Below, in pieces: positions 1-32,840 of a stretch of DNA of 32,840 nt. The notes below the pieces were generated by a model that was not told where the DNA came from, did no database searches, and saw only the letters and a program-made list of their open reading frames with translations. The position numbers and the translations under genes are program-made. The stretch is taken from the NCBI GenBank assembly GCA_035934015.1, contig DASYYH010000018.1:1-32840 (forward strand). Direction: 5' to 3'. Each line of letters begins with the position of its first letter. Position 1 is the stretch's first letter. This DNA is from Candidatus Acidiferrales bacterium. GTDB lineage: Bacteria; Acidobacteriota; Terriglobia; Acidiferrales; UBA7541.

Positions 1-129
1 GGGTTTCCCCATTCGGAAATCCCCGGATCAAAGCCTGCTTGCGGCTCCCCGAGGCTTATCGCAGCTAGCCACGTCCTTCTTCGTCTGTTGGCGCCAAGGC
101 ATCCACCGTACGCCCTTAGTAGCTTGACC
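1..129 (-). rRNA. 23S rRNA, 5' end (partial)
   Basis: The minus strand reads GGTCAAGCTACTAAGGGCGT, then the ACGGTGGATGCC block and a stretch ending TTCCGAATGGGGAAACCC. These are the conserved first ~130 nt of bacterial 23S rRNA. The gene runs out of the window at base 1, so only the 5' end is visible. The mature 5' end is placed at about 129 by analogy with E. coli (GGTTAAGCGAC). No 16S rRNA or ITS tRNA lies upstream; the next bases are a leader with a boxA-like motif. Confidence 0.95.
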
Positions 130-344
130 ATAAAACTCACCGAACACGCCCGTTTCTTTTTTCCTGTCCGGAAATTCGAAACAGAAACCCTGAAGACGCC
201 ACGAGAGTCTTGCAGCTCCCATGAACATGCTCCCGGGCAAACGCGCGCGGAGAGTTCGCCTTTCCACTTGCGCTACTCGAGCAAAACTTGCGGATCATTG
301 CACGCACGAACTTGAGATCGCACGCGCAATGGCCAGCTTCCTTC

Positions 345-361
345 GGTTGTCAAAGAACCAA
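345..361 (-). promoter_or_regulatory. boxA-like antitermination motif in the 23S leader
   Basis: The minus strand reads TGGTTCTTTGACAACC, close to the rRNA antitermination boxA (TGCTCTTTAACAA in E. coli). It lies about 215 nt upstream of the 23S 5' end. The 16S leader at the other end of the window has the same core (TGCTCTTTGACAA). In bacteria boxA RNA recruits NusB/NusE and keeps rRNA transcription resistant to termination. Its presence supports this being a functional rRNA leader. Confidence 0.6.
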
Positions 362-436
362 TCCCGCTCGATTTCTTGCGGGACTCTCCGCTCCCGGCGG
401 AGCCGCCAACCCTGCAATTCTTGCTTGGCGGACAAT

Positions 437-461
437 AAAAAACCCGGCGTCAAGCGCCGGG
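437..461 (-). terminator. Intrinsic terminator upstream of the 23S leader
   Basis: Read on the minus strand this is a perfect 7-bp GC stem, CCCGGCG / CGCCGGG, with loop CTTGA, followed directly by six T. That is a textbook Rho-independent terminator. It lies between the promoter at 614-641 and the 23S gene, so it either ends a separate small RNA or acts as an attenuator for 23S transcription. Confidence 0.75.
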
Positions 462-607
462 CGATTCCTTCCACAGTATCCTCGGAAGGATTTGCTCGAA
501 GCTCGACAGCTTTCTATCCGGTGCTCGTAGTCAACCTCACCTCTTTGATGAAAGGGAGATTACCGGCCCGTCGGGTCCTCTGGGCGCCCCGCCCAGTCTT
601 CCGACAT
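437..607 (-). ncRNA. Candidate structured small RNA or rRNA leader
   Basis: This is a transcript of about 170 nt predicted between a consensus-like promoter (614-641) and an intrinsic terminator (437-461), with no plausible reading frame. By eye it folds strongly. GTCGG (605-601) pairs with CCGAC (574-570) around a perfect CTGGGCG-GGG-CGCCCAG hairpin (596-580). CCGGT (566-562) pairs with ACCGG (522-518) around an inner AATCTC/GAGGTT helix. CCTTCC/GGAAGG forms a further hairpin before the terminator. The length resembles 6S RNA, but the fold looks multi-hairpin rather than rod-like and I do not recognise a known family. It may be a stand-alone sRNA or the 5' leader of the 23S transcript. Confidence 0.42.
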
Positions 608-613
608 CAGATA

Positions 614-641
614 AGTATACGGATTTTCCCCCTTGCGTCAA
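614..641 (-). promoter_or_regulatory. Sigma70-type promoter directed toward the 23S gene
   Basis: The minus strand has a -35 box TTGACG (641-636), a 16-bp spacer and a -10 box TATACT (619-614). Transcription would start near 607 and enter the structured RNA and then the 23S leader. No better promoter is visible between the terminator at 437 and the 23S gene, so this may drive the rRNA by readthrough. Confidence 0.65.
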
Positions 642-718
642 GTAGGATGCAAATTATTTTTGAGAGGTTTCCCGATTGCGCCTGTGAATTTCACCGGGTG
701 TGTGGATAATCCTCAAGG

Positions 719-1288
719 CTAGGCCGATGCCGCGTCCCGACGTGAAACTTCGAGTCGTTCAATCTTACTGGTGCTCGTGTTCCATTCGGACCCGATCAAG
801 ACGTAACTGTCCCCATCCTCGGCCCCTCCGAACAATGTTGCTTGGCGCTTGCAGTTGGCGAGGTGTCTTTCAAGAAGATCTGCGTTCGGACATACATTGA
901 CCCAGACTCGGACGTCCGCGCGTGCTTGTGCAAGTTTCTGGAAGTCTCTGTCTACGTCGGCCGCCGTCTCAACGTTCCCTTCGCCGGGGCGCAACTCCGA
1001 TTCCAAGGTCATTGCCTGCTGAATCAGCATCCCTCTGTCTAGTCTGTCTAGAGTGTACCAGACCATGTCATAAAGAAATTCTCCTTCGTCGGCATTCCGA
1101 TAATGTCTCCTGTTTGCGGCTACTTGGAACCCTAGCCGCTTCCCCAAGTCCCCGAAGATTTCCTTAACAAACCTCGTCGTTGCGCCCCGACCTTCGCTGC
1201 GCCAACGAGTGATTAGGGCCCCGTTTGCGAATGCCTCGTTTGCCGCCTTTTCGATTTGCTCTGCAAGTTCAGCTCGAGTCGTTGACAT
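719..1288 (-). CDS. Hypothetical protein, PD-(D/E)XK nuclease-like
   Basis: This is a 189-residue soluble protein without signal peptide or membrane segment. I chose ATG at 1288, which follows a G-rich Shine-Dalgarno (AAGGGGGG) at 8 nt; a TTG codon immediately upstream (1291) is an alternative. The central part reads GEFLYDMVWYTLDR, then TLESEL, then DFQKLAQARADVRVWV. The order acidic residue - ESE - DFxKLxxARxxxRV is what one sees in small PD-(D/E)XK-fold hypothetical proteins, where D, E and K form the metal site. This fold assignment is inference from motif spacing only. The gene stands alone on the minus strand, 78 nt from the next minus-strand gene and next to the 23S leader. It could be a remnant of a defence or restriction locus, but no methylase is present. 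Confidence 0.7.
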   Translation of the reverse strand: MSTTRAELAEQIEKAANEAFANGALITRWRSEGRGATTRFVKEIFGDLGKRLGFQVAANRRHYRNADEGEFLYDMVWYTLDRLDRGMLIQQAMTLESELRPGEGNVETAADVDRDFQKLAQARADVRVWVNVCPNADLLERHLANCKRQATLFGGAEDGDSYVLIGSEWNTSTSKIERLEVSRRDAASA

Positions 1289-1366
1289 CAAAGATTCCCC
1301 CCTTCATTTGAATGGATCGACGCCAATCAAACAATCGAATAGCCATCCCTCTTTGTAATCCCATGC

Positions 1367-1678
1367 TCATGGAGGGCGAGCCTTATACGTGATGCGCGCG
1401 CCATTCCGCTCTCCGAATGGACTTGGCTCGAAGTAGGCGGGCGTGCGCACGAGTTGCTTGTCCGGCACCAAGTACCGCTTGTGAATCCCGGGCGGATTTT
1501 GGACGAGATAATAGCCCTCGCCGAAACGTTCCGCAAGCTCCGGCCAGACGACGTAGATTTCCTCCTTCGGTTTCTCTATTTCGCCGACGAATTCCTTCTT
1601 CGTTATCGTGCGAACCTTCCCGTCTGCGGATTCCGTTTCTTCCAAAACGCGCCAGACCTTGAAGCTTTCGGCGGCCAT
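1367..1678 (-). CDS. Hypothetical protein (103 aa)
   Basis: A small charged protein beginning MAAESFKVWRVLEE and rich in E and K. The start at 1678 is chosen because AGAGGAGGG lies 7 nt upstream, an excellent ribosome-binding site; the open frame extends further upstream, but without such a signal. There are no transmembrane segments and no recognised motif. A middle stretch with VVWPELAERFGEGYYLV looks folded rather than random. The gene is co-directional with the nuclease-like gene downstream (78 nt apart), and the two may be co-transcribed. Confidence 0.65.
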   Translation of the reverse strand: MAAESFKVWRVLEETESADGKVRTITKKEFVGEIEKPKEEIYVVWPELAERFGEGYYLVQNPPGIHKRYLVPDKQLVRTPAYFEPSPFGERNGARITYKARPP

Positions 1679-1933
1679 TTTTGGCCCTCCTCTTTGAACA
1701 AGAGCTGCGCGTATAAAGCGCAAAAAAGTGCCCATCACATTCATTGACCGTAAGTGGTGCAATTACAAATAGTTGAGCGTTCGCGCCCGTACTAGAAGGC
1801 TTGGGGCCAGTCTTTGAAAGGAAGGAGCTTAGCTGTAGTGCGTTTTTGAGTGTCGCGAGCCGTTTCGCGCTATATCATTCAGACTCAAAGGGTCATTCGG
1901 ACAAGGTCCATCGCAAGCAGGGAGAGAGAAACG

Positions 1934-2311
1934 TTGAATAAGAGAGATCAGCCGTGCGTAGGTATTTTTTATCTCGTTGGCCGCAGACTCTTCATCGATT
2001 CAACTCCAATGGAGGAGGCCAACTCCTGGGGCGAATTTGCCGTTCATGAGCCGAGCCATCTCCGCTACTGGGGGCAGTTGACTAAAAACCGCGCCGTGCC
2101 CGAGGCGGAGTATGACGAGTATCCTCGCGGGCGAGTAGGGTTCAATAGGAACACGCGTGAATATCTGCTGCTAGCAGACGCTTGTATCCTGCGTAACAAA
2201 AATCTCGTCAAAACGATTCTGCGAAGGATGAATCTTCCGGCGGGAACGAAAATTGACAGAGATAGCCATTACCGATGCGCTCGCTGCTTGGGGAGAACCA
2301 AGTCTGACTGA
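1934..2311 (+). CDS. Conserved hypothetical protein (about 125 aa)
   Basis: The body contains VGIFYLVGRRLFIDSTPMEE, then HLRYWGQL, EYPRGRVGFN and HYRCARCL. I recognise this pattern from uncharacterised proteins of many bacteria, in which a small domain ends with a Cys-x-x-Cys pair (here CARC); the function is unknown. I chose TTG at 1934, preceded by GGGAGAGAG. The frame is open back to a GTG at 1850, but the residues before VGIFYLV look non-conserved and no Shine-Dalgarno precedes that GTG. No signal peptide. It is isolated, with about 255 nt of empty sequence upstream. Confidence 0.6.
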   Translation: MNKRDQPCVGIFYLVGRRLFIDSTPMEEANSWGEFAVHEPSHLRYWGQLTKNRAVPEAEYDEYPRGRVGFNRNTREYLLLADACILRNKNLVKTILRRMNLPAGTKIDRDSHYRCARCLGRTKSD

Positions 2312-2452
2312 AATTGGAGCCCCTTTAATCACGCAATCGGTGGATGTATTCGTCGGCAGACTCGGACGACCTTATACACTTGCCCGAGCCGCGCGCCAGA
2401 AGAAGTGGGTCAGCCTTCCCTTTTGTTTCAGATTTCAAGCGATGAATGAGTC

Positions 2453-3043
2453 GTGCAAGCAGTGTCCTTACTTGGAGCATCTCTATTGCGTCTCCTCATG
2501 GTCCAAATTGCAGGCGAGGGGCGTGAGAGATTCGGGGTCGTGCGGGCGGGAGCGAATGCAGGGGATCTGGCGGGGGCCAAGGCAGCATATCTAGTTGCGC
2601 TGCACAGAGGGCCCGCGGACGCGGCGCAATGGTCATACTACGGTAGCATGTTGATGAACATGCACGATGACGCCGACGCCCGCGCCGCTCTCGAAAAAGG
2701 TGTCGCGATCGATGCGAAAAACACGGAAGCGCTCAACAATCTCGCCTGGTTTTACGCGACAAGCTTTCACAAGAAGTTTCGCAATCCGGCCAAGGCGTTG
2801 CGTTTCTCATTGCGGTCCAATGATTTGAGTGCATGGCAAAACGCCAGTTACATCGATACTTACGCCGCTGCGCTGGATTTGGCAGGAAAACACGACGACG
2901 CCGCGATTGTCGAGCAAGAGGCTGTATATCTTGCGCCCAAGCGTACTGACTTTCAAGAAACCTTGAAAAAGTATGAATTGGAATTGTCGCAGTCAAAGCA
3001 CTCTCCGAAGAGCGCTCCTGCCGAAAGAAACCAGGCAAATTGA
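2453..3043 (+). CDS. TPR-repeat protein, probably 5'-truncated
   Basis: From about residue 38 onward the protein is built of tetratricopeptide repeats. They include AGDLAGAKAAYLVAL, DADARAALEKGVAIDAKN, TEALNNLAWFYA and a last repeat around AAALDLAGKHDDAA. TPRs are helical scaffolds for protein binding. The first ~40 residues are unlike TPR and overlap, antisense, a DNA segment resembling the 3' end of the gene at 3855-4274. The natural 5' part therefore appears to have been lost by recombination. The GTG start at 2453 has no good Shine-Dalgarno, and ATG at 2498 is another option. No partner gene is visible. Whether it is still expressed is doubtful. Confidence 0.5.
   Translation: MQAVSLLGASLLRLLMVQIAGEGRERFGVVRAGANAGDLAGAKAAYLVALHRGPADAAQWSYYGSMLMNMHDDADARAALEKGVAIDAKNTEALNNLAWFYATSFHKKFRNPAKALRFSLRSNDLSAWQNASYIDTYAAALDLAGKHDDAAIVEQEAVYLAPKRTDFQETLKKYELELSQSKHSPKSAPAERNQAN
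2487..2585 (-). pseudogene. Remnant duplicating the 3' end of the 3855-4274 gene
   Basis: Translated on the minus strand this segment reads GPRQIPCIRSRPHDPESL followed by TPLACNLDHEE and a stop. The intact gene at 3855-4274 ends GPLQIACTRSRPQDPESM, then TPLACNLDHKK. About 23 of 29 residues match, including RSRP, DPES and TPLACNLDH, but nothing upstream matches. It is thus an orphan 3' fragment, lying antisense across the start of the TPR reading frame. It suggests a recombination junction near 2580. Confidence 0.6.
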
Positions 3044-3279
3044 TATTTGCCCTGGGTAAGCCCGTCAGCTTCTCATGATCCAAATGCCCCCTGGAGGAAC
3101 GCCATCGAATTTCCTTGCTCTGGGCCATCCAAATTTCATCGCCAATCATCTACAGGTATCACGACGCGCATTTTGCAAGTAACTAGAGCGCTGTCAGGGC
3201 TGTCAGGAAAAATAGAATTTCGGAAGCAGTACCGAACTGCAATACAACAGCGCCGTAAGGACGGAAAGGAGCACGTATC

Positions 3280-3780
3280 ATGGCAGGAACCACGATGTCG
3301 CGTCGAAACTTGCTGCAAGCAGGAGGCTGCGCGCTGGCTGGCGGGATTGCCTTGTTTCACGCACCAAGGGTATTCGGAGAGAAAAAGCCAAGTTCAGCGG
3401 TAACACCATCAGGCATGGCAAAAGAGGAGATCATCCGGAAGTATTATTCAGCTTGGGAAAATAAGGACTGGAGCACAGTCGATCGTGTGCTCGCCGAAGA
3501 TTTCACCTTCACGAGTCCCAACCACGACGACCACATCAGCAAGAGTACCTTCAAAACAAGATGCTGGCCGCAGACGAACTATATCAAGCATTTTGATTTG
3601 GAAAGCGTAGTCGAAAACGGCGACGAGGTCTTTGTCAAATATCTTTGCCACACCAAAGACGGTAAATCGTTTCAGAATATAGAGGACTTTAAGTTCAAAG
3701 ACGGAAAAGTCCAGTCCATTCGGTGCTATTTCGGCCAGGATTTGGGTTTTCCATCAGCCGCGAGCCTCGGGCGCAGATAA
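3280..3780 (+). CDS. Tat-exported SnoaL/NTF2-like protein
   Basis: The start at 3280 follows AAAGGAG at about 9 nt. The N-terminus contains SRRNLLQAGG and a hydrophobic stretch, a twin-arginine signal peptide, so the product is probably exported folded. The mature part begins near residue 45 with KEEIIRKYYSAWENKDWSTV and continues with LAEDFTFTSP, typical of the SnoaL-like / NTF2-like alpha+beta cone fold used in small-molecule isomerases and in many ligand-binding proteins. Catalytic residues cannot be assigned. The length (166 aa) fits signal plus one domain. No operon partner is visible: upstream is the TPR fragment and downstream a convergent gene. Confidence 0.75.
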   Translation: MAGTTMSRRNLLQAGGCALAGGIALFHAPRVFGEKKPSSAVTPSGMAKEEIIRKYYSAWENKDWSTVDRVLAEDFTFTSPNHDDHISKSTFKTRCWPQTNYIKHFDLESVVENGDEVFVKYLCHTKDGKSFQNIEDFKFKDGKVQSIRCYFGQDLGFPSAASLGRR

Positions 3781-3854
3781 ATCACAAGAGAGATAGAAGC
3801 CTGCTCAAAAGGCATCTTCTCCCAAACCAACCTAGGGAGACGCGCCGGCAAAGT

Positions 3855-4274
3855 TCAGTCCAGCATTTTCTTATGATCTAAATTGCACGCCAGCGGCGTC
3901 ATGGACTCGGGGTCCTGCGGGCGCGATCGCGTGCACGCAATTTGCAGCGGTCCGTCCCAGTCTGGATTGGAAACAATCACGCGAATCGTCAGCGTGCCGT
4001 CGCTCTCCTCTTTGCAGAGCAGCAGAATCGAATCCCAAATCTTCTGCTGCCCGTCCTGCCAAATCATCTGGCCAACAGCCACGGCCAGTCCATTCGACGG
4101 AAATAGGGCAGTGCTTTGCAGAGTTTCGCACCGCGTCGCAAAAAAGGGGCCCCGAGTGAGCATGGGGCTTTTCGTGTTCATCATCCGGACTTTGTCTTCG
4201 TGTTCGGAGGACGTGGATTCATCGCTCTGTTTACCATCACGTGGTGAAAATTTTTTGACTGCACTTGAGTCCAT
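3855..4274 (-). CDS. Small hypothetical protein of a family seen in acidobacteria
   Basis: A 139-residue protein with a polar N-terminus and no signal peptide. The second half contains GQMIWQDGQQKIWDSILLLC and the C-terminal block NPDWDGPLQIACTRSRPQDP with ACNLDHKK near the end. I associate this C-terminal signature with short uncharacterised acidobacterial proteins, but no function is known. Its 3' end is duplicated as a fragment at 2487-2585. The assigned start ATG (4274) has only a weak G-rich ribosome-binding site. The gene diverges from the regulator-like gene at 4401, and the palindrome at 4316-4347 lies in the shared intergenic space, so it could be controlled from there. Confidence 0.65.
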   Translation of the reverse strand: MDSSAVKKFSPRDGKQSDESTSSEHEDKVRMMNTKSPMLTRGPFFATRCETLQSTALFPSNGLAVAVGQMIWQDGQQKIWDSILLLCKEESDGTLTIRVIVSNPDWDGPLQIACTRSRPQDPESMTPLACNLDHKKMLD

Positions 4275-4315
4275 GGCGGTAGAGCCCCCGTTGTAAGTTA
4301 TTCTCTAGGCAAAGT

Positions 4316-4347
4316 TTGTATGTGTTGTATGCATACAAGACATACAA
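4316..4347. promoter_or_regulatory. 32-bp near-perfect palindrome, probable operator
   Basis: Two tandem TTGTATG half-sites (4316-4322, 4325-4331) are followed by two inverted CATACAA half-sites (4332-4338, 4341-4347). The 16-bp arms differ at one position only. The 9-bp step within each arm fits co-operative binding of dimers. The site lies between two divergent genes, one of which (4401-4751) looks like a small DNA-binding protein, so autoregulation is the simplest reading. Confidence 0.65.
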
Positions 4348-4400
4348 TGAATCGCGAGATATTTCTTGTCAACAGAAATTCCCCCGTGCACCATGACCGA

Positions 4401-4751
4401 ATGAGAACAAGGACGCAGCGGGATTTGAACGTCCCGGTGAGCTTCCGCATTCCGCTGCAGCAGCTCCACGAAATTGAGGAGGCCGTGCAGAAAGAGGCGC
4501 GCCGCCATCGCACCGATTTGCTGGAATTTGTCTGGAACTGGGCATGGAGCGAATACAAAAAAGCCGGCTCACTGCAAAGCCTGCTCGCGGGCACGCGAAC
4601 CCGCCACTATTCGCGCCGCGTCTCCGAAGAGCTGCAGGACGAACTCTATACTGCCTTAGCCACGATTCTGGAGCGCGCTCCCAGCACCGTCATTGAAGAC
4701 ACCGCGCGCACCCTCACCCAGCGCGCCGGCAAATATGGGACCGAAAAATAA
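4401..4751 (+). CDS. Probable small DNA-binding protein (ribbon-helix-helix-like)
   Basis: From ATG 4401 the product is 116 aa. It begins MRTRTQRDLNVPVSFRIP, a basic N-terminus followed by an alternating strand, then the helices QLHEIEEAVQKEARRH and RTDLLEFVWNWAWSEY. A short basic strand followed by two helices is the layout of ribbon-helix-helix regulators; this is an inference, not a motif match. The frame is open back to 4320, but the ATG at 4347 overlaps the palindrome, so a start inside the operator seems less likely. No clear Shine-Dalgarno precedes either ATG. A divergent gene lies upstream. It could be an orphan antitoxin-like protein, but no toxin is adjacent. Confidence 0.6.
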   Translation: MRTRTQRDLNVPVSFRIPLQQLHEIEEAVQKEARRHRTDLLEFVWNWAWSEYKKAGSLQSLLAGTRTRHYSRRVSEELQDELYTALATILERAPSTVIEDTARTLTQRAGKYGTEK

Positions 4752-4774
4752 CCCTTCGCACCCCCTCGAATCTC

Positions 4775-4909
4775 CTAGCTCTTATTTCGCTTGAAAAACT
4801 CCACTTGCTGCAGGCGCTTCACAGCCTCTTCCCGCGTCTTATAGGGCCCGCCCATATTCCGTCCCTTCGACGAAAGCACCTGATACCCGCCTTTCACTTT
4901 TTTGATCAT
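4775..4909 (-). CDS. 44-aa conserved small protein
   Basis: The minus strand encodes MIKKVKGGYQVLSSKGRN, then GGPYKTREEAVKRLQQVEFF and a short basic tail. The pattern GGYxVxSxKGxxxGxYxTxxEAxxRLxQVExFK is that of very short proteins widespread in bacteria. They form one beta-beta-alpha unit and are often annotated only as hypothetical. The ATG at 4909 follows GGGAGGG at 4-5 nt, a strong ribosome-binding site. Function is unknown. It is convergent with the regulator-like gene at 4401-4751 and its stop lies 24 nt from that gene's end. Confidence 0.75.
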   Translation of the reverse strand: MIKKVKGGYQVLSSKGRNMGGPYKTREEAVKRLQQVEFFKRNKS

Positions 4910-5077
4910 GCCACCCTCCCTACTGTCCAATCTCCGCCTGTGGCCTCTGCGAATTCAGTGACCTGCGTCACGCAATCTCATCCGTTGACTTGCCTCCGCA
5001 CTCGGCCTAGCATGGCGGGCAACACATCCGGGCTAGTACGAAGCCCGGCATTCGGCCGCTGACGGCTGGGAGCACGC

Positions 5078-5332
5078 ATGTCCGACCTCGAAAATCCGCA
5101 ACGCGCGCGCAGCGTCGGCAAACGAAGCTACGAAGACAATGTCCCGCCGCCGCGCATCTTGAAAATCGCTTTGCTCGCTGCTGCCGCCATCGTCATCATC
5201 GCACTCATTTTGTATTTCAAGGCTCGCCATGCGCCGCCAGCGCTCAAAAATCAGTTGCAGACCAACCCGTCTCAAATCTATGCGCGCAGCAGCCTGTGCG
5301 CGCCCGGCCCCTTTGCATCCGATATTCGCTGA
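5078..5332 (+). CDS. Small single-pass membrane protein
   Basis: An 84-aa product with a polar N-terminus of about 27 residues, one hydrophobic helix (ILKIALLAAAAIVIIALILY) and a ~35-residue tail, consistent with an inner-membrane anchor. GGGAG lies 5 nt before the ATG. The gene ends 27 nt before the short-chain dehydrogenase start, so the two are probably co-transcribed. No family is recognised. Confidence 0.55.
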   Translation: MSDLENPQRARSVGKRSYEDNVPPPRILKIALLAAAAIVIIALILYFKARHAPPALKNQLQTNPSQIYARSSLCAPGPFASDIR

Positions 5333-5359
5333 ATCATCCCCGCACCCGGAGGAATTTGC

Positions 5360-6304
5360 ATGAGCACGACTGCAAGCGCTAAACGGGAAACAGTCCTGGT
5401 CACGGGCGCAACCGACGGCTTGGGCCGCGCCACCGCGATTCTTTTCGCCTCGGAAGGTTATCGCGTGTTTGCCGCCGGCCGTGACGCGCAGAAGCGCGCC
5501 GCCCTCGAGCAGCTTGCCGAGGAGCAGCACATGCACCTCGAAACGCTCGAGCTCGATGTCACGAGCGACGAATCCGCCGACCGCGCCATCGCCGAAATTC
5601 AGCGCCGCACCGGCCCTGTCGACATCCTCGTCAACAATGCCGGCATCGGCATCGCCAGCGTGATGGAAGAAGTCACTCTCGCCGATCTTCGAAAGCAGTT
5701 CGAGACCAACTTCTTCGGCGTTGTGCGCATGACTCAGCGCGTCCTGCCCGCCATGCGCGAGCGCCGCCATGGCTGCATCGTCAACATGAGCTCGATTGCC
5801 GGCGTCATCTCCAATCCTTTGATGGGCCCCTATAGCGGCAGCAAGCATGCGCTCGAAGCCATCTCCGATGCGCTTCGTCTCGAACTCGCATCTTTCGGCA
5901 TCCGCGTCATTCTCATCGAGCCAGGCTTTATCCCCACAAATATCAACCGTGCGGGCGCCGAGCTTTCCTCGCGTTACATCGGAAACGCCGCGGCCAGTCC
6001 CTACGCGCGCGTCTATCTCGGCTTTCTCAAATCCTGGCAGAAAGGCGTCGCCAGAGCGAAGTCCACGCCCGAGGACTGCGCCCACGTCATTCTTCGGGCT
6101 GTCCGAAATCCGCGGCCGCATGCGCGTTACACGGTCACGCGCGAAGCGCGCATCGGTAAGTGGATGCGCTGGATTTTTTCCGACCGCACCTTCGATCGCG
6201 CGGTGCTCAAGATGATGGGCCTCGACCGTCCTTCAGCAGAACCACCCTCGCAGGAAGCTATTCAAGTTCAAATCGATTCCATGATGCGCGCGCGCCCGCG
6301 ATAA
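5360..6304 (+). CDS. Short-chain dehydrogenase/reductase
   Basis: A classical SDR of 314 aa with a Rossmann fold. The cofactor motif TGATDGLG is at residues 15-22, NNAG at 92-95, the catalytic Ser at about 144 (NMSS), and Y158-x-x-x-K162 in GPYSGSKHAL. RD at 41-42 after the second strand suggests NADP(H) preference. The C-terminal ~60 residues extend past the usual 250-aa SDR core. The substrate cannot be predicted; lipid, steroid or retinol-type SDRs have similar length. GGAGG lies 7 nt before the ATG. It sits between the small membrane protein (27 nt upstream) and the metallo-beta-lactamase (31 nt downstream), a likely three-gene operon. Confidence 0.92.
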   Translation: MSTTASAKRETVLVTGATDGLGRATAILFASEGYRVFAAGRDAQKRAALEQLAEEQHMHLETLELDVTSDESADRAIAEIQRRTGPVDILVNNAGIGIASVMEEVTLADLRKQFETNFFGVVRMTQRVLPAMRERRHGCIVNMSSIAGVISNPLMGPYSGSKHALEAISDALRLELASFGIRVILIEPGFIPTNINRAGAELSSRYIGNAAASPYARVYLGFLKSWQKGVARAKSTPEDCAHVILRAVRNPRPHARYTVTREARIGKWMRWIFSDRTFDRAVLKMMGLDRPSAEPPSQEAIQVQIDSMMRARPR

Positions 6305-6335
6305 TATTGTCCTGTGAAAAAGGGAAGGGACAGAA

Positions 6336-7310
6336 ATGAACCGAAAGCTTTTTTTGTGTGCCGCGCTTCTTGTCTTTTGCCTCGCAGCTTTTTACGCCTC
6401 AACGCATGCCGGGTCACCGCAGGCGGATGCCTCCGCGCGCGCGATGAATCAACCCGTGAAGCCGTTCCACATCATCGGGAATATTTATTACGTGGGCGCA
6501 AGCGACGTCACCTCTTTCCTGATCGTCACGCCCGCCGGCGACATTCTGCTCGATGGAGGCTTCGTCGAAACGGCGCCGCAGATTGAAGCGAACATTCGCG
6601 CCCTTGGATTTCATCTCCGCGATGTGAAAATCCTGCTCAATAGTCACGCGCATTACGACCACGCCGGCGGGTTGTCTGACATACAGCGCGCCACCGGCGC
6701 GAAGTTCTATGCCAGCGCAGCCGACGCTCCCTCATTGGCAGCCGGCGGCCGCGGCGATTTTTACTTCGGCGACTCTCTGCCCTTTTCGCCGGTTAAGCCC
6801 TCTCGTTTGCTCAGCGACGGAGACACGGTTCGCATCGGCGGCACAGTGATGACCGCTCGCGTTACGCCCGGTCACACCAAAGGCTGCACCACTTGGACCA
6901 CCACGACAGAGGAAAATGACAAGCCGCTGCATGTCGTCTTTGTCTGCAGCACATCGGTCCTCGACGGCTATCATCTCGTCAAAAACGCCGCATATCCCCA
7001 TATCGCCACCGACTACGAAAAAACGTTTCGCATTCTGCGCTCTTTGCCTTGCGACGTTTTCCTGGGCTCGCACGGCTCGTTCTTCGCTCTCACCGCCAAG
7101 CGCGCCGCCATGCTTCGCGGCGTAAAACCGAATCCGTTCATCGATCCCGCGGGCTATCGTTCGTATCTCGATCGCAGCGAAGCGGCGTTTCGCGAAGATT
7201 TGCGCCGCCAGTTGCAGCAGCAGAAGAACTCAAATGCCACAGGCGCAGCACAGCACGGAATTCGCCCGCTCGCGGAGACGGAGTTAAGCCGTTACAGCTT
7301 CCCTCGCTGA
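6336..7310 (+). CDS. Subclass B3-type metallo-beta-lactamase fold hydrolase
   Basis: A secreted 324-aa protein. Residues 1-25 are a signal peptide (hydrophobic ALLVFCLAAFYAS). The zinc motif HAHYDHAGG gives H104, H106, D108 and H109; H180 lies in TPGHTKGCTTWT and H246 in GSHGSFF. This is the full ligand set and spacing of subclass B3 beta-lactamases (L1, FEZ, AIM types), with H rather than Q at the first position. B3 enzymes hydrolyse penicillins, cephalosporins and carbapenems in the periplasm and are common as chromosomal genes in environmental bacteria. Activity on a given drug cannot be read from the sequence. A good Shine-Dalgarno (GGAAGGGAC) precedes the ATG, and the gene probably shares a transcript with the SDR gene. 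Confidence 0.88.
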   Translation: MNRKLFLCAALLVFCLAAFYASTHAGSPQADASARAMNQPVKPFHIIGNIYYVGASDVTSFLIVTPAGDILLDGGFVETAPQIEANIRALGFHLRDVKILLNSHAHYDHAGGLSDIQRATGAKFYASAADAPSLAAGGRGDFYFGDSLPFSPVKPSRLLSDGDTVRIGGTVMTARVTPGHTKGCTTWTTTTEENDKPLHVVFVCSTSVLDGYHLVKNAAYPHIATDYEKTFRILRSLPCDVFLGSHGSFFALTAKRAAMLRGVKPNPFIDPAGYRSYLDRSEAAFREDLRRQLQQQKNSNATGAAQHGIRPLAETELSRYSFPR

Positions 7311-7403
7311 AAGTAAACGCAAATCGCGATTCAAACTTTTCTCCAAGCAGCGGGCGACAATTCGTGGATGCGCGCTGCGAGCAATGATAGAATCGTTTTC
7401 TGT

Positions 7404-7478
7404 TCCCCGGTAGCTCAATGGTAGAGCATTCGGCTGTTAACCGAAGGGTTGCAAGTTCGAATCTTGCCCGGGGAGCCA
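7404..7478 (+). tRNA. tRNA-Asn (GUU)
   Basis: A full cloverleaf is visible. The acceptor stem is TCCCCGG/CCGGGGA, the D-arm GCTCAATGGTAGAGC, the anticodon arm TCGGC-TGTTAAC-CGA with anticodon GTT at 7436-7438, and the T-arm carries GTTCGAATC. The discriminator base is G, and CCA is encoded (7476-7478). The gene is a singleton, without neighbouring tRNAs. Confidence 0.95.
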
Positions 7479-7978
7479 TTCTCCTCCACCATCCTTCGGA
7501 GGAGTTCCAAACGCCGCGCCCAACATAAAACAGATTCCGCCACGATTGTGTTCTTGCGCCGCAAACTCGAGCGGCGCAGCGATAAGCAAATTTTTAGGTG
7601 TGAGACCCGAAAGCAAGAAAAACCTGCGAACGTGCCCTTTCCGGCAAAATGAGCTTGCATTTTCAATCACCGCTGTTGTGAAATGCAGCGTTGCGAATCT
7701 CGATTAGCCATAATTTGCTTTGAGTCCGCAGGCAAGTCGGAGGCTCCGGCGGTTGGTAAGTACGTCATTCTCTCGGCCATGTCTATAAAGTCTCCATCTC
7801 GAGTCGTCAGTAGCAAATCTCCTTGCGCGGGCTACACGAGCGGCGCAGACGTGTGCGATCGGCACGCAATCAGAAAGATAGATCCGGCGAGAGCGATGCT
7901 TTTGGCCGAAGTAAGAGCGCTTATAGCGAACCAGAAACCAGATTTCTAGAATGAATTCTTGGAAAGAGAGGCCCTGCC
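7479..7978. other. Gene-free stretch after tRNA-Asn, with two hairpins
   Basis: No convincing coding sequence is seen here; the short open frames on both strands lack ribosome-binding sites and family signatures. Two hairpins are visible. CTCCTCC/GGAGGAG (7481-7504) directly follows the tRNA, and TGCGCCGC/GCGGCGCA (7555-7578) is followed by a short T-run a few bases later, which may end the tRNA transcript. No integrase gene or repeated tRNA 3' end was noticed, so there is no sign of an integrated element. Confidence 0.4.
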
Positions 7979-10900
7979 ATGTTGAAAGCACGATGCATCT
8001 TGCTGTTTTCCTGTGTGTCCCTGGCTTTTCTGACGGCATTTGCCGCGCCGATTCCACCGGATCACCTGACCAGCGCCTTGAGCTGGCGCAGCGTAGGTCC
8101 CTACACCGGCGGGCGCATTACCACCGTAGCCGGCATCGCCGCTGAGCCCAACGTTTTTTACATGGGCACTGCGGGCGGCGGCGTCTGGCAGACCGAAGAT
8201 TACGGTCACAGCTGGAAGAACATTTCCGACAAGGACTTTAAGAACGGCGATATCGGCGCCATGGCAATTGCGCCTTCCAATTCGCAGATGATCTATGTGG
8301 GCACGGGCGACTCCGCTCCGCGAAATACGGTCCTCACCGGAGAGGGAATGTATAAGTCCACCAATGGTGGAAAGACCTGGACGTTCATTGGGCTGGGCGA
8401 AACCCACATCATCAGCTGGATCCTTGTAGATCCGAAGAATCCTGACGTGGTGTACGTGGCGGCGCTCGGCCATTTGTTTGGCTCCAATGCCGAACGCGGC
8501 GTATTCAAGACCACCGACGGCGGCCAGACCTGGCAGAAAATCCTGTTCGTTGACGATCAGACTGGTGCGACCTGCTTGGCAATGGATCCCTCCAATCCAA
8601 GCGTCGTGTATGCCGGAATGTGGCAGATGTCCCGGAGCCACTGGACATTTTCGAGCGGTGGGCCAGGCAGCGGGATCTACAAGACGACCGACGGCGGGGC
8701 AAACTGGACCAACATCACGCACAGTGCGGGGCTGCCAACTGGCATCTTCGGAAAAGTGGGTATCGCGGTCGCGCCAGGCAATCCCAATGTCGTGTACGCG
8801 CTGATTCAAGCGGATTACAAGGGTCAGGCGGGCGGTTTATTCCGATCCGACGATGCCGGTCAGAACTGGACGCTCATCAACAACAGCATGGACATCACGC
8901 AACGCGCTTTCTATTACATGAACGTGTATGTGGATCCCAAAGATCCCAATACCATCTACCTGCCCAACGTCGGAGTCTATGTATCTCACGACGAAGGCAA
9001 GACGCTGACCGCGCTGCATCCGCCGCATGGCGACAACCATGTGTTTTGGATCAATCCAGACAACAACCAAATCTTCATCGAAGGCAACGACGGCGGCGCG
9101 ACGGTAACGCAAAATGGCGGCAAAGCCTGGAGCTCCGAGGACAATCAGCCGACTGGGCAGTTCTATCATGCCAATCTCGATGACGAATTCCCGTTCCATA
9201 TTTACGGCGCGCAACAGGATCGGAGTTCCGTGGAAGGACCAAGCGCCGTCTCCGGCGGGGCTATTCCGCCGGTTTGGACAAACGTACAAGGCGGGGAGAT
9301 GAGCTGGGTGGTGCCGACGCCAGGCCAGCCCTGGATCACCTATGGCAGCGGATATTACAGCATGGAGTGGAAGGAGAATAGCAGGACAGGTTTGGCCACC
9401 AATGTGAGCCCTTGGCCGGAGTACAAGTTCGGCCTGGCGGGAACCGAAATTAAATATCGCTACGGCTGGAACCATCATCCGGTAGTGTTTGCGCCCGGCA
9501 ACCCGAAGGAACTGTTGATGGGTGCGAACGTGCTGTTCGAGTCCGTGGATGAAGGCGTCAACTGGAAAGCCATCAGCCCGGACCTCACGCGCGACGACAA
9601 GAGCAAGCAGGGGCGGCCAGGCGGGCCGATCAGCGCGGACGTGACCGGCGAGGAGATGTTCGACACAATATCTTCCATTGCCTTTTCGCCACTCACGGAC
9701 AATGTCATCTGGACCGGTTCCGATGACGGTTTGGTGCATGTGACCACGGACGCGGGCGGCCACTGGAGTCAGGTGCGCCCGCCAGCGCTTCCGGCCTGGT
9801 CCACGATCACTTGCATCGAGCCTTCACACACGAACGCCGGCGCCGCCTATGTTTCCGCGAGTCGGTATGACTGGGATGACTTTCACCCGTATGTTTACAA
9901 GACGACCGACTACGGCAAGCATTGGACGGAGATCACCACGGGGCTTGCTGAAGGCGAGTACGTCGAGAGCGTGCGACAGGATCCGAACGAGCCCAATCTG
10001 CTGTTCGCGGGTACCAGCGCGACGGTTTACTTTAGTTTGGACGGAGGCCAGCAATGGCAGCCGTTGGCTCTTAACCTGCCGGCGGTACGCGTGAGTGATG
10101 TGGAGATTCAGCCCAAGCAGCATGCAGTCGTGCTTGCTACATTCGGACGTGGTTTCTGGGTGTTGGACAATCTGCAATTCCTCGAGCAGTTGGGAAGCGC
10201 ACAGGTAACCGGCGATTCACCCTACGTATTCAAGCCGCAGCAGGCCTGGCTGCTCACGCGCGGCGGAGGCGGATTTGGCCCGCGGGGAGCAGGAGGCGAA
10301 AACTTGGCGCCCGGAGCCACTGTATTTTTCCACCTGCCGGCGGACTACAACGGCAGCACTCCCGCGAAGCTGAGCTTTACCACCGCAAACGGCGAACTGG
10401 TCCGCAGCTTCACGCTGCACCTGAAAACGAAAGCCAAACCGAACCCGCCTTCGGAAAATCCCGCAGTGCAGCGAAAGGCTCAGGAAGAAAAGGCGACGGC
10501 GGTCGAGCCCGGCATGAACCATTTCCAGTGGGACCTAAGGTACCCCGATGCGGTGGACGTAAAGGGCATCTTCAATTCATTTTTTGCGGCCGCACCGCCC
10601 GTGGGACCGGAAGTGTTGCCGGGCAGCTACTACGTGACGCTGACGTATGGCGATACCTCGCAGAAGCAGCCATTCGTGGTCAAACTGAGTCCACAGTTGC
10701 AAACCACGCAGGCCGAACTGCGCCAGCGTTTCGATTTGCTCATGCGGATTCACGACGCGCTGAACCGGCTCGATACCAGCCTGAACCAGGCCATCGACGC
10801 GCGCGACGCGCTCGAGAAAACTATGGCCGACAAGAGCGCCTCCGCCGATCAGGCGCAACCGGCGCTGGATAGCCTGAACCGCGACATCGACAATCTGGTG

Positions 10901-11113
10901 GATCTCAAAATCCAGTCGGGCGAAGGCGCGCTGGTCTATCCGCCTCGATTGCGCGCCTGGTTGAGCGCCATTTCAGGCCAGGTGAGCATGGCGCTCGTGC
11001 CGCCCACGCCTGCGATGGTCAAGGTGGCGGACGGATACGTCAATGATGCGGGCGCGGGCGTTTCGCGTCTGCAATCCGACGTTGCCGCTGCAAACAAAGT
11101 GCTGAATCACTGA
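7979..11113 (+). CDS. Secreted VPS10/sortilin-like Asp-box (BNR) protein
   Basis: A 1044-residue exported protein. Residues 1-22 are a signal peptide, followed by a large multi-bladed beta-propeller. At least ten Asp-box motifs of the form S/T-x-D-x-G-x-x-W are visible, among them TEDYGHSW, STNGGKTW, TTDGGQTW, TTDGGANW, SDDAGQNW, SVDEGVNW, TTDYGKHW and SLDGGQQW. The last ~300 residues, after GRGFWVLDNL, form a separate C-terminal region with a beta-rich part and a helical segment near the end. Such proteins are abundant in acidobacteria, annotated as sortilin-like, sialidase-like or glycosyl-hydrolase-like, but no sialidase catalytic residues can be assigned. A binding or scaffold role outside the cytoplasm is the safest reading. 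GAGAGG precedes the ATG at 7 nt. It is monocistronic. Confidence 0.88.
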   Translation: MLKARCILLFSCVSLAFLTAFAAPIPPDHLTSALSWRSVGPYTGGRITTVAGIAAEPNVFYMGTAGGGVWQTEDYGHSWKNISDKDFKNGDIGAMAIAPSNSQMIYVGTGDSAPRNTVLTGEGMYKSTNGGKTWTFIGLGETHIISWILVDPKNPDVVYVAALGHLFGSNAERGVFKTTDGGQTWQKILFVDDQTGATCLAMDPSNPSVVYAGMWQMSRSHWTFSSGGPGSGIYKTTDGGANWTNITHSAGLPTGIFGKVGIAVAPGNPNVVYALIQADYKGQAGGLFRSDDAGQNWTLINNSMDITQRAFYYMNVYVDPKDPNTIYLPNVGVYVSHDEGKTLTALHPPHGDNHVFWINPDNNQIFIEGNDGGATVTQNGGKAWSSEDNQPTGQFYHANLDDEFPFHIYGAQQDRSSVEGPSAVSGGAIPPVWTNVQGGEMSWVVPTPGQPWITYGSGYYSMEWKENSRTGLATNVSPWPEYKFGLAGTEIKYRYGWNHHPVVFAPGNPKELLMGANVLFESVDEGVNWKAISPDLTRDDKSKQGRPGGPISADVTGEEMFDTISSIAFSPLTDNVIWTGSDDGLVHVTTDAGGHWSQVRPPALPAWSTITCIEPSHTNAGAAYVSASRYDWDDFHPYVYKTTDYGKHWTEITTGLAEGEYVESVRQDPNEPNLLFAGTSATVYFSLDGGQQWQPLALNLPAVRVSDVEIQPKQHAVVLATFGRGFWVLDNLQFLEQLGSAQVTGDSPYVFKPQQAWLLTRGGGGFGPRGAGGENLAPGATVFFHLPADYNGSTPAKLSFTTANGELVRSFTLHLKTKAKPNPPSENPAVQRKAQEEKATAVEPGMNHFQWDLRYPDAVDVKGIFNSFFAAAPPVGPEVLPGSYYVTLTYGDTSQKQPFVVKLSPQLQTTQAELRQRFDLLMRIHDALNRLDTSLNQAIDARDALEKTMADKSASADQAQPALDSLNRDIDNLVDLKIQSGEGALVYPPRLRAWLSAISGQVSMALVPPTPAMVKVADGYVNDAGAGVSRLQSDVAAANKVLNH

Positions 11114-11261
11114 GGTGTGGCCGACTGACTCGGCGTAAGAACTGCGAGTGATGTGAGCCGTCCCCGGCAGCGGAGCTTTTTCGCCAGGCTTGCAGTCGCA
11201 GGCAAGCTTGGCCGCCGGAGGCGGGCAATCCTCGTTGCCTGATGATGTAAAATGAAATCTT

Positions 11262-11513
11262 ATGACCAGGAAAACGATCTCCCAGGGCGCGGTCCATAGC
11301 GTACCGGCGGACTTACGAAAAGCTCTGATTTCTGACTCGGCAGCGCGGGCAAAATGGGAGGACATCACGCCGCTCGCGCGCAACGAGTGGATCTGTTGGG
11401 CTATCTCCGTCAAAAAACCGGAAACCAGAAGGCAGCACGTTGAGCGCGTTGTTTCGGAACTGAAAGAAGGAATGCGCCGGCCCTGTTGCTGGCCCGGATG
11501 TCCTCACCGCTGA
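11262..11513 (+). CDS. YdeI/OmpD-associated family protein
   Basis: An 83-aa protein. The core VPADLRKALISDSAARAKWE leads into ITPLARNEWICWAISVKKPE and then TRRQHVERVVSELKEG. This is the signature of the small YdeI/OmpD-associated domain, sometimes called bacteriocin-protection protein, found at the C-terminus of longer proteins and also as a free domain. The biochemical role is not established. The Cys- and Pro-rich tail (RRPCCWPGCPHR) looks unusual. The ribosome-binding site is weak. It is preceded by ~150 nt without features and followed by the YncE-like gene. Confidence 0.7.
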   Translation: MTRKTISQGAVHSVPADLRKALISDSAARAKWEDITPLARNEWICWAISVKKPETRRQHVERVVSELKEGMRRPCCWPGCPHR

Positions 11514-11605
11514 AATCAGGACATTAAATTTGCCGCCCCCCGGCGCAGTTTGCGTTGAAAATCGCGTGGCTACAAAATAGAACGATCTCAGTACGGAGGA
11601 TTGCG

Positions 11606-12619
11606 ATGCGGACGAATCTAGTCGCGATGTTTGCCTTGGCCACTTGGATGGCCGTGCCACAAACGGCTCCGCGGCCGCAGAAGCCCGCGTTGCGTAAGGT
11701 GGCGGAGTTTGATCTTCCCGGACCGTCCGGCAAGCGCTTCGACTATCTGACGATTGATCCGGACGATCACTATCTCCTTTCGGCCCATCTGGGCGCGGGT
11801 CAAACATACGTGATTGATTTGCGGACAAACAAAGTCGTCGCCACGGTGAAGGACACGCCCGGAGCCGAAGGCGTGGAATACGTGCCGGAACTGCGCAAGT
11901 TCTATACATCAAACGCCGGAGACAACACCATCGGCGTCGTGGATCTTCGTACGATGAAAGTGATCAAGAAGCTGCCCACGGAACGCAAACCTGATGGCAG
12001 CGCCTATGCCGCGCCATTCCACAAGTTGTACGTTTCAGACGAGCGCGGCCGCGCGGAAGCCGTCGTGGACGTTGGGAAAGACGAAATCGTGAAGACGCTT
12101 CGCTTCGATAGCGAAACGGGCATGCCGCAATATGATCCTGTGGCGCAAAAGGTGTACGTCAACCTGCAAGATCAAAACCTTTTTGCGGTCATCGATCCTG
12201 CCACGGATGAAGTGATTGGCCGCTATCCGGTTGGGCGCTGCAAAGGAAATCATGGAATGACTTTGGATCCGGATCATCACCGCGCTTTTCTTTCTTGCGA
12301 AGGAAACGATCTGATGACCGTCTTCGACCTCGAAAATCACAAGCCGATCGCTTACCTCCCCATGGCGGGCGGGCCGGACGTCATTAAATTCGATCCCGGT
12401 CTCCGCCGCATCTACGTCGCCTGTTACAGCGGCGCGATTTCCATCTTCCACGAGGATGACCCGAATCATTACACCAAGATCGAAGATTTCAAGGTGCAGC
12501 ACGCGGTGCATAGCCTCGCCGTGGACCCGGAGACCCATCGTGTGTACACGCCGGAGCAGGAAGAAAATGGCAAACCGGTCGCTCGCATGATTGTCTATGC
12601 GGCCGTGACCGGACCCTGA
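11606..12619 (+). CDS. YncE-like secreted beta-propeller protein
   Basis: A 337-aa product from ATG 11606, which follows ACGGAGGA at about 5 nt; an in-frame upstream ATG at 11555 has no such signal. The N-terminus MRTNLVAMFALATWMAVPQT is a signal peptide. The mature part is a repeat of blades with the pattern [hydrophobic]-DxxTxxV: YVIDLRTNKVVATV, IGVVDLRTMKVIKKL, FAVIDPATDEVIGRYPV and MTVFDLENHKPIAYL. These are YVTN/YncE-type seven-bladed propellers. Related proteins bind DNA or metal complexes in some species; here only a periplasmic binding role can be inferred. No partner gene is adjacent. Confidence 0.85.
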   Translation: MRTNLVAMFALATWMAVPQTAPRPQKPALRKVAEFDLPGPSGKRFDYLTIDPDDHYLLSAHLGAGQTYVIDLRTNKVVATVKDTPGAEGVEYVPELRKFYTSNAGDNTIGVVDLRTMKVIKKLPTERKPDGSAYAAPFHKLYVSDERGRAEAVVDVGKDEIVKTLRFDSETGMPQYDPVAQKVYVNLQDQNLFAVIDPATDEVIGRYPVGRCKGNHGMTLDPDHHRAFLSCEGNDLMTVFDLENHKPIAYLPMAGGPDVIKFDPGLRRIYVACYSGAISIFHEDDPNHYTKIEDFKVQHAVHSLAVDPETHRVYTPEQEENGKPVARMIVYAAVTGP

Positions 12620-12932
12620 GCTTATAGAACTTCAAGCAAACTCCAGAATCACCGCTTCCTCCATCCCGATCCGGAATCCTTCCTCCATGCGGGATGGCTT
12701 CCGCACCGTTTACCGGTTATTTCGTATACCGGAGCAAAAGTTTCAAAATCACCCCTGAAACCTCGCTTGAGAACGCATCTCCATTCCAGAAGCCATCTGT
12801 ATCTTACAGATTATAAATAAAATATGGATTTTCAAGCCGCGGCCCTCGAAATGCTTCCTCTACACTGACAGTTTTCCAAATGCGAATGGGGCGCGGCTGA
12901 ATTTAAGCCCTGTTCACAAAGGTATCCAAACC
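12620..12932. other. Intergenic region upstream of the pilin operon
   Basis: This stretch carries no gene. CCATCCCG (12661-12668) and CGGGATGG (12690-12697) form an 8-bp stem with a long loop and no T-run, a weak candidate terminator for the propeller gene. An AT-rich patch (TATAAATAAAATATGG, around 12813-12828) is the likeliest place for the pilin-operon promoter, but no convincing -35/-10 pair or sigma54 GG-N10-GC element was found. Confidence 0.4.
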
Positions 12933-13532
12933 GTGAAGAGTTTGACCAAAAACAGAACTACCCCTCGGGCCTTCCGGAGAGCTCAGCGCGGGTTCAGCCT
13001 CGTCGAAGTCACTATCGGATTGACGGTTCTGATTGCCCTCGCCGCCATCGCTACTCCCACGATTCTTCAAGGTTGGAACTCTTATCGGCTCACCTCCGCG
13101 GCCGATAGCATCGCGGGAATGCTGGATCGCGCGCGATTTGAAGCCATTCACGGCAATACGCGTTTGTCTTGCATCGCCGTACAGACGGCTAACGGTTGGG
13201 TCATCGGCATCGATGAAAACGGAAATGGAGTCATCGATCCCAATGAACCGCAAGTAATTTTGCCGGGGCCTCCGGCATTGCTCGCCGCTGGAATTGCGCC
13301 GGGACCAGCGACTTTTGGTTATGCCACAGTAGCCGTGCCGCCTGCAAACACGGTCACATTCGACGCTCGGGGCACGATCTTTTTCGGAGCGAACCCCGTC
13401 GTGACAGCCTACTCGATTTACGTCGGCATTCCTAACCAGGGAACTTACGGCTATCGCGCCGTCACGGTCACGCAAATGGGGCAAACGAAAGTGTGGTTCG
13501 CCTCTGCGGGCAGTGGCTGGGTCAATCAATAA
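12933..13532 (+). CDS. GspH/FimT-type minor pseudopilin
   Basis: A 199-aa protein starting at GTG 12933. A short basic leader ends at RAQRG, followed by FSLVEVTIGLTVLIALAAIA. The G/F junction, with E at +5, is a type IV prepilin peptidase (PilD) site, and the hydrophobic helix is the pilin stem. After it come TPTILQGWNSYRLTSAADSI and a Gly-rich beta domain typical of GspH/FimT (VTFDARGTIFF). Minor pilins of this kind prime assembly of type IV pili or type II secretion pseudopili in the inner membrane. It is the first gene of a four-gene minor-pilin operon; the next gene starts 12 nt downstream. Confidence 0.88.
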   Translation: MKSLTKNRTTPRAFRRAQRGFSLVEVTIGLTVLIALAAIATPTILQGWNSYRLTSAADSIAGMLDRARFEAIHGNTRLSCIAVQTANGWVIGIDENGNGVIDPNEPQVILPGPPALLAAGIAPGPATFGYATVAVPPANTVTFDARGTIFFGANPVVTAYSIYVGIPNQGTYGYRAVTVTQMGQTKVWFASAGSGWVNQ

Positions 13533-13543
13533 AAGGAAAAAAC

Positions 13544-14092
13544 GTGAAAAACTTTCCAAAAATTCGCGCGGCCAGTACTTCCCAACGCGGATTTACTCTC
13601 ATCGAGCTTGCCGTCGCGACCATCGTGCTTATGGTCGGAGTCGTCGCTGTCGTTCAGCTCGTGCCATTTGCCACGCAAACGAATCAAGCTAACCGCGTTG
13701 ACACGACAGCGGTCGTGATTGCCCAGCACTATCTCGACGAGATGACCGCCCAGCCGCTGGCGAACATTACGATAAATGATCCCGCTTGCGGGGCCATGTC
13801 TTTGGGTACTGGCGCGGCGGGAACGAGCGTCATGTATCCCTCGGCCGGTTATTTGACGATGTACAACGGCACCGCCACAGTGGACTTCACTCAAGCCGCG
13901 GCCGGCGGCTACAACTGCGCGTATTCCGACCCGAATAATCCCTCTGGCGGAACCTATAAACTCCGCTGGGGCGTTGTGGTGACACAAAACGCTGCGGGCC
14001 AGGTTGTTTCGAAGAGATATGTTGTAGGCGTCAAGCAAAGCGCCATGCAATTCCGTTTGCCTGTAGATCTCGATGCGACGGTGCAGCGATGA
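13544..14092 (+). CDS. PilV-type minor pilin
   Basis: From GTG 13544 (AAAGGA at 6 nt) the product is 182 aa. The leader ends QRG, followed by FTLIELAVATIVLMVGVVAV, again a PilD cleavage site with E at +5 and a hydrophobic stem. The remaining sequence has no motif beyond a conserved-looking end (KQSAMQFRLPVDL). PilV/GspI-class minor pilins form part of the tip complex with PilW and PilX. The ATG of the next gene overlaps its stop codon (ATGA), so translation is coupled. A longer in-frame ORF upstream overlaps the preceding gene and is not the likely start. Confidence 0.85.
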   Translation: MKNFPKIRAASTSQRGFTLIELAVATIVLMVGVVAVVQLVPFATQTNQANRVDTTAVVIAQHYLDEMTAQPLANITINDPACGAMSLGTGAAGTSVMYPSAGYLTMYNGTATVDFTQAAAGGYNCAYSDPNNPSGGTYKLRWGVVVTQNAAGQVVSKRYVVGVKQSAMQFRLPVDLDATVQR

Positions 14093-14880
14093 ATCAGAAA
14101 ACCACAAGTCAATCCGGATTCTCCCTTGTTGAACTGATGGTGGCGGCGGTCGTTTTCACTCTGCTCACCGGCGTGATGTTCTCTGTCCTCGTAGCCTCCC
14201 AGCAACGTTACAAGATCGAATCCGAGGTCCTGAATTCGTTCACTGGCGCCAACGTGGCCATGGATCAGATCACGCGTGACATTCATCAAACCGGATACCC
14301 GCCGGCCAATACCTATACGGCCGCGACTGCAGCCATCAGTCCCCAGCTCTTCGCTCTGCCCTTCGCCTGGGACCCCGGCTATCCGAATCTCCCCTCCTGC
14401 ACCATCGGCGGAACATGTGCTCCCACGCCGAGTGCGTATGACATCATCGTCGAAACCGTCCCCGACCCGACCGTGAGCACCACGGTGCAGTGGATTCGCT
14501 ATCAACTCCCGGCCGGAAGGCACACGCTGCTGCGTGCAGCTGTAAACAAGTTTGCGGGCGGGGATCCTGTCGTGCAAACTGCCGCCGCTCTCACGCCTTA
14601 TTTGAACGGTGTCATGAACAACGCGACGGCTCCAGAGATTGCTTCTATCCAGCAAAGCTATCCCAACATGTTTCCCGGCAATGCCGATGTGCCCATGTTC
14701 ACTTATTACTGCGACTCCGCGGCTGGGCCCATCCCTTGCACCGCCGCGAATACGGTCGTGAACATCCGCGAAGTGCAAATCAGTCTCATCGTTAAGTCGT
14801 CAGCCATCGATCCCAAAACCCTGCAACCCAGAATTGTGACCTTGACTGGCCAAGCCATGCGTCTCAATCCAAATCAGTAA
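14089..14880 (+). CDS. PilW-type minor pilin
   Basis: A 263-aa protein with leader MNQKTTSQSG and stem FSLVELMVAAVVFTLLTGVM, giving a type IV prepilin cleavage site (G/F, E at +5). The segment AMDQITRDIHQTGYPPANTY just after the stem is characteristic of PilW/GspJ-like proteins. Several Cys residues (SCTIGGTC; YYCDSAAGPIPC) may form disulfides in the periplasmic head. It is translationally coupled to the upstream PilV gene by a 4-nt overlap. Confidence 0.85.
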   Translation: MNQKTTSQSGFSLVELMVAAVVFTLLTGVMFSVLVASQQRYKIESEVLNSFTGANVAMDQITRDIHQTGYPPANTYTAATAAISPQLFALPFAWDPGYPNLPSCTIGGTCAPTPSAYDIIVETVPDPTVSTTVQWIRYQLPAGRHTLLRAAVNKFAGGDPVVQTAAALTPYLNGVMNNATAPEIASIQQSYPNMFPGNADVPMFTYYCDSAAGPIPCTAANTVVNIREVQISLIVKSSAIDPKTLQPRIVTLTGQAMRLNPNQ

Positions 14881-14895
14881 TTCGAGGAAACCACC

Positions 14896-16416
14896 ATGAA
14901 TCCCCTGACTATCACCAATCGCGCGTCTTCGGAAAAGGGAGTTGCCTTGCTCATCGCCATCTTCGCCCTGATTTTGATCAGTGCGGTGGCTTTGTCTCTT
15001 GTGATGATGTCCGGCACCGGCTCGGCAATTGACGCCAACTATCGCAATTCGACAAAAGCCTTTTACAACGCCTATGCCGGCCTCGAAGAAGCCCGCGGCC
15101 GCCTCGCTCCGGCTCGCCTGGACACGGTCGCTGCGACTTTGCCGAGTCCTCTCCCTGTGAACGGAAATATTGACGTGCAATACATCGTCAATCCAGCCCC
15201 GGGTGAAGTTGTCGCGCCTACGAATCTTGCTGCCTCGAACAAATATGCGGACAACGAATTTGCCAACGAGTGGGGCGTGCCCGTCACCAGCGGCTCCGTC
15301 ACCGTTTTGCCGACCGTTAATTCCAATTCGTCCATCGCTGGTCTAAACGGACCCATGTACAAATGGGTGCGCATCACCGGCTTGACCGAAAAATCCGCAA
15401 ACACTGACGTCGATGGTAACGGAGTTCTCGATAACACCTACCCCATTTTCACCGATGGCGTGAACCAGTATTTGGATACGCCCGCAAACGCCGGAATTGG
15501 CGGCAACCAGGTCTACCGCATCACCGCGCTCGCCGTCATGCCCGATAACAGCCGCCGGATGTTGCAGTATGACGTTGCTCTGATCTCCGGCAATTTGAAC
15601 TTCCCCTCAGCCCTGACAATGGTTGGTCCCATCGGCGCTTTCAAGGGTGCGACTTCGAATCCATATCAGGTTGATGGCGTGAACGGCTCCGGCGGCGCTC
15701 CCGCTGTCCCGGGATGTACCCCAAGCTCATCCGTTTCTTTGCCCGGGATCGGCGTTACGGATCCTGCGGGCGTGAACACAAATGTTAACACCGTCGTCAG
15801 CGGCATTCCGAGTAATCGCCTTACGCACTACACCGGTGCCGGCCTGCCAACTCCCAGCGTCACCAACGTCACCCTCGGCACGACTTACAATTCTCCGGCA
15901 GCATTGGATCAGACCCTGCAAGTCATTCAACAGAATGCAAACGTATCCCTCAGCCCATCTGCCCCCGTATCTGGCGGCGCCAATTACAGTTTTTCCGACA
16001 TTACGAATGCAATGCCCGGTGGCACTTGGACGAACTCGTCCACGAACCCGCAGATCATCTACGTGGATGGCAATTTCAACTTGGGCCCAAACACCGGCTC
16101 GGGCATCATCGTCGTCACCGGGAACTTCACCTACAGCGGCAACTCAGGATGGAACGGAATCGTTTTGGTCGTCGGCCAGGGCACGACTACGTTCCTGGGC
16201 AATGGCGGCGGCAACGGGGCGTTTAACGGAGCCCTTATGGTCGCCACCACCAGAAGTTCCACCGGATCTCAGCTCAGCAGTTTCGGTACGGTCAACTTTG
16301 ACATCTCCGGCGGCGGCGGCAACGGCATTTACTACAATAGCTGCTGGGTTTCTTACGCGCAAAGCGCGCTTCAGAAATATAGCGTGCTCTCGTTCCGTGA
16401 AGTGCTCAACTTCTAG
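14896..16416 (+). CDS. PilX-like pilus-assembly protein
   Basis: A 506-aa protein. The N-terminus SEKGVALLIAIFALILISAV followed by ALSLVMMSGTGSAIDANYRN is the PilX N-terminal domain: a G-V rather than G-F junction, a hydrophobic stem and a conserved helix with YNAYAGLEEARGRL. The rest is a long Gly/Asn/Ser-rich beta region (GIIVVTGNFTYSGNSGWNGI), probably an exposed domain. This is much longer than the ~200-aa PilX of Pseudomonas. It may therefore combine stem and tip roles, which is notable because no PilY1 tip adhesin follows. AGGA precedes the ATG. It is the fourth member of the operon. Confidence 0.8.
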   Translation: MNPLTITNRASSEKGVALLIAIFALILISAVALSLVMMSGTGSAIDANYRNSTKAFYNAYAGLEEARGRLAPARLDTVAATLPSPLPVNGNIDVQYIVNPAPGEVVAPTNLAASNKYADNEFANEWGVPVTSGSVTVLPTVNSNSSIAGLNGPMYKWVRITGLTEKSANTDVDGNGVLDNTYPIFTDGVNQYLDTPANAGIGGNQVYRITALAVMPDNSRRMLQYDVALISGNLNFPSALTMVGPIGAFKGATSNPYQVDGVNGSGGAPAVPGCTPSSSVSLPGIGVTDPAGVNTNVNTVVSGIPSNRLTHYTGAGLPTPSVTNVTLGTTYNSPAALDQTLQVIQQNANVSLSPSAPVSGGANYSFSDITNAMPGGTWTNSSTNPQIIYVDGNFNLGPNTGSGIIVVTGNFTYSGNSGWNGIVLVVGQGTTTFLGNGGGNGAFNGALMVATTRSSTGSQLSSFGTVNFDISGGGGNGIYYNSCWVSYAQSALQKYSVLSFREVLNF

Positions 16417-16439
16417 TTAAACTAAAGGGAGAATAGGCC

Positions 16440-17036
16440 ATGAAGGCAGGCAAAAATGCTTGGTTGACCGCAGCTGTCATTCTCGTGCTCTCTCCCGGCA
16501 TCGCCGTGGCGCAGCAATCCTCGCAAAATTCGCCCGCTCAGCCGGCTCTGCAGTCCGTGGCGAGCCCGGACCAGAAGACCAAGCCCGCAGCGGCTAAGCC
16601 CGCCAAGGTCTGGACCGACGACGATATCACCTCCCTGCGTACTCCCGAGGATGTCTATCGTGAAGAGCAGGCTCAGGCCGCTCAGGCGGCAACCGCGGCC
16701 AAGCCTTCACAGTCGGCGGCCGCGAAAAAACCGCAGGTCGGTGCGGCACCCGCTCTCTCGAGTCCCAAGACGGTCGCGGATGCTGACAAAATGATCGCCT
16801 GGGAGCAGCGCGATATCGACTCCCAGCAGCAATATGTCAATAAGCTGCAAGATGAACTTAGCAAGGCCCCTGCCAGCCAGCAAGATCAGTTGCAGAATTT
16901 GCTTCAACAGCGCATCCAAATCCTGAACGATACGCGCAAGGAAATGGAAGGTCTCGCGGCCCAGAAGCAGCAACTCGAGAAAAAAGCCGCCGCGGACAGC
17001 AACTCATCCGCGCAGCCGTCCCAGCAGCAGCAATAA
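16440..17036 (+). CDS. Secreted coiled-coil protein at the end of the pilin operon
   Basis: A 198-aa product, 23 nt after the PilX-like gene and with a strong ribosome-binding site (AAAGGGAG). Residues 1-24 are a signal peptide (AVILVLSPGIAVAQ). A low-complexity Ala/Lys/Pro/Gln part follows, containing WTDDDITSLRTPEDVYREEQ. The second half is a predicted coiled coil, with heptad-like IDSQQQYVNKLQDELSK and QQRIQILNDTRKEMEGLAAQ, ending in a Gln tail. No known family is recognised. Position and spacing suggest co-expression with the minor pilins, and a periplasmic adaptor role is possible. Confidence 0.7.
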   Translation: MKAGKNAWLTAAVILVLSPGIAVAQQSSQNSPAQPALQSVASPDQKTKPAAAKPAKVWTDDDITSLRTPEDVYREEQAQAAQAATAAKPSQSAAAKKPQVGAAPALSSPKTVADADKMIAWEQRDIDSQQQYVNKLQDELSKAPASQQDQLQNLLQQRIQILNDTRKEMEGLAAQKQQLEKKAAADSNSSAQPSQQQQ

Positions 17037-17218
17037 TCCAGTCCTCGCAATAGAGTAGCGCCTGAAGCCTGGCAGCAGACGCGCGCTCGTGCGTGTTCGC
17101 CTGGACGCAGTATCGTTTCCGATTGTCGCCCGCTCTTGCCTGCCGCCGCCGACTGAATTACAGTCGATGCTGCCGAGCGAAGCGCAAAATCACTCCTCGC
17201 GGAACGGATGGTTCAGGC

Positions 17219-18301
17219 TTGCGGCGCAAATCTTCGAGCATCTACGATGTCCAGCCGCTGAATTTTCACGGTCTGCATACCTATCCTCTCGCCTCGCGCC
17301 CGAGTAAAGTCGGCGTCGCGCAGTTTGCCAAACCGCATCGCCAGAGCGCATCCGTCGCCGAATTTCTCGATTCGCTTCCGCACATTCTCGCCGCCGAAGA
17401 TTTGCGTTCCCTCGCGCGAGCCGTCGTCGAAGCGCGCGCCCGCCGCGCCACCATTCTCTGGGGCATGGGCGGCCACGTCGTCAAGGTCGGCCTCGGCCCG
17501 CTGCTCATTGGCCTTCTCCGCCGCGGCTTTATCAGCGGCATCGCCATGAACGGCTCCGCGCTCATCCACGATTTCGAAATCGCCATGGCCGGCGGCACTT
17601 CCGAAGATGTTGACGCCGTCCTCGGCGAAGGCAAATTCGGCATGTCCGAAGAGACCGGCCGTTACGTCAACGAAATGGCCGCGCTCGCTCGCCGTTCCGG
17701 GATCGGCTTTGGTGAAGCGGCGGGAAAATTCCTCGTTCGCCAGGGCGCGCGCGCGAAGCATCTCGACAAAAGCATTCTCGCCTGCGCCTATCGCGAAAAA
17801 ATTCCTGTCACCGTGCACGTCGCCATCGGCGCCGATATTTCCCACATTCATCGCACCGCCTCCGGCGAGGATCTCGGCGCTTCCACGCACAATGACTTCA
17901 AATTGTTCTGCGCCCTCGTCCGCAAAATGCACCCTGGCGGCGTCTATCTGAACTGGGGTTCCGCTGTGATTCTGCCGGAGGTTTTTCTGAAAGCCGTCAC
18001 CGTCGCGCGCAATCTCGGCACGCCGCTTCGACCCATCACCACCGCGAATTTCGATTTCCTGCAGCATTACCGTCCGCTGCAAAACGTCGTCAAGCGCCCC
18101 ACGGCCAATCCGCCCGGCGCGAATCTCCGCGACTCCGAGAAATCCGCCGGCTACGCGCTCACAGGCCATCACGAAATCATGATGCCTTTGTTTTCCGCGG
18201 CTCTTGTCGAAGACGACGAACCCATCGCCCATCCGTACGCCGAAAAAGAAAGTGCTCGCGCTTCCGCGCCTTCGCATCGCCAGCGCCGCCCTCGAAAATG
18301 A
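17219..18301 (+). CDS. Conserved protein of unknown function (about 360 aa)
   Basis: The protein has highly patterned segments: LHTYPLASRPSKVGV, ATILWGMGGHVVKVGLGP, ALIHDFEIAMAGGTSEDVDA, FGMSEETGRYVNEM, IPVTVHVAIGADISHIH, GVYLNWGSAVILPEVFLKA and TANFDFLQHYRP. The Gly-rich GMGGHVVKVG suggests a nucleotide-binding Rossmann-like fold, and the His/Asp/Glu-rich motifs suggest an enzyme, but I cannot name the reaction. The frame is open back to GTG 17093; I prefer TTG 17219, because the upstream part looks unconserved and GGAACGGATGG precedes it. Its stop overlaps the ATG of the CPBP protease, so the two are translationally coupled. Confidence 0.75.
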   Translation: MRRKSSSIYDVQPLNFHGLHTYPLASRPSKVGVAQFAKPHRQSASVAEFLDSLPHILAAEDLRSLARAVVEARARRATILWGMGGHVVKVGLGPLLIGLLRRGFISGIAMNGSALIHDFEIAMAGGTSEDVDAVLGEGKFGMSEETGRYVNEMAALARRSGIGFGEAAGKFLVRQGARAKHLDKSILACAYREKIPVTVHVAIGADISHIHRTASGEDLGASTHNDFKLFCALVRKMHPGGVYLNWGSAVILPEVFLKAVTVARNLGTPLRPITTANFDFLQHYRPLQNVVKRPTANPPGANLRDSEKSAGYALTGHHEIMMPLFSAALVEDDEPIAHPYAEKESARASAPSHRQRRPRK

Positions 18302-19179
18302 CCTTCGCCGATCCTGAAAATCCGCTCCCGCCTTCGGATTCGCCCTCGCCCGAGTTATCTTCTCCCGTCTTTCTTCCTCCTCCGCCTCCTTCGCGCCTCG
18401 AACTCGAAAACGCTCGCTCTCCTGAAGATATTCGCACGCCCTGGGGCGGCGGCGAACTAGTGGTCTTCGTCGGCTTCGCTTTCCTAAGTTTGGTCGTCCT
18501 CGAAGTCATCCTTGTTGCTTTTCTTGTCATGCGCTACCGCATGACCAGCGGTCAATTGATGCAGCTCATGAAGACCGATGCCGCGTTCGCCGTCGGCTTC
18601 CAGACTCTCTGGTCCGTTTTCGTGCTGTTATTCCTGCTGCTGATGGTTCGCGTCTATCATCGCGCGCCCTTCTGGCGCTCGCTCGGCTGGCGCCGCTTCG
18701 ATTCGCGTCAGATTCCTTCCGTGGGCCAGGCCATTCTTTGCATTCTCGGCGGCATTGGGCTGGCCATCATCGTCGGCGTGGTTTCCGAATTCGTCGGCAA
18801 CAAAAACAATTTGCCCATTGACCAGTTGTTCCAGACTCGCACGAACGTTCTCTGGCTCATGGTTTTCGGCATTGCCTTCGCGCCGTTTTTTGAAGAGACA
18901 ATCTTTCGCGGCTATTTGTATCCCGTCTTCGCGCGCAAATGGGGCATTCCCGCCGGCATTGTCATCACCGGAATTCTTTTCGGCCTCATGCACGCCGCGC
19001 AGCTTTGGGGCGGCTGGGCGCAAATCGCCATTCTCATTTTCGTCGGCATCGCCCTCACCTTCGCCCGCGCGCGCGCCCGTTCCGTCCTCGCTTCGTTCTT
19101 GATTCACGTCACTTACAATTCATTCCTCTTCGCGGCCTTTTTCCTGGGCACACACGGCCTCCAGCACATCCCGCACTGA
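18298..19179 (+). CDS. CPBP-family intramembrane metalloprotease
   Basis: A 293-aa integral membrane protein with a Pro-rich cytoplasmic N-terminus and about seven hydrophobic segments. The three CPBP (CAAX protease and bacteriocin-processing, also Abi) motifs are present: EETIFRGYLY (EExxxR), FGLMHAAQ (FxxxH) and SFLIHVTYNS (HxxxN). The glutamates and histidines form the membrane-buried active site seen in Rce1-like proteases. The ATG overlaps the stop of the preceding gene by 4 nt. Bacterial members function in bacteriocin processing, immunity or membrane-protein turnover; nothing here narrows this down. Confidence 0.87.
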   Translation: MTFADPENPLPPSDSPSPELSSPVFLPPPPPSRLELENARSPEDIRTPWGGGELVVFVGFAFLSLVVLEVILVAFLVMRYRMTSGQLMQLMKTDAAFAVGFQTLWSVFVLLFLLLMVRVYHRAPFWRSLGWRRFDSRQIPSVGQAILCILGGIGLAIIVGVVSEFVGNKNNLPIDQLFQTRTNVLWLMVFGIAFAPFFEETIFRGYLYPVFARKWGIPAGIVITGILFGLMHAAQLWGGWAQIAILIFVGIALTFARARARSVLASFLIHVTYNSFLFAAFFLGTHGLQHIPH

Positions 19180-19229
19180 TTTTTCACGCCGGGCGCAGCC
19201 TGCACCGTCATTCATGTACAATTATTGAG

Positions 19230-19293
19230 TGGTGGGTCAGTTTGAATTTTCTGGATCGTTGCGCAACGAATCAAAATTCAAACTGACCCACCA
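19230..19293. repeat. Palindromic repeat element, copy 1
   Basis: Perfect 21-bp inverted arms (TGGTGGGTCAGTTTGAATTTT, here cut as TGGTGGGTCAG + TTTGAATTTT) lie at 19230-19250 and 19273-19293. They enclose 22 bp with a perfect inner palindrome, CGTTGCGCAACG (19257-19268). The 17-bp core of the arms recurs at 21495-21591. It lies 38 nt before the mtnA start. Confidence 0.8.
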
Positions 19294-19330
19294 TTGATTG
19301 TTGTTTTGCTGTTGACTCGTGGAGGTCGTA

Positions 19331-20404
19331 TTGCGAAGCGTCGAGCCCATTCGCTGGACTCCCGAAGGCGTCGTCCTTCTCGATCAGCGCCGCTTGCCCG
19401 CCGAAGTCGTGTATCACACCTACACCAACTATCGCGACGTCGCCGCCGCCATCAAAGACATGGTCATCCGCGGCGCGCCGGCCATCGGAGTCGCCGCCTC
19501 GATGGGCATCGCGCTCGGTGTTTTGCATTCCCGCGCGGCCTCGCTCGAAGATTTGCGCGCGGAATTCAGAACCATTTGCGACACGTTTGCCGTCACGCGT
19601 CCCACAGCCGTCGATCTTTTCTGGGCCATCGGCCGTTTTCAGCGCAAATTCGATTCTCTCGCACGCAACGCCGCGCAAAATAATCTCGAACCTATTAAGG
19701 AAGCGCTGGCGGAAGAAGCGCAGCAAGTCCATCGCGAACGCCAGCTCGCCGACGAAGCCATCGGCAAATTCGGCGCGGAATTATTGCCTGCCAGCGGCCG
19801 CGTCATGACGCAATGCAACGCCGGCGCGCTCGCCACCGGCGGCATCGGCACGGCCCTCGGCGTCATTCGCGTCGCCGTAGAATCCGGCCGCAAGCTCGAA
19901 GTGTTCGTTCCCGAAACGCGTCCTTATCTGCAAGGCGCGCGCCTCACCGCCTGGGAACTTCAGCAGGATAAAATTCCGCTCACTTTGATTACAGACAACA
20001 TGGTGGGACATTTTCTGAAGACTGGCGGTATCGGCGCGATTGTCGCCGGCGCCGATCGCATCGCCGCGAATGGCGACACGGCCAACAAGATCGGCACGTA
20101 CGCCATGGCCGTCCTCGCGCACGAAAATCATGTTCCGTTTTTCGTCGCCGCGCCCGTTTCCACGCTGGATCTTTCGCTTGCTTCCGGCGACGCTATCCCC
20201 ATCGAGCAGCGTCCCGCCGCCGAAGTCACCCATGTCCATGGCGTGCGCCTCGCGCCCGATGTAGCCGTCGCGAATCCTGCTTTCGACGTCACTCCCGCAC
20301 GTTTCATCGCTGCCATCATCACCGAACGCGGCGTCGCTCGCGCGCCCTACGACCAATCCCTCCGCCGCCTCATCCAGGGTGCGTCGGCTCCCGTCGCCCG
20401 TTAG
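19331..20404 (+). CDS. mtnA: S-methyl-5-thioribose-1-phosphate isomerase
   Basis: MtnA converts 5-methylthioribose-1-phosphate to 5-methylthioribulose-1-phosphate in the methionine salvage pathway. The family signatures are all present: [12 protein letters not shown] near residue 46, [12 protein letters not shown] with catalytic Cys162, and the catalytic Asp242 in [16 protein letters not shown] (numbered from the TTG). The length (357 aa) is normal. I chose TTG 19331 because GGAGG lies exactly 5 nt upstream; the in-frame GTG at 19319 would overlap that Shine-Dalgarno. No other salvage genes (mtnB, mtnC, mtnD, mtnP) or SAM riboswitch are seen nearby. The palindromic repeat element lies directly upstream. 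Confidence 0.95.
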
Positions 20405-20756
20405 TTTGTACGTGCCTCGTTCAAACCGCATCAGCGCAATTTCTGGGCGTGTGTCCGTGCGCAGCGGCGGTCTTCACGTTCACGCGTCATAATTTGTGAA
20501 GACCAGTGTGTTCCCGAATTTTTCCAGTCCTGATTCGTGTTCGCAAAATCTTGCGCCCTAGAAATCCGCTTTTCAGTTTTGCCGCTTCATCCCTGCGTCG
20601 AATCCAGATCCTGCCAAGCTGAGAAAAGTAAGCAGCGCCATCACACCGCACAGTACATAGCCAATCATCGTCCGCCCCCTGGCCTCGCATCCGCTCAACT
20701 CACTGCCAACCGCCGCAAAAAAGCTTCTCAAGCCGCTCCGCGATGGAGCGTCTTTC
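20405..20756. other. Intergenic region between mtnA and the sigma-factor gene
   Basis: These 352 bp separate two convergent genes. Apart from a possible 31-codon minus-strand frame (20573-20668) I see no coding sequence. No strong stem followed by a T-run was found for either flanking gene. Confidence 0.4.
20573..20668 (-). CDS. Possible 31-aa membrane peptide
   Basis: The minus strand encodes MIGYVLCGVMALLTFLSLAG followed by a short polar tail and a TGA stop: a single hydrophobic helix. GGGGGCGG lies 4-5 nt before the ATG. It is 88 nt downstream of the sigma-factor gene and on the same strand. Such micro-ORFs also arise by chance, and no homologous family is recognised. Confidence 0.3.
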   Translation of the reverse strand: MIGYVLCGVMALLTFLSLAGSGFDAGMKRQN

Positions 20757-21449
20757 TCACTGCACCATCGCGCCTCGTTTCACTTCCGCTTCCGCGCTCC
20801 GTGGCATTCCGCCTCGCCGGAAATGCCGGTCGAGCGCCTCGCGGAGCTGCAATCGCGCCCGCACCGCGCGCGCCTTCACCGCGGGAATCGACAGCCCCAG
20901 CGCCTGCGCGGTCTCTTCCGTCGAAAATTCCTCGATGTCCCGCAGTTGGAAAACCGCGCGAAACATCGGCCGCAGCCCTCGAATCGCTTCTTTCAGGATT
21001 TTCTGCATCTCTTTCTGCGAATACCGCTGCTCCGGCGTCGGCCCCCAGTCCATCAGTTGCACCGGCACGGGCAGATCCTCTTCCGTTGGCTCGTCCAGCG
21101 AAAATTCCTTCACGCGCCGCTTCTTCCGCAGCTTCATCAGCGCCTGATTGATGGCGATACGCGTCAGCCACGTCGAAAATCGCGAATCCCCTTGAAATTT
21201 GTCGAGGTGCTGAAACGCTTGCACGAATGCTTCCTGCGACACGTCCTCGGCGTCTTCGTGGTTCTGCATGATGTTCTGCGCCAGGCGGAAAATTCTCCCC
21301 TCGTATTGTTCTACGAGCTTTTCGAACGCCCGCGCGTTCCCTTTCTTCGCCGCCGCCACCAGCGACGCCTCGCCGTCCGCCAGCGCCCCGCCCGCCGCGA
21401 TAACGCCTTCGCCTTCCGTTACTGCTTTCCCCGCCAGTTCGAATGACAT
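20757..21449 (-). CDS. ECF-type RNA polymerase sigma factor
   Basis: A 230-aa sigma70-family protein of the extracytoplasmic-function (RpoE-like) class. Region 2 is FEKLVEQYEGRIFRLAQNIM, followed by DAEDVSQEAFVQAFQHLDKF and STWLTRIAINQALMKLRKKR. Region 4 is FQLRDIEEFSTEETAQALGL with the recognition helix SIPAVKARAVRARLQLREAL. ATG 21449 is chosen because GGAG lies 5 nt upstream; another ATG is 15 nt earlier. No anti-sigma factor gene is adjacent, which is unusual for this class. The second palindromic repeat (21495-21591) lies directly upstream, within its probable promoter or leader region. Confidence 0.92.
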   Translation of the reverse strand: MSFELAGKAVTEGEGVIAAGGALADGEASLVAAAKKGNARAFEKLVEQYEGRIFRLAQNIMQNHEDAEDVSQEAFVQAFQHLDKFQGDSRFSTWLTRIAINQALMKLRKKRRVKEFSLDEPTEEDLPVPVQLMDWGPTPEQRYSQKEMQKILKEAIRGLRPMFRAVFQLRDIEEFSTEETAQALGLSIPAVKARAVRARLQLREALDRHFRRGGMPRSAEAEVKRGAMVQ

Positions 21450-21494
21450 TCCTTCTCCCCTCATTGCCCTTTGGCTGTTGGAAGTTTTGGTGGC

Positions 21495-21591
21495 GGGTCA
21501 GTTTGAATTTTCTTGCAAACGGGGCCCCCAGGTCCCCGGATAGGGAAGCCTGGGGGATCGTGACACAAGGAGTCAAAATTCAAACTGACCC
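21495..21591. repeat. Palindromic repeat element, copy 2
   Basis: Perfect 17-bp inverted arms, GGGTCAGTTTGAATTTT (21495-21511) and its complement (21575-21591), identical to the arm core of copy 1 at 19230-19293. The 63-bp interior is unrelated to copy 1 and holds its own hairpin, CCCCCAGG/CCTGGGGG (21525-21532, 21549-21556). Shared arms with different centres suggest a MITE-like or transposase-derived element. No transposase is present. Confidence 0.8.
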
Positions 21592-21636
21592 ATTACCGAA
21601 GTTCCTATCTCGTTGCCGCAGTCCGCAATCGTTGCT

Positions 21637-22266
21637 TCAGCAGCCTGCCTCTACGCAGGCATTCGATTCTTGCGCGACCACGTGATGAATCTCTTGCACC
21701 GCCGCCTCCCGCGACGCTGCCGCCTGCCCGTTGCCTTGATTTTCCGCGTTGATGAACGTCACGTCGTTCAATCCGATGTATCCGAGGATGTGCCGCAAAT
21801 ACGGCTCCTGAAAATCCATCGCCGCTCGCGCCGTCCCGGCGTACGTTCCTCCTCGCGACGTGATCACAATCGTTTTCTTCCCGCTGAGCAGTCCCTTCGG
21901 CCCTTTCGCGTCATAGGCAACCGTCTTCCCCACGCGCGTCACTTGGTCAATCCACGCCTTGAGCGGCCACGAAATCGTGAAGTTGTACATCGGCGCTCCA
22001 ATCACAATCGTGTCCGCTGCGTGCAGTTCCTCAATCAACTCATCCGAAGTCGCAAGATATTCCCGCTGCTCAGGTGTCAGTTTCGCCGGATCGGCGTATG
22101 TCGCTGCCCATTCGTCCGTAATCTGTGGCAGCCGCGTCCGCGACAAATCTCGCTCAATGACTCTGCCCGCCGGGTGTTCCTGCTTCCAATCCTCGGCGAA
22201 TTTCGCAGTCAATTGCCGCGACACCGAACTCCCGCGCGCGCTCGAATCAATCCGAAGTAGCGTCAT
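21637..22266 (-). CDS. azoR: FMN-dependent NADH-azoreductase
   Basis: A 209-aa flavodoxin-like protein of the AzoR family, which reduces quinones and azo compounds by two electrons using NADH and FMN. Visible signatures are LLRIDSSARGSSVSRQLTAK (phosphate-binding N-terminus), IVIGAPMYNFTISWPLKAWI with DQVTRVGKTVAY (FMN-binding), and ITSRGGTY. ATG 22266 follows GGAGGAGG at about 6 nt. Two upstream ATGs lack such spacing. It is divergent from an HxlR regulator, and both promoters lie in the palindrome at 22351-22402. In Bacillus, azoR homologues are controlled by HxlR-type YodB in response to quinones, which this layout mirrors. Confidence 0.93.
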   Translation of the reverse strand: MTLLRIDSSARGSSVSRQLTAKFAEDWKQEHPAGRVIERDLSRTRLPQITDEWAATYADPAKLTPEQREYLATSDELIEELHAADTIVIGAPMYNFTISWPLKAWIDQVTRVGKTVAYDAKGPKGLLSGKKTIVITSRGGTYAGTARAAMDFQEPYLRHILGYIGLNDVTFINAENQGNGQAAASREAAVQEIHHVVAQESNACVEAGC

Positions 22267-22350
22267 TCGCATCCTCCTCCAACTCCCGGCGCCCCTGCCT
22301 GGCGGCTCATCGGAAGCGCCGTACACGATTGGATGAGGAAATTCGGATTT

Positions 22351-22402
22351 GGTTACTTTAAATAACTACTTGACTTTGTAAAGTAGGAACTTTAAAGTAA
22401 CC
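22351..22402. promoter_or_regulatory. 52-bp operator with two overlapping divergent promoters
   Basis: Outer arms GGTTACTTTAAA (22351-22362) and TTTAAAGTAACC (22391-22402) are perfect inverted repeats. Inside are CTACTT/AAGTAG (22366-22371, 22381-22386) and the perfect dyad ACTTTGTAAAGT (22373-22384). On the plus strand TTGACT (22370-22375), a 17-bp spacer and TAAAGT (22393-22398) form the HxlR-gene promoter. On the minus strand TTTACA (22382-22377), a 16-bp spacer and TAAAGT (22360-22355) form the azoR promoter. A regulator bound here would block both. Confidence 0.8.
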
Positions 22403-22430
22403 AGCCATCGAGCTCGCGCATCCTATTACC

Positions 22431-22832
22431 ATGACGATGAATAAGGGCAAATGTGACGCAGCTTCCCAATGCCCGATGCACAATCTCCTTCAGACGCTTG
22501 CCCGCCCATGGACTATGTACATTCTATGGACTTTAGGTCAGGAAGGCCCGACTCGCTTCGGTGCCCTTCGCCGCAAGGTGGAGGGAATCTCCTCTCGCGT
22601 TCTCACCGAGAGGCTTCGCGCTCTCGAGGAGCGCGGCTTCGTCTATCGCAAATATGAGGCTTCCATTCCTCCCGCCGTTACCTATGGCCTCACCAAGCGC
22701 GTCAAGGAAATTCAGAGTGTTCTCTGCCAGTTGAATGAAGTCGCGCGCAAATGGCGTGAGGAAGATGCTTCCGCTGCCCGCGCCGCCGCAAATGCTCTCG
22801 GTCCTTCTCCAGAAGTCGTTCATCCTTCCTGA
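22431..22832 (+). CDS. HxlR-family winged-helix regulator
   Basis: A 133-aa protein of the HxlR (DUF24) family. It has the core LLQTLARPWTMYILWTLGQE, then GPTRFGALRRKVEGISSRVL and TERLRALEERGFVYRKYE, followed by the wing and YGLTKRVKEIQSVL. Such proteins act as dimeric repressors or activators. Two cysteines near the N-terminus (C8 and C14) are placed like the redox-sensing Cys of YodB-type HxlR regulators, which respond to quinones and diamide. The divergent azoreductase is the obvious target, and the shared palindrome at 22351-22402 implies autoregulation. The ribosome-binding site is weak. A second ATG lies 6 nt downstream. Confidence 0.92.
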   Translation: MTMNKGKCDAASQCPMHNLLQTLARPWTMYILWTLGQEGPTRFGALRRKVEGISSRVLTERLRALEERGFVYRKYEASIPPAVTYGLTKRVKEIQSVLCQLNEVARKWREEDASAARAAANALGPSPEVVHPS

Positions 22833-23038
22833 GTTTTTCCTGCATTCCGCGCTTTTTCACAAAAGCAACTCCATCCATGCACGCGCCGTCTAAGTTTAAG
22901 CAACGACAGTTACTTTAGAAATTTCAGTATTTTGAAGTCCGTTGTAGAATTGGCAATGTTTCGGCCCGGCTCATAAAGGAGCGAGGAGCGACGAACTTCC
23001 TGGGGAGCGAGTCGATCCTACACACGGAGGAGATGGAA

Positions 23039-23713
23039 ATGTTCTTGCGGAAACTGCTGGTACTCGTCTTTATTCTGAGCTGCGGCGCCACTTGTGCGAT
23101 GGCGCAGGATACGTACGCGGACAAAATCGAAATCACTCCTTTTGGAGGCGCCAAATTCGGCGGAAAAATCAATGTCACTGGCTATACCTCAAACGCCAAC
23201 GTCGACAATGTTTTCATCAAGAGCGGCATCGACTACGGCGTAATCGCCGACTATTCCATCTGGGACAGTTTTGCGGTTGAATTCATGATGGTGCGCCAGC
23301 CGACTACATATAGTGAGCAAGACTTCACTACTATTCCGCCCACAAAAGATTTTCTTGCCAATGGGACGCTGGGTACGTACACCTTTGGCGGCGCTTATAC
23401 GTTTCGCAGCGGCTCCAATATCAGACCTTTTGTCGCAGGCGGCGTAGGCTGGACCAACTTTGGCAATCTCGATAGCCAGCCGACTAAGCTCTACGTCGGC
23501 TTCAACAACAAAGTCGCCTACAATCTCGGCGGCGGCGTGAAATATTATTTCAGCAAGTATCTCGGCCTTCGCTTCGATATGCGCTGGATGGCCAGCCGGA
23601 CAACTCCGAATCAGTCCACATATTGCAGCGGCTACTATGGCTGCGGAACCTACGCGGGGAGTTACAAGGCCAACCAGGGTGAAGCCAACCTCGGCCTGAT
23701 TCTTCACTTCTAG
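23039..23713 (+). CDS. Outer-membrane beta-barrel protein
   Basis: A 224-aa product with the signal peptide MFLRKLLVLVFILSCGATCA and cleavage after AMAQ. ATG 23039 lies 8 nt after GGAGG, whereas the ATG at 23033 is only 2 nt from it, too close. The mature protein has alternating strands (IEITPFGGAKFGGKINVTGY, GTYTFGGAYTFRSGSNIRPF, NLGGGVKYYFSKYLGLRFDM) and ends in F (NLGLILHF). This is the shape of an 8-stranded OmpA/OmpX-like barrel. It probably sits in the outer membrane; no function can be assigned. A strong terminator follows the gene. A GTTACTTTA sequence upstream resembles half of the HxlR operator. Confidence 0.8.
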   Translation: MFLRKLLVLVFILSCGATCAMAQDTYADKIEITPFGGAKFGGKINVTGYTSNANVDNVFIKSGIDYGVIADYSIWDSFAVEFMMVRQPTTYSEQDFTTIPPTKDFLANGTLGTYTFGGAYTFRSGSNIRPFVAGGVGWTNFGNLDSQPTKLYVGFNNKVAYNLGGGVKYYFSKYLGLRFDMRWMASRTTPNQSTYCSGYYGCGTYAGSYKANQGEANLGLILHF

Positions 23714-23748
23714 TTTTCGTCAATCGCAGTTTTCGCAGAAAAAGACAA

Positions 23749-23780
23749 GGAGCCTCCCTTGGGGGAGGCTCCCTTTTTTT
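23749..23780 (+). terminator. Intrinsic terminator of the beta-barrel gene
   Basis: A perfect 10-bp stem GGAGCCTCCC / GGGAGGCTCC with a 4-nt loop TTGG is followed by seven T. It lies 36 nt after the stop codon of the gene ending at 23713. Confidence 0.9.
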
Positions 23781-23850
23781 CTCGATTCGTATCCTTCGCG
23801 ATGTGAAATTCACAAGTGAAACCGTGATGCCGGCGAAAAAAGCTTTGCGC

Positions 23851-23878
23851 AAAAGAACGGCCCGGGTTCCCCGGGCCG
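23851..23878 (-). terminator. Intrinsic terminator of the TonB-dependent receptor gene
   Basis: Read on the minus strand this is a perfect 9-bp stem CGGCCCGGG / CCCGGGCCG with loop GAA, followed by TTCTTTT. It starts 31 nt after the stop codon of the receptor gene (23909). With the plus-strand terminator at 23749-23780 it separates two convergent genes. Confidence 0.85.
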
Positions 23879-23908
23879 CCGTAAGAATTCTCGCAAGAGG
23901 ATAAGAAT

Positions 23909-26900
23909 TTAGAACGTGAATTGCGCCTTGAACTGCAGCACTCGCGCATTCATCTCGCCGCCCAGCATCGAGCCAAGCACGCTTGTCGGAGATCCCGCCG
24001 TGGCCAGTATTTCCCCGAAATTTGGGCTCGCAGCATTGTTCACGGGCATGCCGAAATTCGGATGGTTGAGCACGTTGTACGCCTGCACTCCGAGGATCAC
24101 GTGTGCGCCTTGCCAGAAGGGAATGCTTGTTGACTTCATCACCGCCGCGTCCACGTTGAAGAAATCCGGCCCTCGGAAGAAATTCCGCTGTCCTGTCGAA
24201 AATGCGCTTTCCGCTCCGATGTTGAATTCGCACGCCGCCGCAGTCAGGCACGTGGATGCCGTTCCCGGCGGCGCCAGGCAGCTTGGCCCGGAAGAGTTCA
24301 CCCGGCAGCCTGTGGGCCCGCTGATGTATTGCGGAATCACAGCCCCGAAGTAGTTCGTCGCCTGCAGGCTGGTGCTCAGCGCGCCGTCCACCACGCTATA
24401 GGGCAGTCCCGTGCGCGCAAAGACGACACCGGAGATCTCCCACCCGTTGATCAGGTAATTCGGCCCGCGTTTTCCAATGATCTCTCTTAACGGCGGATTC
24501 CACACAAAGTTCATGCTCCCGCTGTGCCGGACGTCATAGTCCGCCGACCCATAGTTTCCCGAGTAATTCAGCGGATCCTGCGGGTATGTGAAGCTTGTCG
24601 GCGAAAAGGGAAGGAATCCTCCGTTTGATACGTCATCCATCGCATGTGAATACGTGTAACTCCCCTGAATCACGCCTCGTCCCCACACCCCGCTGATCTG
24701 GTGCGTCACCGTCGCCGTGACTCCGTTGTAGTGCGAATCTCCGCCGCTGTAGAGCACCGTCACCTCTCCGAATCGCGGATCCGGCGCCTGCCCCAGCGGC
24801 AGCGTGCCGAAGGTTGATGTGCTGTAAGCGTTCGCCGAGTTATCCACCACAGGCTCATGCACGCCGTGATTGCCCACGTACGAGACGCTGACCAGCGTCG
24901 TATTCGTCAGTTGGTGCTGCAGCTCCAGGCTCCATTTCTGATACTGTGGAATCGTCGTTCTTCCTTCCGCCGTGAAAATGCTCGGCGGTGTAAACGACGC
25001 GTCGTTCGCCAGAATCGTGTTGAACGTCTCGCTGCTGTAGAAGCCCTGCTGGAAGACCGTGTTCGCTCCCTTCACGTCGCTGAAAATGCTCGACCCTGTG
25101 GCGCCCGTCGTCGTCACCAGAAAGTCGTTCGTGCTCGTGAACGTCGCCCCAAACGGCGGATTTTCTGCGAATGGCGTCACGATCGACATCGGCAGCATGT
25201 TGTAGAAAAGTCCCCCGCCGCCGCGTAACACCGTCTTCGTTCCCAGCCACTTCGGCTGCCACGCGAACCCGATGCGCGGCTCGTACACCACGCTGTGAAG
25301 TCCGCTGAGCGCGTGCTCCTGGTTGATCTTGATTGACTGGTTGTAAGGAATTTGCAGCAAACTCGATTGGTTGTTGCCAAGCCCAATGTCATTCTGAAAC
25401 GTCGATGACAATTGCGCGAAGCACAGATTGCGGCAGATGGGATTCGAGTCGTGCTCCGCGCGAACCGCCACGGTCAGGTTCAGCCGGTCGCTGTAGCGGA
25501 AGTCGTCTTCGATATACCCGCCGGTCGTGTACTCCGCCATCGGTTCGGATTGCGCCTGCGGAAACGACTGCGTATACGAATCGCCCGTCTGGCCTCCGTT
25601 GTAAAAATCATTGATCGAATTGACGAGCAGCACCCCTGTCGCCAGCGTTCCAAAATTGTGATCGCTTACGTCCAGCCGCAGGTATTGCCCGCCCATCTTG
25701 ATTGTGTGCCGTCCTGCGGTCTTCGAAAAATCATCGCTGATCTGCACTTGCGTATCGTTCTGCCCGTGCGGCACGCTGCAATCCTGTCCGCCGAGCAGAA
25801 TCGGCAGCCCCGATCCCAAAGGCGCATTCACGCATGGATTCGGCGTGCTCGTCGTGGTGTAGAACGTCCCGTCCGCCATCGCCATGGTCGTCGGGAAAGC
25901 GTCGAACGCGTTGATCTGGCTCGTCGGCCCAAACACCGCCGAAACATATTGCCCCGAGACGGACACTTGATTCGCCGCCGTGGACCCGAAATTGTGGTTC
26001 CACACCAGTTGCCCTTCCGTCGCCGGAATCGACGCATACACATTGAAGGCCGAACTGATCGGGTCCGAATAGGTCGTCTGGTTGCCCCAGTCCCGCCGGA
26101 TTCTTACAAACATGCGGTCTTTCTGCGAAATATTGAAATCCAGCCGCCCATTCACTAGCCATTCCTTCGTAAAGTTCTTCTGCGTCGTCGTGTATCCCAC
26201 CGAGCATGGCTCGGCCGCGCCGACTCCCACGCCCGCTGGATTGTAAAACTGCGGATTCAAATTGAACCCGCCGCAGCCGTCTCCGGTCGTATGGACGATT
26301 CCGCTGCTGTCGGTGAACTGGCCCGGAAACTGATTATCCAGCGCCGCGCTGGACTGCGGCGCGCCGTTCAGTGTCCCGAAGAGAATGCCGCTGTAGAACG
26401 CTGCCACGTCCGGGCGACCCAAACCCTGAAGGTTGGTCAGCGTCGCCGCCTGGAATTGCGGGCTCGGCATCACCACGGTCGCCGGCGAATCAATCAGCAC
26501 GCGACCGCCTTCTGAATCCAGGAAAAAAAACACCTTGTTCGGCTTGATCGTCCCGCCCAGCGACCCTTGCCACTGGTTGGCGCTGTCAAAGGGCCGCTGA
26601 ATGGCCTGCTCGTTGTTGAAGAAATCGTTCGCATTCAGGATTCGCGTGTTCCAGAAGTAATTTGCTTCGCCATGCAGCGTGCTTCCACCGGAACGCGTGA
26701 TCAGATTCACGCCCGTCCCCGCCAGCTCGCTCACGCTCCCGCTGTAGTTGTTGTTCGAGATGTCCACTTCCTGAATTTCGTTCGTCCCCAGCATCAATCC
26801 CGTCGCGCCCGTGTCGTTGATGCTCTGGAAGGGCTGCATCTGGTCCACGCCGTCGCGCGTGAATTTGTTCGACGTCGCCGGCATGCCGTACTGCGCGAAG

Positions 26901-27418
26901 TTCCCTGTCCCGCCCACCGTATTCATCACTGCTCCGGGCGCCAATTGCGCGAAGCGGGTCACATCCTCGCCCGGATTCGGCTCGTGCAAAATTTGCCGCC
27001 GCGTGAACGCCACCCCTTGGTTGCCATCCTGCTTCTTCAGCAGAGAAGCCGCCTGCACCTGTGCGGGCAGCGGCTGCACCGAGAGCTTAAAATCCACCAC
27101 GACCGGCTCACCCAGAGGAACCGTCACCACCTTCACCGCCGGCTGAAAGCCGGTCATCGTCACGGTAATGGTGTAGGATCCCGGATCGAGCAATCCAAAC
27201 TGATACGAACCATCTCCCGGCGTCGTCGCCGTCTGCACCGTCCCTTTGGCGTTGTTCTTCAACTCCACCACCGCCCCGGACACCTGCGCTCCCTTCGGAT
27301 TCGTCACCGTGCCGTGCACGCCGCCGGTGGTCATGGTCTGCGCCGCGAGCCGCACTGAAGCGGCGCCGGAGGTCACCAGCAGCGCGAAAACCACATACAT
27401 CAAGCGTTTCAAATTCAT
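23909..27418 (-). CDS. Oar-like TonB-dependent outer-membrane receptor
   Basis: A 1169-aa product from ATG 27418, which follows GGAGG at 5 nt; the frame is open further upstream without a better site. Residues 1-27 are a signal peptide (MYVVFALLVTSGAASVRLAA). Residues ~30-115 form a carboxypeptidase-regulatory-like domain (GGVHGTVTNPKGAQVSGAVV, DPGSYTITVTMTGFQP). A plug domain follows (NEIQEVDISNNNYSGSVSEL, VNLITRSGGSTLHGEANYF). The remainder is a long beta-barrel ending in F (VLQFKAQFTF). Oar-type receptors are named after a Myxococcus protein and are heavily expanded in acidobacteria, where they are thought to take up oligosaccharides or other large substrates with TonB energy. The substrate is unknown, and no SusD-like or glycosidase gene is adjacent. 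Confidence 0.92.
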   Translation of the reverse strand: MNLKRLMYVVFALLVTSGAASVRLAAQTMTTGGVHGTVTNPKGAQVSGAVVELKNNAKGTVQTATTPGDGSYQFGLLDPGSYTITVTMTGFQPAVKVVTVPLGEPVVVDFKLSVQPLPAQVQAASLLKKQDGNQGVAFTRRQILHEPNPGEDVTRFAQLAPGAVMNTVGGTGNFAQYGMPATSNKFTRDGVDQMQPFQSINDTGATGLMLGTNEIQEVDISNNNYSGSVSELAGTGVNLITRSGGSTLHGEANYFWNTRILNANDFFNNEQAIQRPFDSANQWQGSLGGTIKPNKVFFFLDSEGGRVLIDSPATVVMPSPQFQAATLTNLQGLGRPDVAAFYSGILFGTLNGAPQSSAALDNQFPGQFTDSSGIVHTTGDGCGGFNLNPQFYNPAGVGVGAAEPCSVGYTTTQKNFTKEWLVNGRLDFNISQKDRMFVRIRRDWGNQTTYSDPISSAFNVYASIPATEGQLVWNHNFGSTAANQVSVSGQYVSAVFGPTSQINAFDAFPTTMAMADGTFYTTTSTPNPCVNAPLGSGLPILLGGQDCSVPHGQNDTQVQISDDFSKTAGRHTIKMGGQYLRLDVSDHNFGTLATGVLLVNSINDFYNGGQTGDSYTQSFPQAQSEPMAEYTTGGYIEDDFRYSDRLNLTVAVRAEHDSNPICRNLCFAQLSSTFQNDIGLGNNQSSLLQIPYNQSIKINQEHALSGLHSVVYEPRIGFAWQPKWLGTKTVLRGGGGLFYNMLPMSIVTPFAENPPFGATFTSTNDFLVTTTGATGSSIFSDVKGANTVFQQGFYSSETFNTILANDASFTPPSIFTAEGRTTIPQYQKWSLELQHQLTNTTLVSVSYVGNHGVHEPVVDNSANAYSTSTFGTLPLGQAPDPRFGEVTVLYSGGDSHYNGVTATVTHQISGVWGRGVIQGSYTYSHAMDDVSNGGFLPFSPTSFTYPQDPLNYSGNYGSADYDVRHSGSMNFVWNPPLREIIGKRGPNYLINGWEISGVVFARTGLPYSVVDGALSTSLQATNYFGAVIPQYISGPTGCRVNSSGPSCLAPPGTASTCLTAAACEFNIGAESAFSTGQRNFFRGPDFFNVDAAVMKSTSIPFWQGAHVILGVQAYNVLNHPNFGMPVNNAASPNFGEILATAGSPTSVLGSMLGGEMNARVLQFKAQFTF

Positions 27419-27829
27419 CAAATCCTCCATCCGATTTTCACCACGGAACAACTGCGGACCGACGACTTTATCCGGAAGTTTCAGAATCCCCCAAGATCCG
27501 TATGGCAAGCGCCCCACAGGAGCGCTACGCAGTTTACATCACTGCCCAACTCCGGCCATACCCAATTTTCTTCCCGCAAACCAGCCACAATTCTGTAGTT
27601 ACGCCCCGCCCGAAAGGGCTCTTCAGCCGCGAATGACCTAGAGGGATGCCTCCCCACCGGAGATGGTTGCGCGCCCAGACGGGCTTGAACCCGTGCCCGC
27701 GTCGTTTTTGCAGCTTCCTCACGGGTTTCCCGGCTGTGCCAAACCGCATCTAACGATATTAGGGATGTGGCCAGAGTGATGAAGGAGACCCTGGAAACGT
27801 GGCAAGGAGCGAAGAAAGGAGAGAGGGTC
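27419..27829. other. Intergenic region between the receptor and BON-domain genes
   Basis: This ~410-bp region separates divergent genes and should hold both promoters. Open frames on both strands lack convincing starts. A minus-strand segment around 27675-27700 (ACGGGTTCAAGCCCGT) resembles a tRNA T-arm, but its loop is one base short and no cloverleaf fits. I could not identify promoters with confidence. Confidence 0.4.
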
Positions 27830-28417
27830 ATGAGAGAAAAAACCAGCAAAATCACTCTGTGGATGAAATTGGCATTGCTCGCCGCGCTGATGTTCGGACT
27901 GGCGGCTCCGCACGCTGCGGCACTCTCCGCCGCGTCAAATAGGCCTGTCGCTTACCAGCAGACCGACCCCAAGCTCGAAGCCGGCTTGATCAAGCAAGTC
28001 CATCACGCGCTGGCCATGAATCCGTGGTATGGCGTGTTTGACGACCTCGCTTATTCGGTCAACGGCACCGAAGTCACGCTCACTGGCGAAGTCGTCTACC
28101 CGGGCACGAAGGAAGACGCCGTTGCCTCTGTGAAGCACATCGAAGGTGTCACGCACGTTATCGACAAAATCACCGTCCTGCCGTTCTCTTCGATGGACTT
28201 TCAGATTCGCCGCGCCGAATACCGCGCGATTTTTTCCTACGCCAGCCTCTACCGTTATGCGATGGGCGTGAATCCGATGATCCACATCATCGTGGATACG
28301 GGCCACGTAACCCTCATCGGCTACGTAGATAACGAAACCGACGCCAGACTCGCCTATCTGCGCGCCAATAGTGTCCCCGGCGTTTTTTCTGTGACCAACG
28401 ATCTCAAGGTCGGCTGA
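27830..28417 (+). CDS. Secreted protein with two BON domains
   Basis: From ATG 27830 (GGAGAGAGGG upstream) the product is 195 aa. An in-frame ATG at 27767 would add 21 polar residues before the signal peptide and is less likely. The signal sequence (ITLWMKLALLAALMFGLAA) ends near AALS. Residues ~45-115 form a BON domain (LIKQVHHALAMNP, VNGTEVTLTGEVVYPGTKED, IEGVTHVIDKITVLP). A second, looser BON unit covers ~135-195 (IHIIVDTGHVTLIGYVDNET, VPGVFSVTNDLKV). BON domains bind phospholipid surfaces in OsmY and related periplasmic proteins, so a role at the envelope under stress is likely. An intrinsic terminator follows at 28451-28485. Confidence 0.85.
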   Translation: MREKTSKITLWMKLALLAALMFGLAAPHAAALSAASNRPVAYQQTDPKLEAGLIKQVHHALAMNPWYGVFDDLAYSVNGTEVTLTGEVVYPGTKEDAVASVKHIEGVTHVIDKITVLPFSSMDFQIRRAEYRAIFSYASLYRYAMGVNPMIHIIVDTGHVTLIGYVDNETDARLAYLRANSVPGVFSVTNDLKVG

Positions 28418-28450
28418 TTCCCTCCTCCTGGCCGTCTGAGAGTCGCGTCG

Positions 28451-28485
28451 CGGGCCCGGCCTCCCCGCCGGGCCCGTTTTCTTTT
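28451..28485 (+). terminator. Intrinsic terminator after the BON-domain gene
   Basis: A perfect 10-bp stem CGGGCCCGGC / GCCGGGCCCG with loop CTCCCC is followed by TTTTCTTTT. It lies 33 nt after the stop codon at 28417 and isolates the PadR-permease unit downstream. Confidence 0.9.
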
Positions 28486-28503
28486 CGCCACACAAGAACG
28501 TCC

Positions 28504-28561
28504 TTGACATACCTAGCATTCTAGGTGTAATCCTTATCAGGCTGAGTTGTCTAGGGGTAAT
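28504..28561 (+). promoter_or_regulatory. padR promoter with probable PadR operator
   Basis: TTGACA (28504-28509), an 18-bp spacer and TAATCC form a plausible promoter. The spacer contains the inverted repeat ACCTAG-CATT-CTAGGT (28511-28526). CTAGGTGTAAT (28521-28531) is repeated as CTAGGGGTAAT (28551-28561), 30 bp downstream, about three helical turns. A PadR dimer bound to these would cover the promoter, implying autoregulation. Confidence 0.65.
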
Positions 28562-28566
28562 GCAAA

Positions 28567-28899
28567 ATGGCGAAGAACGATCTTCAGGGAAGTCTGGACC
28601 TGCTGACACTGAAAACCCTTTCGCAGATGGGCGAGCTGCACGGTTACGGAATCGTCCTGCACATCCAGCGCGCCTCGGACGACCTGCTGGCCGTCGAGGA
28701 GGGTTCGCTCTATCCCGCCTTGCACCGCATGGAGCAGTGCGGATGGATTCGCTCCGAATGGAAGCTGACGGAGACGAATCGCAAAGCGAAATACTACCGG
28801 CTGACGCCTGCCGGCCAGAAGGAATTGCGCAACGCCCAGGAAAGTTTCGAACAAGTAGTGAAAGGCGTGCGCGCCGTGTTGCGCTACGCGCAGGAGTAG
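28567..28899 (+). CDS. PadR-family regulator (acidobacterial ADOP-linked type)
   Basis: A 110-aa winged-helix protein: DLQGSLDLLTLKTLSQMGEL, HGYGIVLHIQ, SLYPALHRMEQCGWIRSEWK, then KYYRLTPAGQKELRNAQESF. This is the short PadR form, with the wing motif EGSLYPALHRME, that in acidobacteria sits just upstream of MacB/FtsX-like ADOP permeases, as it does here (141 nt before the permease start). It is expected to repress its own promoter and perhaps the permease. GGGG precedes the ATG at about 9 nt. Confidence 0.92.
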   Translation: MAKNDLQGSLDLLTLKTLSQMGELHGYGIVLHIQRASDDLLAVEEGSLYPALHRMEQCGWIRSEWKLTETNRKAKYYRLTPAGQKELRNAQESFEQVVKGVRAVLRYAQE

Positions 28900-28911
28900 G
28901 CCATGAATGAT

Positions 28912-29178
28912 TCTTCCGATTCGCGCCGCCGGTCTGCTGCGATAGCAGCACAAGAAAAGAGGGCGGCGCGATGTATTCCTTGCGATGTCTGTCGCGCCAT
29001 GAAAGTGGATCCAATGATCGCCCTGAGGTACGAGTGAGCATGTCCATTCTTCGCCGCATCACGAATTTATTTCACCGCTCGAAGCTCGACGAAGAGATCG
29101 ACGCGGAACTCCGCTCGCACATCGAAATGCGCACAGCGGACAACATCGCCGCAGGAATGTCGCCCAAAGAAGCGCGGC
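28912..29178 (+). repeat. Direct repeat, left copy, at the start of the ADOP permease
   Basis: Two blocks here recur at 31733-32088. Block A (28912-28958) matches 31733-31779 over 47 bp with two mismatches and contains CTGCTGCGATAGCAGCA. Block B (28993-29178) matches 31903-32088 and includes the end of one permease frame and the start of the next. The right copy has about 89 extra bp between the blocks. Confidence 0.8.
28993..29037 (+). pseudogene. C-terminal remnant of an ADOP permease
   Basis: The frame reads RAMKVDPMIALRYE and a stop, the canonical last residues of ADOP/MacB-type permeases; the intact copy below ends RRAMRVDPMVALRHE. The stop is followed after two bases (GC) by the ATG of the intact permease. 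The rest of the upstream gene is gone, so this is a deletion scar from a former tandem array. Confidence 0.75.
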
Positions 29179-31688
29179 GGCAGGCAGTGCTGCGCTTCGG
29201 CAGCCGTCCTGCGATGAAAGAGCGCGTAATCGCCGCCGACGCCCACATGTTCCTCGATTCACTGTGGCGGGATTTGCATTACAGCCTGCGTGGCCTCCGC
29301 AAGAACCTCGGATTCACGGCCATCGCCGTCCTCACACTGGCGCTCGGCATCGGCGCCAACACTGCAGTATTTAGTGTGTTCGACCTTGATTTGCTTCGCC
29401 CGCTTCCCTACGCGAATGCGAATCGGCTTGTCTTTTTTGGGATGCTCATGCCCTCCTTCGACTCGCGCCCGTTCCTCTTCACGTCGTCCTATCTGCAACT
29501 TCGCACCACCCATACGCCCTTCGAATCCATAACTTCATGGCGTCCCGGCATCGCGGGATGCGATTTGACGGAGACGCAACCACTGCGTCTCGCTTGCGCA
29601 CGCGCGGAATCCACGTTTCTCCCCACCTTCGGAATCAGCCCAATTTTAGGCCGCAGCTTCAATGCCGAAGAGGACGGCCCCAACGCCCCAGCAGTGTGCC
29701 TGATTTCCTATGCGTTGTGGCAGAGCCGTTTCGGTGGCCGCGCTACAGCTCTTGGTCAGATGCTCTCGCTTGATGGCCAGCCAACCCGCATTATCGGTAT
29801 CTTGCCGCCGAATTTCGAGTGGCCCACGCTCGAACCGGTGGACGTCATCTTGCCCGAGGCTATTACCGCCGCCGAGCGATCAAACCCGATGGCCGGGGCG
29901 GTGCGCGCTTACGCAAGGTTAAAGCCGGGCGTGAACATGAAAGAAGCCCGCGCCCAGCTCGAACCCGCGCTTGAGAGTTGGCGGCAAGCTTCACCGCCGA
30001 TGTTCCGCAAGGAAATAGGACTGGGCTTAATCTCCGTGCGCGAAGACCAGGTCGGGTCGATACGGTTGGCACTATTGGTTCTCTTTGGAGCTTCGCTCGC
30101 CTTACTCCTCTTGGCCGTCGCCAACGTGACAAACCTTCTTTCCGCGCGCGCCTCAGCGCGAGAACGAGAACTCGCAGTGCGAACGGCTCTCGGCGCTAGC
30201 CGGAGAAACTTGATCGCTCTGCAACTTACGGAAAGCACCCTCCTGGGTCTTTCCGGCGGCGTCGGCGGCGCGGGACTGGCTTTCGTGCTGCTGCGTCTGT
30301 TTGTGGCGCTTGCACCGGCTGGAATTCCGCATGTCGCGCAGGTGCGTCTCGACGCGCCAGTGGTGCTCTTTGTTTTGATAGCCTCAGTGCTCGCAGGTTT
30401 AGCATGCGGACTGGCACCGGCGCTGACTCCACCACCTGTGCGCACGCTCCTCGCCGGCCCTTCGCTCGCCGCACCGCGGGCTCGCCTCGGAGCAATGCTG
30501 GTCGTCGGGCAAGTGGCCGTGTCTTTTGCGCTGGTCGCCGGGGCAGGATTGCTCCTCGAAACCTTGCGAAACATTGACAACGTGCCGCTGGGAATGAAAA
30601 CCAGCCACATTGTTACGGCCGAAGTCACGCTGGGTCGAGCCTACGGCCAATCCGGGAGGGCAGACGAATTCTTCAATCAGCTGGAGTCGGCGTTGCGAGA
30701 TTTGCCCGGAGTGACGGGTGTGGGCGTTAGCGACTCGCTCCCGCCCACCGGAGGAGGGCGCGCGCGCAGTTTCTTCGATATCCGTGTCGAAGGCCAGCCT
30801 CCTTCTCCCAAAGGCGAAGGCGGGCTAGTCGGCTGGAGTACGGTTACGCCCGGTTATTTCCAGACGCTTGGCATTCCTATTCTCGAGGGGCGCGAGTTCC
30901 TGCCAAGCGATCAAGATCCGCATTCCGATGTGATCGTAGTGACCAAGAAACTGGCTGCTCGCCTTTTCGCTGGACGGAACGCAATCGGCCAGCATCTTCA
31001 GCTCGCACCTCCTTCGGGATCTTGGTACACGGTCATCGGCGTTGTCGGCGACGTAAACCACCTTGACCAATCCGGCAGGATTGGACGCAGCGATCCCGGC
31101 TACTATCTCCCGCGACCGCGCTTGCCAGACCCCGTCACGGCACCGGACGATCGCCATGCCTTCTTTCTTGTACGCAGCTCCCTGGAACCAGTCGCTGTGG
31201 AGCGGCTGGTTCGCGAAAAAATTTCAACGCTTGATCCTACGCTGTTGGCGAGCATCTCGACCCTGGATGCACGCGTGAACCTTCTGCGTGTGCAGCCCCG
31301 GTTCAACGCTGCCCTCATTACTCTGTTTGCCGCGTTGGGTTTTCTCCTTTCCGCACTCGGGCTTTACGGCGTCCTCTCATTTCTTGTTATGGTCCGCACG
31401 AAAGAAATTGGAATTCGTACCGCGCTCGGTGCCGCGCCCCAAGCCGTGCTAAAGATGATCGTCTGGCGCGGACTGCGCCTCGTTCTGCTGGGCCTTGCGG
31501 CTGGTGTCGTGCTTGAGCTCGCTGGTGTTCACCTGTTGCAAGGGCTGCTTTACGGCGTCACTCCAGGCAACGCAGAAATCGCTGTTGCGTCAGTCTTGCT
31601 CCTGTTAATCGCGGGCTCAGCCGCCTGCTACATTCCCGCCCGCCGCGCCATGCGCGTCGATCCCATGGTTGCCCTGAGGCACGAGTAA
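29040..31688 (+). CDS. ADOP-type MacB/FtsX permease
   Basis: From ATG 29040 the product is 882 aa; an upstream in-frame ATG (28971) lies in the remnant of the previous copy. The N-terminal ~70 residues (SILRRITNLFHRSKLDEEID, SHIEMRTADNIAAGMSPKEA) form the permease-prefix domain of this family. Then come TM1 (FTAIAVLTLALGIGANTAVF), a MacB-like periplasmic core (to ~residue 330), a block of TM helices with ARASARERELAVRTALGASR (FtsX), a second periplasmic core, and a final FtsX block with RTKEIGIRTALGAAPQAVLK. This is a duplicated MacB-PCD/FtsX pair, the acidobacterial duplicated orphan permease. No ATPase gene is adjacent. Transport of peptides, lipids or drugs is possible but not established. 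Confidence 0.92.
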   Translation: MSILRRITNLFHRSKLDEEIDAELRSHIEMRTADNIAAGMSPKEARRQAVLRFGSRPAMKERVIAADAHMFLDSLWRDLHYSLRGLRKNLGFTAIAVLTLALGIGANTAVFSVFDLDLLRPLPYANANRLVFFGMLMPSFDSRPFLFTSSYLQLRTTHTPFESITSWRPGIAGCDLTETQPLRLACARAESTFLPTFGISPILGRSFNAEEDGPNAPAVCLISYALWQSRFGGRATALGQMLSLDGQPTRIIGILPPNFEWPTLEPVDVILPEAITAAERSNPMAGAVRAYARLKPGVNMKEARAQLEPALESWRQASPPMFRKEIGLGLISVREDQVGSIRLALLVLFGASLALLLLAVANVTNLLSARASARERELAVRTALGASRRNLIALQLTESTLLGLSGGVGGAGLAFVLLRLFVALAPAGIPHVAQVRLDAPVVLFVLIASVLAGLACGLAPALTPPPVRTLLAGPSLAAPRARLGAMLVVGQVAVSFALVAGAGLLLETLRNIDNVPLGMKTSHIVTAEVTLGRAYGQSGRADEFFNQLESALRDLPGVTGVGVSDSLPPTGGGRARSFFDIRVEGQPPSPKGEGGLVGWSTVTPGYFQTLGIPILEGREFLPSDQDPHSDVIVVTKKLAARLFAGRNAIGQHLQLAPPSGSWYTVIGVVGDVNHLDQSGRIGRSDPGYYLPRPRLPDPVTAPDDRHAFFLVRSSLEPVAVERLVREKISTLDPTLLASISTLDARVNLLRVQPRFNAALITLFAALGFLLSALGLYGVLSFLVMVRTKEIGIRTALGAAPQAVLKMIVWRGLRLVLLGLAAGVVLELAGVHLLQGLLYGVTPGNAEIAVASVLLLLIAGSAACYIPARRAMRVDPMVALRHE

Positions 31689-31793
31689 TGAGCCTTCGCA
31701 TACACGTTCGCAGCGGTACGCATCATAATCAATCTTCCTATTCGCGCCGCCGGTCTGCTGCGCTAGCAGCACAAGAAAAAAAGGGCGCGCGGG

Positions 31794-31846
31794 TGGCCCA
31801 TCCTTTGCGCTTTGCGCGCGCCGAAGCGCGCCGCAAAGGGTGGGGT
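31794..31846. repeat. GC-rich palindrome, possible dispersed intergenic repeat
   Basis: CCTTTGCG (31802-31809) and CGCAAAGG (31832-31839) are inverted, extended by CCCA/TGGG on the outside. The centre (CTTTGCGCGCGCCGAAGCGCGC) is itself self-complementary. Similar GC-rich palindromes ending in TGGGGTAC are, from memory, frequent between acidobacterial genes. It is present in the right copy of the direct repeat but absent from the left one. Confidence 0.55.
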
Positions 31847-31896
31847 ACTCGGGGATTTGCTGTTAGCCTTGCCTTCGTAGGGGCGCTGCTTGCTGC

Positions 31897-31947
31897 GCCC
31901 GCCGCGCCATGCGCGTCGATCCCATGGTCGCGCTGAGGTACGAGTGA
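31897..31947 (+). pseudogene. C-terminal remnant of a second ADOP permease
   Basis: The frame reads ARRAMRVDPMVALRYE and a stop, again the conserved end of an ADOP permease without any upstream body. The stop is followed by GC and an ATG, as at 29035-29042. Confidence 0.75.
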
Positions 31948-31949
31948 GC

Positions 31950-32102
31950 ATGTCCATTCTTCGCCGAATCACAAATTTATTTCATCGTTCGAAGCTGGAC
32001 GAAGAGATCGACGCGGAGCTCCCCTCGCACATCGAAATGCGCACGGCAGACAACATCGCCGCCGGGGTGTCGCCGCAAGAGGCGCGACACACTGCTCAAT
32101 AA
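31950..32102 (+). pseudogene. N-terminal remnant of an ADOP permease
   Basis: A 50-codon frame starts MSILRRITNLFHRSKLDEEI and continues DAELPSHIEMRTADNIAAGV, almost identical to the start of the intact permease. It stops after SPQEARHTAQ, where the similarity ends. Only the prefix domain is left; all membrane and periplasmic parts are missing. The truncation point is 16 bp upstream of the 16S promoter. Confidence 0.85.
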
Positions 32103-32117
32103 ATTGTCGAATTGCCG

Positions 32118-32146
32118 TTGACTTCTCCAAAATGTTCCTGTAGTAT
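32118..32146 (+). promoter_or_regulatory. 16S rRNA promoter
   Basis: TTGACT (32118-32123), a 17-bp spacer and TAGTAT (32141-32146) form a good sigma70-type promoter about 240 nt upstream of the 16S 5' end. This distance is normal for a bacterial rRNA leader. Confidence 0.75.
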
Positions 32147-32249
32147 CTCCGTTTGTCTGTACTCCTTCCTGCTGGACAGGAAGTCCTCGCTTCACTGGAT
32201 CCGCTCTTTGGGGCGCTTCTCTTAGCGAGTTACCCGCTTCGCGCGGGGC

Positions 32250-32262
32250 TGCTCTTTGACAA
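32250..32262 (+). promoter_or_regulatory. boxA antitermination motif in the 16S leader
   Basis: TGCTCTTTGACAA matches the rRNA boxA consensus nearly exactly and lies ~130 nt before the mature 16S 5' end. It is the NusB/NusE-binding antitermination signal of rRNA transcripts. The 23S leader carries a similar motif. Confidence 0.8.
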
Positions 32263-32381
32263 TCGGACGAAACATGCCAGAACCCGTTTGGTTCATTTGA
32301 GAACCGAGCGATTCAACAGTTCGCTTCCGGTTTTTTCCGGCGAATGAAAATTCTCCGCAAAAAAAACCGAGGAGCACCAGA

Positions 32382-32840
<459 letters not shown>

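Follow-up and report, generated by a model that had tools for sequence, protein, structure and literature searches.

A conserved leader RNA with competing terminator and antiterminator pairings precedes the unlinked 23S rRNA gene in an order of Acidobacteria and is likely to act as a transcription attenuator

The window analyzed here, that is, the whole stretch of 32,840 nucleotides, comprises all of contig C18 of a Candidatus Acidiferrales genome that is assembled in 28 contigs and is 98.6% complete. The 5' end of a 23S rRNA gene, cut by the contig end, lies at the left end on the minus strand (129-1, with the 5' end placed at 129 by Rfam), and the start of a 16S rRNA gene lies at the right end on the plus strand, from position 32383; the two genes are divergent and 32 kb apart. 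Read along the minus strand, the region in front of the 23S gene consists of a promoter (641-614), an RNA of ~170 nt, an intrinsic terminator (462-437), a hairpin (403-386), a boxA-like antitermination site GTTCTTTGACAA (358-347), and the 23S gene at 129. The promoter is of the sigma-70 type, with the -35 hexamer TTGACG (641-636) and the -10 hexamer TATACT (619-614) separated by a 16-nt spacer and matching 10 of 12 consensus letters; it was identified by a pattern scan and is supported by the relatives. The terminator has an 8-bp stem (462-442) with the loop CUUGA, followed by a run of six T (U6 in the RNA), and the hairpin between it and boxA (GCUCCGC/GCGGAG), recognized by eye, occurs in many relatives. 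An earlier note, made from sequence alone, had described a TTGACG/TATACT promoter, a structured RNA of ~170 nt, a terminator, boxA and the 23S gene in this order, and this layout held.

The RNA (608-437) folds to a computed energy of -72.4 kcal/mol (z -2.74; 1 of 200 shuffled sequences was equally stable). From its 5' end it contains a helix P0 (605-570, GUCGG/CCGAC with an inner hairpin), which was obtained by folding the 5' domain alone and varies in sequence among relatives; a sensor-like domain (566-518) with helix P1 (566-562 with 522-518), the hairpin P2 (561-533) and the conserved strand UACGARCAC (529-521); the 5' strand of a putative antiterminator, GUCGAGC-U-UCG-A-GC (507-494); and the hairpin P4 (490-466), located between the two antiterminator strands. 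The segment that follows, GCCCGGCGCUUGAC (462-449), is shared by two structures, as it comprises the ascending arm, the loop and the first 3' base of the terminator and is at the same time the 3' strand of the antiterminator. The earlier note had also claimed several perfect helices, which held only in part: the terminator stem and the hairpin at 490-466 are perfect, the 5' domain is not. Pattern scans yielded one promoter versus a mean of 0.8 in shuffled DNA and three terminators versus a mean of 1.6, and the promoter and terminator of the leader are consequently credible because the relatives keep both and not because of these counts.

No Rfam family reaches its gathering score between positions 130 and 641, in agreement with the earlier statement that no family was recognized. 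The best match below threshold in this region is anti-hemB (RF02837), with 25.1 bits against a cut-off of 49.5; it is a weak match to the leader's terminator and the hairpin preceding it, scores 19-30 bits across the window and the loci of 8 of 8 relatives, and was rejected as a generic match to a GC-rich terminator. Among the riboswitch and T-box classes of Rfam 15, none matched even loosely (E up to 10 for the window and up to 1 for the loci of eight relatives). 6S RNA (RF00013) resembles the leader RNA in length, stability and possession of its own promoter, but it does not match at the leader, and the genome's own 6S gene is found on contig C20 with 64 bits. A leader peptide was likewise discarded; the few relatives compared do not preserve the window's ATG frame, a comparison made by eye and without statistics. 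The Rfam search for 23S rRNA in the window's own genome found nothing despite the 129 nt of 23S present there, hence this search misses cut genes.

A DNA search of 101 genomes gave matches at E up to 1 in 87, many of them due to chance, with the strong ones spread across the same family. Of 30 loci taken from this search, 27 hold the start of a 23S gene, and all 27 have a promoter and a terminator of the same kind, with the 23S gene 140-616 nt after the terminator. An RNA model built from 26 of these 27 loci detected one strong copy per genome in 56 of the 89 genomes of the family, plus six weak matches on the opposite strand at the same places. When the model was applied to a sample of 399 genomes of the class, 59 matched, namely the same 56, the two genomes G061 and G063, each from a different sister family of the order, and G312; we judge the match in G312 spurious, as it has no terminator of the leader kind and lies 4.8 Mb from 23S. 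The weak opposite-strand matches, which fall in a near-palindromic region, were discarded (six in the family search and two in the class search). In a sample of 396 genomes of the phylum the model matched only the window's own genome and none of the other 395. For the large genome searches the filters were set more strictly, at the cost of weak matches.

The 23S gene lies 140-705 nt downstream in 54 of the 58 accepted loci; the remaining four contigs stop 124-276 nt past the terminator. Conversely, 54 of the 95 genomes of the order yielded a 23S 5' end (G061, G063 and 52 family members). The RNA accompanies it in 51 of these 52 family genomes, and in the one without the RNA, G060, no more than 257 nt of contig precede the 23S gene. 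The promoter is present at the equivalent place in 54 of the 58 loci when the pattern is widened for weak hexamers, and comparable sites are recognizable by eye in the remaining four. Most relatives are represented by draft assemblies of many contigs, which often end in rRNA genes, and we call the 23S genes unlinked on the basis of their own promoters, the absence of a 16S gene just upstream, and the location on separate contigs. Two genomes contain second 23S copies that follow a 16S end and two tRNA-like stretches (G013, contig C44, locus L155; G005, contig C51, locus L156) and are 87-88% identical to the window's 23S start; these 16S-tRNA-23S contigs are likely to be contaminants. A pattern scan of named genomes found 18 loci; 17 carry the label Acidobacteria or Terriglobia ("gp2" in four cases), and the last is labelled Betaproteobacteria. 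This last record (L046, apparently corresponding to contig C54 of the family member G120) bears an acidobacterial leader and is probably a mislabelled bin.

The evidence for an alternative structure comes from the 14-nt strand at 507-494. A counterpart of this strand, in many cases GUCGAGC.UCG.GC, is located upstream of the terminator in each of the 58 loci, and 10 to 12 of its 12 pairing positions are complementary to the ascending arm, the loop and the first 3' base of the terminator; in the window's genome all 12 pairs with 462-449 can form. The pairs in G018, G038, G061 and G063 were re-set by eye. For the 19 pairs of the antiterminator and P4 in 26 aligned sequences, 94.7% are paired and 39 cells are changed on both sides, versus 10.1 in shuffles, while slid registers give at most 11; within P4, both sides are changed at six of the seven pairs. 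Taken by themselves, the 12 antiterminator pairs, assessed over the 58 loci (35 distinct strand pairs), are paired in 94.5% of cells versus 91.4% in shuffles and include 20 double-changed cells versus 7.3, a number reached by none of 2000 shuffles. The double changes fall on five pairs: pair 1 (G-C to A-U in g3 and g9), pair 2 (U-A to C-G in f2 and to A-U in g3), pair 3 (C-G to U-A in f2), pair 4 (G-C to A-U in g1, f2 and f3), and pair 12 (C-G to U-A in f2, g2, g5, g7, g9 and g12, that is, in six genera or families). The correlation at pair 12 favours the antiterminator because the terminator is indifferent to this base change, which yields G-U or A-U there. Unpaired cells are present at pairs 1, 2, 8 and 12, and the counts refer to cells rather than independent events. 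The terminator stem is nearly invariant among the relatives and therefore cannot be tested by covariation.

Computed energies place the terminator and antiterminator states within 5 kcal/mol of each other in 45 of the 58 loci, and the antiterminator state is favoured in 45 of the 58; in G063 the terminator is preferred by 11.4 kcal/mol. The mean computed probability of the terminator is 0.21, and scrambling of the 14-nt strand alone raises it to 0.87. If the RNA is truncated before the 3' arm of the terminator, the lowest-energy fold contains all 11 remaining antiterminator pairs in 54 of 58 loci, 10 of 11 in G116 and 9 of 11 in G063, and only 2 of 11 in the window's own genome and none of 11 in G001. 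In the RNAalifold consensus of the 26 sequences, the terminator and P4 are present and the antiterminator is absent. Thus an attenuator criterion that asks for a conserved alternative pairing excluding the terminator is met, the preference of the RNAalifold consensus for the terminator notwithstanding, and the criterion of an intrinsic terminator between promoter and gene is met as well, in its sequence form only.

The 5' domain begins with the variable first hairpin, after which P1 encloses the P2 hairpin and the strand UACGARCAC; the most conserved letters in the 26 sequences include UGAGGU, ACGA and GGNUA. RNAalifold did not return P1 and P2; these helices vary, and no single consensus fold was obtained. 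Judged by the criterion of an aptamer-like domain, the conserved letters are present but a single consensus fold has not been shown, and the 5'-domain helices are less firmly established than the antiterminator. In G061 the domain is reduced to one short helix around CUACGGAUA. When the 5' domain is fixed in its own best fold, the balance between the two states changes to -2.1 from -2.4 kcal/mol, with the antiterminator favoured in 38 rather than 45 of the 58 loci; because fixing the domain hardly moves the balance, the way in which it might influence the switch remains unclear. According to a count by eye, the strand around GARCACCGG is paired with the terminator's 3' arm in the computed antiterminated state of 16 of the 58 genomes, and this predicted pairing hints at one possible route by which the 5' domain could communicate with the switch. 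A search for mimicry of rRNA by sequence gave no better matches for the leader than for shuffles, when compared with the 23S of one relative and the 16S of another. Part of the 5' domain may resemble NusA-binding boxC RNA.

Transcription of the 23S gene could in principle start anew after the terminator. We find no conserved promoter there: over 54 leaders the mean best score between the terminator and 23S is 8.3 versus 7.9 in shuffled sequences. For the upstream promoter, which the pattern found in 51 of the 54 leaders, the average is 9.9. The best site in 40 of 54 leaders reuses the TTGACA inside boxA, which is a perfect -35 element, with -10 regions that differ among leaders. A weak second promoter is nevertheless not excluded, since boxA holds this perfect -35 and at least 9 of 12 letters match in 16 of the 54 leaders, with 10 in G125. 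In G061 and G063, boxA directly follows the U run of the terminator, which leaves no space for an intervening promoter. A further element, GCUCRAG, occurs after the terminator in 49 of 54 23S leaders (282-276 on the minus strand of the window) and resembles the terminator loop and the antiterminator strand.

A 16S 5' end was found in 56 of the 89 family genomes. The RNA and a 16S gene were both found in 38 family genomes, as judged by eye, and only in the window's genome do they share a contig. Among the 30 16S leaders examined out of the 56, none has a terminator between the promoter and boxA, although in four of the 30 the promoter pattern was not found. Eight of the 30 (L177, L180, L182, L192, L194, L195, L197 and L198) contain a GC-rich hairpin with a T run after boxA, 24-43 nt before the mature 16S, and in another 16S leader, L191, a hairpin with a T run lies upstream of its promoter. 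The hexamer GUUCGU, the complement of the conserved ACGAAC, is present in 14 of the 30 16S leaders, within a recurring AGUUCGY element. Pairing of the 16S leader with the RNA was tried as a candidate and rejected: in 18 genomes the longest complement to the 5'-domain strand averages 7.1, compared with 7.5 for shuffles and 7.0 for the leaders of other genomes (the wrong segment was picked for G123 in this test), and duplex prediction for 16S leader and RNA gave long, implausible duplexes and was uninformative.

Outside the order, 11 23S leaders could be compared, after G061 and G063 had been set aside from the 13 genomes with a match among 40. Seven belong to 16S-tRNA-23S arrangements, and the 1500 nt preceding the other four, all from family f6, contain neither a 16S end nor a tRNA; no terminator of the leader type was found in the last 700 nt before 23S in any of the 11. 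The idea that the element is a mere result of unlinking was discarded on this basis: the four f6 genomes without an upstream 16S also lack such a terminator, and the element is thus not a general consequence of separate genes.

We conclude that the RNA is likely to be the 5' leader of an unlinked 23S gene and to act as a transcription attenuator. The comparative evidence for this reading is strong and consists of conservation, location in front of 23S, an antiterminator pairing that excludes the terminator, and the lack of a conserved alternative promoter; read-through and regulation are inferred, without expression or in vitro data. The earlier note had offered an attenuator of an orphan 23S gene as one option and an independent small RNA as the other. 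Comparison supports the former by the position of the element, the covarying antiterminator, the lack of a conserved second promoter and the location of 16S elsewhere, with no experiment on read-through or regulation, and makes the latter the less likely of the two; the checks that the note had proposed (conservation, covariation and Rfam) were run, and none refuted its reading. In the mechanism that we propose, RNA polymerase would start near position 607 and first produce the 5' domain (P0, P1/P2 and UACGARCAC), then the GUCGAGC.UCG.GC strand, P4 and the terminator. Pairing of the GUCGAGC strand with the ascending arm and loop of the terminator would block the latter, and the polymerase would continue through boxA into 23S; if the strand were held otherwise, the terminator would form and an RNA of ~170 nt would be released. 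That the choice is regulated, and set by a factor or metabolite bound by the 5' domain, is an inference for which we have identified no ligand or protein and have no binding data. We can only speculate that the signal is a measure of ribosome supply, such as a free large-subunit protein or a nucleotide signal, matching 23S to the separately transcribed 16S. A bolder reading, which in our judgment has equal chances of being right or wrong, is that a ligand- or protein-sensing RNA switch acts directly on an rRNA gene and turns down the orphan 23S through regulated termination within the leader, independently of 16S, and that subunit balance is attained by RNA sensing and not by co-transcription.

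Several other explanations can be considered. The RNA might be an independent small RNA gene that merely precedes 23S, with 23S transcribed from another promoter after the terminator. A promoter and a terminator do frame a stable RNA, and the TTGACA in boxA could serve as a -35 element, with 10 of 12 letters matched there in G125; however, 23S comes next in all 54 loci whose contigs extend that far, no conserved -10 is seen after boxA, G061 and G063 leave no room for a promoter between terminator and boxA, and there is no evident reason for such a gene to keep a strand that competes with its own terminator. We regard this explanation as unlikely, while the terminated product of ~170 nt may still have a function of its own. 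The GUCGAGC strand might instead form a pseudoknot with the loop of an intact terminator, stabilizing or tuning the 3' end rather than acting as an antiterminator. This would be compatible with the alignment consensus, which favours an intact terminator, and with the covariation of pairs 2-6 of the 12, which fall in the loop and would covary under either model. The conserved extension pairs, however, lie in the ascending arm of the terminator; at pair 12, six genera or families show covariation even though the terminator itself is indifferent to the G/A change; and the terminator's 3' arm takes part in pair 1, which is changed in two genera. The pseudoknot thus appears very improbable.

An explanation that cannot be dismissed as readily is a fixed, unregulated device, in which the terminator would lower 23S output or discard faulty early complexes and let a constant fraction of polymerases read through. 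It is not likely but remains possible, as no ligand is known and fixing the 5' domain shifts the computed balance little. Against it, the conservation of UACGARCAC and UGAGGU in the 26 sequences seems to exceed what a constant leak needs, and weakening the promoter would, we infer, be an easier way to lower output.

An attenuator in front of 23S would have parallels in several known systems without being identical to any of them. Attenuators of ribosomal protein operons have been published, and the Bacillus subtilis rplJL leader, controlled by L10(L12)4 (PMC4538822), is similar in that control is exerted by transcription attenuation in a leader and serves ribosome supply; it differs in that rplJL is a protein operon, whereas the controlled product here would be the 23S rRNA itself, with no known regulator. 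Metabolite riboswitches and T-box leaders have mutually exclusive terminators and antiterminators after a conserved 5' domain, as proposed here for the 23S leader, and usually precede protein genes; the 23S leader differs from them in having no family match and no known ligand. Pausing and attenuation occur in the E. coli rrnB leader, which is comparable as early elongation control in an rRNA transcript. BoxA-dependent antitermination of rRNA is well known (PMC10250234), and boxA is also present in the 23S leader, but the boxA machinery alone cannot explain passage through the terminator because boxA lies after it. The 23S leader differs from both the rrnB leader and boxA antitermination by its conserved alternative RNA structure. 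A paper on 104 candidate RNAs lists Acido-1 and Acido-Lenti-1 from Acidobacteria, and Solibacter-1, and does not contain "23S" in its main text (PMC2864571). In the open-licence literature that we searched, we recognized no description of such a switch on an rRNA gene.

Most bacteria co-transcribe 16S and 23S (PMC10250234), and to our knowledge there is no settled account of how the two are balanced when they are encoded apart. A conserved attenuator restricted to 23S would be a concrete and testable mechanism for subunit balance. The stand-alone 23S gene in one order of soil Acidobacteria appears to start with a conserved RNA switch, and the leader defines a candidate RNA family of 58 loci without a match in Rfam. 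As a minor observation elsewhere in the window, the end of a permease-like gene (ARRAMRVDPMVALR..) seems by eye to be repeated ~260 bases further on (31638-31689 and 31899-31947, plus strand), perhaps as a partial duplication.
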